In this document: positions 1 to 64,000 of the stretch, piece after piece
Layout of the letters: each line of letters starts with the position of its first letter
Numbering within the stretch: the first letter of the stretch is position 1
Source: Halolamina sp. CBA1230
Lineage (GTDB): Archaea > Halobacteriota > Halobacteria > Halobacteriales > Haloferacaceae
Reading direction: 5' to 3'
Length of the DNA: 64,000 nt
Assembly (NCBI RefSeq): GCF_002025255.2
Contig: NZ_CP054587.1
Coordinates: forward strand, 1,302,001-1,366,000
Position numbers and translations under genes: made by a program
The notes under the pieces: model-generated
Databases searched by the model: none
Told to the model about the DNA's origin: nothing
What the model saw: the letters and a program-made list of their open reading frames with translations, nothing else

Positions 1-873
1 GTAGTCGTTCGAGAACCCGTGGCCGAACGCGTGGATGATCGACGCGCGGTAGGCGCCCGGCGTGGAGATACCGTACTGCGCACAGACGACGCCCGCGACC
101 GCGTCGTCGAACTGCTCGGGGTCGGGGTCGTCTTCGGTCAGTTCGCCGAACCCGGACCGCATCAGCGAGAGCCCCCGGCTTGCGGTGCCGTCGGTGATCG
201 GCGTCGCGTGCGGGGAGTAGCAACACTCGACGGCCTTGTCGAACCCGTTCATCGCCGACGCGGTGAGCATCGATCGCGGCGTCGTCTCGAACAGTTCCGG
301 GTCGTAACACAGCGCGGTCGGCATCAGTCGACGGTTGCTCACGCCGCCGCTGGGGATCTCGCTCGGGTCGGCGTCCGCGTCGAGCGAGAGGCCGACGCCG
401 CCGATAACCGAGAGATCCGCGCCCGCGAGCGTCGTCGGCACCGCGATCACGGGCGTCGGGTGGCCGTCGTCGGCGACCGGGACCGAGCCGGCGTCGAGCG
501 CGTGTTCGGCGGCCGCGGCGGGGTCGGCGTAGCTCCCGAGCGCGCTGGCGACTTTCGCGGTGTCGAGGCTGGAGCCGCTGCCGACCGCGACGATCGCCTC
601 GGCGCCGGTCTCGTGCACCTCGCGGGCGGCCGCGAGCGCCGCGCCGAGGGTCTTCGCTGGGGTGGTCTCGTCGAACACGCCGGCCAGCGCGTCGCCGAGA
701 CCGGCCTCGACGGGGTCCATCACGTCGCGGTTGGCGCCCACGTTCTCGCCGGTCACCACTAGCGCCGAGGCGAGCCCGCGGGCCGCGAGCAGGTCGCCCA
801 GGTCGCCGGCGGCGCCGCGGCCGAACCGGATCTCGCCGGGGTCGTAGTCGAGCGTGAACTGTCGGTCGTTCAT
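1..873 (-). CDS. Iron-containing alcohol dehydrogenase family protein (3' end outside window)
   Basis: Read on the minus strand from the ATG at 873, an open frame runs off the left edge, giving 291 residues. The N-terminal half is the NAD(P)-binding domain, with a glycine-serine dinucleotide loop (VGSGSSLDTAK) followed by the PTTLAGADLS stretch typical of group III metal-dependent dehydrogenases. The second domain begins near the TPRSMLTASAMNGFDKAVE segment and includes HAFGHGFSND, which supplies metal-ligand histidines in this family. The usual GxDALxHAxE metal site is shortened here, so this may be a divergent branch and the substrate cannot be named. About 90-110 residues of the C-terminus are missing because of the window edge. 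Confidence 0.85.
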   Translation of the reverse strand, partial: MNDRQFTLDYDPGEIRFGRGAAGDLGDLLAARGLASALVVTGENVGANRDVMDPVEAGLGDALAGVFDETTPAKTLGAALAAAREVHETGAEAIVAVGSGSSLDTAKVASALGSYADPAAAAEHALDAGSVPVADDGHPTPVIAVPTTLAGADLSVIGGVGLSLDADADPSEIPSGGVSNRRLMPTALCYDPELFETTPRSMLTASAMNGFDKAVECCYSPHATPITDGTASRGLSLMRSGFGELTEDDPDPEQFDDAVAGVVCAQYGISTPGAYRASIIHAFGHGFSNDY

Positions 874-918
874 ACCGGCAGGTCGGCGCCGAGCCACATC
901 AACCCGGCTACCCCGACA

Positions 919-1740
919 TCAGTCGAGGTCGTCGAGGAACTCGCCCAGTTCGTGGTTGTAGCGCTCGGTCGCCTCCCGGAACGGGCTGTGTCCGGTGTCG
1001 GGGTAGATCGAGAGCTCGGCGTCGGGCAGGCGCTCGGCGGCCGCGCGGGCGGCGTCGGCGTCGACGACGGCGTCATGGGCGCCGTGGGTGAGCAACACCG
1101 GGAGCGAGAGGTCCACGAGCGCGTCGACGTGTGAGCGTTCGCGGTCCCGCATCGCGTCCCGGACGAACGGCGGCGTCGCCGCGGCGGTGCCGAGCAGCAG
1201 GTAGCGCTCCTCGGGCGAGGGACGGTCGTGGAAGCAGATCCGGACGAACCGATCGAGCGCCGCCGTCGCCGTCTCGGCGTCCGTCGAGACGATGTCGGGG
1301 AACAGGTCGAGGTAGTCGGGGCCCAGCCACTCGGTCGTCCGCGGCGTTCCGATCCCGAGGACGATACCGACGAGGTTCGCCCCGCGGACGCGGTCGGTGC
1401 CGTGGACCGCGAGGTAGTCGAGTGCGACGAGCGAGCCGTACGACCAACCCACGAGCGCGAACGAGTCGAGCGAGAGCGCGTCCGCGACGGCCTGTACGTC
1501 GTCGGCCCACACCTCGCTCTCCCGGTAGCCCGAGTCGGGCTTCTCGGAGTCGCCGTGACCCCGGAGATCCATCGCGACGAAGCGGTAGCGATCCGCGAGC
1601 GAGGAACGCAGTTGGTCGCGCCAGGAGAGGTGGCTCAGCGAGTAGCCGTGGAGGAACAGCACCGCGGGCGCGTCGGTCGGCCCCGACTCCGCGACGTGGA
1701 TCGCCGGCCCGTCCGGGCGGGAGACGGTGTGGGTTCGCAT
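919..1740 (-). CDS. Alpha/beta hydrolase
   Basis: 273 residues with a complete alpha/beta-hydrolase fold. The oxyanion-loop HG motif is at residues 31-32, the nucleophile elbow GWSYG puts Ser100 as nucleophile, the acid is probably Asp223 (GAHDAVV) and the base His251 (DTGHSPF). The GHGDSEKP segment near residue 61 is the usual cap-side loop. No signal peptide, so it is cytoplasmic. Substrate is not predictable; relatives include esterases, haloperoxidase-like and epoxide hydrolase-like enzymes. It is transcribed in the same direction as the dehydrogenase gene 46 bp downstream and could be cotranscribed with it. Confidence 0.9.
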
Positions 1741-1794
1741 CGGTAGCCGTTTCGGCCGGAGGGCCGTGAGCTTTCGGCCGGCGGAACACCTCGG

Positions 1795-3141
1795 TCAGCC
1801 GGCGTTCGACGGCACGTCGACGCGCTCGGCCAGTCCGAGCACTCGCTCGCGGAGCGTCGCCGCGTCCGGCGCCAGCAGCCGGACCATCGGCTCCTTCCCG
1901 TGGGCGCCGCCGTCGACGATCGCGTCGGGTGCGTCGCCGTCGCGCCGGGTCAGCACGCGCTCGGCGACCCAGTCCATCGTCCCCGCCGCGTCGGCGGGCT
2001 CCGCGGTCCGGTCGACCGTCGCGACCGCCAACTGCTCCCCGACGGCCGCACGAACCGCGTCGCTCGCCCGGAGGTTGCAAGCCGCCGTCACGGTCGAGTC
2101 GTGCTCGCGAACGCCGAGCAGGAGCCGCGCGACGTGGCTCGACGCGCCCATCGCGGCCCCGCCAGGTGCGCGCACGCCGCCGGGGACGCGGGTGAGGCGT
2201 CCCTCGGAGGCGGCCACGTCCGCCGGCTCGGTCGCGGTCGTCGTGGCGACGACAACGGTGGTGCCGACCTCGGGAATCAGCGGCGCCACCTCGGGCGTCT
2301 CGAACGCCCGGACCGTCTCCCGGACCGCGTCGAGCGCTCGCGGCGCGTCAGCGCGTGCCCGCAGGTCGGCGAGAGAGTGGACCGGACCGACGCCCTCCCC
2401 GATGTCGAGGCCGTGGGTGACCGCCCGTCGGAGCAGCGACTCCGCGTTCGCCACGGCCTCGAAGCGGTCGCACCCCAACGCGAGATCGGCGGCGACGGCG
2501 GCCGAGAGGGTACAGCCGCTGCCGTGGCTGTTCGCGTCCGGGACGCGGCGCGAGCGGAACTCCCGGATCTCGTCGCCGACGAACACGTCGACCACCTCGT
2601 CGCCGTCGAGGTGGCCCCCGGTCACGAGCGCCGCGTCGGCCCCCATCTCGCGGAGCGCCTCGCCGGCCTCGGCCGCGTCGGCGGGCGTCTCGACTCCCAC
2701 GTCGGTGAGCAGTTCCGCCTCCGGCGCGTTCGGCGTCACCAGCGTCGCCGCGGGGACGAGGCGGTCGCGGACGACCTCCTCGCCGTCCGCGGAGAGCAGA
2801 CGGTCGCCGCTCTGGGCGACCACGACCGGGTCGACCACGACCGGGAACTCGGCGGCTTCGAGTTCGTCGGCCGCTGCGGCGGCCACCTCGGCGTCCGCGA
2901 GCATCCCGGTTTTCGCCGCATCGACGCCGAGGTCCTCGTTCACGGCGCGGATCTGCTCGCGGACCAGTTCGGGGTCGGTCCGCTCGCTGGCCCGCACGCC
3001 CGTCGTGTTCTGGGCCGTGAGCGCGGTGATCGCCGACGCGCCGAACGCGCCGCGGGCCCCGATCGTCTTCAGGTCGGCCTGGATCCCGGCGCCGCCGCCG
3101 CTGTCGGAACCGGCGACGGTGAGCACGACGGGGCGGCCCAT
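1795..3141 (-). CDS. thiD: Bifunctional HMP/HMP-P kinase fused to ThiN-type thiamine-phosphate synthase
   Basis: 448 residues. The N-terminal ThiD domain (about 1-260) shows the ribokinase-fold motif [17 protein letters not shown] at residues 10-26 and the C-terminal kinase signature [14 protein letters not shown]. It phosphorylates hydroxymethylpyrimidine twice. The C-terminal part (about 275-448) matches the archaeal ThiN domain, which couples HMP-PP with thiazole phosphate in place of ThiE. The start codon shares one base with the stop of thi4 upstream (TGATG), so the two are translationally coupled. The ThiD-ThiN order is the normal haloarchaeal arrangement, and the cluster supplies both halves of thiamine phosphate. 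Confidence 0.93.
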
Positions 3142-4064
3142 CAGTCGTCGGCGGGGCCGGGCTGTGCGCCGGGCATCCCGACGCTCGGCGCGTCGTGGCC
3201 GAGTTCGTCGATGGCGACCTGCGCGGCCTTCTTCCCGGAGAGCAGCATCGCCCCGAACGTCGGGCCCATCCGAGTCAGCCCGTGGGTGGTGGCGGTCGCG
3301 AGCCCAGCCGTGATGAGGCCCTCGTGGACCTTACCGGTCTGCTCGACGACCGCGTCCTCGCTTTCCCCGACCCACATGGAGTCGTGGCCCGGCGAGTCGT
3401 GGCCGGGGGCGCCGTACTCGCCGTCCTCGGAGCTGTCCATCCCGACCGAGCCGGTCTCCTCGATGCCGGGGGCGTCGATCACGCCGCGTTCGTGGAGCTT
3501 GGAAACGACGACCGCCTCGTGGCCGGTCGCGTCGATCACCAGATCGGCCTCAACCGCGACGGGGTCGACGCAGGTGAGTTCCCGGGGGAGGGAGTGGACC
3601 GGCGTCCAGTTCAGCACGACGCCGGACACCTCGTGGTCCTCGCGCACGACCACGTCGGTGAACTCCGTCATGTTCTGAATCCGCGCGCCGGCGTCGCAGG
3701 CGGCCTTGATCAGCGCCGAACTCGCGTGGGGCGCGGTGGCGACGTGGAGCCCCTCGGCCTCATCGCTCTCCTCGGAGGGGACGCCGAGCTCGTCGAGCAC
3801 CTCGTGGGCCGGCTCCCGGACGGTGAGCTTGTTCATCAGGAACCCGCCGAGCCAGAACCCGCCGCCGAGGTAGTTGTTCTTCTCGACGACGGTGGCGTCG
3901 ACGCCGCGCTCGGCGAGCTCCTTCGCCGCGACCAGCCCGGACGGGCCGCCGCCGACGATCACCACCTCGCTCTCGGTGAAATCCATGAACTCGTCGTGCC
4001 ACTCGTCGGCGATTGCACGGGTGACCTCTGCCTCGCTCGCGTCGGTGAAGCCGTCGAACGTCAT
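3141..4064 (-). CDS. thi4: Thiamine thiazole synthase (Thi4 family)
   Basis: 307 residues. A Rossmann FAD/NAD motif [20 protein letters not shown] starts at residue 35. Thi4 enzymes make the thiazole moiety from NAD and glycine. The active-site position is Cys165 in LTCVDP, equivalent to the sulphur-donating Cys of yeast Thi4 (CMDP). This is the single-turnover type, not the His-containing sulphide-dependent type of methanogens. It is first gene of the thi4-thiDN operon. A BoxA-like TTTAAC lies about 30 nt before the ATG, fitting a leaderless transcript. No TPP riboswitch fold was recognised upstream. Confidence 0.94.
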
Positions 4065-4087
4065 CGATTACTACGTGGTACTACTGA

Positions 4088-4097
4088 GTAGTTAAAC
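4088..4097 (-). promoter_or_regulatory. BoxA/TATA of the thi4-thiDN operon
   Basis: On the minus strand the sequence CGTTTAACTA lies about 25-33 nt upstream of the thi4 ATG at 4064. That spacing places the transcription start at or next to the ATG. The divergent azlC gene starts 65 bp away on the other strand. Confidence 0.5.
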
Positions 4098-4161
4098 GTT
4101 GGGTCGCGCCGGCGTGCCGCTCTCCGAGCGCTTAGGAACCCCCCGACGGTACGTCCACGCG

Positions 4162-4872
4162 ATGAGTCGCGACACGGACGAGCGGGGGACCGTCACGTTC
4201 ACCGTCGACGGTGCGTGGGAGGGGTTCCGGCGCTGTCTCCCGGTCGCGGCCGGCGTCGGCGGCTACGGCCTCGTGTTCGGGGTGGTCGCGCGGCGGTCGG
4301 GGCTGAGCGTCGCGGAGGCCGCGCTCATGAGCGCGACCGTGTTCGCGGGCGCGGCCCAGCTGATCGCCGTCGAGCTCTGGGCCGATCCGATCCCGATCGT
4401 CGCGGTGCTGACGACGACGCTCGTGGTCAACGCCCGGTACGTGCTGATGGGCGCGGCGCTGCGCCCGTGGTTCGCCCGACTCCGGCCCGGCCACGCCTAC
4501 GGCAGCGTGTTCTTCCTGATCGACGAGACCTGGGCACTGACGATGGGCGAGCTGGGCGAGGGGTCGGGCAGGGGCGCGTTCATGCTCGGCAGCGGGGTCG
4601 CCGTCTGGCTGTTCTGGGTCGCCGCGACGATCGTCGGCGCGAGCATCGGCGCCGCGATCGGCGACCCCAGCCGGTACGGGCTGGATTTCGTGCTGCCCGC
4701 GATCTTCATCGCGATCGCCGTGGGGCTCTGGGAGGGGAAGTCGACACTCCTCCCGTGGGGCGTCGCGTTCGTCGTCGCGGTCGTGACCGCCGACGTCCTC
4801 ACCGGGCGGTGGTACATCCTCGCCGGCGGGATCGCGGGCAGTCTCGTGGAGGTGATCCGTGTCAGTCGTTGA
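4162..4872 (+). CDS. azlC: AzlC family branched-chain amino-acid exporter subunit
   Basis: 236 residues from the ATG at 4162. An upstream in-frame start would add 21 residues lacking family similarity. The protein is a polytopic membrane protein with the AzlC hallmarks: the FRRCLPVAAGVGGYGLVFG segment, the LMSATVFAGAAQ motif, and VVNARYVLMGAALRPW. It acts with the small AzlD partner to export branched-chain amino acids or analogues. azlD overlaps its end by 14 bp, so the two are cotranscribed. It is divergent from thi4; no thiamine link is implied. Confidence 0.9.
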   Translation: MSRDTDERGTVTFTVDGAWEGFRRCLPVAAGVGGYGLVFGVVARRSGLSVAEAALMSATVFAGAAQLIAVELWADPIPIVAVLTTTLVVNARYVLMGAALRPWFARLRPGHAYGSVFFLIDETWALTMGELGEGSGRGAFMLGSGVAVWLFWVAATIVGASIGAAIGDPSRYGLDFVLPAIFIAIAVGLWEGKSTLLPWGVAFVVAVVTADVLTGRWYILAGGIAGSLVEVIRVSR

Positions 4873-5170
4873 ACTGGGTCCGACGGTGGTCGCCGTCGTC
4901 GCCGCGATGGCGGTGCTGACCTACCTCACGAAAGCGGGCGGCTTCTGGCTGCTCGGTCACGTCGACACGTCCGAGCGCGTCGACGCCGCGCTCTCGGTGC
5001 TGCCCGGCGCCGTCGTCGTCTCCATCGTCGCCCCGGAGCTGCTGAACGGCGGGCCGAGCGCGTGGATCGCCGGGGCGGCGGTGGTGCTGCTCACCCGGAA
5101 GACGGGGAGCCTGCTGGCCGCGCTGGTCGGCGGGCTGGGCGTCCTGCTCGCGGTGCGGGCAGTGATCTAG
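4859..5170 (+). CDS. azlD: AzlD domain-containing protein
   Basis: 103 residues with a GTG start inside the end of azlC. It has about four short hydrophobic segments and the AzlD features TYLTKAGGFWLLG and ALSVLPGAVVVSIVAPEL. It is the small subunit of the AzlCD exporter. Its stop codon overlaps by a few bases the stop of the convergent surface-protein gene, leaving no room for separate terminators. Confidence 0.88.
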   Translation: MSVVELGPTVVAVVAAMAVLTYLTKAGGFWLLGHVDTSERVDAALSVLPGAVVVSIVAPELLNGGPSAWIAGAAVVLLTRKTGSLLAALVGGLGVLLAVRAVI

Positions 5171-6498
5171 GGGTCGTGGACCTCGTTGAGCGCGTCGACG
5201 GTCGGCGCGTTCACGATCCGGACGACGTTGCCGTCCCGGGTCACGCGGAACGCGTCCTCGAAGGAGCCGTCGGCGACGCGGTAGACGCCCTCACCGTCGA
5301 CGGTCGCGTTCAGCGACTCGGTGAGTAGCCCGCGGTACGCACGAGCGAACTGCCGGGCGTCGCGGTCGCTCTCCCAGCGGGTCTTCAGGACGTAGCCGTC
5401 CGCCGCCGGGTCGTCGCTGTCCGCGTCGAAGTACGGCACCAGTTTGTCGCCCGCCCAGCCCTCGGTCGCCGGGTGGGAGTAGTTGTACGCGGAGTACGGG
5501 CCGGGCTCGCTACGCAGCGTTCCACGATCGATCGCGCGCTGCTGCCACAGCATCGCGAACAGCGTCGCCTCGCCCATCCGGGTCGCGCTGGCGCGGTCGA
5601 ACGCCGCGGTCGAGCGGTCCGGTACGGTCACGCTCGCGGGGCGGTCCTCGGGGTAGTCGCTCGGGTGGATCAGCTGTTCGCTCGACTCGGGCGGCCGGAC
5701 GTACAGGTCGTTCACCGCCGCCCAGCCGCCGCGCTGGCGGACGCGGTGGACCAGCGTCGGCCCCTCGCTGTACGGCGCGTAGACGGTGAGGTACAGTCCG
5801 AGGTTCCGGTCGGCGACACCGCCCGCACTGCTGCTTTCCGGCAGCGGGATACAGTCCCACTCCGCGTCGCAGCGCTCCTCGTACTTCGCCTCGACGTAGC
5901 TGGCGTCGCCCTCGACCACGCCAGTCTGGGCCGTCGCCTCGTCGGGGTTGTCGGCGCCGCCGAGCAGCGAGAGCCGCTGGTCCTGGAGCGCGTGCATCAG
6001 TTCGTGGGCCAGCGTCGTCCGGTCGACGGTCGGCGTCTCGTTGCCGCTCACGAGGACGATCCGGTCCGACGCCGAGGAGTAGTACCCCAGCACGGAGCCG
6101 CCGTAGATCTCGGCGAACGCCCCGCCGACGGTTCGATCCTCGCCGACCAACATCGCCGCCTCGTAGCGCTGTTCGCGGGCGCGCTCGGCGGGCGTGTCGA
6201 CGGTCGTGTCGCGGCTCGACCCGTTCAGGTACTCCTCGCGGGAGATCACCTCCACCGGCACCGTCTCCCGGAACTCCAGCCCGCGAACGAGTTCGACGCG
6301 GGCCATCGTCCGGGCGACGACGGCGTCGAGTTCGGACTCGTTCAGCCCGTCGCTCGCGTCGACGGCGAGGTCGTCGGTCGCGGCGTAGCCGTTCTCGACG
6401 CCGAGACGGTCGCCGTCGGGCGACGGCGACGGCGCCACCGGCGCCGCACAGCCGGCGAGCAGCAGACAGCAGACGACCGCGATAGTTCGCAGGGTCAC
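5167..6498 (-). CDS. Hvo_1808-type surface lipoprotein with zincin motif
   Basis: 443 residues from the GTG at 6498; an upstream ATG would place 20 odd residues before the signal peptide. The N-terminus (TLRTIAVVCCLLLAGC) is a lipoprotein signal with lipobox LLAGC. The mature part carries TTLAHELMHALQDQ, an HExxH zinc-peptidase signature, and EGDASYVEAKYEERC downstream, which may give the third ligand. The C-terminal domain (TRWESDRDARQFARAY and EDAFRVTRDGNVVRIVNAPT) is shared with the paralogue upstream. It is probably an envelope protease-like protein; activity is inferred. Tandem duplicate of the next gene with a different membrane anchor. Confidence 0.85.
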   Translation of the reverse strand: MTLRTIAVVCCLLLAGCAAPVAPSPSPDGDRLGVENGYAATDDLAVDASDGLNESELDAVVARTMARVELVRGLEFRETVPVEVISREEYLNGSSRDTTVDTPAERAREQRYEAAMLVGEDRTVGGAFAEIYGGSVLGYYSSASDRIVLVSGNETPTVDRTTLAHELMHALQDQRLSLLGGADNPDEATAQTGVVEGDASYVEAKYEERCDAEWDCIPLPESSSAGGVADRNLGLYLTVYAPYSEGPTLVHRVRQRGGWAAVNDLYVRPPESSEQLIHPSDYPEDRPASVTVPDRSTAAFDRASATRMGEATLFAMLWQQRAIDRGTLRSEPGPYSAYNYSHPATEGWAGDKLVPYFDADSDDPAADGYVLKTRWESDRDARQFARAYRGLLTESLNATVDGEGVYRVADGSFEDAFRVTRDGNVVRIVNAPTVDALNEVHDP

Positions 6499-6529
6499 AT
6501 CGAAAAGTCCGCCGGCGAACGGAAAAGAG

Positions 6530-8185
6530 CTACCGGCGGCGGGCGAGCAGCGCCGCACCCAGCAGCGCGAGCAGCCCAGTGAGCACCGAGAACCCCGGCG
6601 ACTCGGTCGTCGTGGCTGACTCGGTCGGTGTCGGGCTGTTCTCGTCCGGTGGCTCGGTTTCGGTCGGTCCCACCGTCGGCGTGGGCGTCGGCGTCTCGAC
6701 GTTCGTATCGACCGAGCCGCGCACCTCGGTCAGCCCCCCGACGGAGGGCGCGTTCACGATCGTCACCGTGTCGCCCTCGACGGTGACGTGGAACGCGTCG
6801 GCGAACGACCCCTCGTCGATGCGGTAGGTGTCCTCGCTGACCTGTTCGGCGCCCCAGTACGCCAGGAGCTCCTCGTAGGCGCCGCGGAACTCGGTCGCCT
6901 CGGCGTCGCTGTCCCAGACCAGCCGCCAGACGTAGCCGCCCTCGCCGGCGTCGTTCCGGTAGACGTGCATCCGGTCACCGTCCCAGCCGGCGGCCGCGTC
7001 GAACCCGTAGTTCAGCGGATCGAACTGGCTGAGCTGGCCGGAGTCGGTGTAGTTGAACCAGGTGTTCTGGAAGTTCGGGACCGCCTGGTACCCCTGCGGG
7101 GAGCGCCCGGCGTACCACGGGTAGACGAACATCGAGGCGACCCCCGCCTGGCCGACCTCGGCGTAGTCGAGGCGGCTCGCCGGCCGGACGCGCTCCCAGT
7201 CCTCGCCGTGTTCGTCGGCGAGTTCGACTTCCGTCGGCGGGTCCTCGCCGTACAGGTCGGGGTGGATCACCTGCTCGGCGCTCCGGGGCGGGGCGTCGTA
7301 GAGGTCGTTCACCGCGTCCCAGCCCCCCTCGCGTTTCTGGGCGGCGATGAACGCCGGCCCGTCGCTGTACGGCTGGTAGTTCACGAAGTAGACGCCGATG
7401 TTCGCCGGACCGCCGCCGCCACCGCCGCCGCTGGCCTCGGGGCGGAGACAGCTGCCGGCCCACGAACCGCCCTCGGCACAGCGCTGGCGGTACTGGTACT
7501 GCACGTAGTTGGCGTCGCCCTCGATCAGCCCGCTGTTGGCGTTGGCGCCGTCGCGGGTCTGGCTACTGAAGTTCCCCAGGTCGAACTCCTGGTCCTGCAC
7601 CGCGTGGACCAGTTCGTGGCCGAGGGTGAGCTCGTCGACCTGAAGACTGCTCTCGTTGTCGGTGACGAGCACGATCGAGTCCGTGGCGGGGCTGTAGTAG
7701 CCGCCGACGGTGGCCCCGCGGTTGGACTGCTGCACCGCCAGCGAGTCCTCGTCCTCGCCGATCAGGAACAGCGCCTCGAACTTCGCGTTGTCGAACGTCC
7801 GGAACGTCTCGTTGTAGGAGCTGTTCGACGAGCCCGCGAACTCCGAGCGCGACACGATCTCGACGGGGACCTCCATGTCGAACTCCAGCCCGCGGATCAC
7901 CTCGACGCGGGCCATCGCCCGCGCGACCGTCGCGTCGAGTTCGGACTCGTTCAGCCCGTCGCTCTGGTCGACAGCGATGCTCTCGTTGTACCAGTAGCCG
8001 TTCTCCCAGCCGATCCGGTCGCTCTCGGGATCCGGCGGGGCACTGTCGTTCCCTGTCTGCACCGACGCCGCGGCGTCGCTCGACGACACGGCTGCGTCGG
8101 CGCCCGTCGGCGCTGCGGCCGCAGCGGGGGCGACCCCCGCGAGGACGACGAGAACGACGGCGAGGACCGTGGAGGCACGTCGCAT
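6530..8185 (-). CDS. Hvo_1808-type surface protein with PGF-CTERM anchor
   Basis: 551 residues. A Sec signal peptide (hydrophobic to about residue 24, AAAA) leads into a domain paralogous to the downstream lipoprotein, with LGHELVHAVQDQEF (HExxH) and LIEGDANYVQYQYRQRC. A glycine run (about residues 247-253) interrupts the middle. The C-terminus is a Thr/Pro-rich linker followed by SPGF, a hydrophobic helix and Arg-Arg-Arg, the PGF-CTERM signal handled by archaeosortase A. It is therefore exported and lipid-anchored at the C-terminus. Only 31 bp separates it from the lipoprotein paralogue, so one operon is likely. Confidence 0.88.
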   Translation of the reverse strand: MRRASTVLAVVLVVLAGVAPAAAAAPTGADAAVSSSDAAASVQTGNDSAPPDPESDRIGWENGYWYNESIAVDQSDGLNESELDATVARAMARVEVIRGLEFDMEVPVEIVSRSEFAGSSNSSYNETFRTFDNAKFEALFLIGEDEDSLAVQQSNRGATVGGYYSPATDSIVLVTDNESSLQVDELTLGHELVHAVQDQEFDLGNFSSQTRDGANANSGLIEGDANYVQYQYRQRCAEGGSWAGSCLRPEASGGGGGGGPANIGVYFVNYQPYSDGPAFIAAQKREGGWDAVNDLYDAPPRSAEQVIHPDLYGEDPPTEVELADEHGEDWERVRPASRLDYAEVGQAGVASMFVYPWYAGRSPQGYQAVPNFQNTWFNYTDSGQLSQFDPLNYGFDAAAGWDGDRMHVYRNDAGEGGYVWRLVWDSDAEATEFRGAYEELLAYWGAEQVSEDTYRIDEGSFADAFHVTVEGDTVTIVNAPSVGGLTEVRGSVDTNVETPTPTPTVGPTETEPPDENSPTPTESATTTESPGFSVLTGLLALLGAALLARRR

Positions 8186-8259
8186 ATCCCCACATGGGAA
8201 CGCCCACGCAAAAAGACCCCGGCGGGAGAGCTAAGGCGACGACGGCCCACCCGTCCGAC

Positions 8260-8829
8260 ATGTACGATCCGGACACAACCGCCGTCGTCGTCGTCGACAT
8301 GCAGAACGGGTTCTGTCACCCCGACGGGAGCCTGTTCGCCCCGCCGAGCGAGTCGGCGATCGAGCCCGTGACCGAGCTCGTCGCCCGCGCCCGCGATGCC
8401 GGCGCGAGCGTCGTGTACACGAAGGACACCCACCCCGAGGAGCAGTTCGAGGGGAACCACTACTACGACGAGTTCGAGCGCTGGGGCGAGCACGTCGTCG
8501 AGGGGACGTGGGACGCCGAACTCCACGACGACCTCGACGTCCGCGGGGACGACTACGTCGTCGAGAAACACACCTACGACGCGTTCTACCGCACCGGGCT
8601 GGATGGGTATCTCGACACCCACGGGATCGACGACCTGCTGATCTGTGGCACGCTCGCGAACGTCTGCGTGCTCCACACCGCCGGCAGCGCCGGCCTGCGG
8701 GACTACAAGCCCGTGATCGTCGAGGACGCGCTCGGCTACATCGAACCGGACCACAAGGAGTACACCGTCGAGCACGCCGACTGGCTGTTCGGCGAGGTGA
8801 GCGACCTGGCCGACGTGGCGTTCGAGTGA
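8260..8829 (+). CDS. Isochorismatase/nicotinamidase-family cysteine hydrolase
   Basis: 189 residues from the ATG at 8260 (MYDPDTTAVVVVDMQNGF); an upstream in-frame ATG would add an unrelated 22 residues. The triad is visible: Asp13 in VVDMQNGF, Lys103 in VEKHTYDAF, Cys136 in CGTLANVCV. Within the family this arrangement suits nicotinamidase (NAD salvage) or an isochorismatase-like amidase; substrate specificity is not settled by the sequence. The gene stands alone between the divergent surface-protein operon and a small zinc-protein relic. Confidence 0.88.
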   Translation: MYDPDTTAVVVVDMQNGFCHPDGSLFAPPSESAIEPVTELVARARDAGASVVYTKDTHPEEQFEGNHYYDEFERWGEHVVEGTWDAELHDDLDVRGDDYVVEKHTYDAFYRTGLDGYLDTHGIDDLLICGTLANVCVLHTAGSAGLRDYKPVIVEDALGYIEPDHKEYTVEHADWLFGEVSDLADVAFE

Positions 8830-8920
8830 TCGAGGTTTACTCGGATAATCAATCAGTGAAACGGCGTCAATTCCGCCGCGTGTTTTGCGCCCTCGGACCG
8901 TTCCCGTCGACGGTGGACGA

Positions 8921-9037
8921 GTACATCGAGTGTCGAACGTGTGGTTCGTCCTGATCGCGGACGGACCCTCGACCCCGAAGCGCTGGGACAGTTGTCCCGG
9001 CTGTGAGGGAAGCGAGTTCGGCCCCGTGAAGACGTAG
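8921..9037 (+). pseudogene. Frameshifted relic of a small two-CxxC zinc-ribbon protein
   Basis: Three pieces of a typical haloarchaeal zinc-ribbon protein occur in order but in three different frames: EYIECRTCGSS then stop (8925-8954), RTLDPEAL (8962-8985), and WDSCPGCEGSEFGPVKT then stop (8984-9037). Together they rebuild the family pattern CxxC, LDPEA, CPxC. Two single-base indels explain the break. An upstream piece in the first frame (RRVFCALGPFPSTVD) may be the former N-terminus. Sequencing error is a possible alternative. Confidence 0.55.
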
Positions 9038-9081
9038 TTCCGTCCATCACCGGCTCCACAAACCGCTCAGCGGGACGACGC

Positions 9082-9567
9082 CTACCGGAACAGCCGGTAG
9101 GAGGGCTGCCCGGTCGCGACCAACTGCTCCTCCCCCTCCTCGACGCCCCAGTCACGGTCGTCGTCGCCGTTCTCGGGGACCGTGCTGGTCACGTCGACGC
9201 GGCTGACGCCGATGGTGGAGCCGGCGCGGATCACGTCGGCGCTGGCGTGGAGGTCGCCCGTCGCGCGCCGGAGGTAGTTGACGTTCAGGCTCACCGTCGC
9301 CACGTCGACCGCGAGCGGGTCCTCCGCGGCGAGGCGGAGCGCCAGCCCGCCCGCGGTGTCGACGAGCGTCGCGGCGACGCCGCCGTGGATCGTGGGTTTC
9401 GAGGCGGGGTTGGTGAGCTTCTCGTCGAAGGGGACCGTGAGTTCGATCCGCCCGCGCTCGACCGTGTCGACCTCGGTGCCCAGCCAGGAGAGGTAGCCGT
9501 GCTCCTCCTCGATCGCGTAGCGAAGGAACTCGGCGGCCTCGTCGGGCAACGGGGGAACGTCGGTCAT
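9082..9567 (-). CDS. PaaI-family hotdog thioesterase
   Basis: 161 residues with a hotdog fold. The KPTIHGGVAATLVDTAGGLAL segment carries the HGG motif and helix that define PaaI/YdiI-type acyl-CoA thioesterases. The LNVNYLRRATGDLHASADVIRAGSTIGVSRVDV strand region follows in the usual order. An acidic loop (ENGDDDRDWGVEEGEEQ) near the C-terminus is a halophilic insertion. It probably hydrolyses small aromatic or medium-chain acyl-CoAs. No operon partner identifies the substrate. Confidence 0.88.
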   Translation of the reverse strand: MTDVPPLPDEAAEFLRYAIEEEHGYLSWLGTEVDTVERGRIELTVPFDEKLTNPASKPTIHGGVAATLVDTAGGLALRLAAEDPLAVDVATVSLNVNYLRRATGDLHASADVIRAGSTIGVSRVDVTSTVPENGDDDRDWGVEEGEEQLVATGQPSYRLFR

Positions 9568-9627
9568 ACCCCCGCTGGGGCCCGATCCCCCAAGTAGCCG
9601 CCGGGTTCGTGAGGAGGCCGGTTCGAG

Positions 9628-10533
9628 CTACCCCAGCCGGATCGACGACGCGGCAGGCTCGATCGCCACCTGCACGTCGTCACCGACCGCGAACTCGTGG
9701 CCCTCGTGGAACACGATCTTCGCGCCGAAGCTCTCGAGCGACGCGAACAGCGAGAGCCCCGTCGCACGCGTCGTCCGTCCGCCACCGCGGACCGCTATCG
9801 CCACGTCGCCCCACGTCACGTCCGCGCCGCCACCGTCACGCGGCGTCGCGGTCCCCACGTCGGTTCCGAGCAGCGAGACGGGATCGCCGACCGTGCCGCC
9901 GTACGCGCCGCCGCCCGTGTAGTGCGCCAGTCCGCCGTCGATCGGCGTCCCGTCGTCGGCCGCGATCGACGCCCAACGGCCGGGGCCAGGATGAGGAGGC
10001 GCGTCGAGCCGGACGAACGTCTGCCCGACTTCGACGACCGTTCCGGTGCCGTCCCACGACACCCCCGCGACCGGGACGTCCGGAACGACCGGGAGCGAGC
10101 CCGACGCCCGGTAGGGGTTCGCGTCCGCGGGGCGGAAGCCGAGGTGGAGGTGGTCGTCGACCCAGCGCCCGAAGAACCCCGAGCGCACCGTCTCGCCGAG
10201 CGAGTCGCCGGCGTCGAGCCAGTCGCCCGCCGAGACAGTGGGGTCGACGTGGAGGACTCTGGCGTACAGATCCGCCCCCCGCCCGCCGGCCCAGTCGTCG
10301 GCCACGTCGAGCACGATCAGGTGGTCGTGGTCGACCGCGTACGGGCGGTCCGGGCAGGCGACCGTCCGCGCCTCGACTACCTCCCCGGAAAGCGGCGCGG
10401 GCGCCGTGCCGTCGTCGGGATAGAGGTCGACCGCACAGCCGCGGTCGTGGGCGGGGTAGGGGGAGTTGTAGCAGGAGAAGCGCGCATAGCGGGCGAGGAG
10501 GGTGTCGGGGAGCGGGACCGGATCCGCAGGCAT
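9628..10533 (-). CDS. M23/LytM-like domain protein, unknown function
   Basis: 301 residues from the ATG at 10533 (MPADPVPLPDTLLARY); upstream sequence in frame is Arg/Pro-rich antisense of the neighbouring gene. Around residues 25-130 it resembles a LytM/M23 beta fold: HDRGCAVDLY (H and D), then VDDHLHLGF, matching the HxH of M23 peptidases. A linking GEVVEART beta hairpin is as in M23 domains. There is no signal peptide or membrane segment and haloarchaea lack peptidoglycan, so a non-lytic or intracellular role is likely. The C-terminal half (VSLLGTDVG, VTWGDVAIAV) is unrecognised. Confidence 0.75.
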   Translation of the reverse strand: MPADPVPLPDTLLARYARFSCYNSPYPAHDRGCAVDLYPDDGTAPAPLSGEVVEARTVACPDRPYAVDHDHLIVLDVADDWAGGRGADLYARVLHVDPTVSAGDWLDAGDSLGETVRSGFFGRWVDDHLHLGFRPADANPYRASGSLPVVPDVPVAGVSWDGTGTVVEVGQTFVRLDAPPHPGPGRWASIAADDGTPIDGGLAHYTGGGAYGGTVGDPVSLLGTDVGTATPRDGGGADVTWGDVAIAVRGGGRTTRATGLSLFASLESFGAKIVFHEGHEFAVGDDVQVAIEPAASSIRLG

Positions 10534-10586
10534 GTCCGAGGGGTGGCGACGGCCACGCTTAGGTACGTCGGCGCCGGAGCCCACCC

Positions 10587-11318
10587 ATGCGCGTGATCCG
10601 CGGGCGGGCGCCGACGCCCGACGCCGACCGCGACGCCACCCGCGACCTGCTGGACGCGGTCGCCGACTCGGGGACGCCGGCCGTGCGGGCGTGGACCCCG
10701 CACCGACAGCTGGCGTTCGGCCGCCGCGACGCCAACGAGCCGGGGTACGACGCCGCCTGTGTGGCAGCACGGGCACGGGGGTTCCCGCCCGTCGAGCGCT
10801 CCGTGGGCGGACGCGCGGTCGCCTACACGGGGACGACCGTCGCGTTCGCGGCGCTCGAGCCGACCGACGAGAGCCGGAGTGGGCTGACCGAGCGCTACGA
10901 GGCTGCGGTCGACACCGTCGTCGCCGCGCTCGACTCGCTGGGCGTCGACGCCGAGCGAGGTGAGCCGCCGGACTCGTTCTGCCCGGGCGACTACTCGGTG
11001 CAGGCGCCGTGTTCGACAGACAGCGCGGGCCAACGCTCCGGAAAGCTCGCCGGGATCGCCCAGCGTGTGACCGCCGGCGCGGCGATGGTGTCGGGGGTCG
11101 TCATCGTCGCCGACCGCGAGGAGATCGGTGACGTGCTCGATCCCGTCTACGACGCGCTCGGCGTACCGTTCGACCCGGAATCGGTCGGAAGCGTCGCGAC
11201 AGCGGGCGGACCGAACGATCCGGACGCGGTCGCGCGGACGCTGGAGGCGGCGATCGTCGACGGCCGGCCGACGACGGTCGAACGACTCGCCGACACCGAC
11301 GCGGGCCGGGAGGCTTAG
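10587..11318 (+). CDS. Lipoate/octanoate-protein ligase family protein
   Basis: 243 residues. It has the LplA/BirA-type fold signatures: RAWTPHRQLAFGRRDANEPGYD, ERSVGGRAVAYTGTTVAF (RxxGG motif), and SGKLAGIAQRVTAGAAMVSGVV, with the catalytic/acyl-binding Lys in GKLAGIAQ. It probably transfers a lipoyl or octanoyl group to 2-oxoacid dehydrogenase E2 or GcvH; the direction (ligase or transferase) is uncertain. The start lies 53 bp from the divergent M23-like gene, and 24 bp separates its stop from pyrC. Confidence 0.85.
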   Translation: MRVIRGRAPTPDADRDATRDLLDAVADSGTPAVRAWTPHRQLAFGRRDANEPGYDAACVAARARGFPPVERSVGGRAVAYTGTTVAFAALEPTDESRSGLTERYEAAVDTVVAALDSLGVDAERGEPPDSFCPGDYSVQAPCSTDSAGQRSGKLAGIAQRVTAGAAMVSGVVIVADREEIGDVLDPVYDALGVPFDPESVGSVATAGGPNDPDAVARTLEAAIVDGRPTTVERLADTDAGREA

Positions 11319-11342
11319 GGGAGCCCCCGACCCAGTGGACGT

Positions 11343-12644
11343 ATGCTCATCACCGGCGCCGAACTCCCGGACGGGCAGGTCCGGGACGTGCGCACCGACG
11401 AGGGTCGCATCGCCGAGATCGACGACGGTCTCCACTCGCTGCCCGGCGAGGAGACGATCGACGCCGACGGGCTGACGCTGCTCCCGGGCGCCATCGACGT
11501 CCACGTCCACTTCCGCCAGCCCGGCCACGGCCACAAGGAGACGTGGGCGACCGGAAGCCGCTCGGCCGCGGCGGGCGGCGTCACCACCGTCGTCGACCAA
11601 CCCAACACCAGCCCCCCGACCGTCGACGGCGACGCGTTCGACGAGAAAGCCGAGTTCGCCGTCAACGCGGCGGTCAACTACGGGATCAACGGCGGCGTGA
11701 ACGAGGACTGGGACCCCGAGTCGCTGCTCTCGCGGCCGGTGTTCGCGCTGGGCGAGGTGTTCCTCGCCGACTCCACGGGCGAGATGGGGATCGACGAGGC
11801 GCTGTTCGAGGACGCGCTCGCGGCGGCCGCCGAGGCCGGGATCCCCGTCACGGTCCACGCCGAGGACGCCGATCGGTTCGACGAGTCGGTGTACGGAGCA
11901 GACGCCGGCGGGGTCGGGCGGGACGCCGACGCCGACCTCTGGAGTCAGTACCGCACCGCCCGCGCGGAGATCGAGGCCGTCGAAGCCGCCTGCGAGGCCG
12001 CCCGCGGCGCCGGCGTCGAGATCCACGTCGCGCACACGTCGACGCCCGAGGCGGTCGACCACGCCGACGACGCGGGGATGACGACCGAGGTCACGCCCCA
12101 CCACCTGCTGCTCTCCCGCGACGACCTCGACGAGCTGGGGACGTTCGGGCGGATGAACCCCCCGCTCCGCAGCGAGGGGCGCCGCGAGGAGCTGTACGAG
12201 CGCGTCGCCGACGGCACCGTCGACATGATCGCGACGGATCACGCGCCACACACGGCCGACGAGAAGGCGGCCGGACTCTGGGACGCCCCCTCCGGCGTAC
12301 CGGGCGTCGAGACGATGCTCCCGCTGCTGCTCGCGGAGGTCCGCGACGGCGGCCTCACGCTCGAACGCGTCCGGGACCTCGTCGCCGCCACGCCCGCGGA
12401 ACGGTTCGGGCTAGCGGACAAGGGCCGGGTCGAGGTGGGGTACGACGCCGACCTGACGCTGGTCGACCTCGACGCCGTCGAGCCGATCCGTGCCGACGCG
12501 CTCCACACGAAATGTGACTGGACCCCCTTCGAGGGTCGCGAGGCGGTGTTCCCCGAACTCACGGTCGTCGGCGGCAGCCTCGTGTACGACGGCCGCGCCG
12601 GCGATCGGTTCACCGCGGGGCTGGGCAGGAACGTTCGCGAGTGA
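11343..12644 (+). CDS. pyrC: Dihydroorotase
   Basis: 433 residues, amidohydrolase superfamily. The metal-binding HVHFRQPG motif is at residues 54-61, followed by KETWATGSRSAAAGGVTTVVDQPN, a dihydroorotase/allantoinase signature. HAEDADRF, HVAHTSTPE, EVTPHHLLLS and IATDHAPHT supply the remaining metal and catalytic residues, with Asp in the last motif. It closes carbamoyl-aspartate to dihydroorotate in pyrimidine synthesis. Allantoinase is an alternative, but length and N-terminus fit the archaeal PyrC used in haloarchaea. Confidence 0.92.
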   Translation: MLITGAELPDGQVRDVRTDEGRIAEIDDGLHSLPGEETIDADGLTLLPGAIDVHVHFRQPGHGHKETWATGSRSAAAGGVTTVVDQPNTSPPTVDGDAFDEKAEFAVNAAVNYGINGGVNEDWDPESLLSRPVFALGEVFLADSTGEMGIDEALFEDALAAAAEAGIPVTVHAEDADRFDESVYGADAGGVGRDADADLWSQYRTARAEIEAVEAACEAARGAGVEIHVAHTSTPEAVDHADDAGMTTEVTPHHLLLSRDDLDELGTFGRMNPPLRSEGRREELYERVADGTVDMIATDHAPHTADEKAAGLWDAPSGVPGVETMLPLLLAEVRDGGLTLERVRDLVAATPAERFGLADKGRVEVGYDADLTLVDLDAVEPIRADALHTKCDWTPFEGREAVFPELTVVGGSLVYDGRAGDRFTAGLGRNVRE

Positions 12645-12828
12645 GCCCGCCAGTACGTCAGCCCCCGGAAACCAAGGACCGATGATCTGACGGGTCCCAC
12701 CACTCGCGGACCGCCCGCGTTCCGGCACCGGATGCCCGTTCCCACGGGCGGGAATCCCTCTTTACGCTCCAGGACAGACGCCCGATAGCGGCGGCGTTGC
12801 GCCGACTGTGACAGTCTCGCAAGGCAAG

Positions 12829-12835
12829 CTTTACA
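12829..12835 (+). promoter_or_regulatory. BoxA upstream of the small zinc-finger gene
   Basis: CTTTACA is centred about 28 nt before the ATG at 12860 and about 19 nt before the alternative ATG at 12851. Archaeal TATA spacing supports the 12860 start and a leaderless mRNA. Confidence 0.45.
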
Positions 12836-12859
12836 TGGACATTCAAGTAAATGGGAACG

Positions 12860-13018
12860 ATGCCCGAATGCCAGAACTGTAATTCGTTCGTCACGCGACG
12901 GTACGTCCGGGTGTTCACGCCCGAGGGCCAGGAGACGCCCCGCGTCTGTCCCTCCTGTGAGGACAAGATCAGGGACGGTAGCGACGTCCGTGCGGCACGT
13001 TCTACTCGGGGTAACTGA
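12860..13018 (+). CDS. Small zinc-finger protein, DUF7563-like
   Basis: 52 residues: MPECQNCNSFVTRRYVRVF, then PRVCPSCEDKIRDG, with two CxxC pairs forming a zinc ribbon and a basic RAARSTRGN tail. Members are conserved short haloarchaeal proteins of unknown function. An in-frame ATG at 12851 would add three residues. The BoxA-like CTTTACA at 12829-12835 is about 27 nt before 12860, favouring a leaderless start there. Confidence 0.82.
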   Translation: MPECQNCNSFVTRRYVRVFTPEGQETPRVCPSCEDKIRDGSDVRAARSTRGN

Positions 13019-13094
13019 CAGCGATCGTCTGAAGTCCGTGCTCGCGGCTGCGGGGGACTCCCCGCGCCAGTTTCGGTGAAAAACGACGGAGCCC

Positions 13095-14969
13095 TCAGTA
13101 GCTCCGCTCTTTCGGCTCGTACGTCTTGGCCTCGCCCTCGAGCACGACCGGCTTGTACCAGAGGCCGGGGCTGCCGTCGTTCCAGGAGAGCATCGTGTGT
13201 TTGAGCCACTCGTCGTCCTTGCGCTCCTGGTGCTCCTTGCGCCAGTGGGCGCCGCGGAACTCGTCGCGGGCCAGCGCGCCGACGGTGATCGCCTCGGCCA
13301 CGTCGAGCAGGTTCCGCGTCTCGATCGTGTGGATCAGGTCGGTGTTGTACGTCCGCGAGGGGTCCTCGACGGTGACGTGCTGGTACTCCTTCCGGGCCTC
13401 GCGGATCTCCTCGAGTGCGTCTTTCAGCGCGCCCTCCTCGCGGAACACGTTGACGTTCTCGGTCATCGTCTCCTGCAGCTCCGAGCGGACCTCCGCGTGG
13501 TTGACGCCCTCCTCCTTCTCGAGGAGGTAGTGGACCCGGGTGCGCTCGGCCTGGACGGCGTGTTCGACGACACCCTCGGCGCCCTGGGCGTCGACGGCGG
13601 GGTCGCTGTCGCCCGACGGCGACTGTCGGCCGCCATCGGCGAGGGCTCCCTTCCCTGAGGAGGGGAGGTCGGCCTCGCCCAGCGCGACCGGCGAGACGTT
13701 CTCGCCCTCCTCGCTGTCCTCGCTCCAGCCGGTGGTGATCTCCGACGCCTCGTCGACGTCGCCGGCGGCGTGCCGGCCGGCACGGGCGCCGAACACCGCC
13801 AGTTCCGGTAGCGCGTTACCGCCGAGGCGGTTGGCGCCGTGGACCGAGGCGCAGGCACACTCCCCGACGGCGTAGAGCCCGCCGACGCAGGTGGCGCCCC
13901 ACTCGTCGGTCTCGACGCCGCCCATCGCGTAGTGCTGGCCGGGCTTGACGGGCATCGGCTCCTCGAGCCCGTCGACGCCCTCGAAGTCCTCCGCGAGGTG
14001 GAGGATGTTCTCCAGTCGGTCGAGGATGCGGTCCTCGCCGAGGTGGCGCATGTCGAGGTGGACGTACTCGTCCTCGATCCCGCGCCCGTTGTTGACCTCG
14101 TTGAGTTCGGCGCGGGCGACGACGTCGCGGGAAGCGAGTTCGCCCTCGTTGTTGGCGTAGCCGCCCTCGAACATGAACCGCTCGCCCTCGCTGTTGTAGA
14201 GGATCCCACCCTCGCCGCGGACCCCCTCGGAGATGAGCACGCCCGTCGACGGGAGCGTGGTCGGGTGGAACTGGATCATCTCCATGTCCTCGATGGGGAC
14301 GCCGGCGCGGTAGGCCATCGCGACGCCGTCGCCCGTGTTGGCGATGGCGTTAGTGGTGTGGTCGTACACCTGGCCCAGCCCGCCGGTCGCGAGGATCACG
14401 CCGTCGCGGGCGCGGAACCCCTCGATCTCGCCGCGCTTGATGTCGTAGGCGACGACGCCCTCGCAGTCACGCTCCTCGGGTTCCTCCTCGTCGGTGACGG
14501 CGAGGCGAGTGACGTACCACTCGTCGTACACCTCGATCCCGCGTTTGACCACCTGCTCGTACATCGTGTGGAGCATGTGGTGGCCCGTCTCGGCGCCCGC
14601 GTAGGTCGTGCGCGGGAAGGATAGGCCGCCGAACGGTCGCTGGGAGACCTGGCCGTCCTCGTCGCGGGAGAAGGCCATCCCCCAGTTCTCCAGCTGGATC
14701 GTCTCTTTCGGACTCTCGCGGGTCAGCGCCTCCACTGCGGGGGCGTCGCCGAGGTAGTCCGACCCCTTCATCGTGTCGTAGGCGTGGTCGCGCCAGTCGT
14801 CGCCCTCGCGCAGCGCCGCGTTGATGCCGCCCTCCGCCGCGCCCGTGTGCGAGCGGACGGGGTGGAGCTTGGTCACCATCGCGACGTCCGCGCCGGCCTC
14901 CTGTGCGGCGATCGCCGCACGCAGACCCGCGCCGCCGGCACCGACCACGATGACGTCGTACTCTCTCAT
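13095..14969 (-). CDS. sdhA: Succinate dehydrogenase flavoprotein subunit
   Basis: 624 residues. The FAD-binding VVGAGGAGLRAAIAAQEAG is at the N-terminus. SHTGAAEGGINAAL contains the motif with the His to which FAD is normally attached in SdhA. HPTTLPSTGVLISEGVRGEGG and YAMGGVETDEWG are catalytic-domain signatures, and GGNALPELAVFGARAG is the C-terminal FAD loop. An acidic, Ser/Gly-rich insertion (about residues 415-465) is larger than in bacteria. It oxidises succinate to fumarate at the cytoplasmic face. Last gene of sdhCDBA, one base after sdhB. Confidence 0.96.
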   Translation of the reverse strand: MREYDVIVVGAGGAGLRAAIAAQEAGADVAMVTKLHPVRSHTGAAEGGINAALREGDDWRDHAYDTMKGSDYLGDAPAVEALTRESPKETIQLENWGMAFSRDEDGQVSQRPFGGLSFPRTTYAGAETGHHMLHTMYEQVVKRGIEVYDEWYVTRLAVTDEEEPEERDCEGVVAYDIKRGEIEGFRARDGVILATGGLGQVYDHTTNAIANTGDGVAMAYRAGVPIEDMEMIQFHPTTLPSTGVLISEGVRGEGGILYNSEGERFMFEGGYANNEGELASRDVVARAELNEVNNGRGIEDEYVHLDMRHLGEDRILDRLENILHLAEDFEGVDGLEEPMPVKPGQHYAMGGVETDEWGATCVGGLYAVGECACASVHGANRLGGNALPELAVFGARAGRHAAGDVDEASEITTGWSEDSEEGENVSPVALGEADLPSSGKGALADGGRQSPSGDSDPAVDAQGAEGVVEHAVQAERTRVHYLLEKEEGVNHAEVRSELQETMTENVNVFREEGALKDALEEIREARKEYQHVTVEDPSRTYNTDLIHTIETRNLLDVAEAITVGALARDEFRGAHWRKEHQERKDDEWLKHTMLSWNDGSPGLWYKPVVLEGEAKTYEPKERSY

Positions 14970-14970
14970 C

Positions 14971-15870
14971 TTACCAGAACTTCAGGTTGGATTTGACCGC
15001 CTCCCGCTTGAGCTCCTGAATGTGCTCGGTCAGCGGGATATCCTTCGGACAGACGTTCGTACACGAGAACTGGGTCTGGCACCGCCAGACGCCGTTCTCC
15101 TGTTCGATCAGCTCCATGCGGTGCTCCTTCATCCCCTCGCCCTCCCGCTCGTCCATCGCGAAGCGGTACGCCTTGTTGATCGCCGCGGGGCCGAGGTACT
15201 CGTTGTCGTCGGCCGCGATGTTGCAGGAGGACGTACAGGCGCCACACCAGATACACCGGGTGGACATCTTGATCTTCTCTCGGTTCTCGGGAGACTGATG
15301 CTGCTCTTCCAGCTCGTCGTCGGGGGTCTCGTCGGTCTGGAAGTACGGCTCGACCGCCTCCATCTGGTCGTAGAAATGCTCCATGTCCACGACAAGGTCT
15401 TTCACCACGTCCTGGTGGGGGAGCGGTTCGACGCGGACCACGTCGTCGTCGAGATCCGCGATCTGGGTCTGACAGCCCAGCCGCTGGCGCCCGTTGATGA
15501 ACAGCGCGTCGGAGCCACACACCGCCTGTCGGCAGGAGTGGCGGAACGTTAGCGAGGAGTCGTACGTGTCCCGGGCGTCGATCAGCGCGTCGAGCACGGT
15601 CATCCCCTTCTCGAAGGGGACGCGGAACGTGTCGAAGCGGGGCTCTGCCTTCTCCTCGACCTCCGGGTCGTAGCGGAACACCTTCAGCGTGACCGCGTCC
15701 TCGCCCAGATCCGGCTCCGCTTCGGCCTCCTCGCGCTCGCGTTCGGCCTCGCGGGCGGCCTTCTCCGCGCGGCGGCGGTCGCCGGGGCTCCGGGGCTCCG
15801 GTTCGGCCTCCGCCTCCGGCGTCGATTCGGTCTCGTCGTCGGTTTCGGGTGGTTCGGTTTGCGTGCTCAT
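14971..15870 (-). CDS. sdhB: Succinate dehydrogenase iron-sulphur subunit
   Basis: 299 residues from the ATG at 15870. The first ~65 residues are a charged, Glu/Arg-rich extension (EKAAREAEREREEAEAE), probably a halophilic coiled helix absent from bacterial SdhB. The [2Fe-2S] ferredoxin domain has CRQAVCGSDALFINGRQRLGC; the Asp at the third position matches E. coli SdhB. CIWCGACTSSCN and CQTQFSCTNVCPKD bind the [4Fe-4S] and [3Fe-4S] clusters. It passes electrons from SdhA to the membrane anchor. Separated from sdhA by one base and from sdhD by two. Confidence 0.95.
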   Translation of the reverse strand: MSTQTEPPETDDETESTPEAEAEPEPRSPGDRRRAEKAAREAEREREEAEAEPDLGEDAVTLKVFRYDPEVEEKAEPRFDTFRVPFEKGMTVLDALIDARDTYDSSLTFRHSCRQAVCGSDALFINGRQRLGCQTQIADLDDDVVRVEPLPHQDVVKDLVVDMEHFYDQMEAVEPYFQTDETPDDELEEQHQSPENREKIKMSTRCIWCGACTSSCNIAADDNEYLGPAAINKAYRFAMDEREGEGMKEHRMELIEQENGVWRCQTQFSCTNVCPKDIPLTEHIQELKREAVKSNLKFW

Positions 15871-15872
15871 AG

Positions 15873-16241
15873 TTAGAACAGGTTGCTCCAGACGAGCGCG
15901 GTTCGGAGTCCCTGGACGACCATCACGAGGCTGGCGAGCACCAGCACCACGGTGATCGCGGTCTGCTTCCAGCCGTCGACGCCGTCGCGGTGGACCAGCG
16001 TGTTGTGGATCCCGTTGACGCCGTGGAACGTCGCCGTCAGCAGGAACAGCACCATCAGCGAGAAGTACGTCCACGTGCTCATCCGGGCGGAGGTGCCCGC
16101 GAAGCTTACGTCGGCGGCGTGGTTCACGAAGTGCAGGAGGAAGAAGTGGAACGCGAGCACGACGACCAGGAAGGCGGCCGTGACGCGCTGGAGCAGCCAC
16201 TTCGTCCCCGAGCGGTCGAACGAGGAGTAGTGTTCCGCCAT
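15873..16241 (-). CDS. sdhD: Succinate dehydrogenase membrane anchor subunit
   Basis: 122 residues with three hydrophobic helices. WLLQRVTAAFLVVVLAFHFF and TFHGVNGIHNTLVHRDGVDGW carry the histidines expected to contact haem and the conserved anchor-subunit pattern. It anchors SdhAB to the membrane and forms part of the quinone site. It follows sdhC after a one-base gap in the sdhCDBA operon. Confidence 0.9.
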   Translation of the reverse strand: MAEHYSSFDRSGTKWLLQRVTAAFLVVVLAFHFFLLHFVNHAADVSFAGTSARMSTWTYFSLMVLFLLTATFHGVNGIHNTLVHRDGVDGWKQTAITVVLVLASLVMVVQGLRTALVWSNLF

Positions 16242-16242
16242 C

Positions 16243-16635
16243 TCAGAACACCCCCGAGAGGAACGTCGGGACGCTGGCGACGGTGATCGCGCCCGTGATC
16301 ACCAGCGACGCGTAGAAGCTCTCCTCCTGTGCCTCGAGCCCCTTGCCGAGGTCGATGAACAGCAGGCGGACCCCGTTCAGGATGTGGAACACCGCCACCG
16401 CGAGCAGGCCGACCTCCATCAGGCGCACGATGGCGAGGCTCTCGAGCCCGACGATGGTGTTGTTGTACGCCGTGTCGCCGGTCAGAGCCGTCGAGAGCAC
16501 GGCGATATGTGTGAAGAGGTAGCCGATGAGGACCCAGCCAGTGAACTTGTGGAACAGCCACGCCCACATGCCGGCGGTGAACGACCGCCACCGGCCGAAG
16601 TCCTCGACGGTTCCCCGATCGTACGACTGACTCAT
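16243..16635 (-). CDS. sdhC: Succinate dehydrogenase cytochrome b556 subunit
   Basis: 130 residues, three transmembrane helices. The N-terminal segment ([20 protein letters not shown]) and [20 protein letters not shown] match the SdhC family; His in FHILNG is the likely haem b ligand. First gene of the operon. Its upstream region carries a TTCTATACC stretch (minus strand) about 30 nt before the ATG that could be the BoxA. Confidence 0.92.
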
Positions 16636-16751
16636 GTAACAGGATCACTCGGTTCGCGGGGGGTATAGAAGTTATCGTATCGGCTACGCCGCCTACCGAA
16701 CGTGTTCCCCCGTCGGCTGTCGGGTGCCCAACCGAAACCGGGGATGCTCGC

Positions 16752-17600
16752 TCACGAGCCGTCGTCGCCCCACGTCGACCACGCCTCCCGTGCCGCAGCG
16801 AGCGTGTCGCCGGCCTTCTCCCCCTTGTAGCCGAAGATGTCGTCGTACCCGTTCTCGGACATCAGGATGGGGAAGAAGGAACGGTCGGCGACGAACTCCA
16901 CGTCGGCGGCCTTGGCGTACGTCTCGCCCGACTCGACGCGCTCGAAGTTGTCGACCGCGAGTCGGGGGTTGTCCGCCTCTGCGGGCTTTTTCACTTCGTC
17001 GATCAGCGTGTAGTACGCCGGATCGCCGGTCGTCGGTTGATCGGGGAGCGCGTCGGTGAGCCGGAGGAACGCCTGCACGATCCGTGCCGCGTTCCGGGTG
17101 GCGTCCTCCGTCAGTTGGCGACCGGCCTCGACGCTCACGACGCGCTCGCAGGAGGTGAATGCGCCGTCGACGACGGGGTTGTGGTTGACGACGTGTTCGA
17201 GCGGGAGGCGGGCAGCGACCGCCTGCGCGACGGGGTGGGTGCCGGAGACGAAGGCGAGCGGTTCGACGCTCGAGTGGGTCGCGTGGATCGAGAGCACGGT
17301 CGTGCCGGCGACGGCCTCGGTCAGTTCGGCCGCCAGCCGCCGTTCGAGGGTTGCGACGCCGGACTCGCCCGGGAAGACGCGGTTCATGTCCGTGTCCAGC
17401 GAGCGCCGGTGTGCGACGGCCGCCGGCGGGTTCGCGACGACGAACTGCACCGGCCGTTCGAGCTCCGGCTCGGCTTCGATCACGCGGCGGATGGCGCGAA
17501 CGCCGCTGGGCTCGTCGCCGTGGATCCCGCCGACCACGGAGAGTTCCGGCTCGCCGCTCCCGAGAACCGTCACGTCGATACCGCCACCGTCACCGAACAT
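16752..17600 (-). CDS. Succinylglutamate desuccinylase/aspartoacylase family deacylase
   Basis: 282 residues from the ATG at 17600; a TTG 18 bp further upstream is also possible. Zinc carboxypeptidase-like fold: GGIHGDEPSG supplies the HxxE zinc ligands, LDTDMNRVFPG the substrate-binding Arg, and LSIHATHSS the third His region. The C-terminal DNFERVESGETYAKAADVEF resembles the barrel-sandwich domain of AspA/AstE enzymes. The natural substrate is unknown. A second member of the same superfamily lies at 34232-35194. Confidence 0.85.
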   Translation of the reverse strand: MFGDGGGIDVTVLGSGEPELSVVGGIHGDEPSGVRAIRRVIEAEPELERPVQFVVANPPAAVAHRRSLDTDMNRVFPGESGVATLERRLAAELTEAVAGTTVLSIHATHSSVEPLAFVSGTHPVAQAVAARLPLEHVVNHNPVVDGAFTSCERVVSVEAGRQLTEDATRNAARIVQAFLRLTDALPDQPTTGDPAYYTLIDEVKKPAEADNPRLAVDNFERVESGETYAKAADVEFVADRSFFPILMSENGYDDIFGYKGEKAGDTLAAAREAWSTWGDDGS

Positions 17601-17721
17601 CACCCGAAACGTCGGCAACTGCGACTGAAAAACGTCGTGGCCGGCCGAGTCGCGGGGGACGGGGCGTTCGGTGGGAACGGCGATCGCGTCGACGATGCCA
17701 CCCCCCGCACAGCTACTGGGG

Positions 17722-18636
17722 TCAGAACAGCCCCAGGACGAACCCCAGCCCCATCACCACCAGCACGGCCGCCGAGAACGCCGGCAGGTAGGGCGTGAGC
17801 CGTTTGACGCGCTCCTCGGAGTGTTCGTACCCCGCGACCAGCAGCATCGTGAGACCGACGATCCCGACGATCACGGTCAGCGCGTAGGCGCTCATCAGCT
17901 CCAGACAGTGGGAGGAGCCGGCACACAGCGCGATGATCTCGAACTCCTCCTCGTGGGCAAAGCCCAGCAGGAACGCGAACCACGCGATGCCGAACAGCCC
18001 GCGTTCCGAGGCTGCCTCGCCGCTTGCGTGAGTGTGGCCGCCGACGAAGGGGAGCGCGGTCTTGACGCGGGCCCACCAGCCCGCGTCGTCGTGGGAGTGA
18101 TCGTGGCTGTGGGAGTGTTCTCCGTCGCCGTGATCTCCGTGGTCGTGGGTGTGGCCATCGTCGCCGTGATGGTGCGCGTGTTCGCTGTCGGCGTGGTCGT
18201 GCGTGTGTCCGCCGTCGTCGTGTTCGTGTCCACCGCCGTGCCCGTGACTGTGGCCGCCGTAGTACTCCCGCAGGCCGAGCAGGATCAGGAGGACGCCGGC
18301 GACGAGGCTCACCGGGCCGCCGATCGTTATCGTCCCCTCGAAGATCGTGGCCGAATCGATCCCGATCCTCACGCCGTCGGCGACCGTGATCGGTTCGTTG
18401 ACCTGCGTGAGGCTGAAGTACGATTTCGCGTAGAAGAACACCGCCACCATCGCGATACTGCTGATCAGGTGGCCGATCCCGAGGATCAGGCTGGCCGTGA
18501 ACCCGTACAGCCACTTGTTCGACTGATCCAGCGCGTAGGAGGCCGCGACCGGCCAGCCGTGGCCGGGTTCGATCCCGTGGACGGCGCCGAGCGCGACGGC
18601 GCCGACGAGTAGGCCGAACGCCTCGCCGTGGAGCAT
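17722..18636 (-). CDS. NicO/RcnA-type nickel/cobalt transporter with His-rich loop
   Basis: 304 residues from the ATG at 18636. About six membrane helices. The first helix has GAVHGIEPGHGWPVA, equivalent to the metal-binding HGMEPGH of RcnA. Between helices 3 and 4 (about residues 137-200) lies a loop in which His/Asp/Gly alternate (e.g. HSHGHGGGHEHDD), more than 25 histidines, a probable metal sensor or store. HASGEAASERGLFGIAWFAFLLGFAHEEEF is the second conserved membrane motif. It probably exports Ni or Co. It is divergent from a NikR-like regulator, which supports nickel control. Confidence 0.88.
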   Translation of the reverse strand: MLHGEAFGLLVGAVALGAVHGIEPGHGWPVAASYALDQSNKWLYGFTASLILGIGHLISSIAMVAVFFYAKSYFSLTQVNEPITVADGVRIGIDSATIFEGTITIGGPVSLVAGVLLILLGLREYYGGHSHGHGGGHEHDDGGHTHDHADSEHAHHHGDDGHTHDHGDHGDGEHSHSHDHSHDDAGWWARVKTALPFVGGHTHASGEAASERGLFGIAWFAFLLGFAHEEEFEIIALCAGSSHCLELMSAYALTVIVGIVGLTMLLVAGYEHSEERVKRLTPYLPAFSAAVLVVMGLGFVLGLF

Positions 18637-18667
18637 AGTCGAGCCTCGGTGTGAGTCCGGTTTAGAC

Positions 18668-18701
18668 GTTGTTAAGACCGAACCCGGGGAAACGTAATAA
18701 C
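18668..18701. promoter_or_regulatory. Inverted repeat in the shared NicO/NikR promoter region
   Basis: GTTGTTA (18668-18674) and TAATAAC (18695-18701) form an inverted repeat with one mismatch across a 20 bp spacer. The right arm overlaps the TAATAA BoxA 32 nt before the regulator GTG; the left arm overlaps TTAACAA about 36 nt before the transporter ATG. Position and dyad size fit an operator for the divergent NikR-like protein, in line with NikR dyads of about 28 bp elsewhere. Binding is inferred. Confidence 0.45.
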
Positions 18702-18731
18702 CGCCAAGTGCGGCGCCGCCCAAGCCCGGGT

Positions 18732-19124
18732 GTGCGAACGAGCCTCAACGTTCCGAGCGACGTGCTGGACGAGTTCGACGAGACGTGGCAGGAGCAGGGG
18801 ATGGAGTCGCGCTCCCGCGCGGTTCGGGAGGCGATGCAGGAGTACGTCGAGCGCCACACGACGCTCTCGGATATCGAGGGCGACGCCGTCGCCGCGCTGG
18901 CGTTCGACTACGAGCACACGCTCGTGATCGGCGATCTCCACACCGTCCAGCACGAGTACCAGGACGTGATCGGCACCACGCAGCATCTCCACTACGGCGA
19001 CTGGTGTCTGGAGACGGTGTTCTGTACGGGCGACGCCGGGCGGATCCGGGAGTTAGTGTATCGGTTGCGGGATTTCGACGCGGTGGGAAGGGTGAACGTG
19101 ATGTTTCTCCAGCCGGTGGAGTGA
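18732..19124 (+). CDS. NikR-like CopG-family nickel-responsive regulator
   Basis: 130 residues from the GTG at 18732, chosen because the ribbon-helix-helix strand (RTSLNVPSDVLDEFDE) begins there and a BoxA lies 32 nt upstream. The N-terminal RHH domain (1-45) is followed by an ACT-like metal domain with HEYQDVIGTTQHLHYGDWCLET. The HxH and Cys match NikR nickel ligands, but the spacing from HxH to Cys is one residue shorter than in E. coli NikR. It probably represses the divergent metal exporter gene or senses Ni differently. An inverted-repeat element lies 110 bp downstream. Confidence 0.8.
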   Translation: MRTSLNVPSDVLDEFDETWQEQGMESRSRAVREAMQEYVERHTTLSDIEGDAVAALAFDYEHTLVIGDLHTVQHEYQDVIGTTQHLHYGDWCLETVFCTGDAGRIRELVYRLRDFDAVGRVNVMFLQPVE

Positions 19125-19193
19125 TCGGTTCGTTGCGTCAGCGTTTGACGGGACGTGAACGTCGCGTCGAGGGCGGTTTCGGAACGGCGCTGT

Positions 19194-19265
19194 AACCGCA
19201 ACAGCGACTCGGTCGTTGGCCACCTCGACAACCGCAACAGCGACTCGATCGTTGGCCACTTGCGA
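19194..19265 (+). repeat. Two 36-bp tandem units at the left flank of element copy A
   Basis: The unit beginning AACCGCAACAGCGACTCG occurs at 19194-19229 and again from 19230. The second runs into the left terminal inverted repeat of the element. Related units, inverted, follow the right end (19562-19640), where GATGCTGTTGC recurs in degraded form. Confidence 0.75.
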
Positions 19266-19577
19266 CCGCACCGCCCCGTGCAGCCCACGGACCTCCCCAA
19301 CCGATTCGCTCGTTCGCTCCGCTCACTCGCTCATCCCTCACGCTTGCTCGTCCACGGAGGGACTCGCGTTTCGCGCCGACAGCGACCGCGGTGCAGTGGC
19401 GGTGGACGCCTCGCGCTCGCCAACGTGGCGAGGCGGGCGAGAGCCGCAGGCTCTCGCTGCTTCCCGCTCGCTTCGCTCGCGGGAACGCGGGGGGAGGGGT
19501 GGGGAATCCTTCCCAGCGCCGGACCTCGTGTCCGGCGCACTGCGGTCGCAAGTGGTCAACGATCGAGATGCTGTTGC
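19234..19577 (+). mobile_element. Non-coding inverted-repeat element, copy A
   Basis: 344 bp bounded by 37-bp terminal inverted repeats (19234-19270 and 19541-19577, about 34/37 matching). Interior blocks in order: CCGCCCCGTGCAGCCCAC; a variable Ser/Arg-shadow region; CGCGCCGACAGC and GTGGCGGTGGACGCCTCGCG (19372-19415); variable palindromes (CTCGCC..GGCGAG, GAGAGCC..GGCTCTC, CGCTCGCTTCGCTCGCGG); GCGGGGGGAGGGGTGGGG; and a 9-bp hairpin with loop CTCGT (19516-19538). No credible protein is encoded. It fills most of the 610 bp gap between the nikR-like and SDR genes and has the same orientation as both. Copies B and C share the order of blocks. Confidence 0.8.
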
Positions 19578-19734
19578 CGTCGCGGTCGCCGTTCCCGTCG
19601 ACGACGGTCGAACTGCTGTTGCTATCGAAGCATCTCCAACCGACGGCTACCGAGCCGGTCGCGCCAACCCCGGGAGCACCAACGACGAATCGGCGGCCAC
19701 ACCGTTCACGTCGCCCCCCACCCAACCCCCACCC

Positions 19735-20511
19735 ATGGACCTCACAGACCGCGTCGCCGTGATCACCGGCGGATCGAGCGGGATCGGTCGCGAAACCGCC
19801 ATCTCGATGGCCGAGCGCGGCGCCGACGTGGTGATCGCCGACGTGCGCGAAACGCCGCGGATCCCGGACTCGGCGGGCGGCGCCGACGACCCGCGACCGA
19901 CCCACGAGTACATCGACGACGAGACCGACCGCGAGAGCCACTTCGTCGAGTGCGACGTGCGCAAGCGGGAGGACCTCCGCGTCGCCGTCGAGGCGGCCGA
20001 GTCACTGGACGGGATCGACGCCATGGTGAACAACGCCGGCGTGTTCCGCACCATCGAGTTCGCCGAGATCGACGAAGGGGAGTACGACCGAATGATGGAT
20101 ATCAACGCCAAGGGCGCCTTCTTCGGCACGCAGGTCGCCGCCGAAGCGATGGAGGAGGGCGCGGTCGTCAACCTCGCCTCCATCGCCGCGCTGCACGGTA
20201 CGGGGAACCACCCCGTCTACTCGGCGTCGAAGGCCGCGGTCCGGAACTTCACGAAGTCGATGGCCGACGCGCTCGGGCCGGAGATCCGGGTGAACTGCGT
20301 GCTACCGGGCGTGATCGACACCGCGATGACCCGGGAGGACGTGCCGACCGTCGGCGGCGAGCGCGCCGAACGCTACACGGACGAGATCCCGCTCGCTCGG
20401 TTCGGCGACCCCAGCGACGTGGCCGACGCGATCTGCTTTCTCGCCAGCGACGCCGCGGCGTACGTCTCCGGCGAGGGGCTGACCGTCGACGGCGGCCTGA
20501 GCGCGGTCTGA
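19735..20511 (+). CDS. SDR family oxidoreductase
   Basis: 258 residues. A classical short-chain dehydrogenase: nucleotide loop TGGSSGIG at residues 11-18, NNAGVF, NLASIAALHG with the catalytic Ser, and the YSASK motif with Tyr and Lys. The PGVIDTAM segment and C-terminal FLASDAAAYVSGEGLTVDGG complete the fold. An acidic insertion (TPRIPDSAGGADDPRPTHEYIDDET) follows the second strand, where cofactor choice is set; the Asp in VIADVRE suggests NAD(H). Substrate unknown. The start at MDLTDRVAVI is fixed by the family N-terminus; in-frame sequence upstream belongs to the repeat element. Confidence 0.92.
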   Translation: MDLTDRVAVITGGSSGIGRETAISMAERGADVVIADVRETPRIPDSAGGADDPRPTHEYIDDETDRESHFVECDVRKREDLRVAVEAAESLDGIDAMVNNAGVFRTIEFAEIDEGEYDRMMDINAKGAFFGTQVAAEAMEEGAVVNLASIAALHGTGNHPVYSASKAAVRNFTKSMADALGPEIRVNCVLPGVIDTAMTREDVPTVGGERAERYTDEIPLARFGDPSDVADAICFLASDAAAYVSGEGLTVDGGLSAV

Positions 20512-20553
20512 CGGCCGCCACGCCCAAACCGCTCGGTGGACTAGCCGCGGGCG

Positions 20554-21210
20554 ATGAGCCTCCAGCAGGCGTTCCACGAGTTCGTCACGCTCGAACTGGT
20601 GCTCGGGTGGGCCGCCGTCTCCCTCGTCTCCGTGGCGGCGCTCTGGGTCGACCTCCGGCGGAACAACGAGGCGTTACCGTCGATGATGAAGCTCGTCTGG
20701 ACGCTCACGGTACTCTACTCCGGCGTACTCGGGCTGGCAGTGTACTGGTACAGCGGCCGCACCCAGATCCCCGACGACTCGTTCTGGCGTCGCGGGATGC
20801 GCTCGACGAGCCACTGCTACTCCGGCTGTGGCGTCGGCGAAGTGCTCGGCGTCACGCTCGCGGCGGGGATCCTGGTGTTGAACACGCTCGGCGTCGCCGC
20901 CACCACGTTCGCGTTCGCGTACAGCTTCGGGATGGCGTTCACGATCGGCCCACTGATGCAGGAGGGCGTCGGCCTCAGGGAGGCGGTCATCGACGCCGCG
21001 TACAGCGAGTCCGGCAGCATCGTCGCGATGGAGACCGTCGCGATCGGTTCGGACATCTACCTCGCCGGCGAGTCGACGATGGGCGAGCCGGTGTTCTGGG
21101 CGTCGCTGGCGGTGTCGCTCTCGCTGGGGTTCCTCGCGGCCTACCCCGTGAACCTGGGGCTGCTCCACCTCGGCGTGAAGGAGGGGATGGGCGACCCCTC
21201 CGGGATGTGA
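20554..21210 (+). CDS. DUF4396 domain membrane protein
   Basis: 218 residues, about five or six hydrophobic helices. The STSHCYSGCGVGEVLG motif (HCxxGC) is diagnostic of DUF4396, proteins seen near metal or copper-handling genes in other organisms. ESGSIVAMETVAIGSD and AAYPVNLGLLHLGVKEGM are further conserved loops. The Cys/His pair on a membrane loop suggests metal binding, but no function has been shown. It follows the SDR gene by 42 bp in the same direction. Confidence 0.82.
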   Translation: MSLQQAFHEFVTLELVLGWAAVSLVSVAALWVDLRRNNEALPSMMKLVWTLTVLYSGVLGLAVYWYSGRTQIPDDSFWRRGMRSTSHCYSGCGVGEVLGVTLAAGILVLNTLGVAATTFAFAYSFGMAFTIGPLMQEGVGLREAVIDAAYSESGSIVAMETVAIGSDIYLAGESTMGEPVFWASLAVSLSLGFLAAYPVNLGLLHLGVKEGMGDPSGM

Positions 21211-21278
21211 GCGATCGAGCGTCGACGGCGAAGCGAACCTCGCGGGAACTTTTCTCACTCGGGGCCGACACGCCGACG

Positions 21279-22064
21279 ATGGCCGACGACACCGCCCGCT
21301 TTCTCGCGGACTCGCCGGACCGACTCGCCCTCCTCGAACGCCTCCGTGACGGGCCGGCGCCGCCGTCGGCGCTGGTCGACGACCTCGACCCCGCCCGCCG
21401 GAGCATCCAGCGCAACCTCGCGGCGTTCGAGAACCGCAACTGGGTCGACCGCTGTGCCGACGGCTATCGGCTCACCGCCGCCGGCGACGCGGTCGCCCGA
21501 GCCCACGCCGACTACCTCGACCGGCTGCGTCGGATCGACGAGTACGCGCCGCTGCTGGCGCATCTCGATCCCGAGCACGCCCCGACCCCGGAGCTGCTCG
21601 CCGGTGCCGACCTCGTGACCGCCTCCGACGCCGACCCGCAGGCGCCGATCCACGCCTACACGGAGCGACTCCGGGGGATGGACGGCAACCGGGTCCGGGT
21701 CTGCTCGCCCGTGCTCTCGCGGGCGTTCCACGAGGCTCACACCGCGCTGGCGCTGGACGGCGTCCGGACGGAGCTCCTGCTGTCGACGGCGACCGCCCGG
21801 CGGGCGAAGGAGCTGAACCCGCTGGAGTTCGCGGCGGTGCTCCGGGGCGGCCCCCTGGACCTGTTCGTCCGCGACGACGCGGTCCCGTTCGGCCTCGCAC
21901 TCGGCGAAGGGTCGCTCCTGCTCGGCGTCTACGACGACGGCCACCTGCAGGCGTGCCTCCACGGCGACGATCCCGACCTGCTCTCGTGGGCCGAGTCAGC
22001 GTTCGAGGCGCTCCGCGAGGACGCCCGCCGGATCGAGTCGCCGGGGGAACTCGGCGGGACGTAG
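21279..22064 (+). CDS. HTH transcriptional regulator with FilR1-like C-terminal domain
   Basis: 261 residues. The N-terminal winged HTH (DSPDRLALLERLRDGPAPPSALVDDLDPARRSIQRNLAAFENRNW) is ArsR-like. The rest (about 95-250) resembles the DUF1724/FilR1 middle domain (VRVCSPVLSRAFHE, GVRTELLLSTATARRAKELNP, PFGLALGEGSLLLGVYDDGHLQACL), which is thought to sense a ligand. Chosen start MADDTARFLADSPDR matches the family. Targets unknown; it may act on the adjoining genes. Confidence 0.83.
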   Translation: MADDTARFLADSPDRLALLERLRDGPAPPSALVDDLDPARRSIQRNLAAFENRNWVDRCADGYRLTAAGDAVARAHADYLDRLRRIDEYAPLLAHLDPEHAPTPELLAGADLVTASDADPQAPIHAYTERLRGMDGNRVRVCSPVLSRAFHEAHTALALDGVRTELLLSTATARRAKELNPLEFAAVLRGGPLDLFVRDDAVPFGLALGEGSLLLGVYDDGHLQACLHGDDPDLLSWAESAFEALREDARRIESPGELGGT

Positions 22065-22157
22065 CGACCCCCGCACGGGAGTTCGATCGGCGTGGTGACA
22101 GCCCCTGTCACCCGCGCCGAGAGGAGTCGTAATACCCCCACGACACGAACGACGGGT

Positions 22158-22784
22158 ATGGCGAGAGATCCCCTCCGCGCCGTCGCTTCGGCCCTCGTCG
22201 ACCGGACGGCGCTCGGCCTGTTCGGCTTCCTGACGGCGGCGTGGTTCCTCCCCGCCGTCTACCCCCCGCTGGCCGGAACCCCGCTGATCATCCCGCCGTA
22301 TCTCGTCATCCTCGTCAGCGGCGTGTTCGGGCTGGAACACGTCGCTTCCGCCGCCGCCGAACTGCTCCCGGTCGCCGGGAGCGTCGCCTTCGACGCCAGC
22401 CTCGTCGTGACGTTCTACCTGTTCGCCGTCGTCGCCGTCTCCCTCGGTGGGGCACTCAAGCGACGACTGGGTCCGGAGACGGCCGACGGGAGCGAAACGC
22501 GAACGCTCGGGCGGGTCGGCTACGCCGTCGCCGCCGGCCTGCTCGTGATCGGCCTGCTGCTGACCGCACAGGGTGTCGTCGCCCAGCCGACCGTGACGAG
22601 CGAGAGCTGTACGGGGGAAGCCAGTTCGGATGCCGCCGGCGGAGCGTCGACGGCGACCCCGACCTGCACGACGACCACGGAGCCGGCGACGGGCCAGAAG
22701 CTCTACATCATCGGTCTCGGCGCCGCCATCGCTTCGCTCGGAGCAGGGATCGTCGGCGTCGACCGCTGGCTGGCGGGTGGCTAA
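22158..22784 (+). CDS. Conserved haloarchaeal membrane protein, unknown function
   Basis: 208 residues from the ATG at 22158. Four predicted helices: LGLFGFLTAAWFLPAVYPPL, ASLVVTFYLFAVVAVSLGGA, VGYAVAAGLLVIGLLLTAQG and LYIIGLGAAIASLGAGIVGV. A Cys-containing, Thr-rich extracellular loop (SCTGEASSDAAGGASTATPTCTTTTE) could form a disulphide. No family assigned with confidence. It ends 22 bp before the convergent glycosylase gene. Confidence 0.7.
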   Translation: MARDPLRAVASALVDRTALGLFGFLTAAWFLPAVYPPLAGTPLIIPPYLVILVSGVFGLEHVASAAAELLPVAGSVAFDASLVVTFYLFAVVAVSLGGALKRRLGPETADGSETRTLGRVGYAVAAGLLVIGLLLTAQGVVAQPTVTSESCTGEASSDAAGGASTATPTCTTTTEPATGQKLYIIGLGAAIASLGAGIVGVDRWLAGG

Positions 22785-22806
22785 CGGCCGTGCGAGGCCG
22801 ACCGCC

Positions 22807-23451
22807 TTACTCCCCGATCACGTCGCCGGCCCGCTCGCCGAGTTCCTCCTCCACCTGCCAGAGGTAGAGCGCGGCGTAGCTCCGCACCGGTTCCCAGCGC
22901 TCCGCGAACGCCGTCATCTCCCCTCGAGTCATTTCGGGGTTCTCGCCGTGGTGATCGACCAGCGTCTTCAGCCCCTCCCGCACCCCGAGATCGCCGACGG
23001 GGAACACGTCCGGCCGGCCCAGCACGAACAGGAGGAACATGTCGGCTGTCCACGGGCCGACGCCGGTGATGTCGGTCAGCGCCTCCCGCACCTCGTCGTC
23101 TTCCATCGCCGCGAACGCCTCGCGACTCCACGCCTCCTCGGCGAAGCGATCGGCGATTTCGTTGACGTACCGCGTCTTCTGTCGGGAGAGCCCCGCGTCG
23201 CGCAGCGTCTCGTCGTCCGCGGCCCGAATCCCCGCGGGCGTCACCTCGACGGCGTCGAACAGGCGCTCCCGGGTCGCCGCCGCGGAGGCCATCGACACCT
23301 GCTGGCGGAGGATCGACACGATCAGCCGCTCGAACGCGTCCTCGGCGGGGTCGATCGAGACGGGGCCGACCTCCGCGACGATGGGGCCGAGGTACTCGTC
23401 CTCGCGGAGGCGGTCGTAGGCGTCCTCGTCGGTGAGGTCGTCCGCCGCCAT
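22807..23451 (-). CDS. AlkA-type DNA-3-methyladenine glycosylase (HhH-GPD)
   Basis: 214 residues from the ATG at 23451. The helix-hairpin-helix DITGVGPWTADMFLLFVLG (about 127-146) is followed by FPVGDLGVREG, in which Asp154 is the expected catalytic aspartate of monofunctional HhH-GPD glycosylases. SILRQQVSMASAAAT is the N-terminal signature. It removes alkylated bases in base-excision repair. No Fe-S cluster cysteines, unlike endonuclease III. Two bases separate it from the MBL gene upstream, suggesting cotranscription. Confidence 0.9.
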   Translation of the reverse strand: MAADDLTDEDAYDRLREDEYLGPIVAEVGPVSIDPAEDAFERLIVSILRQQVSMASAAATRERLFDAVEVTPAGIRAADDETLRDAGLSRQKTRYVNEIADRFAEEAWSREAFAAMEDDEVREALTDITGVGPWTADMFLLFVLGRPDVFPVGDLGVREGLKTLVDHHGENPEMTRGEMTAFAERWEPVRSYAALYLWQVEEELGERAGDVIGE

Positions 23452-23453
23452 CG

Positions 23454-24212
23454 CTACACCTCGAACCGCATCCCGTCCTCGGCGACCGTCACGTCGCCGT
23501 CGAAGCCGGCGCGCTGGACGCTCTCGATCATCTCGTCGTGTTTCCCCTCGGTGTGGGGGTAGAGATGGGTGAGCAGCAAGCGGTCGATATCCGTGCCGGC
23601 GAGCGCCTCGCCCAACTGCGTCGGCGTCGGGTGGTTGTCCACGTCCACCTCGTCGGGGAACGAACAGTCGTGGAGCAGGACCTCGGAGCCGTCGGCGAAG
23701 CGGGCGATCGACCCGCTGGCCTCGCCGTCGGCGCCGAACGTGAACTCCGACCCCTCCCCGTCTTCGACTCCCGCGAAGCGGTAGGCCAGACAGTCCATCG
23801 AGTGGACCGTCTCGTGGGTCGAAATCTCGAATCCCGCGGCCTCGAACTCGGTGCCGGAACTGATCTCCCGGATCGAGAGGTCGACCCGCCCCTCGAGGTA
23901 GTCGTGGACCGAGAGCAGGTCGTCGATCAGCGCCTTCGTGCCCGACGGGCCGATCACTTCGAGGTGCTCCTCGCCCGCGAGCCACCGCGCCTTCAGCAGC
24001 GCGAGCAGGTCGCTGACGTGGTCGAGGTGGTGGTGGGTCAGGAGCACCGTCGACACGTCCTCGTAGCTCACGGGCGTCTCCGAAAGCCGGTGGAGGACGC
24101 CGGCGCCGCAGTCGACCAGCAGCGCGCGGTCGTCGCGTTCGAGCAGGAGGCCGGTCTGGACGCGGTCGGGAAGCGGCATGGCGCTCCCGGTGCCCAGTAG
24201 CGTGACGCGCAT
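23454..24212 (-). CDS. MBL-fold metallo-hydrolase, RNase Z-like
   Basis: 252 residues. N-terminal MRVTLLGTGSAMP and the metal site THHHLDH (His60, His62, Asp64, His65) are typical of the RNase Z/arylsulfatase-like MBL branch. FEISTHETVHSMDCLAYRF gives another His and SEVLLHDCSF the bridging Asp; LLLTHLYPH the last ligand. It lacks the long exosite arm of true RNase Z, so it may be a phosphodiesterase-type relative. Upstream partner of the glycosylase gene. Confidence 0.85.
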   Translation of the reverse strand: MRVTLLGTGSAMPLPDRVQTGLLLERDDRALLVDCGAGVLHRLSETPVSYEDVSTVLLTHHHLDHVSDLLALLKARWLAGEEHLEVIGPSGTKALIDDLLSVHDYLEGRVDLSIREISSGTEFEAAGFEISTHETVHSMDCLAYRFAGVEDGEGSEFTFGADGEASGSIARFADGSEVLLHDCSFPDEVDVDNHPTPTQLGEALAGTDIDRLLLTHLYPHTEGKHDEMIESVQRAGFDGDVTVAEDGMRFEV

Positions 24213-24256
24213 GTTCGAGGGTGAGCGGCCGGCGGGGAAAGGCTGTGCGGTCGGGC

Positions 24257-25918
24257 TCAGTCCCGGTCGGCCGCGGGGAACTCGATCCGGACCGTCGTCC
24301 CGTCGGAGCCGGTGGACTCGATGGTGAGCTCGCCGCCGGCCGCGCGGGCGCTCCAGGAGGCGAGCCAGAGCCCGAGCCCCTGACTGTGTTTCAGCGGCGT
24401 CTCCGCCTCGCGTCGAAGCACCTCCCGTTCCTCCTCGGGGATCCCCGGCCCGTCGTCGTCGACGCGGAGACGGACCGCCCCCCCGCGCTCCTCGACGCTG
24501 AGCCGCACCCACGGCTCGTCGCAGTCGTTGTGCTCGACCGCGTTCTCGAGCAGGTTCTCAAGCGCCGTCGCGAGCGCGGCCTCGTCGGTGATCGCGGCCC
24601 GCGACCGCGGGAGCGCACGCTCGACGGTCGCGTCCGCGGTGTCGAACTGGGTGACCACCTCCTCGGCCACGGTGCCGACATCGACCGGCTCGGCCTCGTC
24701 AGCGGACGACGGCTCGATCCGGGTCATCTCCCGCACTTTCTCGCTGGTCTCGACCACGCCGTCGACCTTCGACTGGATCCGTGCCGCGACCGCCGCCGGG
24801 TCGTCGGCCTCGTCCGACTCGATCCGTTCGGCGAGGCCGTGGACGACGTTCATGTCGTTCCGGAGGTTGTGCCGGAGCACGCGGTTGGCGACCTGGAGGC
24901 GCTGTTCGTACGCGCTCCGGTCGGTCACGTCCCGCAGCACCAGCGCGTAGCCGGTGGGGTTGTCCTCGACGTCCCGCAGCGTCGAGACCTGTACTTCGTA
25001 CGTTCGGCGGATCCCCTCAGTCTCCCCCTCGACGGTCGTCCCCGAGAGCCGGGGGAGCGAGGTGTCGGGGAAGACACTGGTGATGTGGTCGCCGGTGGAC
25101 GGCGCCGGCGAGAGGACGCGCCGCGCGCGCTCGTCGGCGTCGACGACGATCCCCTCGGCGTCGAGCACGACCAGCCCGTTCCCGACCACGTCCAGCGCCG
25201 CCTCCCGGGCGATCGGCGTCCGGTCGAGCAGGTCGAACCGGAACAGCGCGACCCCGATCAGCGTGACGGTGAGGCCGAACGTGAACGGCGTCAGATCCAG
25301 CCCCGGAACCGGGCTGGCCCCCAGCGTGAACGCGGCGTTGGCGAGAAACGGCGGCGCGATCGCGGCGAACAGGCTGAGCACCTGTCGACGGTACAGCTCC
25401 GAGGAGCGGGCGGCGGTGCGGCCCACGAGGTAGCAGCCGAAACCGACGATGGCGTAGGCGTACGTGATGTGGAGGAAGTAGCCGATCGCGAACGCCGGGG
25501 CGAACACGCGGACGAAGGCGTCGGCGGGGAGCCGGAGACCGCTCCAGATCAGGCCGTGCTGGGGGTTGGTGAGCACGAACGCCGCGAACAGGATCGGTTC
25601 GGACACCATCGTCCAGCGGGCGGGGCGGGTGAGCCACTCCTCTTTTCCGGCGTAGCGCAGCGCGAACAGCAGCCACGCGGTGGGGATGAACCCCGCGACG
25701 GCGAGGGTCAGCTGCCACCACGGCAGCTGTGCCGCCCGACTGTCGAACCCGAGCTGGACGCCGTAGCTGAACGCCCACGTGCCGATGACGGCGACCAGCG
25801 CGACGAACCCCCCGGCGTAGCGCTCGCTCCGGTTCCGCCGGACTGCCAGTGCCAGGAGGCCGGAGAGCACGCCGACGCCGAACAGCAGCAGCGACGGGAG
25901 CCCCGGAGACCACGCCAT
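24257..25918 (-). CDS. Sensor histidine kinase with N-terminal 7TM and PAS domains
   Basis: 553 residues. Residues 1-225 form about seven membrane helices of the histidine-kinase 7TM type. A PAS domain (about 235-340, LDVVGNGLVVLDAEGIVVDADERARRVL) ends in VLRDVTDRSAYEQRL. The phospho-acceptor is the His in VLRHNLRNDMNVVHG. The HATPase part has LENLLENAVEHN (N box), VDDDGPGIP (G1) and GLGLWLASW (G2). It is an orphan kinase: no response regulator is adjacent, as is common for haloarchaeal kinases. Signal unknown. Confidence 0.9.
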   Translation of the reverse strand: MAWSPGLPSLLLFGVGVLSGLLALAVRRNRSERYAGGFVALVAVIGTWAFSYGVQLGFDSRAAQLPWWQLTLAVAGFIPTAWLLFALRYAGKEEWLTRPARWTMVSEPILFAAFVLTNPQHGLIWSGLRLPADAFVRVFAPAFAIGYFLHITYAYAIVGFGCYLVGRTAARSSELYRRQVLSLFAAIAPPFLANAAFTLGASPVPGLDLTPFTFGLTVTLIGVALFRFDLLDRTPIAREAALDVVGNGLVVLDAEGIVVDADERARRVLSPAPSTGDHITSVFPDTSLPRLSGTTVEGETEGIRRTYEVQVSTLRDVEDNPTGYALVLRDVTDRSAYEQRLQVANRVLRHNLRNDMNVVHGLAERIESDEADDPAAVAARIQSKVDGVVETSEKVREMTRIEPSSADEAEPVDVGTVAEEVVTQFDTADATVERALPRSRAAITDEAALATALENLLENAVEHNDCDEPWVRLSVEERGGAVRLRVDDDGPGIPEEEREVLRREAETPLKHSQGLGLWLASWSARAAGGELTIESTGSDGTTVRIEFPAADRD

Positions 25919-25993
25919 TGTACGACCGTGGGGTCAGAGGGGTGGGATGAAAAAACAGTGGGCCCCGGCTATCGGCCGCGCGAATCGGGCGTG

Positions 25994-26881
25994 TCAGTCG
26001 AGATCGAGGTACGCCGACAGCGTCCTCAGTTCGCTCTCCTCGACGCCGAACGCCGACACGTCGTTGTCGTCGACGGTGTTGTCCATCCGCAGCGAGCGGA
26101 ACTGGTCGCTCCCGAACGGGAACCCCGGGACGTAGTCCAGCGCCGAGAGCCCGATCTTCGACAGCGACATCGGGATCGGGAGCACGTTCACCCCACGGCC
26201 GTCCGCGCGGTGGCCCAGCCGTGCTACCTCGGCCATCGTGAGCACCTCGGGACCGCCGATGTCGTAGGCGTGGCCGACGTGCTCGTCCTCCAGCACGGCG
26301 TCGGCGAGCATCGGCACGAGATCGCCGACGTAGATGGGCTGGAACCGCGTCTTCCCGCCGCCGGGCAGCGGCGTGACGTACGGCGGCGCGAGCAGTTTAG
26401 TGAACTTCACGAACTCCCCCCCATCGCCGAACACCACCGATGGGCGGGTGATCGTCCAGTCGAGGTCCGAGGCGCGGACGACCTCCTCGGCCTGCCCTTT
26501 CGACCGGATGTAGTGGGTCGGGCCGTCGGGGTCGGCGCCCAGCGCGCTCTGCTGGAGGAACCGATCCGCGCCCGCTTCCTCGGCGGCGGCGACGAGGTTC
26601 TTCGTCCCTTCGAGGTGGACCGCGAAGTGTTGCTCCTCGCCGCCGCTGGGGCTGAACAGCGGCGAGAGCGCCACGAGGTTCACCACCGTGTCGTGGCCGT
26701 CGACGGCCGACTCGATCGAGTCGTAGTCGGTCACGTCACCCGTCGCGTGGCTCACGCCGCGGGGCAACGACTCCTCCGGCGCGCTGCGGGACATCGCAGT
26801 CACGTCGTGGCCCCGGTCCGCGAGTTCGGCACAGAGCGGGTGGCCGATGAAGCCGTCACCGCCGGCGACGAGTATCTCCAT
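25994..26881 (-). CDS. NAD(P)-binding extended SDR, complex I NDUFA9-like
   Basis: 295 residues from the ATG at 26881. Rossmann motif GGDGFIGHPL at residues 7-16, then ATGDVTDYDSIESAVDGHDTVVNLVALSP, FLQQSALGADPDGPTHYIRSKGQAEE with Tyr and Lys of the SDR type, and RFQPIYVGDLVPML. This is the NDUFA9/YbjT-like atypical SDR pattern. Members bind NAD(P)H and have been linked to quinone or carotenoid chemistry without proof. A BoxA (TTTAAG, minus strand) about 30 nt before the ATG supports the start. Confidence 0.85.
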   Translation of the reverse strand: MEILVAGGDGFIGHPLCAELADRGHDVTAMSRSAPEESLPRGVSHATGDVTDYDSIESAVDGHDTVVNLVALSPLFSPSGGEEQHFAVHLEGTKNLVAAAEEAGADRFLQQSALGADPDGPTHYIRSKGQAEEVVRASDLDWTITRPSVVFGDGGEFVKFTKLLAPPYVTPLPGGGKTRFQPIYVGDLVPMLADAVLEDEHVGHAYDIGGPEVLTMAEVARLGHRADGRGVNVLPIPMSLSKIGLSALDYVPGFPFGSDQFRSLRMDNTVDDNDVSAFGVEESELRTLSAYLDLD

Positions 26882-27004
26882 ACGTGTGACATGGGCGGGC
26901 GCGAACTTAAATGGCGGCGGCAGCGGTCCCCCCGCGCCGGTTCGCGGGCGGGCGCCACCACCGGAACCGACGCGCCTTAATCCCGCGACGAACACCCTCC
27001 GTCC

Positions 27005-27598
27005 ATGCTCATCACGCTGGAGGGGCTGGACGGGAGCGGGAAGACTACCGTCTGGGAGGCCCTCCACGACTCCCACCCCGAGGCGACGTTCACCCGGGAG
27101 CCCACGGAGTCGTGGTACGGCGACGCCGTGAACCGCGCGATCGACGACGACGACGCCGACCCGCTGGCGACGCTGTTCCTCTTCACCGCCGACCACGCGA
27201 ACCACCTCGCGGAGACGATCCGCCCCGCGCTGGCGAACGACGAGCTGGTGATCTCGGACCGCTACTCCGACTCCCGCTACGCCTACCAGGCCGCCGCGCT
27301 CTCGGGCAGCGAACTCAAACGGCCGCTTGAGTACATCCGCGGCATCCACGCCGCGTTCACGGAGCCGCCGGACGCCACGATCTACATCGAGGTGGACCCG
27401 GAGACGGCGGCGGCCCGGAGCGGCTCGACGAACCAGTTCGAGGACGCCGCCTTCCTCGCGCAGGTGGAGTCGAACTACGAACGCCTGATCGACGCCGAAC
27501 CGGAGCGGTTCGTCCGCGTCGACGGCACGCAGTCGCCGGAGGACGTGATCGCGTCGGTCGAGGACGCGATCGACCGACTGGTTCCTGACGCCGAGTGA
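27005..27598 (+). CDS. tmk: dTMP kinase
   Basis: 197 residues. P-loop [11 protein letters not shown] (residues 5-15), [13 protein letters not shown] with the Asp/Glu-Pro-Thr substrate motif, and [12 protein letters not shown] (DRY/H motif). It phosphorylates dTMP to dTDP. Slightly shorter than bacterial Tmk and with a Ser-Gly-Ser-Thr lid region, as in archaeal forms. A promoter-like CCTTAATCC lies about 25 nt before the ATG. Confidence 0.93.
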
Positions 27599-27659
27599 GC
27601 CCGTCGCGGGCGAACGCCGGGAGTAACGGTTTTGCGTTCGAGCCCGAAACGGTCGCTCG

Positions 27660-28412
27660 ATGCCCTCCACCCGATCGCTCGTCCCCGTCGCGCTCGCGCT
27701 GCTCGTCCTGCTTGCGGGCTGTACGATGCCGACGGGAGGGCCGTCGCCGACGGACACCCCGACCGCCAGTGAGCCGACAGACGGTGAGCCGACCCCCTCC
27801 CAGTCGCCGACAGCGACGGACGCCCCGGAACGCGCGTCGCCGCCGGGGGTGACCGAGTCGGAACTCGAGAACGCGACCGCGTTACTGACCGCCCACGCCG
27901 ACGCGCTCCGCGAGACGGGCTACCGACTCGACGTGATCCGGGGAGCGACACAGACGACGTACGTCGCCGAATCCGACTACGACGCCTACCGCGTCGTCCT
28001 GGGACCGACGGCCACGAACCCCGCGGTCTGGGCCAACGAGTCGGTGGCGGTCGCCCGAGAGACGCAGGACAACGAAACCGTCTACCACCGGCCGCCGCGG
28101 CTGTGGCCGAACCCGGCGCGGATGACCGGGAGCGAGGCGCTCCGGACGCTGTTCGAAGCTAGCGAGTACACCGTGAACGGGACCGCGGCCTGCGGTGATC
28201 GGACGTGTACGGTGCTGCGTGCCGAGGGGAGCAGTCGCTTCGAGAACTTCAGCGCCCGGGCGCTCGTCCACGACTCCGGCGTCATCCACCAGTTCCACGC
28301 GAGCTACGCCGCCGACGGCGAGGCGCGGGAGTTCCACCTCGTCCTCGCGGATCGGGGCAACGTCAGCGTCTCGCGCCCGCCGTGGGTCGACACCGCGCTG
28401 GCGGAGACGTAG
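27660..28412 (+). CDS. Haloarchaeal lipoprotein, DUF7537-like
   Basis: 250 residues. Signal peptide RSLVPVALALLVLLAGC with lipobox LLAGC at residues 17-21, then a Thr/Pro/Ser-rich stalk (about 25-60) likely to be glycosylated or extended. The globular part begins ESELENATALLTAHADALRETGYRLDV and has two Cys pairs (CGDRTC) able to form a disulphide. Resembles the LolA/LppX-like lipoproteins common in haloarchaea; ligand unknown. Confidence 0.8.
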   Translation: MPSTRSLVPVALALLVLLAGCTMPTGGPSPTDTPTASEPTDGEPTPSQSPTATDAPERASPPGVTESELENATALLTAHADALRETGYRLDVIRGATQTTYVAESDYDAYRVVLGPTATNPAVWANESVAVARETQDNETVYHRPPRLWPNPARMTGSEALRTLFEASEYTVNGTAACGDRTCTVLRAEGSSRFENFSARALVHDSGVIHQFHASYAADGEAREFHLVLADRGNVSVSRPPWVDTALAET

Positions 28413-28415
28413 GCG

Positions 28416-28736
28416 CTACTCCCACGTCTCGGGCAGTTCCACGTCCTCCGGCGGCGGGATGTAGAGCACGTCGACCAGCGCACCCAGCCCGATCGGCACC
28501 GCGACGAGCAGGGTGAGCACGATCGCGGGGCTCGCGAGCTCCGGGCCGAGATCGAACAGCCCCGAGAGCACGTACGTCGACCCCACGAGCACCACGGGGA
28601 TGCCAGTGACGGTGAACACCGCGGCCCCGCCGCGGGTGTCGAGCGCGATCCGGAAGAAGCGCGTGAGCACCGCCGCGAGCAGGGTGTGGGCCGCGACGAG
28701 CGCGAGCAGGAACGCGATGGAGAGCGCCGAAGCCAT
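28416..28736 (-). CDS. Conserved small membrane protein
   Basis: 106 residues from the ATG at 28736. Three hydrophobic segments (SIAFLLALVAAHTLLAAVLT, AAVFTVTGIPVVLVGSTYVL, AIVLTLLVAVPIGLGALVDV) and a conserved acidic end YIPPPEDVELPETWE. Family not recognised with certainty. It ends three bases from the stop of the convergent lipoprotein gene. Confidence 0.72.
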   Translation of the reverse strand: MASALSIAFLLALVAAHTLLAAVLTRFFRIALDTRGGAAVFTVTGIPVVLVGSTYVLSGLFDLGPELASPAIVLTLLVAVPIGLGALVDVLYIPPPEDVELPETWE

Positions 28737-28795
28737 TACCCGGCTCTCCGCGCCGCGGGACCTTTTCCTTGTCGCTGTCGGCCGTGCGATGACTG

Positions 28796-28900
28796 CTGGG
28801 ACGTCGGCGGCTGCCCGCCGCCGCATCCTACTGAGACACCGGCGGCTGACAGTCGCCGCCTCCTACTGAGACACCGGCGGCTGCCCGTCGCCGCCTCCTA
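28796..28900 (-). repeat. Three tandem 35-bp hairpin repeats abutting a stop codon
   Basis: Units at 28796-28830, 28831-28865 and 28866-28900. Units 2 and 3 are nearly identical (CTGAGACACCGGCGGCTG..CGCCGCCTCCTA); unit 1 is diverged. Each holds an inverted repeat GGCGGCT/AGTCGCC with a short loop. The last three bases of unit 3 are the stop codon of the DUF5813-like gene (minus strand), so the array is in its 3' UTR. Confidence 0.85.
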
Positions 28901-29422
28901 CTGCTCGATCCCGTCGCTGCCGCCCGCCCGCCGTGCCTCGGCCAGAATCCCCGCGACGGGCTCGATGTAGTCGTAGCCGGGGATCACGCCCTGGACGAAC
29001 GTCCCCTCGACGAAGTCGACGACGGCGGCCGCGTCGTCGACACCGCGCGACGGGTCGATATCCTCGATCGCGGCCCGGACTTCCGCGCTGCGGGTTCCCT
29101 CGTGGACCGTCTCGGTCACGGTCGGCTCGAGATCGTGATCGCCCGCGAGCACGCCGCCGCCGATCCCGTCGAGGCGGCGTTCGAACGTCTCGTACCAGCC
29201 CTCCTCGACGACCGGGGCCACGTCACCCTCGGTCACCTCGTCCAGCATCGGCACGCGGGCGACGATCTCGAACCGGATCTCCCCGCCCTCCCCGGGTTCG
29301 GGAGTGACGGTGGCCTCGAAGGGGGTCGACGTGACCTCGAACCGATCCTCGGCGTCACCGTCGGCCTCGAACGCGTCGTGGCTGCGGAACGCTCGCCGGG
29401 CGCGATCGGGTAGCTCGCTCAT
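28898..29422 (-). CDS. DUF5813-like haloarchaeal protein
   Basis: 174 residues, soluble and strongly acidic, from the ATG at 29422 (MSELPDRARRAFRSHDAFE). It shows the order FEVTSTPFEATVTPEP, RFEIVARVPMLDEVT, VEEGWYETFERRLD, and a C-terminal FVEGTFVQGVIPGYDYIEPV. This fits a conserved haloarchaeal protein of unknown function. No catalytic motif is visible. Its 3' end is followed directly by hairpin repeats. Confidence 0.78.
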   Translation of the reverse strand: MSELPDRARRAFRSHDAFEADGDAEDRFEVTSTPFEATVTPEPGEGGEIRFEIVARVPMLDEVTEGDVAPVVEEGWYETFERRLDGIGGGVLAGDHDLEPTVTETVHEGTRSAEVRAAIEDIDPSRGVDDAAAVVDFVEGTFVQGVIPGYDYIEPVAGILAEARRAGGSDGIEQ

Positions 29423-29577
29423 ACCTGTCACAGGCGGCTGACGGGAATAAGCGCGTCCCTTCCGGAGTCTCGGGCGGCGTCGACCGTGAGCTCCGCCGGC
29501 GATCGGGAGTAACCCCGAAACCGCCGCGAGACTGCCGGTTCGGCGGGGCTTTTCCCCGCTCGTGTCGAACCACGGGT

Positions 29578-30798
29578 ATGGCCGAGCAGTTCCTCGACAC
29601 CGACGCGCTCGTCGACGCCGTCGCCGACGCCGAGTTCGACCGCACGCCCGCGGTGGTCGCGAACGCCCACATCACGGGGCTGAGCGTCGCCCGCGCGCTC
29701 GACGCCCACGGGGTGCCCGTGATCGCGATCGATCAGGTCGGCAACGGGGTCGCCTACCCCTCGGACGCCATCGACTTCGCCGGGCAAGTGCGCTACCCGC
29801 TGGACGATCCGGAAGGGTTCTCGGCAGATCTTGCCGCGATCGCGGACGCCGCGGGCGAGGTGGTCGCGTTCGGCTGCATGGACGAGTGGGTCCACGGGTT
29901 CGCCGACGCCGGCGTCGAGAACGTCCACCTGCCGTGGGAGAACCACGTCAGCGTGCTCGACAAGACACGGCTCTACAAGCGTGCCGAGGAGCTGGACGTT
30001 CCGTACCCGGAGACGTACTTCCCGAGCGAGACGGATCTCGACACGGCCGCCGAGGCGCTGGGGTTTCCGCTCGTCGTCAAGCCCGCCCGGAAGCGCGAGG
30101 GCGAGGAAGCGATCGGGAGCAACGTCGTCGAGGTGGCGACGGGCGAGGAGCTGCACGACGTGCTGGACGCCGCCGACGCGGCCGGCGTCGAGGTGATGCT
30201 GCAGGAGAAGGTGAACATCGCGACCGGGAAGGACCGCTCGCTGGCCTCGTACGTGCCCGCGGAGGGCGAGCCGCTGGCGGTCGTGGGGAACGCCGCCGTG
30301 CGGTTCCCGCTGGAGTTCGGCACGTCGTGTCTGGTCGAGACCGTCGATGCCTCGGAGATCGAGGCGCGTGCGCTCTCGGTGATCGAGGACGCCGGCTACC
30401 ACGGGATCAGCGAGTCGGAGTTCGTCTACGACCAGGACCGCGAGGAGTACGTGCTGCTGGACATCAACACCCGGCCCTGGAAGTGGATCTCGCTGCCCGT
30501 CTCACTGGGAGCGAACCTCCCGTACGCGGCGTACGCGGATGTGGTTGGAGCGGAGTTCGATCCGGGCGAGATCGACGACGGGCGGTGGGTGTACCTGCGG
30601 GACTACCTCACGCTGCTCGCGACCGAGGAGGCGTTCTGGGACGTGCTGGATACGGAAGACTGGGTGTCGCTGGTGTCGGGGGCGTTCGAGGAGAGTGGTG
30701 ATCTGACGACGGGTGTGTACCGGCCGAGCGATCCGGCGCCAGTCGCGCAGTTGCTGGATACCGAGTTTACCGATCGGGAGTACTACTGTTCGTGTTAG
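29578..30798 (+). CDS. ATP-grasp carboxylate-amine ligase
   Basis: 406 residues. The N-terminal Rossmann-like lobe (PAVVANAHITGLSVARALDAHGVPVIAID) precedes the ATP-grasp domain: LDKTRLYKRAEELDVPYPET, FPLVVKPARKREGEEAIGSN, VMLQEKVNIATGKDRSLASY, and the metal-binding end EEYVLLDINTRPWKW with Asp/Asn. Such ligases join a carboxylate to an amine using ATP. Substrates are unknown; no other biosynthetic gene is adjacent. The final residues (REYYCSC) hold a Cys-Ser-Cys end. Element copy B begins 112 bp downstream. Confidence 0.85.
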   Translation: MAEQFLDTDALVDAVADAEFDRTPAVVANAHITGLSVARALDAHGVPVIAIDQVGNGVAYPSDAIDFAGQVRYPLDDPEGFSADLAAIADAAGEVVAFGCMDEWVHGFADAGVENVHLPWENHVSVLDKTRLYKRAEELDVPYPETYFPSETDLDTAAEALGFPLVVKPARKREGEEAIGSNVVEVATGEELHDVLDAADAAGVEVMLQEKVNIATGKDRSLASYVPAEGEPLAVVGNAAVRFPLEFGTSCLVETVDASEIEARALSVIEDAGYHGISESEFVYDQDREEYVLLDINTRPWKWISLPVSLGANLPYAAYADVVGAEFDPGEIDDGRWVYLRDYLTLLATEEAFWDVLDTEDWVSLVSGAFEESGDLTTGVYRPSDPAPVAQLLDTEFTDREYYCSC

Positions 30799-30909
30799 GC
30801 CGATTTAGTCGGGGAGTGGTTTGGGTAGTGGTTCTGTTTGCTCGAATGGCGGTCTGCTCGCGATTACGGTGTGTTCGATTCTCGACCTCTACCGCCGCGA
30901 CCGCGAACA

Positions 30910-31260
30910 GCAACAGCATCTCGAAGCATGACCACTGGTGACCGCAACCGCCCCGCACAGCCCTCACGCCTCCCCAGCCGACTCGTTCGCTCCTTTCAGT
31001 CGCTCACTCGTCCCTCGCGCGCTCGTTCGCCCACGCAGGGGCTCACCTCGCGCGCCGACAGCCACGGCGGTGCGGTGGCGGTGGACGCCTCGCGATCGGG
31101 AATTTCGCCGATCGCGGGGGGAGGGGTGGGGATTCGGCGCTGTGCCGTTGACGAGAGCCTGCGGCTCTCGTCTGCCAATCAGAAATCTCCGATTTCTGAT
31201 GATGGGCCTCGTGCCCGGCATCCTTCGGTCACCAGTTGCCAACGAACGAGATGCTGTTGC
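30910..31260 (+). mobile_element. Non-coding inverted-repeat element, copy B
   Basis: 351 bp with 37-bp terminal inverted repeats at 30910-30946 and 31224-31260 (about 29/37 matching; the outer 14 bases ending ATGCTGTTGC are perfect). Same block order as copy A: CCGCCCCGCACAGCCC, CTCCCCAGCCGACTCG, CGCGCCGACAGC, GTGGCGGTGGACGCCTCGCG, a palindrome (CGATCGG..CCGATCG), GCGGGGGGAGGGGTGGGG, further palindromes, and GGGC-CTCGT-GCCC. A palindrome AATCAGAAATCTCCGATTTC lies where copy A has none. It occupies the 624 bp gap between the ATP-grasp and LLM genes, in their orientation. A diverged repeat unit continues to about 31305. Confidence 0.8.
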
Positions 31261-31422
31261 TGTCGCGGTTGCTGTCTCAGTAGCCAACGATCCAGATCCA
31301 ACTCTCATCTGCGACGAACAACCCCCCGATCCATGATCGAACCCACACTCCGAACCGCGAAACCCCACCGTTTCGCCGGCTTCCGGTAGTACCTAACCCT
31401 CAGACACAAACCAACGACCAAG

Positions 31423-32778
31423 ATGAGCGACGAGCTCCACCTCAACCTCTTCACCATGAACTCCGTCGAGCACGTCTCGCCCGGCACCTGGCGCCGGGAC
31501 GGCGACCGCTCGAACGAGTACACCGACCGGGAGTACTGGACCGACGTCGCCCGCACCGCCGAACGCGGGAACTTCGACGCGGTCTTTTTCGCCGACGTCC
31601 GTGGGGTCTACGACGTCTACGGCGGCGACCGCGAGACCGCGATCGAGAAGGCCGTCCAGACGCCGTCGAACGACCCCGCACTCGTCGTGCCCGCGATGGC
31701 CGAAGCGACCGAGAACCTCGGCTTCGCGATCACCAAGTCCACCACGTACAACCACCCCTACCAGCTCGCCCGGGAGTTCTCCACGCTCGATCACGTCACC
31801 GACGGCCGCGTCGCGTTCAACGTCGTCACCTCCTACCTCGAGTCCGCCGCGGCGAACCTCGGCCTCGACGAGCGCATGAAGAAGGAGACCCGCTACGAGC
31901 GCGCGGCGGAGTTCCTCGACGTCTGCTACGCGCTCTGGGAGGACTCCTGGGAGGACGACGCGGTCGTCCGCGACGCCGACACCGGGCGCTACACCGACCC
32001 GGAAAAGGTCCACGCGATCGACCACGAAGGCGAGTTCTTCGACGTCCCCGGCCCCCACGGCTCCGAGCCGTCACCGCAGCGCACGCCCGTGATCTATCAG
32101 GCCGGCTCCTCGGAGTACGGCCGCGACTTCGCCGCGCGCAACGCCGAGGCGGTGTTCTGCTCCCAGCCCACCGAGGAGGGAGTGACGGAGTACATGGCGG
32201 ACGTGAAGCAGCGCGCCGCCGACGCCGGCCGCGACGAGGACGCCATCGCCTTCTTCATCGGGATCGTCCCGATCGTCGCGCCGACGGAGGCGGAAGCCGA
32301 AGCGAAGTACGAGGCGCTGAAGAACTCGGTCGACGTCGAGTCGACGCTCGCGCTCCTCTCGGGCTTTCTCGACATGGATCTCTCGGAACTCGACCCCGAC
32401 CAGAAGGTCGAGCACATCGAGACGCAGGCGATCCAGGGGACGATGAACGCGTTCACGCAGTCCGACCCCGACCGCGAGTGGACCGTCCGCGAGGTGGCGG
32501 AGTTCTCCGGCCTCGGCTCCACCTCCCCGATCGTCGTCGGCACGCCCGAACAGGTCGCCGACGAACTCGTCTACTGGCACGAGGCGGTCGGCGTCGACGG
32601 CTTCAACGTGAAGGAGGCGGTCCGCACGGGCAGCCTCGACGACTTCGTCGATCAGGTGGTGCCGGAGCTGCAGGACCGGGGACTGTTCCGCACCGAGTAC
32701 GAGGGGGAGACGCTCCGCGAGCGGCTGTACGGCGAGGGGCAGCAGCACCTGTCCGACGACCACCCGGCGCGGCAGTAA
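31423..32778 (+). CDS. LLM-class flavin-dependent monooxygenase (NtaA/DmoA-like)
   Basis: 451 residues. Bacterial-luciferase-like TIM barrel: LHLNLFTMNSVEHVSPGTWR, GNFDAVFFADVRGVYDVYGG, GFAITKSTTYNHPYQLAREFSTLDHVTDGRVAFNVVTS and VIYQAGSSEYGRDFAARNAEAVFC are the ordered signatures of the NtaA/SnaA/DmoA group. It uses FMNH2 from a separate reductase to oxidise an organosulphur or aminocarboxylate compound; substrate unknown and no reductase gene is adjacent. It stands alone downstream of an element copy. Confidence 0.9.
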   Translation: MSDELHLNLFTMNSVEHVSPGTWRRDGDRSNEYTDREYWTDVARTAERGNFDAVFFADVRGVYDVYGGDRETAIEKAVQTPSNDPALVVPAMAEATENLGFAITKSTTYNHPYQLAREFSTLDHVTDGRVAFNVVTSYLESAAANLGLDERMKKETRYERAAEFLDVCYALWEDSWEDDAVVRDADTGRYTDPEKVHAIDHEGEFFDVPGPHGSEPSPQRTPVIYQAGSSEYGRDFAARNAEAVFCSQPTEEGVTEYMADVKQRAADAGRDEDAIAFFIGIVPIVAPTEAEAEAKYEALKNSVDVESTLALLSGFLDMDLSELDPDQKVEHIETQAIQGTMNAFTQSDPDREWTVREVAEFSGLGSTSPIVVGTPEQVADELVYWHEAVGVDGFNVKEAVRTGSLDDFVDQVVPELQDRGLFRTEYEGETLRERLYGEGQQHLSDDHPARQ

Positions 32779-32840
32779 CGATCCCGATTCTGTCCGTCGA
32801 TTCTCGAAGAAGAACGCGACGGAAGTTCCGGTAGCGAGTA

Positions 32841-32965
32841 GTTTTAAGTTCTTCCACCCACATGGTTCAGGTGACGCTTCGCTTTGGAGGGCCGAAGCGT
32901 CAGCGGGGACCAACCGGGCTCGCGCCGCCGCGCCTTTTCGCGGCGGCGCGGCCCGTTTTCGCTAA
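32841..32965 (+). ncRNA. Possible structured transcript or strong terminator hairpins
   Basis: A BoxA-like GTTTTAAG (32841-32848) is followed by GACGCTTCG..CGAAGCGTC (about 32871-32901) and then a perfect 11-bp stem, GCGCCGCCGCG (32922-32932) with CGCGGCGGCGC (32939-32949) around a CCTTTT loop. A short T run (CCGTTTTC) follows. No convincing protein starts here. It may be a small RNA, or terminators for the convergent genes on either side. Confidence 0.35.
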
Positions 32966-32977
32966 CTGCTACGTCGA

Positions 32978-33166
32978 CTACTCCCGAGTAGGTGGGTGGA
33001 TCGCGAGCCCGTCGACGACCGCCAGGCTCGCGAGAAGCGACCCGACGGCTGCACCGACGACGAGCGACAGCGACGAGAGCACCGCCGTCGCCACGCCGCC
33101 CGCCAGCGCGAGCGGAATGAACAGCAGGTGGAGGTCGGACCGACTCGGCGCGTCGGGAGGGAGCAT
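32978..33166 (-). CDS. Small haloarchaeal membrane protein
   Basis: 62 residues from the ATG at 33166 (MLPPDAPSRSDLHLLFIPLA). Two helices (HLLFIPLALAGGVATAVLSS and LVVGAAVGSLLASLAVVDGL) with a conserved end IHPPTRE. An AT-rich stretch (TAATTATATCTAATT, minus strand) just upstream contains a TATA element, unusual for this GC-rich genome and evidence of a real promoter. Function unknown. Confidence 0.72.
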   Translation of the reverse strand: MLPPDAPSRSDLHLLFIPLALAGGVATAVLSSLSLVVGAAVGSLLASLAVVDGLAIHPPTRE

Positions 33167-33262
33167 CGGGTAATTAGATATAATTACTGATCGGTGATAA
33201 CCTTTGGGTGCCACAGAGGGACTGGATCGACGGCGAGGATCGCGCCGACGCCGATGGCAACC

Positions 33263-33748
33263 TCAACCGCGGTAGAACGTCCGAACCCCGCCGAGGACGA
33301 ACAGCACTCCGGCGCCGACGACGTACAGCGGCGTGTTCGAACGGTCGGATTCGAGGAACCCCTCGCCGGGGGTCGACGGATCCACGTACGCCGTCACGGT
33401 CTCGTTCACGGTGTAGTCGTCGGCGACGTCGCGCGCGGCGGCTTCGGTGTCGTACGTCGTCGACGCGACCGTCGCGTGGACGTTCGTCGAGGCGTACGTC
33501 TCGCCGCGGAACTCGTACCGGAACCGGACCTCGGGGGTGTAGCTCGTGTCGCTTCGGGTCGTCCCGTGGTTCTCGTCGACCCCAGTTTCCAGCACCGTCG
33601 CGTCCACCTCGACAGCGTCGGCGATCGCTCGATCCTGCTGAACGTAGTCGTACCCGCCGAACCCGGCGACGAGGAGCCCAACGAGCAGCAGCCCGACGCC
33701 GGCTTGCCTCGTCGTAAGCGTGCCGTCGTCGGATCCGTTCCCACTCAT
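33263..33748 (-). CDS. DUF3592 domain membrane protein
   Basis: 161 residues from the ATG at 33748 (MSGNGSDDGTLTTRQAG). One helix near the N-terminus (GVGLLLVGLLVAGFGGYDYV) and one at the C-terminus (PLYVVGAGVLFVLGGVRTFY) bracket a beta-rich domain (VDATVLETGVDENHG, TPEVRFRYEFRGETYAST, NETVTAYVDPSTPGEGFL) matching DUF3592. Exported domain of unknown role. Confidence 0.83.
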   Translation of the reverse strand: MSGNGSDDGTLTTRQAGVGLLLVGLLVAGFGGYDYVQQDRAIADAVEVDATVLETGVDENHGTTRSDTSYTPEVRFRYEFRGETYASTNVHATVASTTYDTEAAARDVADDYTVNETVTAYVDPSTPGEGFLESDRSNTPLYVVGAGVLFVLGGVRTFYRG

Positions 33749-33806
33749 GGTCGACTGTTTCGGCGCGCCGTATTTCCGCTCTCCGTGTTCAGTTCGAGCA
33801 GAGAAA

Positions 33807-33829
33807 TGCGAGGGGAGGGAGTTCGAACC
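33807..33829 (-). repeat. Partial copy of the tRNA-Leu 3' end (diverged)
   Basis: TGCGAGGGGAGGGA followed by an inserted G and TTCGAACC repeats the last 22 bases of the tRNA-Leu at 34105-34188 with one extra base. Same orientation as the intact gene, about 300 bp downstream of it. Probably a relic attachment site. Confidence 0.8.
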
Positions 33830-33930
33830 ACAGTCGGACGTGCTCGCTCGCGTTCGCTCGCTGCGCGCGACCTCCCTGCTTCGAATCCTCCGGTACGCAT
33901 ACACGCCTCTCACTAGCGTTCGAGGCGGTA

Positions 33931-33952
33931 TGCGAGGGGAGGGATTCGAACC
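33931..33952 (-). repeat. Exact 22-bp copy of the tRNA-Leu 3' end
   Basis: 22 bases, identical to the 3' terminus (discriminator, acceptor 3' strand and T arm) of the tRNA-Leu whose own copy starts at 34105. The DNA between the copies is only about 150 bp, contains short palindromes and no gene, so any former insert is gone. Confidence 0.85.
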
Positions 33953-34104
33953 GGAGTCAGACGGTCGGCCTCACTTCGTCGCCGGCTTCGCCGGCTGCCA
34001 GCAGGACCTTCGGTCCTGCCTCGTTCGGCCGCTGCGACTGACAGGGTTCGAAACCACTCCCGTGACGATTTTCACGGCGCTCCCTCCGGTCGCGCCGGAA
34101 AAAT

Positions 34105-34188
34105 GCGAGGGGAGGGATTCGAACCCACGGACCCCTACGGGAGCGGGTCTTAAGCCCGCCGCCTTTGTCCTGACTCGGCCACCCTCGC
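34105..34188 (-). tRNA. tRNA-Leu (anticodon TAA)
   Basis: 84 nt. Acceptor GCGAGGG pairs with CCCTCGC, discriminator A. D arm with GGCCGAGTC, anticodon stem GCGGG/CCCGC with loop CTTAAGA, giving TAA. A long variable arm (GCTCCCGTAGGGGTCC) is as expected for class II tRNA-Leu. T loop TTCGAAT. CCA is not encoded. Confidence 0.95.
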
Positions 34189-34231
34189 GTGGACCGTGAT
34201 ACCCCACAAGACCGGAAGTCGGTTTCGGTCG

Positions 34232-35194
34232 CTACTCCTCCAGCAGCAGCGCCACGCCGACCAGCGTCGACCCCGCGGTTACCGTCGCCTCCTGCTCCAG
34301 CGAGTAGACGATCCCCTCGCGATCGACGGTCACCTCCTGCAACACGTCGTAGCTCGTGGGATCGTACACGACACCCACGTGGTCGCCCGGTTCGACGTAG
34401 TCGCCGAGTTCGACGTCGCCGTCGACGTGGAACAGCCCCGAGTCCTCGGCTTTCACGCGGCCGAGGTGGTTCCGCGCGATCGTGGCGCTCGTCGGCGCCG
34501 CCTCGCCGGGCAGCATGTCGAGATGACGCAGCGTGTCGAGCATCCCCGCGACGCCGGCGTCGATGGCGTCCTCGACCAGTTCGGTGTTGTGGGCGAGTTC
34601 GGGCGTGATCGTCGGGATCCCCTCCTGCGTGGCGGCGACCCGGAGCTTCCCGCCGAAATCGCGGTCCTGCCACTCCGCGTCGGCGTCCTCGCCGGCGGCC
34701 TCCGCGAGCAGGAGATCGTGACCGAACGCCTCCGCGAGCGCGCGACACTCCGCGTCCCCCTGCAGGTAGACGGTGTGGCTCAGCATCTCCTTCCCGCCGG
34801 TGTGGAGGTCGACGATGGCGTCGGCGTCACCGGCGTACTCCCACAGCGTCGCCGCCATGCGCTCGTGGAGGGTGCCGTCCTCGTCGCCGGGCCAACAGCG
34901 GTTCATGTTCGCGTTCACCGAGTCGAGCGCCTCCGGCGCGGTGTAGGAGACGCGGTCGAACGTGATCGGGTCCGCGACGGGGACGGCGACGACCGTGCCG
35001 GTGAGGTCGTCCTCCCGGGCGAGGAGTTCGCCGTGGAGCCGCCGGAGCACCTCGCTGCCGTTGATCTCGCGGCCGTGCTGGGCGGCCTGCACGTACAGCG
35101 TCGGCCCGTCGCCGCCGCCGTACGTGTGGACCGTCGTCTCCAGTTCGACGCCCGACGGAAGCCGTGCCAGCGTGATCCGCTCTGCCTCGTGCAT
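34232..35194 (-). CDS. Succinylglutamate desuccinylase/aspartoacylase family protein
   Basis: 320 residues from the ATG at 35194 (MHEAERITLARLPSG). VQAAQHGREINGSEVLRRL supplies HxxE; DSVNANMNRCWPGDEDG the Asn-Arg substrate motif; AIVDLHTGGKEMLSH the third zinc His; TPELAHN the catalytic Glu. The C-terminal beta domain (DSGLFHVDGDVELGDYVEPGDHVG) resembles biotinyl-lipoyl-like hairpins in this family. Substrate unknown. It differs from the member at 16752 in length and motif detail, so they are not recent duplicates. Confidence 0.87.
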   Translation of the reverse strand: MHEAERITLARLPSGVELETTVHTYGGGDGPTLYVQAAQHGREINGSEVLRRLHGELLAREDDLTGTVVAVPVADPITFDRVSYTAPEALDSVNANMNRCWPGDEDGTLHERMAATLWEYAGDADAIVDLHTGGKEMLSHTVYLQGDAECRALAEAFGHDLLLAEAAGEDADAEWQDRDFGGKLRVAATQEGIPTITPELAHNTELVEDAIDAGVAGMLDTLRHLDMLPGEAAPTSATIARNHLGRVKAEDSGLFHVDGDVELGDYVEPGDHVGVVYDPTSYDVLQEVTVDREGIVYSLEQEATVTAGSTLVGVALLLEE

Positions 35195-35335
35195 GTTCGG
35201 GGGCTGGGGCGCGGGGGCCTTTGCATCACCGGCCGATCTGTGGCCCTCACGAGGGATCTGAAACGTTCTCACGGAGTCCGGTCACGATACTGTGTTGGGC
35301 GAAGGATTATCTACCGACGCTTACAAGCGGGCACT

Positions 35336-35962
35336 ATGGCTGTCGACCTGGAGTCGGACACCGGGACAGAGTCCAGGTCGGACGGCGCCGCCTACCTCGA
35401 GCGCTTAGTCGGGGGGCCTGGTGTGTCGCTGCTCGCGATGGCGCTGGTGAGTCTCGCGATGTGGACCGGCGCGCAGGCCGGCAACATCACGCCGTTCGTA
35501 CTGACGCCGCCGTTCGACGAGGCGTGGTGGCAGCTGCCGCTCTCGGTGTTCGCGCACTCCGGGATGGCTCACCTCACGAGCAACGCGACGATCATCGTCG
35601 TCGCCGGTGGGCTGGTCGCGATCACCGCCGGGATCGTTCGCTACCACCTCTTCTTCGTGACCACAGGGATCGCTGCCGGTGTCGCCCAGGTCGCCGCGAC
35701 GGACGCACTCGGCGAGGCTGGCGGCGTCCTCGGCGCAAGTGGGGCTGCACTGGCGCTCGTGGCCTACGTCCTGATGAGCAACGATATCTCGTCGTGGGTG
35801 CTCCGCCACGTCCCACGGTGGGTCGTCGGGGTCGCGATCGTCGGTGTCGCTGTCGCGCTGACGCTGCGGTCCGCGGGCACCCAGATCGCCAACGTCGCCC
35901 ACCTCGTTGGCGCACTCCTCGGTGCCGTCGCCGGTCACGTCAACCTCCTGCGGACGGAGTAG
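35336..35962 (+). CDS. Rhomboid family intramembrane serine protease
   Basis: 208 residues, about six helices. VFAHSGMAHLTSNA gives His74, His79 and Asn83 on helix 2; LGASGAALALV gives the GxSG nucleophile Ser135; and IANVAHLVGALLG the base His189. All rhomboid catalytic elements are present, so it should cleave membrane proteins. The N-terminus (about 25 residues) is acidic and cytoplasmic. An orphan CRISPR repeat lies 24 bp after the stop. Confidence 0.88.
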   Translation: MAVDLESDTGTESRSDGAAYLERLVGGPGVSLLAMALVSLAMWTGAQAGNITPFVLTPPFDEAWWQLPLSVFAHSGMAHLTSNATIIVVAGGLVAITAGIVRYHLFFVTTGIAAGVAQVAATDALGEAGGVLGASGAALALVAYVLMSNDISSWVLRHVPRWVVGVAIVGVAVALTLRSAGTQIANVAHLVGALLGAVAGHVNLLRTE

Positions 35963-35986
35963 GAGCCGCATCAGTGACCTCCGATC

Positions 35987-36016
35987 GCTTCAACCCCACG
36001 AGGGTTCGTCTGAAAC
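35987..36016 (-). CRISPR. Solitary complete 30-bp CRISPR repeat (haloarchaeal subtype I-B type)
   Basis: On the minus strand the 30 bases begin GTTTCAGACGAACCC and end CGTGGGGTTGAAGC. This is the form of the haloarchaeal type I-B repeat, including the GTTGAAGC-type end that becomes the crRNA 5' handle. No second repeat at 30-45 bp spacing and no cas gene occurs in the window. It is an array relic, an isolated repeat insertion, or a mini-crRNA-like locus. Confidence 0.75.
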
Positions 36017-36047
36017 GGTTCGTTCGTCCCCTTCCACCATGTTTCGT

Positions 36048-36058
36048 GGGGGGGGGGG
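36048..36058. repeat. Eleven-G homopolymer tract
   Basis: A run of 11 G between GTTTCGT and AACAGG, 32 bp from the orphan CRISPR repeat, in non-coding DNA. Length may vary by slippage or be imprecise in the assembly. Confidence 0.7.
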
Positions 36059-36097
36059 AACAGGTTAGAAAATCGACTAGCGGAGTGGAAACACCAG

Positions 36098-36415
36098 CTA
36101 CTCGTCCCGTCGAACCGGGTCGAACGCCAGCCGCTCCCGGGGTTGCTCGGGGAGCCCGCGCGCCCGGAGTTCGGGACCCGCCTCGCCCTCGCGGACGTCG
36201 ATCCGGCCGGTACAGAACTGCGACAGCGTGCTGACCGTCCGGTCGTCGTGGATCGTCGGGTCGATCAGCAGCACGCCGAGGCCGTCGAGCACGTCGGCGA
36301 CGTGTTCGCGGGCGACGTCGAGCGACGACGCCTCGGTGACGTCGAACCCGGCCTCCCGCAGGGTCTCGGCGGTCCGCCGCCGAGCGGCCGCGTCCGCGTC
36401 CACACAGAGCAGCAT
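36098..36415 (-). CDS. Short receiver-like (CheY-type) protein
   Basis: 105 residues. MLLCVDADAAARRRTAETLREAGFDVTEASSLDVAREHVAD resembles the first half of a response-regulator receiver domain, and LGVLLIDPTIHDD puts an Asp where the phospho-acceptor lies. The second half is short and lacks the usual Lys and Thr/Ser motifs, so phosphotransfer is doubtful. It may be a degenerate receiver module. No kinase is adjacent. Confidence 0.68.
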   Translation of the reverse strand: MLLCVDADAAARRRTAETLREAGFDVTEASSLDVAREHVADVLDGLGVLLIDPTIHDDRTVSTLSQFCTGRIDVREGEAGPELRARGLPEQPRERLAFDPVRRDE

Positions 36416-36503
36416 ACACTCCAGTTCTCGACCAGGGTTAGGAAACTGACGGCCGCCTCCGGGAGGAGTCGGATTTATGCTCGTACTCGCGTACTGTGAT
36501 CAC

Positions 36504-37463
36504 ATGGCCCACGAGTACACCGTCGACCACGAGCTGAGCGACGACGACGAGAACGTTCACCACGTCTGGGACAACAGCATCGAGCCGGCGCTCACGGTCG
36601 AGCCCGGCGAAGTCGTGCGTTTCGAGTGCCGCGACGCGTTCGACGAACAGTTCGGCGCCGACGCCGACCTCGCGGACTTCCTGAACGCGAGTTTCGACCC
36701 GGTCCACCCCGTCACGGGGCCGGTGTACGTCGAAGGCGCAGAACCGGGCGACGTGCTCGAGGTCGAGTTCCTGAACTTCGAGCATAAGGGGTGGGGGTAC
36801 ACCGGCTTCTTCGAGGGGGAGCGCGGGTTCGGCCTCCTCCCCGAGGAGTTCGAGGAGGGCGGGTTCCACGTCTGGGATCTCGAGGACGGCGTCGCGGAGT
36901 TCGTGAACGGGATCGAAGTCCCCATCGACTGCTTCCCCGGAATCGCCGGGCTGGCGCCGGGCGAGGACGGCGAACACGGGACGCTCCCGCCGCGGGACAC
37001 CGGCGGCAACATGGACGTGAAGCACATGACCGAAGGATCGACCGTCTACTTCCCCGTCGAGGCCGAGGGCGGGCTGTTCTCGACCGCGGACTGTCACGCC
37101 GCACAGGGCGACGGCGAGGTCTGCGTGACGGGGATCGAGGCGCCGATGTTCGTCACCGCCCGCTTCGACGTCCGGACGGACAAGGACATCGAGCAGCCGC
37201 AGTTCGAGAGCGACCATCCCTACACGCCGACGGGGCGCGACGAGCCGATGTACGCGACGACGGGCATCGCGCCGGACCTCATGGACGCGACGAAGAAGGC
37301 GGTCCGGCACATGATCGACCACCTCCACGAGGAACGCGGTCTCACCCGGGCGGAGGCGTACATCCTCTGCTCGGCGGCGGTCGACCTGAAGATCAGCGAG
37401 GTCGTCGATCAGCCCAACTGGACGGTGACCGCGTACGTCGCGGAGTCGCTGTTCCCGGAGTAG
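36504..37463 (+). CDS. Acetamidase/formamidase
   Basis: 319 residues from the ATG at 36504 (MAHEYTVDHEL); an ATG nine codons upstream is less likely. The FmdA/AmdA family pattern is clear: HHVWDNSIEPALTVEPGEVV, NASFDPVHPVTGPVYVEGAEPGDVLEVE, RDTGGNMDVKHMTEGSTVYFPV, and LFSTADCHAAQGDGEVCVTGIE. It hydrolyses short amides to ammonium and the acid. No amide transporter or urea genes are adjacent. Confidence 0.9.
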   Translation: MAHEYTVDHELSDDDENVHHVWDNSIEPALTVEPGEVVRFECRDAFDEQFGADADLADFLNASFDPVHPVTGPVYVEGAEPGDVLEVEFLNFEHKGWGYTGFFEGERGFGLLPEEFEEGGFHVWDLEDGVAEFVNGIEVPIDCFPGIAGLAPGEDGEHGTLPPRDTGGNMDVKHMTEGSTVYFPVEAEGGLFSTADCHAAQGDGEVCVTGIEAPMFVTARFDVRTDKDIEQPQFESDHPYTPTGRDEPMYATTGIAPDLMDATKKAVRHMIDHLHEERGLTRAEAYILCSAAVDLKISEVVDQPNWTVTAYVAESLFPE

Positions 37464-37622
37464 CCACGACCGGAACCGGTCAGGCAGCGTTCTCGCTCCG
37501 GCAGCGGGGAGGTCGTCGACGACGCCGGCGCCGTCCTGGGGATCGTGCGCTAGACCACGGAGCACAGCCAACGACACGGGTGTGGCGCACCATTATGCGG
37601 TGGTAGGTACAACACACGTCAC

Positions 37623-37787
37623 ATGGAGGCGCAGAACCCAGCGACTGGCGAACGAGTCAAGTCGTCCGAGGAGCACTCCCCTGCGGCGGTCGACGCCGGC
37701 TCGACCGCCGTCGCCGGCGGCGAACCGCTCGACCGGGAGGGGGCGTTCTCCCCGCCGACCGTGCTCACTGACGTCCCGGTGGAGTGA
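37623..37787 (+). pseudogene. Aldehyde dehydrogenase relic with in-frame internal deletion
   Basis: A 54-codon open frame. The first ~24 residues (MEAQNPATGERVKSSEEHSP) are the start of an NAD-dependent aldehyde dehydrogenase. The last ~25 (GGEPLDREGAFSPPTVLTDV) are the family's C-terminal region that normally precedes the EEVFGP motif. About 300 or more residues between them, including the catalytic Cys and Glu, are missing, as is everything after. The frame ends in TGA two bases before the ATG of the ThDP enzyme. It may be only a translated leader now. Confidence 0.72.
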
Positions 37788-37789
37788 CC

Positions 37790-39367
37790 ATGAACGCCGC
37801 CGACCTCCTCGTCCGGTGTCTCGAAACCGAGGGCGTCGAGTACGTCTTCGGCCTCCCGGGCGAGGAACTCGAGGATCTGCTGTTCGCGCTCCGGGATTCG
37901 ACGGTCCAGTTCATCCCCGTCCGTCACGAGCAGGGTGCGGCGTTCATGGCCGACGTGCACGGTCGGCTGACCGGCGAGGCCGGCGTCTGTCTGGCCACGC
38001 TCGGCCCGGGGGCGACGAACCTGCTCACGGGCGTCGCCGACGCCCATCTGGACAAGTCACCACTGGTCGCGATCACGGGCCAAGGGAGCCGTGAACGGCT
38101 GCACAAGGAGAGTCATCAGGCGCTCGATATCGTTCACACCTTCGAGCCGGTCGTGAAGTGGAACACCCAGATCACGGACACCCAGAGCATCACCGAGTCC
38201 GTCCGCAAGGCGTTCAAGCTCGCCGAGTACGAGAAGCCCGGCGCGACCCACCTCGAGTTCCCCGAGGACGTCGCCGCCGAACAGGTGGACGGCGAGCCGC
38301 TCCCCCAGCGCGAGCGCGTGCGGCGGCCGGACCCGGACGCGGGATCGCTCACCCGTGCGGCCGATCTCGTCGCGGCGGCCGAGCGACCGGTCGTCCTCGC
38401 GGGCAACGGCGCCGTGCGAACGCCGGCGGCGGCGCGACTCGCGGAGCTCGTCGAGCACGCCGGTATCCCAGTCGTCGCCACGTACATGGGCAAGGGCGCG
38501 GTGTCGGATCGGAGCGAGCGGTCGCTGATGACGCTCGACTCCGGCCCGAACGGCGAGGCGTCGACGGCGATCGAGCGGGCCGACTGCGTGGTCGCCGTCG
38601 GCTACGACATCGCCGAACACGACCCGCGCTCGTGGAACCCCGACCTCGACAAATCCATCGTCCACGTCGACCACGAGCCTGCGGAGGTGTACACCCACTA
38701 CAACCCGGACGTGGAACTGGTCGCCGACATCTCGGCCGTCCTCCGCGATCTGCGGGGCCGACTCGACCAGCGGGACGAGCGGTCGTGGTGGCACGACCTC
38801 CGCGAGCGGATCGTCGACGACGTGCGCCGAAAACCCGAGGCCGACGAACCGTTCTCGGTGAAAGGGACGCTCCCGTACCTCCGGGAAGTGATGGCGGACG
38901 CGGACGTGCTGATCTCCGACGTCGGGAGTCACAAGATGGCGATCGCCCAGCAGTTCCCGGTGTACGAGCCGAACACGTGCATCGTCTCGAACGGGCTCGC
39001 GAGCATGGGGATCGCCGTCCCCGGCGGGATCGCGGCCGATCTCGCGATCGAATCGAACGTGGTGGTCGCGACCGGCGACGGCGGGTTCCTGATGAACGCC
39101 GCGGAGATCGAGACGGCGACGCGGCTGGGGCTCGGCTACACCATCGTCGTGTTCAACGACGACGACTACGGGCTGATCTCGGAGAAACAGCTCGAAAACA
39201 CCGGTGACCAGTTCGGAACCGAACTCACCAACCCGGATCTCGAACTGTTCGCCGAGAGCTTCGGGATCGAGAGCGACCGGCCGGAGACGTGGGCGGAAGT
39301 CGAGACGGCGCTCGACGAGGCCGTCCCCTCGAACGAGATGTCGCTGATCGAGATCCCGATCCCGTAG
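37790..39367 (+). CDS. Thiamine diphosphate enzyme, acetolactate synthase large-subunit-like
   Basis: 525 residues from the ATG at 37790; GTG at 37784 is an alternative. YVFGLPGEELEDLL and VRHEQGAAFMADVHGRLTGEAGVCLATLGPGATNL give the catalytic Glu and pyrimidine-binding domain. VVATGDGGFLMNAAEIETATRLGLGYTIVVFND is the ThDP/Mg motif (GDGG to ND). Acetolactate synthase, glyoxylate carboligase and related decarboxylases share this architecture; the lack of a small subunit gene suggests a catabolic or alternative enzyme, and the aldehyde dehydrogenase relic before it hints at an old aldehyde/keto-acid operon. Confidence 0.88.
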   Translation: MNAADLLVRCLETEGVEYVFGLPGEELEDLLFALRDSTVQFIPVRHEQGAAFMADVHGRLTGEAGVCLATLGPGATNLLTGVADAHLDKSPLVAITGQGSRERLHKESHQALDIVHTFEPVVKWNTQITDTQSITESVRKAFKLAEYEKPGATHLEFPEDVAAEQVDGEPLPQRERVRRPDPDAGSLTRAADLVAAAERPVVLAGNGAVRTPAAARLAELVEHAGIPVVATYMGKGAVSDRSERSLMTLDSGPNGEASTAIERADCVVAVGYDIAEHDPRSWNPDLDKSIVHVDHEPAEVYTHYNPDVELVADISAVLRDLRGRLDQRDERSWWHDLRERIVDDVRRKPEADEPFSVKGTLPYLREVMADADVLISDVGSHKMAIAQQFPVYEPNTCIVSNGLASMGIAVPGGIAADLAIESNVVVATGDGGFLMNAAEIETATRLGLGYTIVVFNDDDYGLISEKQLENTGDQFGTELTNPDLELFAESFGIESDRPETWAEVETALDEAVPSNEMSLIEIPIP

Positions 39368-39393
39368 ATCGAGGGTCCACGGTTCCGACGACC

Positions 39394-39555
39394 ATGCCAC
39401 GACCCGAATTCATCTGCCACGCGTGCGCTACCGCGTTCGAAGCCACGGTCGCGAACGAGTGGGGACTCTACGAGTTCCACCGCTGTCCGCGCTGTGGGAG
39501 TGCCAGAACGACGCTCGCGCGGCCGGTCGACGCAGCGAGCCGGTCGGGCGGGTGA
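39394..39555 (+). CDS. Small zinc-ribbon protein
   Basis: 53 residues: MPRPEFICHACATAFEATV then YEFHRCPRCGSARTTLARPV. The two CxxC pairs form a zinc ribbon; the C-terminal tail is short and basic. It begins 26 bp after the ThDP enzyme gene. Function unknown; such proteins may bind nucleic acid or act as partners. Confidence 0.7.
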   Translation: MPRPEFICHACATAFEATVANEWGLYEFHRCPRCGSARTTLARPVDAASRSGG

Positions 39556-39612
39556 CCAGTCCACGAACTCGGCTGCCCAACAGGTCGATCGCGGCGAACC
39601 CGGCTCGACCGT

Positions 39613-40143
39613 TCACCGTGGCGTCCGCTCCTCGATCGAGACGAGGATCTCGTCCAGCGCCTGGATCAGGTCGCGCTCCCCCGGGTCGTCGGCCCACGTC
39701 CGCCCGTACGTCGACGTCCGGTTCTCGAACGTCACGCCGACCAACAGCTGTGGATCCGGCTCGCTGTCGCCGATACCCTCGTTCTCGAACGTCTCGGCGA
39801 ACGCGTCGCTCTCCTCCCAGTCGATCCACGTCGGCTCGGCGGCGCCACCCAGCAGCGCGATCGAGCGGTCGTCGGTCAACCAGTTGGCGGCCTGCTCCGG
39901 GCCGACTTCGGTGTCGCCGGGGAGCAACACGAGTTCGGCGAGGTCGGGTTTCCGGACGGTCGGTATCTCCTCGTGGAGCGTGAGGTCGACGGCGTCGGCG
40001 ACGTAGGTGGGCGTCCGGTGGAGTTCGTCGAAGACGAGCTGCTCGGCGGTGCTGCCGGTGACCGGGAGGGTCGAACAGCCGGCGACGGCGGTCGTGAGTG
40101 TGGCAGCGAGGAGGCGTCGGCGGTGGAGGGAGTTCGGTGGCAC
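39613..40143 (-). CDS. Tat-exported lipoprotein, unknown function
   Basis: 176 residues. The signal HRRRLLAATLTTAVAGC has a twin-arginine motif and a lipobox (VAGC, Cys23), the usual haloarchaeal Tat lipoprotein signal. The mature domain (AEQLVFDELHRTPTYVADAVDLTLHEEI, AELVLLPGDTEVGPEQAANWL, GVTFENRTSTYGRTW) is not assigned. It is the last native gene before the integrated element. Confidence 0.8.
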   Translation of the reverse strand: MPPNSLHRRRLLAATLTTAVAGCSTLPVTGSTAEQLVFDELHRTPTYVADAVDLTLHEEIPTVRKPDLAELVLLPGDTEVGPEQAANWLTDDRSIALLGGAAEPTWIDWEESDAFAETFENEGIGDSEPDPQLLVGVTFENRTSTYGRTWADDPGERDLIQALDEILVSIEERTPR

Positions 40144-40237
40144 GGGTGGAAGGTTTGGGTCGGGAGGATAAAGGGGTCACTCAAGGACAAAGCGGCGTTT
40201 GAGCGTGGGAGTCGTTCACGCGCTGGGTTCGATTGGT

Positions 40238-40256
40238 CCCTGGCGGATTTGAACCA
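40238..40256. repeat. attachment site: distal copy of the tRNA-Met 3' end
   Basis: CCCTGGCGGATTTGAACCA is identical over 19 bases to 43103-43121 in the tRNA-Met gene. One mismatch (T for G) stands before it. It marks the far end of the integrated element. Confidence 0.85.
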
Positions 40257-40316
40257 AAAGAATTGGCTTCCCTCGGGCGATTATGGGGGATTCCACGATT
40301 CACGTCTCGGCGTTCT

Positions 40317-40410
40317 GTGAAACCGTGGGTAAGGTTTCACCTAAGTAATGAAGGACCAGTTGTTCCCACTGACCTACCAATTTGGTAGAATTGACTTGTT
40401 CCGGAACAAG
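40317..40410. promoter_or_regulatory. Three palindromes near the left attachment site
   Basis: GTGAAACC..GGTTTCAC (40317-40340, 8-bp arms, 8-nt loop); CTACCAA-T-TTGGTAG (40374-40388); and CTTGTTCCGGAACAAG (40395-40410, a perfect 16-bp palindrome). They lie in the 281 bp gene-free stretch between the attachment site and the first gene. Possible replication-origin hairpins, recombination accessory sites or operators. Confidence 0.65.
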
Positions 40411-40474
40411 GGCTCCTTTGGCCACCAATGCCCCCGAATTTGGCCATCCTAAAATTGAGTATCAACTTCTCGAA

Positions 40475-40511
40475 GCACGAAAGTCTTAAATAGTATAGGC
40501 GGCTTTCGTGC
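40475..40511 (+). promoter_or_regulatory. BoxA enclosed by a perfect 9-bp inverted repeat
   Basis: GCACGAAAG (40475-40483) and CTTTCGTGC (40503-40511) flank CTTAAATAG (40485-40493), an excellent archaeal BoxA, about 50 nt before the ATG at 40538. The dyad would let a repressor block TBP binding. It probably drives the element's right-facing genes. Confidence 0.65.
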
Positions 40512-40537
40512 AACTAGAGGGTTAGTAACGATATACC

Positions 40538-40726
40538 ATGACACACGGAAAAGGTCGGATCGGTTCGAACCTGTCCCACCAGGTTCGGGCGGTCCCTCTT
40601 CGCAGCAAGCACTACACTTGTGACGACAGTGAGGTGCTAATTCCGGCGACTCATAAATCTTACTGCGGAGAGGCGAAGCAACCCTTCGTCACTTCAACGA
40701 GATTTGACACTCAGAAACCTCATTGA
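40538..40726 (+). CDS. Small hypothetical protein of the integrated element
   Basis: 62 residues, basic (MTHGKGRIGSNLSHQVRAVP) with two Cys (HYTCDDSE, HKSYCGEAK). The ATG lies about 25 nt after the start site expected from the BoxA at 40485-40493. It overlaps the next frame by 23 bp. No family recognised; coding status rests on promoter position only. Confidence 0.45.
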   Translation: MTHGKGRIGSNLSHQVRAVPLRSKHYTCDDSEVLIPATHKSYCGEAKQPFVTSTRFDTQKPH

Positions 40727-41372
40727 CGATCTGCGGCATCGACACGACAATCACCCCAGCCTTGAAGACCAAGTCAAGGCTGTCTGTGCCCATTACTGGG
40801 TCGGAACTCAACCCGACGATCCGAACCTCTCCAAGTCGGAGCTAGAGGACACGCTGGAGGAGATGGGCCTAGAGCTTGACCACAACACCAGCACCGTGGT
40901 CAGCAACCTCAACGACGCCGAGATCCTCGACGGCGAAACCGACCCCAGCAACCCAGACTGGTGGGTCATCCGGGAACGTGACGGCGAATTCCCAATGGGC
41001 GACGACATGCCGCCCGCAGTTCACGAGGAGATCAACCGGGCGAAGAGTCACGTCCAGAGCATGGACCCACGGACGGCGGACGGTGGTCAACCTGTCTCTC
41101 AGACCGAGGAACCCGAGAAGTTCAACGAGGACGGGGAGACACTCCGAGAGGAAGTCGCAGACCACATCGGAACAGAGTCCGATGAGCTTGAGACCTACCT
41201 CGATATCGGGATTCCCCGAAGCCGGAGAGAGAAGCTCAACGAGGTGGTAGAAGCAATCGAGGAGTCGGATGAGTTCGAGATGCCCGATACCTTCGGCAAA
41301 ATCGAACTGATTCCGGACCCGGTGCGGTATCACTTCACCTCCGCAACAGTCCGGGACTACAATCTGGGCTAG
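40704..41372 (+). CDS. Hypothetical protein with winged-helix-like N-terminus
   Basis: 222 residues from a TTG; no closer ATG preserves the N-terminus. Residues about 20-75 (LEDQVKAVCAHYWVGTQPDD, LSKSELEDTLEEMGLELDHNTSTVVSNLNDAEIL) look like a winged-helix domain. The middle is acidic and linker-like. The C-terminal part (ETLREEVADHIGTESDELETYL to FHFTSATVRDYNLG-like end) is unassigned. In haloarchaea such proteins are found in accessory regions. Possibly the element's regulator. Confidence 0.65.
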   Translation: MTLRNLIDDLRHRHDNHPSLEDQVKAVCAHYWVGTQPDDPNLSKSELEDTLEEMGLELDHNTSTVVSNLNDAEILDGETDPSNPDWWVIRERDGEFPMGDDMPPAVHEEINRAKSHVQSMDPRTADGGQPVSQTEEPEKFNEDGETLREEVADHIGTESDELETYLDIGIPRSRREKLNEVVEAIEESDEFEMPDTFGKIELIPDPVRYHFTSATVRDYNLG

Positions 41373-41416
41373 CGACTTAGCCCAGTTCCGGACTAATTGC
41401 CGGTATACAGAGGGCG

Positions 41417-42070
41417 TCAGCTACTATTCACTGCCCTGTTTTCGATCCCCTTCATCTGGTCTTCCGAGATATTCTCGTACTCTTGTTGAATCAGTCGCTC
41501 CCGTGAGATCGTGAGTTCAACAATCGCATTGACAAGATCGAAGAGCCTCAGCGCCGTTTCGCGGCTGTCTTCATCATCCATCTCTCCGGGATGGACGAAC
41601 TCATTCCCAGTAACACGAACCGAGTCCAGTGCCTGCTGTACTCGTTGGTCAATTTGACCCTCTTCGACAAGATCACCAATCATGTTGTGCAGTGTTCGAT
41701 CATTTGTACCAGTTAGATCACGTGCCAACTTCTCCATGGCGAGTCGAAGAAGTGCCGCCGCCGCCCGTGGTGATTCATTGACCACCTTCCGAGCCTCCTC
41801 AAAGTCCTGCTTCACTTCTTCGGGCATATCCTCTGTAGGGAGCGGGGCGGGGCTATCTTCCGGGTAGACCATCTCGTCCCCTACCCATAACGTGTATTCC
41901 TCACAATGTGCACACTTGCCGCTTCGTCCATCAAGGATTGGCTGACGGCCGGGGCCCTCAAACCGCACAATATCTGACCAAGATTGATCGGAATAAACCT
42001 CGCAGTGAGGGCAATGATAAGCACTGGCATCGACTGCTGGAGGAATGTGGTCTGGCATATTTACTGCCAT
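41417..42070 (-). CDS. DUF4145 domain protein with N-terminal zinc ribbon
   Basis: 217 residues. An N-terminal zinc ribbon (YHCPHCEVYSDQSW and GKCAHCEEYTLWV) is followed by DUF4145 (about 85-205): EEVKQDFEEARKVVNESPRAAAALLRLAMEKLARDL, LHNMIGDLVEEGQID, VRVTGNEFVHPGEMDDED. DUF4145 occurs alone and fused to restriction-modification and other defence proteins, and is often near them. No nuclease is fused here. It is the only named domain in the integrated element and a candidate cargo. Confidence 0.82.
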   Translation of the reverse strand: MAVNMPDHIPPAVDASAYHCPHCEVYSDQSWSDIVRFEGPGRQPILDGRSGKCAHCEEYTLWVGDEMVYPEDSPAPLPTEDMPEEVKQDFEEARKVVNESPRAAAALLRLAMEKLARDLTGTNDRTLHNMIGDLVEEGQIDQRVQQALDSVRVTGNEFVHPGEMDDEDSRETALRLFDLVNAIVELTISRERLIQQEYENISEDQMKGIENRAVNSS

Positions 42071-42206
42071 TATCTACGAGAACGTGAGATTTCCGGACGG
42101 AAAGATGGATAGCGCCGAAATCGTGGAACTATCGGCAATATCTGCTTTAACCCGACTCGATTTCTGTCGGAGTATAACGTTGGTGGGAGTGCCGAAGATT
42201 TGGCAC

Positions 42207-42749
42207 TTAAAGAAGGCCGGGATCATCGTTGTCCCAGATATATCCGGGACCGAAGCCTTCGGAGGATTCCGTTGCCTCAAATTGCTGCCCACAGCTCTTA
42301 CAGATGATGACGGGAGTTCCGTTTCCTCGATTTCCACCGAAGCCGCCGAAACTCGCTCCGGTAGATTTCTGGATTACTGCCGTCTCCTTGTAATCTGGGT
42401 CACAGTCACACAACTCACTCTCATTTTCGGCTTGCTGAAGTTCTGGTTCTTCCTCCGTCCCTTCATCGATGGCGTATGAAGGGGATGTGTCTCGTTCCGA
42501 TACGGGTGGGGAAACCCCGGACACTTTGGTCAGCGATTGCTCCTCAAAGTGGTTTTCTGCTTCCTGTTCGGTCCAACCATGAACCTTGATGAGATGATGC
42601 CGTACTTCCTTCTCAGTGCCCTGTTCTAAGCACTCTGGACAGGGTTTCTTCCCTCCGAGATCATCCATGTGGTGAGTAGGCACTTCACACTGATAAATGG
42701 TCTCACGTAAACGGTGCCAAAATCTCCCACCAAAATGGGTTAGCAGCAC
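42207..42749 (-). CDS. Zinc-finger hypothetical protein of the integrated element
   Basis: 180 residues. KPCPECLEQGTEKEVRHHLIKVHGWTEQEAENHF contains a CxxC and HHxxxxH/HxxxH group like a C2H2-type finger. A linker rich in Ser/Glu follows. A C-terminal CDCDPDYKETAVIQ and VIICKSCGQQFEATE make a second zinc ribbon. Start codon uncertain; CTG/ATG choices near 42740 are possible. It faces the same way as the DUF4145 gene 136 bp downstream; they may form one unit. Confidence 0.68.
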   Translation of the reverse strand: MLLTHFGGRFWHRLRETIYQCEVPTHHMDDLGGKKPCPECLEQGTEKEVRHHLIKVHGWTEQEAENHFEEQSLTKVSGVSPPVSERDTSPSYAIDEGTEEEPELQQAENESELCDCDPDYKETAVIQKSTGASFGGFGGNRGNGTPVIICKSCGQQFEATESSEGFGPGYIWDNDDPGLL

Positions 42750-43098
42750 CCAGCCAGAAAGATTGTATTCGCCCCCGGTTCAAGCGGGCGAAGGGGATCA
42801 AGTAAGAGGAGCAGAATGAGCGACAGCGTCAGTATATATCTGAGCGATTCGAGAGTCTGGCCAAATTGGTTAGGAGCCTCTCCGATTTTTCTTCGGAAAA
42901 CAATCTTCCTCGTCAGTCTCATGTAGAGGGCTTCTACCGTACCATTCTGGAAGAATTACGTCCCTTGAGACCGTTTCAACTATTGCAGAAGGCCAGACGT
43001 GGCAGGGTGCTCCCAGTGACTGGTTGAACTTGCACGACTTACGCCCGAATCGCAGGACTGCGCTGGTGGTGTCGGTCATTGACCAACCAGCAAGTGGA
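42750..43098. other. Gene-poor end of the integrated element beside tRNA-Met
   Basis: About 350 bp. A short left-facing frame of 69 codons (42870-43079, MTDTTSAVLRFGRKSCKF) could be a small protein but has no recognisable family or clear promoter. A hairpin CGCCCCCGG..CGGGCG-like sequence is near 42770. No integrase C-terminus found. Confidence 0.3.
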
Positions 43099-43212
43099 TG
43101 GGCCCTGGCGGATTTGAACCACCGATCACCCGGTGTCCCACAGTCCTGACATAGTGTCAGTTTTATGACTGGTATGAGCCGGGGGCTGTAAACCTGACTG
43201 AGCTAAGGGCCC
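43099..43212 (-). tRNA. tRNA-Met (CAT), elongator type with intron
   Basis: 114 nt in the gene. Acceptor GGGCCCT pairs with AGGGCCC, discriminator A. Anticodon stem CCCGG/CCGGG with loop CTCATA then A; the intron of about 38 nt sits one base 3' of the anticodon (canonical 37/38), leaving a 76-nt tRNA. T arm GGTGG/CCGCC with TTCAAAT. Elongator tRNA-Met genes of haloarchaea commonly carry such introns. Its 3' 19 bases are the attachment site of the adjoining element. Confidence 0.9.
43103..43121. repeat. attachment site: tRNA-Met copy
   Basis: The 19 bases CCCTGGCGGATTTGAACCA cover most of the acceptor 3' strand and T arm of tRNA-Met. Exact match to 40238-40256. Confidence 0.85.
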
Positions 43213-43310
43213 TCTATCGAAGAGTGAGTGGGCGAATGGCTTGAGGATATCGGTTCCGTCGATTCAGCACCACTTCCGTGAGCAACACGCTGGACCACCA
43301 TCTACTCAGT

Positions 43311-44051
43311 TCACGATTCCGCAATCACCCCACGTTCTCGGAGCGCCGTCACCATCTCGGCTGGCGTCTCAACGACGACCACGTCAGCGTCGATGCTATC
43401 GAGATGGGCCAACTTTTCCGCGAAGCTCTGCTCGTTCGGCCGCGAGCCTGCGATGTAGCCGTCGACCTCAACCCAAAGCCCGCACTCGGGTAGGTGGAAA
43501 TCGGCGACCCAGTTCGTCCCGGGGATCGGCGGATGGGCGACGTACTCCACGCCATGCTCGACCAACACGACGGCGACCGCTTGTTCGAGATAGCTATCGA
43601 GGTGTTCCCCCTTCGGTCCGTCACAAGTCGTGCCGTGTTTCTCCCCCATCTCGATCCCGGCTGCCGCGCACGCATCCGCCCACGACCCGAAGTGCTCCTT
43701 CACGACGCTTGTTGGGTACCTCCCGAGAACGTCGTACTGGCGATGGGTGAGGTGTGGCGTGTCGACGAGCATGAACGCACCGCGCAGGTCACGTTTCATT
43801 CGGGGCGATTCGTCGCTCCCATATCCCCGCACCTGCGTTCGGTCGAGGCCGGCGTCAGCGAGAACGCCGAGCCAGCCACCCTCCGCATATCGATAGATCG
43901 TTGCAAGACTGGGAAACCGATCGTCGTCAACGGCTTCGCTCGTCGTCGGTGATCGGCCGAGCTCCGCGCCGAGTTGTCGTGCCGCGTCGACGAGTCGATC
44001 GTGGTTCCATTCTGGCCGATTCGGCGTGTGTTGATTCCCGTAGAACGACAT
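43311..44051 (-). CDS. HNH-repeat protein with C-terminal PD-(D/E)xK-like nuclease domain
   Basis: 246 residues from the ATG at 44051; an ATG 11 codons upstream is possible. The N-terminal half has repeats of the homing-endonuclease-associated type (WNHDRLVDAARQLGAELGRSPTT, RYPTSVVKEHFGSWADACAAAGIEMG). The C-terminal part (SYLEQAVAVVLVEHGVEYVAHPPIPGTNWVADFHLPECGLWVEVDGY) shows the D..ExD order of PD-(D/E)xK or Vsr-like nucleases, followed by FAEKLAHLDSIDADVVVVET. It probably cleaves or binds DNA. It lies just 5' of tRNA-Met, outside the attachment repeats. Confidence 0.75.
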   Translation of the reverse strand: MSFYGNQHTPNRPEWNHDRLVDAARQLGAELGRSPTTSEAVDDDRFPSLATIYRYAEGGWLGVLADAGLDRTQVRGYGSDESPRMKRDLRGAFMLVDTPHLTHRQYDVLGRYPTSVVKEHFGSWADACAAAGIEMGEKHGTTCDGPKGEHLDSYLEQAVAVVLVEHGVEYVAHPPIPGTNWVADFHLPECGLWVEVDGYIAGSRPNEQSFAEKLAHLDSIDADVVVVETPAEMVTALRERGVIAES

Positions 44052-44708
44052 TTCGAGGTGCCTCCAGCCCTGCTGGGGCACCACAAAACTGGCGTCGCGT
44101 CGACAGAATTCGGAGGTGGCGTCGAAACAACACCGAGTTCGGAAAATCCATCTGGAGTAGCTGAACCGCCCGATATCGTCGAATCATGAACCAGTTTTTC
44201 GTCCGCAAGTAGTCCCTGTTCAGGGAGGACAAACCGATTCTGGAAAATCTGGTGACTCGGCGTACATATGTGCGACCGTCGTCGCCGTCGACGTTGCGAT
44301 GATGGCAGCGCCTCCCTGCGGTTTTCCGAATCACGGATGTGGACGGACTCGCCGGATTTCGGAATATGGAATCGCACGACGAAAACCGATTATGAACACT
44401 AAGAAGGGGTGATTTCGCGATGGTTGGTGCCGATCGTGATTTCGGTATCGGTCAAGCAGGTGCGTTAGTAGTGTGTATTCGGGCCATTCGGCCTGAGAGG
44501 TGGGTTCCTCATAATCGGATTTCTGCGTCGTAGCTGGGTGTACTTGCGGGGAGTCAGGCCGATTATGATGGCGAAAACCGACCTCCTAAGTTTCATAATC
44601 GGTTCGCGTCAGTCGATTTTCCGCCAATGGGACGATAGATGCAGGCCTGTGTACCGACAGATCGAACGAGAAGCCATCCGCTCGCAACGTTGCGTCCGAA
44701 AGAAGCGA
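44052..44708. other. AT-rich non-coding region with repeated CCGATTATG motif
   Basis: About 650 bp without a credible gene. CCGATTATG occurs at 44386-44394 and 44559-44567 and its reverse complement at 44510-44518 and 44594-44602, in three cases near GAAAACCG or CGGTTCGCG. The last two form a dyad across about 26 bp. Low GC suggests imported DNA. Confidence 0.5.
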
Positions 44709-44781
44709 CGCCGTCGCCAGGGCTCGAACCTGGGACAACCACGTTAACAGCGTGGTGCTCTACCAGCTGAGCTACGACGGC
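44709..44781 (-). tRNA. tRNA-Asn (anticodon GTT)
   Basis: 73 nt. Acceptor GCCGTCG/CGACGGC, discriminator G; D arm TAGCTCAGCTGGTAGAGCA; anticodon stem CCACG/CGTGG with loop CTGTTAA; T arm CCAGG/CCTGG with TTCGAGC. No intron and no encoded CCA. The cca gene begins 102 bp away on the other strand. Confidence 0.95.
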
Positions 44782-44882
44782 TCATTCCCACGTACCGCGG
44801 TTTCCTTCATATGGGTTTCGTTTCCCCGCCGCTGGAGGGGCCGACCGACACGGTTTCCTCGGCCCCGGGGGAACCCGGAGGC

Positions 44883-46295
44883 ATGACCGACGACGCCCTC
44901 GACGCCGTGCTCGAGCGCGTGAGCGAGCGCGTCACGCCCGGCACCGACGAGCGCGAGCGCCTCCGTGCCGTCACCGACGAACTGACAGCACGCGCCGAGG
45001 ACGCTATCGACGGGCTGCCCGTCGACGCCGACGTGACGCAGGTGGGCTCCAGCGCCCGCTCGACGTGGCTCGCCGGCGACCGCGACATCGACCTGTTCGT
45101 CCGGTTCCCCACCTCGCTCGACCGCGAGGAACTGGAGCGCTACGGGCTGGACGTGGGCCACGCCGTCCTCCCCGACGGCCACGAGGAGTACGCCGAGCAC
45201 CCCTACGTCAAGGGGGAGTACGAGGGGTTCGACGTGGATCTGGTGCCGTGTTACGCCGTCGACGCGGCGACCGAGATCCGCTCGGCGGTCGACCGCACGC
45301 CGTTCCACGACGCCTACCTGCAAGCCAGATACACCCCCGAACTCGCCGCGGGCGCCCGCCTCCTCAAGCGGTTCATGAAGGGCGTCGGCGTGTACGGCAG
45401 CGACCTCCGGACCGAGGGGTTCTCGGGCTACCTCGTCGAACTGCTGATCCTCGAACACGGCGGGTTCGTGCCGCTGATCGAGGCCGCCGCCGAGTGGCAC
45501 CCGCCGGTGCGGTTCGATCCCCGCGGTGATGGCGGACCAGCGGAAGTCCCACCCGACGTGGCCGAGGCGGCCGCGTTCGACGACCCGCTCGTCGTGATCG
45601 ATCCCACTGACCCCGACCGGAACGTCGCTGCCGTGCTCTCGGCGGCGAATCTGGCCCGCTTCCAGCATTATTGTCGAGCGCTGCTCGACGACCCCCGGGA
45701 GTCGCTGTTCTACCCCGAGTCCGCCGACCCGATCGACGACGGCGGAGTTCGCGAGCATCTCGCCCGCCGGGGGAGCCACGCGGTGGCGGTCGTCTTCGAG
45801 ACGCCCGACGTGGTCGAGGACCAGCTCTACCCCCAGCTCCGACGCTCGCTCGGCGGCGTCACCGACGAGCTCGACCGCCGCGGGTTCGACACCCTTCGGG
45901 CGACGACGTTCGCGGGCGGCGTCGGCGCGGACGCGTCGGGTCGGTCGGTGCTGTTCGTCGAAACCGCCGTCGCCGAACTCCCCGCCGTCGAGCGTCACGA
46001 GGGGCCACCCGTCCACGTCGGCGAGCACGCTGCGTCGTTCTACGACGCGTACGCCGACGACGAGACCGTGTACGGCCCGTTCGTCGACGGCGACCGCTAC
46101 GTGGTCGAGCGCGAACGCGACTACCGGACGCCCGAGGCGCTGCTGCGGAGCGACACGCTGTTCGACGTTGCGCTCGGCGCCCACGTCGAGTCGGCGCTCC
46201 AGGAGGAGTACGAGGTGCTCGTCGGCGACGGGACGGCAGCGCTCGCGGAGGAGTTCGGCGAGGAACTCCGGGCGTACTTCGAGCCCGAGGTCTGA
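44883..46295 (+). CDS. cca: CCA tRNA nucleotidyltransferase (archaeal class I)
   Basis: 470 residues from the ATG at 44883; in-frame sequence before it extends into the region next to the tRNA. VGSSARSTWLAGDRDIDLFVRF has the GS and DxD nucleotidyltransferase motif (Asp68, Asp70), with the third carboxylate in GFDVDLVPCY (Asp119). RLLKRFMKGVGVYGSDLRTEGFSGYLVELLI is the class I central domain. It adds CCA to tRNA 3' ends, required here since the four tRNA genes do not encode CCA. Confidence 0.94.
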   Translation: MTDDALDAVLERVSERVTPGTDERERLRAVTDELTARAEDAIDGLPVDADVTQVGSSARSTWLAGDRDIDLFVRFPTSLDREELERYGLDVGHAVLPDGHEEYAEHPYVKGEYEGFDVDLVPCYAVDAATEIRSAVDRTPFHDAYLQARYTPELAAGARLLKRFMKGVGVYGSDLRTEGFSGYLVELLILEHGGFVPLIEAAAEWHPPVRFDPRGDGGPAEVPPDVAEAAAFDDPLVVIDPTDPDRNVAAVLSAANLARFQHYCRALLDDPRESLFYPESADPIDDGGVREHLARRGSHAVAVVFETPDVVEDQLYPQLRRSLGGVTDELDRRGFDTLRATTFAGGVGADASGRSVLFVETAVAELPAVERHEGPPVHVGEHAASFYDAYADDETVYGPFVDGDRYVVERERDYRTPEALLRSDTLFDVALGAHVESALQEEYEVLVGDGTAALAEEFGEELRAYFEPEV

Positions 46296-46304
46296 GCCCC
46301 TCGC

Positions 46305-47315
46305 TTAGAGGTCGTGGATCTCGCGGATCTCCTCGACGAGATCGACGACCTCCTCGGCCGGATCGTCGTCCTCGGGGATCGGGTCGCGGCCGTCGAACGT
46401 CTCGTGGACGACGCCGACGCTCTCCGAGAGCGTGTCGAGGCCGTACCCACCCTCCAGGACGAACGCCAGCGCGGCGTCGACGTCGTCGGTCAGTGTCCGG
46501 ACCGCGTCGGTAAACTGGGCGTACCCCTCGGTGGAGACGCGCATCCGGGAGATCGGGTCGTGGCGGTGGGCGTCGAAGCCGGCGGAGACCAGCACCAGAT
46601 CGGGGTCGAACCGCTCGATCGCGGGCGCGATCGCCTCGTCGAACACGTAGTGGTACTCCGCGTCGCCACAGCCCGCGGAGAGGGGGGCGTTCAGCGTCGT
46701 CCCCTCGCCGGCGCCGTCGCCGGTCTCCTCGATCGCGCCGGTGCCGGGGTAGAGCCCCTCCTCGTGGGTCGAGGCGTAGAACACGTCCGGATCGTCGGCG
46801 CAGATCTCCTGGGTACCGTTGCCGTGGTGGACGTCCCAGTCCCAGATCGCCACGCGCTCGACGTCGGTGTCGGGGTCGTCGATGACGGTCCGGGCGGCGA
46901 CAGCGGCGTTGTTGAAGAAGCAAAAGCCCATCGCGTCGTCGGACTCGGCGTGGTGGCCCGGCGGCCGGCCGAGCGCGAAGGGGGTGTCCCGGCCGTCGGC
47001 ACCCTCGACGGCCGCCCGGGCCGCCCAGATCGCCAGGCCCGCAGATTTCCGGGCCACGTCGTAGGTGTCCTCGCCGGCGACGGTGTCGGGGTCCCACTCG
47101 CCACCACCGTCCTCGCAAAACTCTCGGACGGCGTCGACGTGCTCGCGGTCGTGGGCGCGAGCGATGTCGTCCGGGTCGGCGGCGGGCGCGTCGACGTACT
47201 CGACACAGTGGCGGTCCTTCAGCGCCTCCCGGATCGCCCGCATTCGGTCGGGCGACTCGGGGTGTCGGGGGCCGGTATCGTGATCGAGACAGCGCTCCGA
47301 GTAGCCGAACTGCAT
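46305..47315 (-). CDS. Histone deacetylase family protein (class II-like)
   Basis: 336 residues. GRPPGHHAESDDAMGFCFFNN gives the His pair (121-122), WDWDVHHGNGTQ the zinc ligands Asp161 and His163, and SAGFDAHRHDP the third, Asp248. LEGGYGLDTLSESV is the C-terminal family motif. All zinc-binding residues are intact, so it should be an active deacetylase or amidohydrolase. Its ATG shares one base with the stop of the histone gene upstream, so the two are translationally coupled. Confidence 0.92.
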   Translation of the reverse strand: MQFGYSERCLDHDTGPRHPESPDRMRAIREALKDRHCVEYVDAPAADPDDIARAHDREHVDAVREFCEDGGGEWDPDTVAGEDTYDVARKSAGLAIWAARAAVEGADGRDTPFALGRPPGHHAESDDAMGFCFFNNAAVAARTVIDDPDTDVERVAIWDWDVHHGNGTQEICADDPDVFYASTHEEGLYPGTGAIEETGDGAGEGTTLNAPLSAGCGDAEYHYVFDEAIAPAIERFDPDLVLVSAGFDAHRHDPISRMRVSTEGYAQFTDAVRTLTDDVDAALAFVLEGGYGLDTLSESVGVVHETFDGRDPIPEDDDPAEEVVDLVEEIREIHDL

Positions 47316-47746
47316 TACTCGAACAGGGAGAAGTACGTCTCGATGTCCTCGGCCTGTACGGTCCGACGGTCGGCGTGGCGGGCGAGCTTCGCGGCGGCGC
47401 GGGCGACGTTGTCGGCGTAGTCCTCCAGGATGTCCGCCAGCGCGATCCGGGCCTCCATCGACACCCGGTAGCGGTCGTCGATCCGCAGGCGGGCGATCCG
47501 GTCGACGGGCGCGACGGGCAGGTCGACGGCCTCGCGTTCGATCACCTGCTCGACGCCGAAGTCCTCGGCCATGAGGGTCTTCCGGCCGTCCTCGGTCGCT
47601 CGTTCCGCGGCCTCGATAGCGAGTTCGGCGCCGCGGTCCTGGATGTGCGCCGCCAGCCTCTCGGCCGCGTCGGCGCTCACCCGGAGCCCGTCCGCGTTAC
47701 GCCGGATGATGGCGTCAACGGGGGCGAACGGCAGCTCGACGGTCAT
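47315..47746 (-). CDS. Archaeal histone, two fused histone folds
   Basis: 143 residues. Two histone folds in tandem: VELPFAPVDAIIRRNADGLRVSADAAERLAAHIQD (about 1-68) and VDLPVAPVDRIARLRIDDRYRVSMEARIALADILEDYADNV (about 73-143). Each shows the alpha1-loop-alpha2 pattern with the PVDxIxR motif. This doublet form is the haloarchaeal histone. Acidic for its family, few Lys, no tail for acetylation. It precedes the deacetylase gene in one operon. Confidence 0.93.
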   Translation of the reverse strand: MTVELPFAPVDAIIRRNADGLRVSADAAERLAAHIQDRGAELAIEAAERATEDGRKTLMAEDFGVEQVIEREAVDLPVAPVDRIARLRIDDRYRVSMEARIALADILEDYADNVARAAAKLARHADRRTVQAEDIETYFSLFE

Positions 47747-48064
47747 ACCGACACCCCGGGCGTGGCGCGTAAAACGCTTCCCCTCCGTTCTGAGGGCGTG
47801 AGGGTGGCTGAGAACTCGTCGCTACGGTTCGGTCGGGATCCGCGTGAGCAGCGGCGCGGCTGAGCGAAGTGAGGACGTCGAGACAGAGAACGCGAGAGAC
47901 TCGCTTCGCTCGTCTCTCTGGCTCAAATCTCCGCGACAGCCGTTTCGCCTCACGGACTCCTCGCTGTCGCCCGTCGTCGTAGTTCGGCGAAAACGTCCGG
48001 ACGGAGTCCACGCGAGCGAAGCGAGCGTGGGCACGTCCGGTCGTGACTGAACGAAGTGAAGGAA
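47747..48064. other. Non-coding region with palindromes and tRNA-Arg fragments
   Basis: 318 bp. Holds GAGACTCGCTTCGCTCGTCTC and CACGCGAGCGAAGCGAGCGTG-type palindromes, a 15-base copy of the tRNA-Arg 3' end (47992-48006), a weaker CACGTCCGGTCG (48031-48042), and TCAAATCTCCG near 47931, which repeats the T arm on the opposite strand. No gene seen. Confidence 0.6.
47992..48006 (-). repeat. Copy of the tRNA-Arg 3' end
   Basis: AACGTCCGGACGGAG is identical to 48063-48077, covering the last bases and discriminator of tRNA-Arg plus two flanking bases. Same orientation, 71 bp downstream. Resembles a small relic attachment site. Confidence 0.75.
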
Positions 48065-48137
48065 CGTCCGGACGGAGATTTGAACTCCGGTCCCTGGCTC
48101 CGCAAGCCAAGAGGATAGTCCACTACCCTATCCGGAC
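48065..48137 (-). tRNA. tRNA-Arg (anticodon GCG)
   Basis: 73 nt. Acceptor GTCCGGA/TCCGGAC, discriminator G; D arm TAGGGTAGTGGACTA; anticodon stem TTGGC/GCCAG with loop TTGCGGA, giving GCG; T arm CGGAG/CTCCG with TTCAAAT. No intron, no encoded CCA. Confidence 0.94.
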
Positions 48138-48260
48138 TCATCTCCACAAACACCCGACTCGCATAAGTCGGTTCCGGTTCCCGGGCGGCGTGGGGCGGAG
48201 GAACAAAGGATATTTTGTCCGTCCCACGCCCTTATGCAACTAGCCACCGTTTGGGCGAGT

Positions 48261-48764
48261 ATGGACCGCAGAACGTTCCTCGCTGGCGCCGCCGGGGCGT
48301 TCAGCATGCTCGCCGGTTGTGTCGGCACCGCACCGGAGACGCCCGACGACGGGCCCGCGACGACCGAGACGGATACGCCGACCGAGACGGATACGCCGAC
48401 GCCGGCGTCGCCGTCGATCGTCTCCCAGTCGCTCGAACAGCGGGGGGACTGCGACTCGTCCGGGAGCGCCAGCATCACTACCGACACGACGACCGTCACG
48501 GTCGAGGGCTGTATCGCCGGCCGGAACGGCTGCATGTACCCGGCGCTGGCGTCGGCGAGCTACGACGCCGACGCGGACGAGCTCTCGGTCCGCGTGACGA
48601 CCGAGGACACCTCCGACCCGGACGAAGCCTGTACCCAAGCGATCGTCCACCGCGGCTACCGCGTCACCGTCGAGTTCGACGGCGCCCTGCCGGGGTCGAC
48701 GACGGTCGTCCACGCCGGGATGAACGGCGAGCAGCAGGTCGCCCAGTCCGAGACCGGGGAGTAA
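48261..48764 (+). CDS. Tat lipoprotein with Thr-rich stalk
   Basis: 167 residues from the ATG at 48261. MDRRTFLAGAAGAFSMLAGC has a twin-arginine motif and lipobox LAGC. The stalk is TETDTP repeats. The domain has paired cysteines (GDCDSSGSA, GCIAGRNGC, EACTQ) and a beta-rich pattern ending GYRVTVEFDGALPGSTTVVHAG. Exported, lipid-anchored; function unknown. Confidence 0.82.
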   Translation: MDRRTFLAGAAGAFSMLAGCVGTAPETPDDGPATTETDTPTETDTPTPASPSIVSQSLEQRGDCDSSGSASITTDTTTVTVEGCIAGRNGCMYPALASASYDADADELSVRVTTEDTSDPDEACTQAIVHRGYRVTVEFDGALPGSTTVVHAGMNGEQQVAQSETGE

Positions 48765-48895
48765 CCGATCGCGGCGAGCGAGCGACAGCGCCCGACGGGG
48801 CGCTGTGAGGAGCCTATGCCGCGATCGTGTGTGACCGACCGCGTCGTGAGCCGCGGCGACCGCAGGACTAAACGCCGGGGCCTCGAACGCCCGGT

Positions 48896-49567
48896 ATGGG
48901 CATCTTCGACTCGATCAAGTCCGTGCTGGGCACCCGGGCGGAGGCCGACGCCGCGAGCGCGGCCGACCCCGAGGCGCTGTTCGGCATGAGCACCGCCTAC
49001 GTCACGATGGAGGCCGAACTCGGCTACGAGTCCGCCGGCGCGGCCGCGCTCTGTTTCTCCGAGGTCGACAGCACCGCGTTCGCCGACGCCGTCGACGAGG
49101 TCGAGGCGATCCTGCGGGCGGGCGAGGCGGAGACCGGCACCGCGTTCCGCCGGAGCAAGGACGACCACGGCTACCACTGGGTGATCCTCGAGGACGACGA
49201 CCCGGAGGACCTGGTGACGAGCGTCCACTTCGCGGCCGACGAGTTCGCCGAACAGGGGTTCGGCTCCCGCCTGCTCGCGGCCGTGTTCGGCTTCGAGAAA
49301 GCCGACAGCGAGGCCGCCGAATCCGGCGGCACGCCGGGTGACCGGGGCGCGAGCGCCAGCCGCGCCAGCACCGACCGCGCCTACTGGATCTACTCGTTCC
49401 GCCGCGGCGCGTACTACCCGTTCTGTCCCAACGGCGACCACGACCGCAACACGAAGGCGGAGTTCAAACTCCGCTCGGTGCTGGAGGGCGAACTCGACGT
49501 CGAGGACGACGAATCCCGCTGGTACGCGCTCTGGCCCGACGCCGCCGGCGGCCACCCTTGGGAGTGA
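48896..49567 (+). CDS. PspA-associated protein PspAB-like
   Basis: 223 residues. MGIFDSIKSVLGTRAEADA and the sequence LFGMSTAYVTMEAELGYESAGAAALCFS, then DHGYHWVILEDDDPEDLVTSVHFAADEFAEQGFGSRLLAAVFGFE and YWIYSFRRGAYYPFCP, match the PspAB family. These accompany the membrane-stress protein PspA or protease HtpX elsewhere. Neither partner is in this window. Soluble; probable role in envelope stress is from family association only. Confidence 0.8.
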   Translation: MGIFDSIKSVLGTRAEADAASAADPEALFGMSTAYVTMEAELGYESAGAAALCFSEVDSTAFADAVDEVEAILRAGEAETGTAFRRSKDDHGYHWVILEDDDPEDLVTSVHFAADEFAEQGFGSRLLAAVFGFEKADSEAAESGGTPGDRGASASRASTDRAYWIYSFRRGAYYPFCPNGDHDRNTKAEFKLRSVLEGELDVEDDESRWYALWPDAAGGHPWE

Positions 49568-49569
49568 GG

Positions 49570-49926
49570 ATGGCCGACGAGCCCGTCGTCTACGATCACT
49601 TCCAACTGACCGACGGCGAGGACGCCGGCTGCCTCTTTCGCGTCGTCGGGGTCGATACCGGCGACGATCGGGTGACGCTGCTCCGAGTCACCGACGCCGA
49701 CGGGAACCGAGAGGCGACGGGCGACCTGCGCCACGTCAGCCACGACCGACTCGACCGCGCGTTCACACCCGCGGACAACCCCGACCCGCGCTTCGAGTCA
49801 GCGGACTACGTCGCCGGCCTGCTGCTCCTCGGCGGCGTCGCGCTCGCGGTCCACCCGGCCGGCGACCGAGTCGCGGGGGCGATCTTGGCGGTCGGCGGCG
49901 GCTACCTGCTCTGGCGGCGTCACTGA
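49570..49926 (+). CDS. Conserved haloarchaeal membrane-anchored protein
   Basis: 118 residues from the ATG at 49570, two bases after the pspAB-like stop. The first 75 residues are a small beta-rich domain (YDHFQLTDGEDAGCLFRVVGVD, VTLLRVTDADGNREATGDLRHV). Two C-terminal helices follow (VAGLLLLGGVALAVHPAG, VAGAILAVGGGYLLW). Cotranscription with the PspAB-like gene suggests a linked role. No family name is certain. Confidence 0.72.
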   Translation: MADEPVVYDHFQLTDGEDAGCLFRVVGVDTGDDRVTLLRVTDADGNREATGDLRHVSHDRLDRAFTPADNPDPRFESADYVAGLLLLGGVALAVHPAGDRVAGAILAVGGGYLLWRRH

Positions 49927-50049
49927 CGCCCGCGTCATCCGGTTTCAACCTTCGTTCACAACAGGACACTCCCTCCTCACTGGCCTCCAGTTTCACTTCC
50001 ACTTCGGTGTTAACGAGGGTTTATCCCGGGTGACGCACAACGGAGGAGT

Positions 50050-51081
50050 ATGGCAGAAGACGACCTCGAAAGCCTGCCCGGCGTCGGCCCCGCAACCGCA
50101 GACAAGCTCACCGACGCTGGCTTCGACAGCTATCAGAGCATCGCCGTCGCGAGCCCCGGTGAGCTCTCCAACTCCGCGGACGTGGGCGACTCCACGGCCG
50201 CCGACGTGATCAACGCCGCCCGGGAGGCCGCCGACGTCGGCGGCTTCGAGACGGGCGCGGCCGTGCTCGAGCGCCGCGAACGCATCGGGAAGCTCTCCTG
50301 GCAGATCGACGAGGTGGACGAGCTGCTCGGCGGCGGGATCGAGACCCAGTCGATCACCGAGGTGTACGGGGAGTTCGGCTCCGGGAAGTCCCAGGTCACC
50401 CACCAGATGTCCGTCAACGTCCAGCTCTCCAAGGAGAACGGCGGGCTCGACGGCGGCGCCATCTTCATCGACACCGAGGACACGTTCCGCCCCGAGCGGA
50501 TCGACGACATGATCCGGGGGCTCGACGACGAGATCATCGCCGACGAGCTCGAGCGCCGCGAGATCGAGGGCGAGCCCGGCGACGAGGAGACGATGGAGCA
50601 GCTGCTCGAGTCGTTCCTCGACAACATCCACGTCGCGAAGGCGTTCAACGCCAACCACCAGATGCTGCTGGCGGAGAAGGCACTCGAACTCACGAAGGAG
50701 CACCAGGAGGACGACTGGCCGGTGCGCCTGCTCTGTGTCGACTCGCTGACCGCCCACTTCCGTGCGGAGTACGTCGGCCGTGGCGAGCTGGCCGAGCGCC
50801 AGCAGAAGCTCAACAAACACCTCCACGAGCTCGACAAGGTCGGCAACCTCCACAACGTCGCCGTCCTCGTCACCAACCAGGTCGCCTCCAACCCCGACTC
50901 CTACTTCGGCGACCCGACCCAGCCCATCGGCGGGAACATCCTGGGCCACAAGTCCACGTTCCGCATGTACCTCCGCAAATCCAAGGGTGACAAGCGGATC
51001 GTCCGCCTGGTCGACGCGCCCAACCTCGCCGACGGCGAGGCCGTCATGCGCGTCCAGGACGGCGGTCTGAAACCCGAGTAA
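50050..51081 (+). CDS. radA: DNA repair and recombination protein RadA
   Basis: 343 residues. An N-terminal HhH domain ([20 protein letters not shown]) precedes the RecA core. Walker A GEFGSGKS at 107-114, Walker [12 protein letters not shown] near 225, and the L2-region [24 protein letters not shown]. It forms filaments on single-stranded DNA and drives strand exchange. TATA-like GGTTTATCC is about 30 nt before the ATG, and a GGAGGAG run lies directly ahead of it, so both leaderless and SD use are possible. Confidence 0.97.
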
Positions 51082-51097
51082 CCCTCTTTTCGCGGTT

Positions 51098-51322
51098 CTA
51101 CTCGTCCGTCCGGGACGGCAGCGCGTCGACGTCCGCCGCCGTCGCGTCCCGGTCGTCGGGTAGCTGTTCGATGCAGTCGAAACAGAGGAAGAACTCCTCC
51201 CCAGCAGCGAGTTCGAGATCCATCCCCTGGGTCGGTCCGTCGTTGTTGAACGACCAGAAGTCGCCGATGCCGCCGCCGATGCGGACCCGTCGGTCACAGC
51301 CGTCACAGCGCTGGGTAGCCAT
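51098..51322 (-). CDS. Small zinc-binding protein, DUF7561-like
   Basis: 74 residues: MATQRCDGCDRRVRIGGGIGDFWSF, then EEFFLCFDCIEQLPDD. Two CxxC pairs and the conserved GGIGDFWSF loop mark a conserved haloarchaeal family of unknown function. Convergent with radA, 16 bp between the stops. Confidence 0.75.
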   Translation of the reverse strand: MATQRCDGCDRRVRIGGGIGDFWSFNNDGPTQGMDLELAAGEEFFLCFDCIEQLPDDRDATAADVDALPSRTDE

Positions 51323-51413
51323 CGACGCCGCTTCGGGACCAAGGCGGTTAGGCTCTCCGGCGTCGACAGCGCTACCGCTACGCGATCAGGCTGCCGGGGA
51401 GGAAGAGTTCGGG

Positions 51414-51587
51414 TCAGTCGTCTTTGATTTTCTCGAACTGGTCAAGCAGCGCCTCGGCGGAGTCGCCCGAGTCGTAGCTGACGGTCCCGGTGAACTCCTC
51501 CTCGCCCTCCTCGAAGTCGGCGTCGGCCTGGGAGGTCAGTCGCTCGCGGCGTTCGTGTTCTCCCTCATCATAGGCACCAAATGACAT
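51414..51587 (-). CDS. Small acidic DUF5786-like protein
   Basis: 57 residues, very acidic: MSFGAYDEGEHERRERLTSQ, then EEEFTGTVSYDSGDSAEALL and a C-terminal LDQFEKIKDD. This pattern is a conserved short haloarchaeal protein of unknown function. The region before the ATG is AT-rich (TGCATATACGTATC) and likely holds its promoter. Confidence 0.8.
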   Translation of the reverse strand: MSFGAYDEGEHERRERLTSQADADFEEGEEEFTGTVSYDSGDSAEALLDQFEKIKDD

Positions 51588-51712
51588 GGTAACTAGTCAC
51601 TTTGTGGCTGTCTTGCATATACGTATCGGTTAGTTTCAAGGTCGGCCGCCGTGGGGACCGGATACTGCCGACGCCTCGAAACGTGTAAACCGCCGCGTCG
51701 CCGAGGAAACGT

Positions 51713-52729
51713 GTGGCAAAGCCGCTTCGGTTCCGATACGCCCCCGGTTCGTGGTCCGAGGCGCGCGTTCGTAACGAGCTCCTACAGGCGCTTCAGGCCA
51801 ACATCGGGGCGGAGATGACCGACCCGTGGTATCGGCCGCCGGAGGGGATCGACGCCGTCAGGTTCGAGATGGACAACGGCGACATCGCGCTGTTCTGCTG
51901 GGACGACGACACCGGCTACTGGCTGGGCAACACAGAGACCCCCTCCACGCTCTGGCGCACGGACAAACGGGGGTTCGAGGAGGTACCCTACCCGATCCGG
52001 CGCTGGGCCGAGCGGGAGCTGCTCGCTCAGCTGACCGAGGAATCGCCATGGCTCGAGGAGTACCCCCACGTCTCCTGGTTCTTCCTCCCCGTGTTCCTCT
52101 CGAAGGACGGTCGGGAGACCACCCGAGAGTTCTTCCGCGACCACGCCGCCGGCTTTCCCGACGCCGACCGCGACGAGGCGCTGGCGTTCTACGAGGAGCT
52201 GCTGTCCTCGGGCGCGCTCGACGAGTACCGCGAGACGATGGCCGGGAAGCTCGGCACCTCCGAGACGATGGATCTCACCCGGATGTCCGCGACGATGGGG
52301 GAGTTCAACGCCGCCGCCCTCCTGCTCCGGGCGGGGTACGACGTGACGCCGGAGGCGGCGGTGACGACCGGCCACTCGATCGACTACCGCGCCAGCCGCG
52401 ACGACGACGACGAGGCCAGCCTGGTCGAAGTGACCCGGCCGCTCCCGCCGAAACACCGATCCGCGGGGTCGCCGATCACCGCGATCCGCGAGACCGCGGA
52501 GACGAAATCCACCGGACAACTGGAGGAGCACGGCGGCGGCGTCACGCTGTTCGTCGACTGCACCTCGTTCCCCGACGACGACTGGCTGGCCATCGCGGGC
52601 GAGCAGCCAGACGTCCGCCACCGCCCGGCGGTCGTGTTCCGCATGCGCCCTTCGGGGCAGGCCGAGGCCTACCGGAAGGGCGGGCTCCCGCTCGACCTCG
52701 GCGACGCCGTCGAGTGGGTCGACGAGTAA
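51713..52729 (+). CDS. DUF5784-like haloarchaeal protein
   Basis: 338 residues with a GTG start (AKPLRFRYAPGSWSEARVRNELL). Soluble, acidic. Conserved-looking stretches: DMDNGDIALFCWDDDTGYWLG-type segment near 55, WFFLPVFLSKDGRETTREFFRDH, MSATMGEFNAAALLLRAGYDVTPE, SIDYRASRDDDDEASLVEVTRPLPP. The last, with D..ExT, recalls a restriction-endonuclease-like core but this is weak. Function unknown. Confidence 0.78.
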   Translation: MAKPLRFRYAPGSWSEARVRNELLQALQANIGAEMTDPWYRPPEGIDAVRFEMDNGDIALFCWDDDTGYWLGNTETPSTLWRTDKRGFEEVPYPIRRWAERELLAQLTEESPWLEEYPHVSWFFLPVFLSKDGRETTREFFRDHAAGFPDADRDEALAFYEELLSSGALDEYRETMAGKLGTSETMDLTRMSATMGEFNAAALLLRAGYDVTPEAAVTTGHSIDYRASRDDDDEASLVEVTRPLPPKHRSAGSPITAIRETAETKSTGQLEEHGGGVTLFVDCTSFPDDDWLAIAGEQPDVRHRPAVVFRMRPSGQAEAYRKGGLPLDLGDAVEWVDE

Positions 52730-52770
52730 CACCGCAAGCGGTTTCTCCCGCGGCCGACAGGTTCGGGGCA

Positions 52771-53604
52771 ATGAGCGTCGTCGCCGACCTCCACACCCAC
52801 ACCACCGTCTCCGACGGCAGCTTCTCGCTCGACGGCCTGATCGAGACCGCCCGCGAGGCGGGACTCGACGCCGTCGCCGTCACCGACCACGACCGCTACC
52901 ACCCCGAACTCTCCGTCCCCGTCGAACGACGAGGGGACCTGCTCGTCGTCCGCGGGATCGAGCTCCGCGTCGAGACCGCCGAGGAACGCGTCGACCTGCT
53001 CGGCTACGGGCTCGAACCCACGGACGCGCTGACGGCGGAGGTCGAACGCCTCCAGCAGGACCGCATCGACCGCGGGCGCCGGATCGTCGAGAACGTCGAG
53101 GCCGAGTTGGGCGTCGACCTCGGGATCGAACCCCACCCGGGGCTGGGTCGCCCGCATATCGCCCGGGCGGTCGTCGAGAGCGACGCCGACTACGACGCCG
53201 TTGGCGAGGTGTTCGACGACCTGATCGGCGACGACTGCTCCTGTTACGTCGCCAGGAACGTTCCCGACTTCGGGACCGGGCGGGAGCTGCTCGAGGAAGC
53301 GTGCGCGTTCGTCGGCCTCGCCCACCCGCTGCGGTACGACGACCCCGAGGCCGCGCTGGAGCTCACCGCCGACCTCGACGCCGTCGAGCGCTACTACCCG
53401 TACGACCGCCCGGTGTCGCCCGACGACGCCGAGGCGCTCGATCCCCGACCCGTCGAGGCCGCCATCGCGGCGCACGACCTGCTCGCGACCGGCGGCACCG
53501 ACGCTCACGATGAGGAGTTGGCGGTCGACGGGCTCCCGCAGGGCGCGTGGGAGCGCGTCCGCGAGCGCCTGCCGGAGCCGGTCGAACCCGCGGAGAGTAA
53601 CTGA
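52771..53604 (+). CDS. PHP domain phosphoesterase
   Basis: 277 residues. VVADLHTHTTVSDGSFSLDGLIETA and AVAVTDHDRY hold PHP metal motifs I and II, VVRGIELRV the Glu, GLAHPLRYDD and GGTDAHDEE the later His/Asp ligands. Members are nucleotide or 3',5'-phosphatases such as the YciV/TrpH group. It probably hydrolyses a small phosphate compound. Start MSVVADLHTH lies 41 bp after the DUF5784-like gene. Confidence 0.88.
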   Translation: MSVVADLHTHTTVSDGSFSLDGLIETAREAGLDAVAVTDHDRYHPELSVPVERRGDLLVVRGIELRVETAEERVDLLGYGLEPTDALTAEVERLQQDRIDRGRRIVENVEAELGVDLGIEPHPGLGRPHIARAVVESDADYDAVGEVFDDLIGDDCSCYVARNVPDFGTGRELLEEACAFVGLAHPLRYDDPEAALELTADLDAVERYYPYDRPVSPDDAEALDPRPVEAAIAAHDLLATGGTDAHDEELAVDGLPQGAWERVRERLPEPVEPAESN

Positions 53605-53632
53605 TTTACCCGCCTCGCCGGTAACCCGGATC

Positions 53633-54154
53633 GTGAACGAGGGGATCGTCGCCGAGATGCCGGGCTGGCTCCAGTCGCTGTTGACCTCGGAGTGGGCCTA
53701 CGTCGTCCTGTTCGGCGTGTTCGTGCTGGAGGGGGCGATGCTGATGTACTTCGTGCCCAGCGAACTCATCGTCCCGGGGTCGCTGGCGCTGCTGGGCCAC
53801 GGCCCGGACGAGCTCCTGCCGGTGCTCGCCGTCGCCGTCCTCGGCGCCACGATCGGGCAGGTCGCACTGTTCACGGTCGCGAGACGGGCCGGTCGGGAGT
53901 ACCTCCTCCAGAACCGCTGGTTCCGCGTGAGCGAGCGCACGCTCACGCGGTTCGACGGCTGGTTCGACCGTTGGGGCGGCTACGCGGTCACGGGGAGCAA
54001 CGCGATGCTGTTCACTCGCGGGATGTTGACGGTGCCGGCGGGGCTGGCGACGATGGACCGCAAACGGTTCGTCGCGCTGTCGGCGCTGGGGACGCTGCTG
54101 TTCGAGTCCTGGCTCGCGGCGCTGTACGTGTTCGGCGTCGACGTACTCTGGTAA
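53633..54154 (+). CDS. DedA/VTT-domain membrane protein
   Basis: 173 residues from a GTG at 53633; an ATG at 53657 is possible. SEWAYVVLFGVFVLEGAMLMYFVPSELIVPGSLALLGHG resembles the DedA motif for membrane re-entrant loops, and GSNAMLFTRGMLTVPAGLATMDRKRF matches the R..P loop. DedA proteins act in lipid scrambling or transport and proton-linked drug tolerance in bacteria. Role here unknown. Confidence 0.83.
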   Translation: MNEGIVAEMPGWLQSLLTSEWAYVVLFGVFVLEGAMLMYFVPSELIVPGSLALLGHGPDELLPVLAVAVLGATIGQVALFTVARRAGREYLLQNRWFRVSERTLTRFDGWFDRWGGYAVTGSNAMLFTRGMLTVPAGLATMDRKRFVALSALGTLLFESWLAALYVFGVDVLW

Positions 54155-54200
54155 ACCGGGCGGGCGCTCCCCCCACTATCCGACGATACCCCGACCGACT

Positions 54201-54365
54201 TCACTCGGCGCGGTCGATCTCGGTCTGCTCGCGCAGCGCTTCCAGGCCGTCGTCGTCGGCGAGCTCCTCGACGCGCTCCTGGAAGTGCTGCTCACAGAGG
54301 CCGACCTTGACACCGTCCGTCTCCGCGGCGTAGACGGCGTCGTCCTCACAGTAGTGGCACTTCAT
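54201..54365 (-). CDS. Small DUF6757-like zinc protein
   Basis: 54 residues: MKCHYCEDDAVYAAETDGVK, LCEQHFQERVEELADDDG, ALREQTEIDRAE. CxxC plus CxxH make one zinc site; the rest is an acidic helix. Short conserved haloarchaeal family, no known function. It faces hemB, whose ATG is 90 bp away on the other strand. Confidence 0.8.
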   Translation of the reverse strand: MKCHYCEDDAVYAAETDGVKVGLCEQHFQERVEELADDDGLEALREQTEIDRAE

Positions 54366-54455
54366 ACCCAACGCTACACGTCCCAGTCGGTTAAGAACGC
54401 GGGTAGCGGTCGGCGGGAACGACGCGGTTTTGCCCCCGGGGCGTCTGCCACCGAC

Positions 54456-55460
54456 ATGGAGCAGATCCCCCGTCCCGGCCGCGACGACGCCCGCCGCCCC
54501 CGGCGGCTACGGGCCGACGGCGTCCGGTCGCTCGTCAGCGAGACCGACCTCTCCGCGTCGGACCTGATCGCGCCCGTGTTCGTCGACGCCACCACCGACG
54601 AGCGCGTGCCGATCGAGTCGATGCCCGGCCACGAGCGCGTCCCCGTCGACGAGGCTGTCGCCCGCGTCGAGGAAGTCCGTGAGACGGGCGTCGAGGCGGT
54701 GATGGTGTTCGGCATCCCCGAGTTCAAGGACGACCGCGGCACCCGCGCGTACGCCGAGAACGGCGTCGTCCAGCGTGCAGTCCGGCAGATCACGGCGGAG
54801 ACGGACGCCTACGTGATCACGGACGTCTGCCTGTGTGAGTACACCGATCACGGCCACTGCGGGGTCGTCGAGGCCGACGCTGACGAGGACCCCCACCTCA
54901 CGGTCCGGAACGACGAGAGCGTCGAACTGCTGGCCGAGACGGCCGTCTCCCACGCCGAAGCGGGGGCGGACATGGTCGCGCCATCGGCGAGCCTCGACGG
55001 GATGGTGGGTGCGATCCGCGACGGCCTCGGTTCGGCGGGGTTCGGCGACCTCCCGATCATGTCCTACGCCGCGAAGTACGAGTCGGCGTTCTACGGCCCG
55101 TTCCGCGACGCGGCCGACGGCGCGCCAGCCTTCGGCGACCGCCGACACTACCAGATGGACCCCGCCAATTCCCGAGAAGCCCGCCGCGAGGTCGAACTGG
55201 ACGTCGAGGAGGGCGCCGACGTGCTGATGGTCAAGCCAGCGCTCCCCTACCTCGACATCGTCGCCGACGTGCGCCGCGAGCACGACCACCCCGTGGCGGC
55301 GTACAACGTCTCCGGCGAGTACGCGATGCTGCACGCCGCCGCGGAGAAGGGCTGGCTCGACCTCGAGGCGGTCGCTCACGAGTCGTTGCTGTCGATCAAG
55401 CGTGCCGGCGCAGACCTGATCCTCACCTACTTCGCGGAGGACGTGGCCGAGTCGCTCTGA
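54456..55460 (+). CDS. hemB: Porphobilinogen synthase (delta-aminolevulinic acid dehydratase)
   Basis: 334 residues from the ATG at 54456 (MEQIPRPGRDDARRPRRLR). VCLCEYTDHGHCG gives the zinc cysteines 125, 127 and 135. The Schiff-base lysines are Lys207 in SYAAKYES and Lys260 in VLMVKPALPYLD. It joins two aminolevulinate molecules in tetrapyrrole synthesis. No other hem gene is adjacent. Confidence 0.95.
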   Translation: MEQIPRPGRDDARRPRRLRADGVRSLVSETDLSASDLIAPVFVDATTDERVPIESMPGHERVPVDEAVARVEEVRETGVEAVMVFGIPEFKDDRGTRAYAENGVVQRAVRQITAETDAYVITDVCLCEYTDHGHCGVVEADADEDPHLTVRNDESVELLAETAVSHAEAGADMVAPSASLDGMVGAIRDGLGSAGFGDLPIMSYAAKYESAFYGPFRDAADGAPAFGDRRHYQMDPANSREARREVELDVEEGADVLMVKPALPYLDIVADVRREHDHPVAAYNVSGEYAMLHAAAEKGWLDLEAVAHESLLSIKRAGADLILTYFAEDVAESL

Positions 55461-55657
55461 GACGGCGTGTCGGCACGGACCGTACAGGCGGCGTCCCCGG
55501 GTGTCACCGCTCGCAGGTCCGGGATGGATCCCCTCCTTCTCTCGTAGTCGGAGGTGGTGTTCATCATCCAGAGCCTGCCGTGGGATCGGTGGTGAACACG
55601 GAGTGGACAATAGCGTCCGCTCGGAGGGAGAGTACTCTGAAAAGTCGAGACCGTCCT

Positions 55658-55676
55658 CTGTCGCTGTGAGCGACAG
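55658..55676 (-). terminator. 3' hairpin of the cold-shock protein gene
   Basis: CTGTCGCT and AGCGACAG form a perfect 8-bp stem with a GTG loop, 13 bp after the stop codon. Likely an mRNA 3' end or stabiliser; no T run follows on the minus strand. Confidence 0.4.
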
Positions 55677-55689
55677 GTGTGTCTCGGTG

Positions 55690-55896
55690 TTACTGTCGGA
55701 CGACGTTCGCTGCGCGGGGCCCCTTGGGGGAGGACTCGATGTCGAACTCGATCTCGGTTCCTTCCGTGAGGTCCTCGCCGCCGACATCCTCCATATGGAA
55801 GAACACGTCTTCGTCGTCATCGAGGTCGCCGTCGTCAGTCGAAATGAAACCGTAGCCGCCCGTATCGTTGAAGAAATCAACCTTACCGTTTGCCAT
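55690..55896 (-). CDS. Cold-shock domain protein
   Basis: 68 residues. MANGKVDFFNDTGGYGFIST has the RNP1-type GYGFI motif and DVFFHMEDV is RNP2. The family's usual length is about 65-70. Between the motifs an acidic run (DDGDLDDDED) is a halophilic change. It binds single-stranded RNA or DNA as a chaperone. A hairpin lies just after its stop. Confidence 0.92.
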   Translation of the reverse strand: MANGKVDFFNDTGGYGFISTDDGDLDDDEDVFFHMEDVGGEDLTEGTEIEFDIESSPKGPRAANVVRQ

Positions 55897-56108
55897 TACA
55901 ACCAAACGGAGGGTGGTGTGCGGGATAACCCTTCCGAGGGTCGAGGTACCACGACTCCCCGCGTCGCGTTCGGAGGAGCTACTCAGCGATCCCGCTCTTC
56001 GTGATCGGGAACAAACGAAGCGGCAGTACCAGCCACTACTCTCGCCGGCGCTCTCGGTTCGTCGCCGACGAACCAAACGGTTTTGCGTCGCCGTGCAGAC
56101 TCCCACCC

Positions 56109-56516
56109 ATGGAGCCGTTCGACCGCGTGCTCGTCGCCGTCGACGGGAGCGAGGAGTCGACTCGGGCCGTCGAGTACGCCGTGACGGTCGCCGACGCCTA
56201 CGACGCTGCGGTCCACGTCGTCTACGTACTCGGCGAGGACGTCGCGGACAACTACGAGGCCGAGGGGTACGCCGACACCGCCGAGGAGATCGCCGAGGAG
56301 CGCGGCGTCGACGTCTCGACCTCGACGGTCTCGGGGTTCTCGAAGAGTCGCCTCTCCCAGCACCCCGGCAGCGTCGTGCTCGACACCGCCGAGGAGGTCG
56401 GCGCCGACTTCCTCGTCGTCCCGCGGGAGCCACAGACCGGCAGCCGGGCGGCGGTACTGGAGAAGACGGCGGAGTACGTGCTGCGCTACGCGAGTCAGCC
56501 GGTGCTCTCGGTCTGA
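56109..56516 (+). CDS. Universal stress protein family protein
   Basis: 135 residues from the ATG at 56109. RVLVAVDGSEESTRAVEYAV is the typical UspA start and EVGADFLVVPREP the later strand. The C-terminal ATP-loop GxxGxxxxxxxxxGS is largely missing (EPQTGSRAAVLEKTAEYVL), so it may not bind ATP. Its 3' end overlaps the convergent acetyltransferase gene by 22 bp. Confidence 0.87.
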   Translation: MEPFDRVLVAVDGSEESTRAVEYAVTVADAYDAAVHVVYVLGEDVADNYEAEGYADTAEEIAEERGVDVSTSTVSGFSKSRLSQHPGSVVLDTAEEVGADFLVVPREPQTGSRAAVLEKTAEYVLRYASQPVLSV

Positions 56517-57058
56517 GCGTCGAGCCGGATCGCCATCTCCAGTTCGAAGCTCTCGGCGTCGGTGGTCTCGAACCCGATCTTCTCGTACAGCCCCACCGCC
56601 GCCCGGTTCCAGCGCTCGACAGTGAGCCAGACCTGTGAGATCCCCTGCTCGGCGCCGTAGCCCAGCGCGGACTCGATCAGCGCGGTGCCGATGCCTGCAC
56701 CCTGGTGGGACTGGAGCACGAAGATCGCGAGCTCGTACGGCGACTCCGTCCCGTTTTCGGGCACCAGCGTCACGTGGCCGACGACGTCGTCGCCGTCCCA
56801 CGCGAACACGTTGAAACACTCCTCGGAGAGGATTCGGTCGAGCCAGCCGCTCAACTTCGAGGGACGGCTCGGTGGGATCCCCTGTGCGCGGTCGGCGGGG
56901 TCGAACGACTCGTACATCGCCCGCAGCGCCTCGCGTTCCTCGTCGCTGCCGCCGTAGGCACGGATACTGATCTCCCGTCCCTCGGCGTCCTCGACGCTCT
57001 GTGGCGGCGACGGCAGGCCGTCGACCGGCTCGTCGGGGTAGCGGTCTGGTCCGGTCAT
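56495..57058 (-). CDS. GNAT family N-acetyltransferase
   Basis: 187 residues from the ATG at 57058; a GTG two codons earlier is possible. FAWDGDDVVGHVTLVPENG and LAIFVLQSHQGAGIGTALIESAL contain the acetyl-CoA loop (QGAGIG), followed by ISQVWLTVERWNRAAVGLYEKIGFE, the typical GNAT end. Substrate unknown. It starts two bases after the upstream stress-protein gene, so cotranscribed. Confidence 0.88.
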   Translation of the reverse strand: MTGPDRYPDEPVDGLPSPPQSVEDAEGREISIRAYGGSDEEREALRAMYESFDPADRAQGIPPSRPSKLSGWLDRILSEECFNVFAWDGDDVVGHVTLVPENGTESPYELAIFVLQSHQGAGIGTALIESALGYGAEQGISQVWLTVERWNRAAVGLYEKIGFETTDAESFELEMAIRLDAQTESTG

Positions 57059-57060
57059 GC

Positions 57061-57429
57061 TCACCGAACCAGCCTGACGGTCGTGTGCGCGTTCAGCAGG
57101 ACGAACTCCGCGATACTGCCCACGTTGATCTTCCCCATCGGACTGGTCTGACCGCCGCCCAGCGCGATCTCGTCGAACCCTTCGCGCTCGGCGATGTCGA
57201 CCAGTTCGCTGCCCGGGTCGCCCTCGATCTGTCGGACCTCCGCGTCCAGCCCGGCGTCGTCGAGCTCCTCGCGGGCTCGCTCGGCGATCTCCTCGCGCGA
57301 ACGGGGCGATCGCGGGTTCTCGACGATCGCGATCGTGAGCTCGTCGCCGACGTCGGCCGCACGACCGACGACGCGTTCCAGCGCCCGGATCGAGTCGTCG
57401 CTCCCGCCGATGCCGAGCAGCACCTTCAT
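57061..57429 (-). CDS. Universal stress protein (UspA-like)
   Basis: 122 residues from the ATG at 57429 (MKVLLGIGGSDDSIRALERV). GFDEIALGGGQTSPMGKINVGSIAEFVL keeps the G..G..GS phosphate loop, unlike the neighbouring stress protein at 56109. It is the first gene of a pair with the acetyltransferase. Confidence 0.85.
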   Translation of the reverse strand: MKVLLGIGGSDDSIRALERVVGRAADVGDELTIAIVENPRSPRSREEIAERAREELDDAGLDAEVRQIEGDPGSELVDIAEREGFDEIALGGGQTSPMGKINVGSIAEFVLLNAHTTVRLVR

Positions 57430-57525
57430 GCTCGGCGGCACGACCGCTCGGCTGATAAACCCCGCGGGCCGGATCGGCCGGTCGCGGTGGACAGCCCTAT
57501 GTCCGTGGCTGTGTCAGGGGGAGGC

Positions 57526-58293
57526 ATGAGCGACGATCCGACGCCGGCGGGGGGCGACGACACGAGCGACCGCGAGTTCGAGATGGCGGGCGAAACGGCG
57601 AGTGACCCCGCCGAGAACGGGAGCGGCGACGAGGGGGTGGCCGACTCGGTGGGCACCGACGCCGACACCGAACGCGACGGCGCCGATACCGAACGCGCCG
57701 ACGCCGACACTGAGAGCGAGGAAGCGGGGAGTCCGACCGCCTCGCACGACGTGGAGCTGCCCGAGGACGTGCCGGAGGACGTCGCCGAGTACGAGCGATT
57801 CACCAAGATGGATCGCGCGGACTACGACCGCGTCAACGAGTTCCTCCGGGATCGCACGTACATCACCGCCCGGGAGTGGGCGATCGCCCGGCTCTGTGCG
57901 GACTTCCGGACCGAGACGGGCGTCGAGATGACCAAGATCGGCGAGAACCTCCCGCGGCTGGTGCCGTTCATGACGGACACGTACACGCCGCAGGCGGTGA
58001 ACCAGGCCCGCGCCTCCTTCGAGGAGAAAGTCACCAAGGCGGGTGCAACCTTCCTCTACGGCGCGATGTCGGGGTTCTACACCGCCGAGGAGCTCGACGA
58101 GACGATGTACGAGGTGACCGAGATCGCGAAGTTCCTGCTCGAGGTCGAGGGCGTGGATCTCTCCGTCGAGGAGGAGCTGGAGGCGGAGGACGAGATATCG
58201 CGGGTGATGCGCGAGGTGCGGGAGGCGTCGGCGGAGGTGCGCGGCGAGGAGGTGAAGTGCCCCGAGTGCGGGCACGTCCACGAGACGGAGTAG
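57526..58293 (+). CDS. DUF5806-like haloarchaeal protein
   Basis: 255 residues. The first ~85 are low-complexity acidic repeats (DADTERDGADTERADADTES). The folded part starts at DVPEDVAEYERFTKMDRADYDRVNEFLRDR, then ITAREWAIARLCADFRTETGVEMTKIGENLPRLVPFMTDTYTPQAVNQAR and AGATFLYGAMSGFYTAEELDE. The end CPECGHVHETE has one CxxC and a His. Conserved haloarchaeal family, function unknown. Confidence 0.83.
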   Translation: MSDDPTPAGGDDTSDREFEMAGETASDPAENGSGDEGVADSVGTDADTERDGADTERADADTESEEAGSPTASHDVELPEDVPEDVAEYERFTKMDRADYDRVNEFLRDRTYITAREWAIARLCADFRTETGVEMTKIGENLPRLVPFMTDTYTPQAVNQARASFEEKVTKAGATFLYGAMSGFYTAEELDETMYEVTEIAKFLLEVEGVDLSVEEELEAEDEISRVMREVREASAEVRGEEVKCPECGHVHETE

Positions 58294-58339
58294 CGTCAGT
58301 ACCGGTGTTTTTTCTCACTTCGGTTTTATTCGGTAAGTA

Positions 58340-58762
58340 ATGTCTGGGCGGCTTCGAACGATGCTCGGGGAGTCGCTGACGACGGTGACCGTCGTCGGCG
58401 TCGCCTACCTCGCGCTCGTCGTCACGATCGGCGTCGCGTTCGGGTGGTACCCGTCAGTTGGGGATCTGCTTTCGCTTGCGAGCCCGTTCTTTGGGTTCAT
58501 GCCCACGCTGGCCGGGACCCTCGGCGTGTTCCTCGTCGGTGCCGTGCCGGCGTACCTCTACGACCGGGCTGGCCTCGTCCTTCCGGCGCTCGTGCCAGTT
58601 GCGTTCCTCGTGCTGATCGCGGACACGGCCAATCCGGAGAGCTACACGGTGCTCGTCTTCTTCTACCCGCCGCTGGTCGCGGCTGTGGCGGCCGTACTGG
58701 GAATCATCGAGTCTGCTGTTCGAAGCGTGGCCGGCGAGTCGGATGGTGTCGACGCTCAGTGA
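58340..58762 (+). CDS. Small membrane protein, unknown function
   Basis: 140 residues with about four helices: VTVVGVAYLALVVTIGVAFG, FGFMPTLAGTLGVFLVGAVP, LVLPALVPVAFLVLIADTAN and TVLVFFYPPLVAAVAAVLGI. No recognised family. Its end overlaps the convergent winged-helix gene by 7 bp. The start follows an AT-rich GGTTTTATTCGG element. Confidence 0.7.
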   Translation: MSGRLRTMLGESLTTVTVVGVAYLALVVTIGVAFGWYPSVGDLLSLASPFFGFMPTLAGTLGVFLVGAVPAYLYDRAGLVLPALVPVAFLVLIADTANPESYTVLVFFYPPLVAAVAAVLGIIESAVRSVAGESDGVDAQ

Positions 58763-59028
58763 AGGCCCATCGCTTCGGCGTCGAGTTCGGTCTCGACGTA
58801 GTCCCGGCCGTGGTCGGTGATGATGTAGCAGGACGCCACCTCGTCGAGTCGGCGGACGAGTCGGGTGTCCAGGAGCTCTCGGACGGCGTCGAGGACGGCG
58901 GTTCGGCTGGGCGGGTCGTCCATCCGGTCGTCGAGGTTGGCGGCGATGCCGCTGGGGGAGATGCCCACGCCGGACTGGTAGAGCAGTCGGAGCGTGGGAG
59001 CGACGGCGTCTGAGTCGAACTCGGGCAT
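58756..59028 (-). CDS. Small winged-helix protein
   Basis: 90 residues: VAPTLRLLYQSGVGISPSGIAANL, SRTAVLDAVRELLDTRLVRRLDEVASCYIITDHGRDYV. This is a single winged-helix domain of the MarR/PadR-like type common in haloarchaea. The wing (EVASCYIITDHGRDYVE) is clear. Target unknown. Confidence 0.78.
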   Translation of the reverse strand: MPEFDSDAVAPTLRLLYQSGVGISPSGIAANLDDRMDDPPSRTAVLDAVRELLDTRLVRRLDEVASCYIITDHGRDYVETELDAEAMGLH

Positions 59029-59131
59029 CGATCGGTGGTTGTGGCGTGTGGGTGAAAACGTTCGTTGTTCGTCGGTGTCGACGTTGGCTTCGATACCGTC
59101 TCTCGACTCGTCGATTACGCGACGGCGACGG

Positions 59132-59248
59132 CATCTCGATCGTTGGCAACTGGGACAGCAACCGCAACAGCATCTCGACCGTTAGCAACCGGGACAGCAA
59201 CCGCAACGGCATCTCAACCGTTGGCAACTGGGACAGCAACCGCAACAG
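59132..59248 (+). repeat. Three 39-bp tandem repeats flanking element copy C
   Basis: Units at 59132-59170, 59171-59209 and 59210-59248. Each starts CATCTC[GA]A and runs through GGGACAGCAACCGCAAC. Units differ at only a few bases. The last merges into the element's terminal inverted repeat. Confidence 0.88.
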
Positions 59249-59560
59249 CGTCTCGAAGCATGACCACTTGTGACCGCAGGGTGCCGGGCACGAGGCCCGG
59301 CACAGCATGGACTCCCCACCCCTCCCCCCGCGCTCGCGACCGTTGCGAGCGCGAGGCGTCCACCGCCACCGCACCGCTGCCGCTGTCGGCGCGAAGCGCA
59401 CGCGGCCTCGTGCCGCGTGTCAGCGCGAGGGACGAACGAGCGAAGTTCTCGTGAACGAAGTGAACGAGAGCACGGCAGAGCTTTGCTCTGCCGGAGCGAG
59501 TGAGTCGGCTGGGGAGGTTTGTGGGCTGTGCGGGGCGGTGCGGTCACAAGTGGTCATGCT
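59242..59560 (-). mobile_element. Non-coding inverted-repeat element, copy C
   Basis: About 319 bp. Terminal repeats at 59242-59278 and 59539-59560 (22 bases, shorter because the outer part is replaced by CACTCCGCGGTGACG). Read on the minus strand it has the same blocks as A and B: CCGCCCCGCACAGCCCAC, CTCCCCAGCCGACTC, palindromes, CGCGCCGACAGCGG, GTGGCGGTGGACGCCTCGCG, CGCTCGC..GCGAGCG, GCGGGGGGAGGGGTGGGG, and GCCGGGC-CTCGT-GCCCGGC. It lies in an 863 bp gap and points the same way as the two flanking genes. Confidence 0.78.
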
Positions 59561-59647
59561 CACTCCGCGGTGACGTTCGCAGACTGAACCGAACTGCACA
59601 CCAACAAGGAGTACGCGTCATACTCACTCCGCGGTGATGTCTGCAGA
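59554..59647. repeat. 30-bp direct repeat beside copy C
   Basis: TCATGCTCACTCCGCGGTGA (start of 59554-59583) recurs as TCATACTCACTCCGCGGTGA (start of 59618-59647); 26 of 30 bases match. The rest of the gap to 59891 holds hairpins such as GAGGAGCTTCGCTCCTC and GCGGGATCTTCGATCCCGC but no gene. Confidence 0.65.
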
Positions 59648-59891
59648 GACGGAGAACGAAAACCGGCCGCCACCGAATTTACGCGCTACCCCTCAAAACC
59701 GTCCGCTCGCGGCTCACTCCGTTCACCGTCGCCGGCGGCTCCGCCGCCGGCTGTCACCGAAAGCCCCCGGCTTCCGGTTGCCCGAGGAGCTTCGCTCCTC
59801 CCTGCCAGCGGGATCTTCGATCCCGCCCTGCTCGCGTTCCGAGGTCGGTTTCCGCTCGCTCCCGAAGGTCGCTCGCGTTGCCCCGACCTCG

Positions 59892-60980
59892 CTACTCGAA
59901 CCGGAACGTCCCGTTCCGCTGCACCACCTCCCCATCCACCTCCAGCCGCGAGTCCTCGCTCATGTCGGTGATCATGTCGACGTGAACCGCCGAGTCGTTC
60001 GCCTCGTCCTCTCTCCCCTCCGGGAAGTTCGACTCGTACGCCCGCCCGAGCGCCAGATGCACCGTGTCGCCCATCTTCTCGTCGAACAGGATGTTGTCGG
60101 TGAAGCGGTCGATCCCGCGGTTCATCCCGATGCCGAGTTCGCCCAGTCGCTTCGCACCCTCGTCCGTATCCAGCACCTCCGCGATGGCGTCCTCGTTCTG
60201 CTCGGCCGCGAAGTCGACGACCTCGCCGTCCTCGAAGGTGAGGTGGACGTTCCGCACACGCTGGCTGTTGATCGTCATCGGCACGTCGAAGAACACCTCC
60301 CCCTCCGTGGCGTGGGGCGCGGTAAACACCTCGCCGGAGGGGAGGTTGTGGGAGTCGTACGCCACGCTCGCCGCGGAGTTCACGGCGGTGCGGCCCTCGA
60401 TGGACATCGTGAGGTCGGTGTCCTCCTTCACGATCCGGACCTCGCTCCCCTCGTCGAGGATCTCCTTCATCGTCGCCATCTTCTCGGCCAGCTCCGCCCA
60501 GTCCCGCAGGATCGCGTCGTAGACGAACTGCTGGTACTCCTCGTAGCTCATCCCGGCCTGCTGGGCCAGCGCGCGGGTGGGGTGGACCGTCGACACCCAG
60601 TCGGTGTCCATCCGCGCCTCGCGGATCCCCTGGCGAGCGCGGCCCTTGGCCTGCCGTTTCTCCGAGGGCACGTCCGCGCCCTCGGTGGTGTTCCGGCCGC
60701 CGCCGAGGCGGAGCACCGCGTCGGCGTGCTCGTACAGCGCGCGCTCGTACTCGGGGTCCTCGTCGAACTCGCCGCTGTGGGCCCGCGTGTACGCCCGGTC
60801 CACCTCGTCGGAGCCGTACAGCGTCACGACGTTCGCGTCGCGCTCCCCCAGTTCCTCGGCGACCGCGACGGCGAGGTCGTGTGCGCCTTCGGCGACGGAG
60901 AGCACCACGTCGTCGCCCGCCTCGATCCGGGCGCTCCAGTCCACCAAGGTCCTCGCGTGCTCGCGGATGCGTTCGTCCAT
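59892..60980 (-). CDS. Aminopeptidase, M29 family
   Basis: 362 residues from the ATG at 60980 (MDERIREHARTLVDWSARIE). Metal-site regions: FTAPHATEGEVFFDVPM, VRNVHLTFEDGEVVDFAAEQNED, LGELGIGMNRGIDRFTDNILFDEKMGDTVHLALGRAY and DSAVHVDMITDM. These are the Glu/His ligands of the dinuclear M29 (AmpS/AmpT) enzymes. Cytoplasmic aminopeptidase of peptide turnover. Confidence 0.92.
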   Translation of the reverse strand: MDERIREHARTLVDWSARIEAGDDVVLSVAEGAHDLAVAVAEELGERDANVVTLYGSDEVDRAYTRAHSGEFDEDPEYERALYEHADAVLRLGGGRNTTEGADVPSEKRQAKGRARQGIREARMDTDWVSTVHPTRALAQQAGMSYEEYQQFVYDAILRDWAELAEKMATMKEILDEGSEVRIVKEDTDLTMSIEGRTAVNSAASVAYDSHNLPSGEVFTAPHATEGEVFFDVPMTINSQRVRNVHLTFEDGEVVDFAAEQNEDAIAEVLDTDEGAKRLGELGIGMNRGIDRFTDNILFDEKMGDTVHLALGRAYESNFPEGREDEANDSAVHVDMITDMSEDSRLEVDGEVVQRNGTFRFE

Positions 60981-61101
60981 GCCCGAGGCGTCGGCGCCGG
61001 GGCGCAAAAGCCCCGCGGGACGGGGGCGATCCGGCGCCGCTACACGTCCCCGCCGTCTCGGGACCGCAACGGCTACACGCCTCCCCTCACAGCCTCGGAG
61101 T

Positions 61102-62004
61102 ATGGAACTGGGCGTCATCGGACTCGGGCGGATGGGGCAGATCGTCGTCGACCGATCTCTCGACGCGGGCCACGACGTGGTCGCGTTCGACCTGAGCGCT
61201 GAGGCGACCGCGGAGGCCGCGGAAGCGGGCGCGACCGCCGCCGACAGCGTTGAGGACCTCTGTGACCGACTGGGCTCGGAGAAGCGGATCTGGCTGATGG
61301 TGCCGGCGGGCGACCCCGTCGACGCCACGCTCGACGACCTCGAACCCCACGTCGGCGAGGACGACGTGATCGTCGACGGCGGGAACTCCCACTTCGAGGC
61401 GTCGGTCCGGCGCGCGGGGGACACCGACGCCGCCTACCTCGACTGCGGCACCTCCGGCGGCCCCGCCGGCGCCTATCTCGGCTTCTCGCTGATGGTCGGC
61501 GGCCCCGAGTGGGCGTACGAGGCGATGGTGCCCGTCTTCGACGCCGTCGCGACCGGGAACGCCGGTCACGAGCGCATGGGCCCCTCGGGGTCGGGCCACT
61601 ACGTGAAGATGGTCCACAACGGCGTCGAGTACGCGCTGATGCAGGCGTACGGCGAAGGGTTCGAACTGCTCGCGAACGGTCGCTACGACCTCGACCTCGA
61701 AGCCGTCGCCCGAACGTGGAACAACGGCGCGGTGATCCGCTCGTGGCTGCTCGAACTCTGCGAGGAGGCGTTCCGCGAGGAGGGGAACGACCTCGGGGAC
61801 GTGGCGGACCACGTCGCCGGCGGCTCGACGGGCACGTGGACGGTCCAGGAGGCGCTGGAGCAGGAGACGCCGGTGCCGCTGATCTATCAGGCGCTCGCCG
61901 AGCGGTTCGGCTCGCGGGCGCCCGAGGAGGGACGGTTCGCGCGACGGCTGGCGAACCGACTCCGCTACGGGTTCGGTCGCCACGAGGTCGAGCGAGAGGA
62001 GTAG
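61102..62004 (+). CDS. gnd: 6-phosphogluconate dehydrogenase (decarboxylating)
   Basis: 300 residues, the short form without the C-terminal duplication. NAD(P) motif GVIGLGRMG at residues 4-12; VDGGNSHFEAS; LDCGTSGGPAGAYLGFSLMVGG; and SGHYVKMVHNGVEYALMQAYGEGF with the catalytic Lys. The Asp in VVAFDLSAEA suggests NAD preference. It makes ribulose-5-phosphate for pentoses in haloarchaea. Its stop abuts that of the convergent ferritin-like gene. Confidence 0.93.
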   Translation: MELGVIGLGRMGQIVVDRSLDAGHDVVAFDLSAEATAEAAEAGATAADSVEDLCDRLGSEKRIWLMVPAGDPVDATLDDLEPHVGEDDVIVDGGNSHFEASVRRAGDTDAAYLDCGTSGGPAGAYLGFSLMVGGPEWAYEAMVPVFDAVATGNAGHERMGPSGSGHYVKMVHNGVEYALMQAYGEGFELLANGRYDLDLEAVARTWNNGAVIRSWLLELCEEAFREEGNDLGDVADHVAGGSTGTWTVQEALEQETPVPLIYQALAERFGSRAPEEGRFARRLANRLRYGFGRHEVEREE

Positions 62005-62880
62005 TCAGTCCCCGTTCGGGGCCGTCTCGTTGCCGGCAGTGTCGTTCGGCGTCGCAGTCTCGTTGCCAGGCCCGTCCGGCGTCGTCTCGTTGCCGGCCGG
62101 GGTGTCCGTTCCGTTGTCTGCTGGGGTGTCAGTCCCGTTGTCTGCCGGGGTGTCCGTCTCGTTCCCGTCCGGCGTCTCGGTCCCGTCCTCGGGCGTGTCT
62201 GTTTCGTCACCGTTCTCCTCGTCAGCCACGAACTGGCCCACGGTGTCGAGCACGTCGGACTGGCTGCTCGCACCGTCGAACGCGTCCGGGAACGGCGACG
62301 TCCCGGCGAGTTGGTTCGCCAGCGCCGCGTGGCGCGCCTCGACGCTGTGGATCGACAGCGCGACGGCGAGCAGATCGGGGCTCTCGACGAACGGCGCGGC
62401 ACCCGCGTACGCGGCGACCCCGGCGTTCTCGATCACCGCCGCCAGCGAGAAGAACTCGCCCACCTCCTCGAACCCGAACTCGTACTCCGCGGGCTCGGCG
62501 GGCTCGCCGCCGAGCAGTTCGACGGCCTCCGTGAGCACCTCGACGTGCTCGGCCTCGTGGTCCGCGAGCGTCTCGACGTAGCCGTACACCGTCTCGGCGT
62601 CGTACAGTTCGACGGCGTCCGAGTCGTCGAACGCCGCCTCGTCGAACGTCTCGAGCGCCGTTTCGTAGAACGCGCTCTCGAACTGCTCGAGCGACAGCGC
62701 GTAGTTCAGCACGTCGACGTCGGTTCCCTCCACGTCGTCGAACGCCTGCTCGGTGTCGGCGAGCGCGACGCCCGTGGCGCCGCCGAGGCTCAGCAGCGCG
62801 CCGCCGGCTACCGCCGAGGTGGTCAGAAAGTTCCGCCTGGACTGCCCGTCAGTCGAACCTGTGTCGTCTCTGTCGGTCAT
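62005..62880 (-). CDS. Tat-exported ferritin-like domain protein
   Basis: 291 residues from the ATG at 62880. A Tat signal (SRRNFLTTSAVAGGALLSLGG) leads to a four-helix ferritin-like domain (VLNYALSLEQFESAFYETAL, ETLADHEAEHVEVLTEAVELLG, AAVIENAGVAAYAGAAPF, IHSVEARHAALANQLAG) with the Glu..ExxH pattern of diiron carriers, as in Rds1/desiccation-type proteins. The last ~60 residues are Asn/Thr repeats (NETDTPADNGTDTPADNG) that may be N-glycosylated. Confidence 0.85.
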   Translation of the reverse strand: MTDRDDTGSTDGQSRRNFLTTSAVAGGALLSLGGATGVALADTEQAFDDVEGTDVDVLNYALSLEQFESAFYETALETFDEAAFDDSDAVELYDAETVYGYVETLADHEAEHVEVLTEAVELLGGEPAEPAEYEFGFEEVGEFFSLAAVIENAGVAAYAGAAPFVESPDLLAVALSIHSVEARHAALANQLAGTSPFPDAFDGASSQSDVLDTVGQFVADEENGDETDTPEDGTETPDGNETDTPADNGTDTPADNGTDTPAGNETTPDGPGNETATPNDTAGNETAPNGD

Positions 62881-62909
62881 GGTTGTCGCCGGAATCCGGC
62901 AGGACAACC
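62881..62909. promoter_or_regulatory. Inverted repeat directly before the ferritin-like gene
   Basis: GGTTGTC (62881-62887) and GACAACC (62903-62909) form a perfect 7-bp dyad with inner CCGG-AAT-CCGG. It touches the ATG at 62880 and sits downstream of a TATA-like CATAACTAATC. It is either an operator over the start site or a 5' UTR hairpin that hides the start codon. Confidence 0.55.
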
Positions 62910-63060
62910 GTGTGAGCCGTGCCGATTAGTTATGCGCTACCGTCGAGTCGTAGGGGCGGACGAGGCCCAGTAGGGACGGTCGCGCGGCGGTCGTAACACC
63001 GCTCTACGTGGAGCGGATCAGGACCCACGAAGGGGACGGTAGTCGGATCCTTTTTCGACC

Positions 63061-63948
63061 CTACAGCTCCGCGTCGCGGAACCAGACGACACCGACCGCG
63101 AGCGGGACGGCCAGCCAGAGCAGCATCGCCGCCAGCACCACGCCGTCGGAGAACACCGGCGAGAGGTTCGGGCCGAGCGCCTGTGCGGCCTGCTGGTTCG
63201 GGATCATCCCCAGTAGCAGGCTGAACATCCGGACGCGGGCCTCGAAGTCGGAGAAGAACAGGCTGTCGACCAGCGACTTGTACGCCTGGATCGGGTTGAG
63301 GATCTTCAGCGCCAGCCGGAGCTGGAACTGCTGGGGCGTCGAGAGCCCGAACAGCTCCGTCGCCGCGCGGTTGACGCCGGTGACGAAGAAGTTCCAGAGG
63401 AACCAGAAGGTCGCGAACAGCCCGCCAGCGCCGACCAGCGCCTGCTGGTTCGTGTTCGCGGCGGCGGAGACGCCGACGGCGATGCCGACGAACACGACGC
63501 CCAGCAGCGCGGTCAGCAGCGCGAACTCGACGTAGACGAGGATGTCCAGCCCCGACGCCGCCGGCAGCAGCGCGAGGAAGGCGACGAGGAACCCGATCAG
63601 CACCGGCAGCGCGACGACGCCGCTGCGGCCGAGGAACTTCCCGAGCACCACGTCGTCCCGGGAGTGAGGTAGCGAGAGCAGGAGCTTGATCGTGCCCGAC
63701 TCCCGCTCGCGGGTGATCGAGCCGTAGGCGATCACCAGCGCCGTCAGCGGGATGATGATCGCCGTCCCCTGTTTGAGGAAGAAGAGGAACGTGCGGAGCA
63801 CGCCGCCGCCCTGCTGGCCGCCGCCGTAGTAGAGTCGGCCGATCGCCGCGCCGGCGAACACCAGGATCGACAGCGCCGACAGCACCCAGAGCCAGCGCGA
63901 GCGCACCGCATCCCGGAAATCCTTCCGCGCGACGGCCTCCCAGCTCAT
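63061..63948 (-). CDS. ABC-2 type transporter permease
   Basis: 295 residues, about six helices. WEAVARKDFRDAVRSRWLWVLSALSILVFAGAA and ALVIAYGSITRERESGTIKLLLSLPHSRDDVVLGKFLGR are typical of the NosY-like ABC-2 permeases. A cytoplasmic loop (STPQQFQLRLALKILNPIQAYKSLVDSLFF) follows. Substrate unknown. Its ATG overlaps the stop of the upstream gene (ATGA), so it pairs with an ATP-binding subunit. Confidence 0.88.
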   Translation of the reverse strand: MSWEAVARKDFRDAVRSRWLWVLSALSILVFAGAAIGRLYYGGGQQGGGVLRTFLFFLKQGTAIIIPLTALVIAYGSITRERESGTIKLLLSLPHSRDDVVLGKFLGRSGVVALPVLIGFLVAFLALLPAASGLDILVYVEFALLTALLGVVFVGIAVGVSAAANTNQQALVGAGGLFATFWFLWNFFVTGVNRAATELFGLSTPQQFQLRLALKILNPIQAYKSLVDSLFFSDFEARVRMFSLLLGMIPNQQAAQALGPNLSPVFSDGVVLAAMLLWLAVPLAVGVVWFRDAEL

Positions 63949-64000
63949 GGCTCCACCTCCTCGGCGGCGCCGTCGTCGGGCCCGTCGTTCGGCGTATCCC
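63945..64000 (-). CDS. 3' end of upstream gene, probably the ABC ATP-binding subunit
   Basis: The frame read in from the right edge ends DTPNDGPDDGAAEEVEP then TGA, overlapping the permease ATG by 4 bases. An acidic disordered tail is usual for haloarchaeal ABC ATPases; identity rests on the operon position only. Confidence 0.5.
   Translation of the reverse strand, partial: DTPNDGPDDGAAEEVEP

Follow-up and report, generated by a model that had tools for sequence, protein, structure and literature searches.

The genome of the haloarchaeon Halolamina sp. CBA1230 carries a dispersed non-coding element, three copies of which lie in the 64,000-nucleotide stretch analysed here (contig NZ_CP054587.1, positions 1,302,001 to 1,366,000; hereafter, the window). 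Our preferred reading, which we consider about as probable as all others together, is that they belong to an old dispersed repeat family of Halobacteriales that resembles REP/BIME and SMR repeats and in which a folded single strand is under selection.

Three copies of a non-coding element lie between tandem genes

A first-pass annotation of the window reported three copies of a family with long terminal inverted repeats (TIRs), and sequence inspection located all of them at 19234-19577, 30910-31260 and 59242-59560. The common order of conserved blocks that it described applies along the plus strand to copies 1 and 2; copy 3 is a minus-strand copy and therefore shows the blocks reversed when the plus strand is read. 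The ends are inverted, as had been stated, with a shorter common repeat than the proposed ~37 bp: it measures about 17-22 bp, outside which stand 39-bp units (in tandem at 59131-59256). The inverted end arms are 19231-19278/19533-19580 in copy 1 (48 nt, 85%), 30907-30944/31226-31263 in copy 2 (38 nt, 82%) and 59257-59278/59539-59560 in copy 3 (22 nt, 100%). The best 22-mer inverted match reaches 21, 18 and 22 in copies 1, 2 and 3, versus at most 16 in 200 mononucleotide shuffles.

As the annotation had held, no protein is encoded. Frames inside the copies have mean codon scores of -0.2 to -0.8 bits, versus +0.69 for called genes, and none of the three copies overlaps a called gene. All three sit between tandem genes, with NikR_C, a short-chain dehydrogenase, a luciferase-like monooxygenase and an M29 peptidase as the recognisable neighbours. 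The G-rich block of copy 1 is pushed aside by a nested double hairpin; such cassettes are also present in copies 2 and 3, and the one in copy 1 (19433-19486) was found again in two further loci (L055 and L028). The features of the three copies, in window coordinates, are as follows.

19231-19580, minus strand: copy 1, TIR form; motifs in forward order on plus, folded strand presumably minus; match to model R1 at contig positions 1321276-1321409, core match at 1321396
19303-19335, minus strand: GATTCGCTCGTTCGCTCCGCTCACTCGCTCATC, the H1 hairpin of copy 1, with tandem G.A when read on minus
19372-19383, plus strand: conserved block CGCGCCGACAGC of copy 1
19396-19415, plus strand: core block GTGGCGGTGGACGCCTCGCG of copy 1
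19433-19486: nested double-hairpin cassette of copy 1, GCGAGAGCC..GGCTCTCGC TGC TTCCCGCTCGC..GCGAGCGGGAA, between the H4 stem and the G-rich block
19489-19504, plus strand: G-rich block GGGGGGAGGGGTGGGG of copy 1
19516-19538: H5 hairpin of copy 1, GCGCCGGAC-CTCGT-GTCCGGCGC; covariation helix 9
30907-31263, minus strand: copy 2, TIR form; motifs in forward order on plus, folded strand presumably minus
30980-31012, minus strand: H1 hairpin of copy 2
31075-31094, plus strand: core block of copy 2
31116-31131, plus strand: G-rich block of copy 2
31148-31203, plus strand: nested ~57-bp double-hairpin cassette of copy 2, TTGAC-GAGAGCC..TGATGAT, inserted in H5; resembles the 3' region of IS605/IS1341 TnpB genes
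59131-59256, plus strand: 39-bp end units in tandem beyond the TIR of copy 3 (3.2 copies, 88% matches)
59242-59560, plus strand: copy 3, TIR form, opposite in orientation to copies 1 and 2; motifs in forward order on minus, folded strand presumably plus
59314-59329, minus strand: G-rich block of copy 3
59350-59369, minus strand: core block of copy 3
59431-59506, plus strand: H1 hairpin of copy 3, split by a nested double-hairpin cassette at about 59446-59493

Tandem end units (39-bp; 29-bp at the right flank of locus L313) stand beyond the terminal repeats of many copies in varying number. Elsewhere in the window we noted a 35-bp tandem repeat at 28805-28903 (2.8 copies, 90% matches) and a lone match to CRISPR-DR24 at 35987-36016 (48.8 bits).

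The family is widespread in Halobacteriales

The annotation anticipated many copies per genome, and the source genome indeed has about 70 TIR-form copies, besides about 20 that are fused to another repeat, F2. With mismatches allowed, the core block has 57 matches in this genome (2 with a reversed-pattern control), the G-rich block 58 (control 5) and the end repeat 104 (control 0). The 2.9-Mb main chromosome, C1, bears all copies listed, with none on the three smaller contigs, C2-C4 (for the core, 57 versus 0; 4e-5 by length).

Searching the complete genome and other Halobacteria, as had been suggested, yielded many further copies. A model of the left half of the element matches in 7 of 7 Halolamina genomes and in at least 167 of 392 Halobacteriales genomes (48 of 95 genera), a lower bound because scoring was limited to the top 8 candidates of each genome. 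R2, a second model built on distant copies, counts 89 copies in the source genome and 83, 72, 50 and 46 in genomes of unrelated families; its distribution is patchy, with zero in many families. A 26-letter pattern occurs in at least 120 stretches of GTDB genomes, with Halobacteria throughout among the matches listed, and all 26 matching genomes in a phylum sample of 295 fall within Halobacteriales. The same pattern has no match in 2.9 million viral contigs, nor did blastn of copy 2 find one in phage records; fragments occur on some haloarchaeal megaplasmids. Adjacent inverted pairs of copies were observed in other genera (L144, L167, L187; G037, G030), both 3'-to-3' and 5'-to-5'.

Rfam 15 assigns no family to the window at the gathering threshold and gives nothing credible at E<=10 over copy 2 or at E<=1 over five relatives. 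A likeness of GCGGTGGCGCGCGCT to SRP RNA, noticed by eye, was discarded since no Rfam SRP match was found. A literature search on motif strings returned, for archaea, a single match, in an unrelated Hadesarchaea G-quadruplex table. The family is thus previously uncatalogued, found here in neither Rfam nor the literature.

In Halolamina the base element spans about 245 bp from TIR to TIR and consists of a C-rich block, H1, H2, block CGCGCCGACAGC, the core block, the apical hairpin H4, the G-rich block and H5. Its ~110-nt core comprises the H2 hairpin, the H1 hairpin and a TGGGGAGG tail. About 13 copies have a type B right half (GTGGACGCGAGGGCTCGCC..GGCGAGCCCGTGGGGAGGATG), and the F2 repeat (GGGACTGAAAGGGGC..GGGGCTTTCACGGTGTTG), itself a covarying 12-bp stem, is joined to about 20 copies, often 3' of the core; some copies are TIR/F2 hybrids. 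F2 is listed at 22 places in the source genome (L324-L345; for example, C1:99993 and 1542585) and is also found in other genera. TIR-only sites, considered as a possible autonomous partner, belonged to the element itself, as type B or other variant forms. What had been described as variable palindromes between the blocks are in part nested mobile cassettes and in part exchangeable hairpin alleles. Halolamina alone seems to have added the inverted repeats and the right half to an older core.

Copies favour the 3' ends of genes

With genes called by a codon-usage script rather than taken from curated annotation, 67 copies occupy 29 convergent, 32 tandem and 6 divergent gaps, compared with a background of 66, 142 and 93 (n=301). 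Convergent (3'-3') gaps are thus favoured and divergent ones avoided, no copy in the source genome overlaps a called gene, and named loci of other genera lean towards 3' gaps in the same way. In tandem gaps the element strand is sense to the flanking genes in 10 of 32 cases, so that it seems unlinked to flanking transcription and a cis 3'-UTR role is not indicated. A 3'-UTR reading drawn from distant matches was likewise dropped, since orientation is mixed. Orientation runs along the chromosome are random and therefore carry no lagging-strand signature, and no recurrent neighbour gene emerged among 465 flanking proteins.

One strand appears to be kept folded

Distant copies share, on the reverse strand, a core of the form GCGCGAGGGAY-(GA-NN)3-loop-(NN-GA)3-RTCGGYTGGGGAG. 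The folded strand reads 5'-GGYGCGCGC-[H2]-GCGCGAGGGAY-GA-NN-GA-NN-GA-NN..NN-GA-NN-GA-NN-GA-RTCGGYTGGGGAGG-3', with pairing kept across the order. On this strand, H1 alternates 2-bp Watson-Crick steps with invariant tandem G·A. In alignment A4 (51 sequences), 97.4% of cells in the NN steps are paired and H1 covariation is 0.710, versus 0.239 when shuffled and at most 0.134 when slid; the inner H1 columns were left free in the search pattern, although about 16 of the sequences, having been found with model R1, may be biased towards its structure. The GA/GA columns are 97-100% invariant on both arms, and the pairs between them vary. Halosimplex has Watson-Crick pairs in place of the GA/GA steps, a replacement that provides independent support for the hairpin.

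RNAalifold folds 23 copies into 69 pairs, of which 24 show changes on both sides. The whole-element structure (alignment A2) has 97.1% paired cells and a covariation of 0.226, versus 0.087 shuffled and at most 0.069 slid; its long-range helix between the C-rich and G-rich blocks and its TIR stem vary too little for covariation support. Compensatory pairing, as expected of a structured RNA, thus exceeds the relatedness controls. Among scored mismatched pairs in H1, wobbles (G.T) number 52 when the reverse strand is read and 9 when the forward strand is, an asymmetry whose nominal P of 2e-8 ignores relatedness among non-independent H1 sequences and which fits RNA and single-stranded DNA alike. 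The F2 stem is without such an asymmetry.

These observations bear out the earlier suggestion that the inner blocks and hairpins are kept beyond what a decayed transposon needs: stems covary, and the core is common to Halobacteriales families. They also favour the folded-structure part of its proposal of a functional RNA or DNA, in which the folded strand may act as either. Swapped hairpins invariably retain pairing, which suggests that the fold of one strand is maintained for some purpose; judged from sequence comparison, the folded single strand appears to be the selected unit.

A new class of structured non-coding RNA would account for several of these properties. A transcript of the reverse strand would function through its H2-H1 core and G-rich tail, for example as a family of protein-binding small RNA genes or as a transcript-end element. 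Strong covariation combined with conserved non-Watson-Crick GA.GA steps speaks for such a class, as do wobbles confined mainly to one strand (52 versus 9), high conservation outside the stems (for instance, GCGCGAGGGA and TCGGYTGGGGAGG) and presence across many Halobacteriales families. However, a housekeeping RNA would not usually number tens of copies in certain families and be missing from others, and we saw neither a promoter nor a fixed gene relation, with orientation to flanking genes mixed. We therefore hold this class to be possible, with the balance tilted against it. We advance with somewhat greater reserve a specific version, a haloarchaea-specific high-copy RNA class in which an H1 ladder of tandem sheared G.A and covarying 2-bp steps would be bound by a dedicated protein, with tens of dispersed copies maintained at fixed chromosomal sites by gene conversion.

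Copies lie apart from Y1 transposase genes and host IS605-like cassettes

Ten Y1 transposase matches were found in the source genome, and no copy lies within ~1.5 kb of any of them. A RAYT linkage was consequently rejected, there being no Y1 gene flanked by copies among the ten. The TIR is absent from the ten Y1 and fifteen TnpB loci inspected. Derivation from a known IS, a possibility the first-pass annotation had allowed for, gains nothing from these loci or from clustering of neighbour proteins, in which no IS with these ends was found. IS605 TnpB matches number 14 on C1 and 25 on C2-C4, compared with 57 and 0 for the core (Fisher 2e-13); the three small contigs, with 25 of the 39 TnpB matches, make up 16% of the genome.

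The nested cassettes are ~57-bp double hairpins of the form TTGAC-GAGA-hairpin-TCTCGTCTGCCAATCAGAA-hairpin-TTCTGATGA. They match the 3' part of TnpB genes (OrfB_IS605, Cas12f1-like_TNB) on plasmids of Halorientalis and strain DL31, follow TTGAC or TCGAC (L356:2292-3737, L357:2368-3714; nested in L001-L011 and L067) and are nested at several positions of the element in either orientation. From their sequence, they are best read as probable IS605-derived mini-elements comparable to terminal-only PATEs (PMC3119063).

These cassettes, the Y1 genes of the source genome, the hairpin architecture, the adjacent inverted pairs in other genera and the 3'-gap preference would all suit a REP/RAYT-like or IS605-like single-stranded DNA element mobilised by a hairpin-reading HUH (Y1) transposase. 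We consider this unlikely, given that none of the ten Y1 genes is flanked by copies, that orientation runs are lacking and that the ~110-nt motif, with its non-palindromic conserved core, is far longer than a REP.

Most sampled sites are shared between two species, and modules differ in place

For about 28 of 40 copies from a congener (G006), both flanks match one element locus of the source genome at 79-93% identity. Within the element, mean identity is 0.852 between orthologues and 0.846 between paralogues, and the orthologue is the best match in 3 of 20 cases. At the same site, H1 differs between species in length and sequence and retains its pairing rule, nested cassettes are polymorphic for presence or absence between two Halolamina species, and one element is flipped in place (L306/L083). 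Five sites have a type A right half in G006 and type B in the source genome, a count restricted to sequence-checked switches because automatic calls of half and end type err (four pairs with a false early right TIR, one 52-nt truncation). Going by pattern, ectopic gene conversion or module exchange would be expected to produce this in-place replacement of hairpins, halves and cassettes. Intermolecular gene conversion is reported to be very efficient in Haloferax volcanii (PMC8223754).

In the source genome, the element-free counterparts of two loci, L286 and L313, are rearranged; neither is a clean empty site, and no target duplication could be obtained from them. At L286 the G006 flanks adjoin across the element and lie 137 kb apart in the source genome (C1:2457514 and 2594648), a rearrangement breakpoint at the element.

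The history of these sites bears on the MITE-like unit that the first-pass annotation had entertained, a non-autonomous TIR transposon moved in trans by a transposase. Most Halolamina copies do have TIRs, and the lack of coding capacity, the high copy number and the occurrence in both orientations would fit. In the other genera inspected, however, the core stands without these TIRs; it is confined to C1 (57 versus 0) while IS605 TnpB is not (14 versus 25); sites are common to two species; and no autonomous partner was found among the ten Y1 and fifteen TnpB loci. A simple MITE is thus not supported, given shared sites, absence from the IS605-rich contigs and the lack of a linked transposase. 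We judge it improbable; at best, it accounts for the Halolamina TIR form and not for the core. Finally, a mutational by-product, in which template-switch correction and gene conversion perfect inverted repeats with no selection for folding, is very improbable: hairpin alleles do recur and are exchanged as blocks, and haloarchaeal gene conversion is very efficient (PMC8223754), yet template-switch correction would remove the TC/TC (GA/GA) mismatches, whose 97-100% invariance argues against a purely mutational origin of the palindromes.

A proposed history of the family

Our preferred reading, an old repeat family selected as a folded strand, suggests the following history. Long ago, a trans-acting enzyme recognising the folded strand may have dispersed the copies. 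Today each copy would be passed on at its site and would trade modules with others through ectopic gene conversion, and selection against copies upstream of genes would leave most survivors in 3' gaps. A protein may recognise the structure formed by the invariant GA.GA steps and the TGGGGAGG tail, perhaps in reverse-strand RNA. Halolamina would have gained the terminal inverted repeats and right half, and IS605-type double-hairpin mini-elements probably insert into the family itself.

Haloarchaea are studied intensively, and a conserved folded element with tens of copies in many of their genomes would be a feature overlooked so far. Its tandem G·A ladder makes a sharp prediction for a binding partner, its fixed sites with swapped hairpins would let ectopic gene conversion in polyploid archaea be traced in nature, and the family as a whole provides a concrete test for a REP-like domesticated repeat system in archaea.

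Comparison with known systems

As in Rfam structured RNAs, the element combines covarying stems with conserved single-stranded blocks; it has no credible Rfam 15 match over the sequences scanned. Like haloarchaeal MITEs (PMC3119063), the Halolamina copies are TIR-bounded, non-coding and multicopy. Unlike them, the family has no partner transposon that we found, occupies old vertical sites and keeps its core without the TIR elsewhere: terminal inverted repeats characterise the Halolamina TIR form and were absent from the core copies that we inspected in other genera. PATEs (PMC3119063) have 52-bp terminal-only forms that resemble the nested ~57-bp double hairpins. This likeness is limited to the cassettes, whereas the host element has Halolamina TIRs and a conserved non-palindromic core and departs from the PATE/IS605 pattern of near-terminal palindromes without TIRs.

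The resemblance to REP/BIME repeats with RAYT (PMC2817692, PMC3733652) lies in high copy number, intergenic and palindromic character, 3'-gap preference and inverted pairs. The element differs in its length (~110-250 nt versus 20-40), its tandem G.A hairpin and its lack of a linked Y1 transposase. It thus has the dispersed, 3'-preferring, high-copy palindromes of REP/RAYT systems without a repeat-flanked Y1 gene, and a conserved unit of ~110 nt in place of the 20-40 nt REP palindrome with a tetranucleotide head.

The SMR-A/B repeats of Haloquadratum walsbyi are short and non-coding, with inverted repeats unrelated to known transposons and up to 54 copies per genome; SMR-A, of ~110 bp, targets PATE palindromes and was described in one species, in which a given position can hold another repeat or the reverse orientation, a phenomenon called SwitchRepeats (PMC3119063). 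Our family shares with SMRs the character of short haloarchaeal non-coding repeats, and its in-place A/B switches and inversion match SwitchRepeats. It differs in its order-wide core, its old sites common to species and its covarying stems, a comparison made with the published description rather than with the HqIRS40-43/55 sequences. Because the RAYT link fails and the SMR comparison is one of description, we regard the element as working like REP and SMR repeats and do not call it a member of either.

Follow-up and report, generated by a model that had tools for sequence, protein, structure and literature searches.

Haloquadratum walsbyi harbors small mobile repeats (SMRs), which lack a transposase and whose mobilization has been termed enigmatic (PMC3119063). 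SMRs comprise approximately 80-110 bp, are more than 95% identical within each type and show no target duplication. Palindromes within other elements serve as insertion sites for SMR-A, and a large H. walsbyi plasmid is free of SMRs (PMC3119063). Beyond these elements, no haloarchaeal repeat of the kind described here was found in the literature covered, which included few subscription papers, and an Rfam search gave no match to a curated family. The hairpin H4 studied here is part of an apparently unannotated extragenic repeat of about 300 bp, which is bounded by inverted repeats.

Layout of the element

Coordinates refer to the window, i.e. the whole stretch of 64,000 nucleotides of Halolamina sp. 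CBA1230 that was analyzed. The host genome (G000) has 3.47 Mb with a chromosome contig of 2.90 Mb and was studied on stretches around the copies. Three copies lie within the window, copy A at 19.2 kb (+), copy B at 30.9 kb (30905..31300, +) and copy C at 59.2 kb (59119..59556, -). The latter two were delimited by a repeat finder; the locus of copy B is also occupied in G003 and G004, and copy C is common to G001, G003 and G004. The length of the element varies between about 240 and 400 bp. Sequence comparison of 53 extracted places, two of which derive from one duplicated core, revealed one common layout. It starts with the inverted repeat CACTTGYGACCGCA and a C-rich arm ending in CCTCCCCARCCGAYTC, followed by hairpin H1, the motif RTCCCTCGCRC and hairpin H2. 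The right part consists of GGTGGACGCC, hairpin H3, the segment GGGGGAGGGGTGGGGA, hairpin H4 and the second inverted repeat.

In copy A, a TIR pattern search identified the left inverted repeat CACTTGCGACCGCA at 19257..19270 (+) and its right counterpart at 19541..19554 (-). The H1 region with the ATCCCTCACGC motif (19308..19343, +) contains a GAY/RTC base pair covarying across genera, and is followed by the variable H2 region (19344..19379, +), which was delimited by sequence comparison. The right-half core (19400..19557, +; G000:C1:1321400-1321557) matches the covariance model R1. Within it, H3 (CGCG-CTCGCC-AACGT-GGCGAG...CGCG) spans 19412..19489 (+) and carries, in the 3' side of its stem, two extra hairpins (19433..19485, +) that are missing in most copies. 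The conserved G-rich segment GGGGGAGGGGTGGGGA lies at 19490..19505 (+). Tandem repeats flank the element outside its inverted ends, on the left side of copy A as CAACCGCAACAGCGACTCGATCGTTGGCC-type units (19193..19256, +; repeat finder). Tandem units of about 39 bp (CAACCGCAACAGCATCTCGA...) at 19193-19282 (copy A) and 59119-59290 (copy C) contain the end sequence of the element. Two-hairpin inserts of various other kinds occur in H1 and H2 (L004, L028, L167), the H2 insert of L004 being located between TG/TG like the 55-bp unit described below.

Copy number and distribution

Allowing for up to one mismatch, the genome contains the core 15-mer GGTGGACGCCTCGCG at 55 places and its reversed pattern at none. 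By pattern search, the terminal inverted repeats CACTTGYGACCGCA were detected at 125 places (60 forward, 65 reverse), mostly as facing pairs. The element is present in all seven Halolamina genomes, in which model R1 found 63 (this genome), 58, 35, 12, 7, 6 and 3 copies; among 163 other genomes of the family, the model gave two marginal matches only. The left arm extends much further. Its pan-haloarchaeal 16-mer CCTCCCCAACCGATTC (19292..19307, +) was found by an exact pattern search in 45 of 117 Halobacteria genomes and 19 of 49 genera, with up to 107 exact places per genome and none for the reversed-pattern control. Among the carriers are Halococcus morrhuae, H. thailandensis, Haladaptatus, Halogranum, Halobellus, Halorientalis and Halovenus. 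The exact 16-mer is missing from 72 of the 117 genomes, the pattern being so strict that diverged left arms escape. Since the left arm is order-wide while the right half recognized by R1 is nearly limited to the genus, the Halolamina element looks like an old arm combined with a genus-specific right half. In other genera, two left arms sometimes face each other approximately 230 bp apart. One such arrangement (L268, 1300-1650) is enclosed by CAAATGAGTACCGCA inverted ends and is possibly an ancestral form. Several genomes (L095, L107, L318, L326) contain a second haloarchaeal repeat (GTGAAAGCCCC...CCCCTTTCAGTCCCACC) adjoining the left arm.

All copies listed for this genome reside on the chromosome contig, the plasmid contigs being without a listed copy. 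The left-arm pattern did not occur in the viral contigs searched and the plasmid collection searched contained no match to the element, so that a virus or plasmid was rejected as its vehicle. The repeat is a high-copy element of haloarchaea that is order-wide and apparently unannotated.

Hairpin H4 and the covariation of stems

An earlier note, made from the sequence of the window alone, had described H4 as a hairpin whose stem changes in compensating pairs around an invariant CTCGT loop. In copy A, sequence check, covariation and fold energy agree on the hairpin at 19516..19538 (+), and its position, stem and loop are as claimed. It forms a perfect 9-bp stem of GCGCCGGAC (19516-19524) and GTCCGGCGC (19530-19538) enclosing CTCGT (19525-19529). 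Folded as single-stranded DNA, it reaches -13.3 kcal/mol (z = -5.3), and none of 200 shuffles was equally stable. The stems reported for copy B (31204-31216, +) and copy C (59281..59303, -; sequence check) were likewise recovered, as was a second hairpin (CTCGCC; CGATCGG; CGCTCGC). The short GGGC/GCCC of copy B is in fact a stem split by a 55-bp double-hairpin insert (31148..31202, +) flanked by CG/TG, whose excision (L311) restores TGCCGGGC/GCCCGGCA. The loop, on the other hand, is not invariant. Of the aligned copies of this genome, 28 out of 34 carry CTCGT, as do 76 of the 149 best hairpins of seven genomes, the latter value being a lower bound since insert hairpins make up part of the 149. 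CTCGT is merely the commonest H4 loop besides TTCAT (12), CTTGT (10), CCTGT (7) and further ones that roughly follow YYYRT. The orientation of the H4 loop was forward in 109 cases and inverted in three.

The compensating changes stood up to covariation statistics. In 34 uninterrupted copies of this genome, 98.5% of the stem cells of the alignment are paired, and 89 cells show two-sided changes compared to 24.7 +/- 4.3 in shuffles. When the partners were slid, only 29-49% of the cells were paired and the two-sided changes dropped to 1-12. For 95 copies of six sister species, in an alignment that was fitted to the model and therefore leans towards it, the values were 97.0% paired and 258 two-sided changes versus 81.5 in shuffles. 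Comparison of same-locus copies across species yielded 325 two-sided changes from one Watson-Crick pair to another, versus 25 one-sided changes to wobble and 59 to mismatch, in 93 overlapping pairs that share copies and are not independent. All these counts were made without a tree on mutually related copies. The covariation is real and strong, and since it also exists between same-locus copies of different species, something keeps the stems paired. H3 and H4 evolve in different ways, as among the orthologues of G000 and G004, 29 of 31 two-sided changes in H4 are transitions (29:2), while those in H3 are mostly base-pair flips (69:10).

Folding at the DNA or RNA level

We give about even chances to the explanation that the repeat is a non-autonomous, hairpin-rich extragenic DNA element of Halobacteria whose fold is kept mainly at the DNA level. 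The element consists of conserved single-strand motifs linked by a row of hairpins, with inverted repeats at its ends. The hairpins may act as folded DNA, either as cruciforms or as hairpins of single strands at forks or in recombination, and a trans-acting recombinase or a host structure-binding protein may recognize the fold, the H4 loop and the end repeats. This need for recognition, in combination with template switching and copy-to-copy exchange, would keep the stems paired, their sequence turning over fast while the fold stays. In addition, the stems would be enlarged by insertion of 55-bp double-hairpin units, usually beside or inside a palindrome.

It is rather unlikely that the repeat is instead a structured noncoding RNA or an element of 3'-UTRs, in which H3, H4 and their loops would be selected in a putative transcript; located downstream of genes, they might for instance act as signals for processing, stability or termination. 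Besides the strong covariation and the preserved orientation of the H4 loop, whole copy A folded as RNA gives a z of -8.6. However, a selected transcript should tolerate G.U but not A.C mismatches. Single mismatches in H3 and H4 occurred at a G.U:A.C ratio of 28:26, leaving out the innermost H3 pair because of its ambiguous alignment, whereas tRNAs of the same DNA gave 12:0 (Fisher p = 0.002), in a small test for which related copies were pooled. Considering all variable hairpin positions, the ratio was 50:40. A first count of 143 G.U versus 40 A.C was rejected as RNA evidence because a single T.G, conserved in 93 copies at the H3 base, accounted for it. At the GAY/RTC pair of the left arm, nine C.A and no T.G were found besides about 150 Watson-Crick pairs; C.A at this position corresponds to a wobble on the opposite strand, with which a transcript of that strand would be compatible. 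H4 is the part of the element most compatible with ordinary compensatory evolution, as its changes retain the purine/pyrimidine orientation (29 of 31 transitions) and its own G.U:A.C ratio is 19:10 (p = 0.14). The transitions count against the DNA-level explanation in so far as RNA compensation would give them equally. By contrast, the flips prevailing in H3 count against a selected transcript, as does the missing Rfam family, and the fold and inverted ends work on either strand. Flanking genes pooled over three genomes, including orthologous loci, were convergent in 44, divergent in 15 and tandem in 73 cases, which counts in favor of the RNA explanation. Due to the included orthologous loci and a ratio of only 18:9 (p = 0.12) in this genome alone, the bias towards convergent neighbors is suggestive only. 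Thus, the selection on secondary structure proposed in the earlier note is supported in part: the maintenance of stem pairing stands, while selection at the level of a transcript does not follow from it, and maintenance as RNA is not the conclusion drawn. The evidence favors folding of DNA at least as much as folded RNA.

Turnover at shared loci and possible template switching

G000 and G004 share 28 copies at the same locus and in the same orientation, with both flanks matching and being about 89% identical. The core identity of these orthologues (84.9%) hardly differs from that of non-orthologues (84.4%) and of paralogues (84.7% and 85.2%). Even copies at shared loci show saturated stem turnover, and both inserts and stems vary freely between species at one locus. 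At the site of copy A, for instance, G000 and G004 carry the element, but its internal hairpins differ greatly between the two, while H. salifodinae has an empty site where 14 bp separate the two gene matches. At this sole resolved filled/empty site, the junction that might reveal a target duplication of the whole element is masked by flanking repeats. Long persistence at orthologous loci and the lack of copies in the plasmids searched suggest little present mobility of the element, which counts against the preferred explanation.

Saturated turnover, as well as small loops in both orientations, is also expected from template switching or copy exchange, and template switching has been documented elsewhere to alter both sides of a stem in concert and to invert loops (PMC8794818). 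It might therefore be argued that there is no structural selection at all and that template switching at replication, together with gene conversion, creates perfect hairpins with covariation as a by-product. This is unlikely, although orthologous copies are as unlike as random ones, unpaired intermediates are few and the small loops of the insert hairpins were found in both orientations (TCC/GGA, TTC/GAA, GCA/TGC). The H4 loop is conserved and seldom inverted, different genera retain the single-strand motifs as well as the GAY/RTC pair, and the changes in H4 are single-pair transitions rather than block replacements.

The 55-bp insertion unit

The unit enlarging the H4 stem of copy B (TYGACGAG...CTCGTCTGCCAAYCAGAA...TTCTGRTGA) was detected at 26 places of this genome (L302-L327) and is rare among other Halobacteria. 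Its 17-mer gave two viral matches, which were judged to be chance. Both orientations of the unit were found in H3 and H4, where direct repeats of 2 bp (CG/CG, CG/TG, TG/TG) flank it. Excision of the unit along with one repeat restored a perfect stem of 8-12 bp in most of the H3/H4 copies tested, the clearest case being CA/CA in L082. Some copies elsewhere sit outside palindromes. One of the units (L323, G000:C1:2381709) lies within an apparent protein-coding frame.

Possible mobilization and host function

Among the listed places of the terminal inverted repeats in this genome, there was no kilobase-spaced pair as expected for an autonomous partner with the same ends; the missing mobilizer and the restriction to one filled/empty site weigh against the preferred explanation. 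Y1 transposases (PF01797) are encoded by 14 of 23 high-copy genomes and absent from nine (Fisher p = 0.35 for presence). Since their distribution does not track copy number, mobilization by IS200/IS605 or RAYT was rejected. That the repeat has been domesticated by the host like bacterial REP/BIME, as a putative binding site of a nucleoid protein, a replication protein or one of the topoisomerase type, is improbable: the persistence at orthologous loci, the chromosomal location of all copies listed for this genome and the facing left arms in other genera would fit, but copy numbers from 3 to 63 among congeners, the many Halobacteria genomes without the 16-mer and the missing link with Y1/RAYT-type transposases argue against it.

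Tentatively, and with rather less than even confidence, the repeat may belong to chromosomal DNA elements that form an order-wide class in Halobacteria and are defined by their fold instead of their sequence. Stems would be continually rewritten and enlarged by tiny double-hairpin units, whereas loops, junction motifs and position are kept, and the element would be mobilized or used via folded single-stranded DNA by a novel enzyme. Covariation is usually taken as proof of a functional RNA. The repeat offers a natural example of strong covariation alongside strand-symmetric mismatches and saturated turnover, and can hence serve to test how far processes at the DNA level yield the signature of covariation.

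Comparison with known systems

With PATE/IS605-type haloarchaeal elements, the repeat shares hairpins near its ends and heterogeneous sequences, but PATEs do not possess the terminal inverted repeats found here. REP/BIME associated with RAYT are likewise extragenic palindromes of high copy number that occur as facing pairs. They are distinguished from the repeat by its several hairpins and inverted ends, and by the presence of Y1 transposases being unlinked to copy number. The haloarchaeal MITEs (e.g. HqIRS families; reviewed in PMC10969869) are non-coding, shorter than 500 bp, intergenic and foldable with inverted ends, as is the element. However, its ends, at the places listed for this genome, matched no transposon, its stems vary compensatorily, its copies occupy orthologous loci across species, and the one site available, where repeats mask the junction, revealed no duplicated target for the element as a whole.

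In our best reading, the SMRs of H. walsbyi are the nearest counterpart of the element, which is relevant to the question of how transposase-free small repeats of haloarchaea move. The element is not a member of this group with respect to length, identity and target duplication: it comprises about 300 bp with a core identity of about 85% and reshuffled stems, in contrast to the short and nearly identical SMRs, and its 55-bp unit is flanked by 2-bp direct repeats, while SMRs lack a target duplication. What the element has in common with SMR-A and SMR-B are its shortness, inverted terminal repeats, the lack of a transposase and tens of copies. Just as the large H. walsbyi plasmid is free of SMRs, the listed copies are absent from the plasmid contigs, and the 55-bp unit enters the stems of H3 and H4 as SMR-A enter palindromes.
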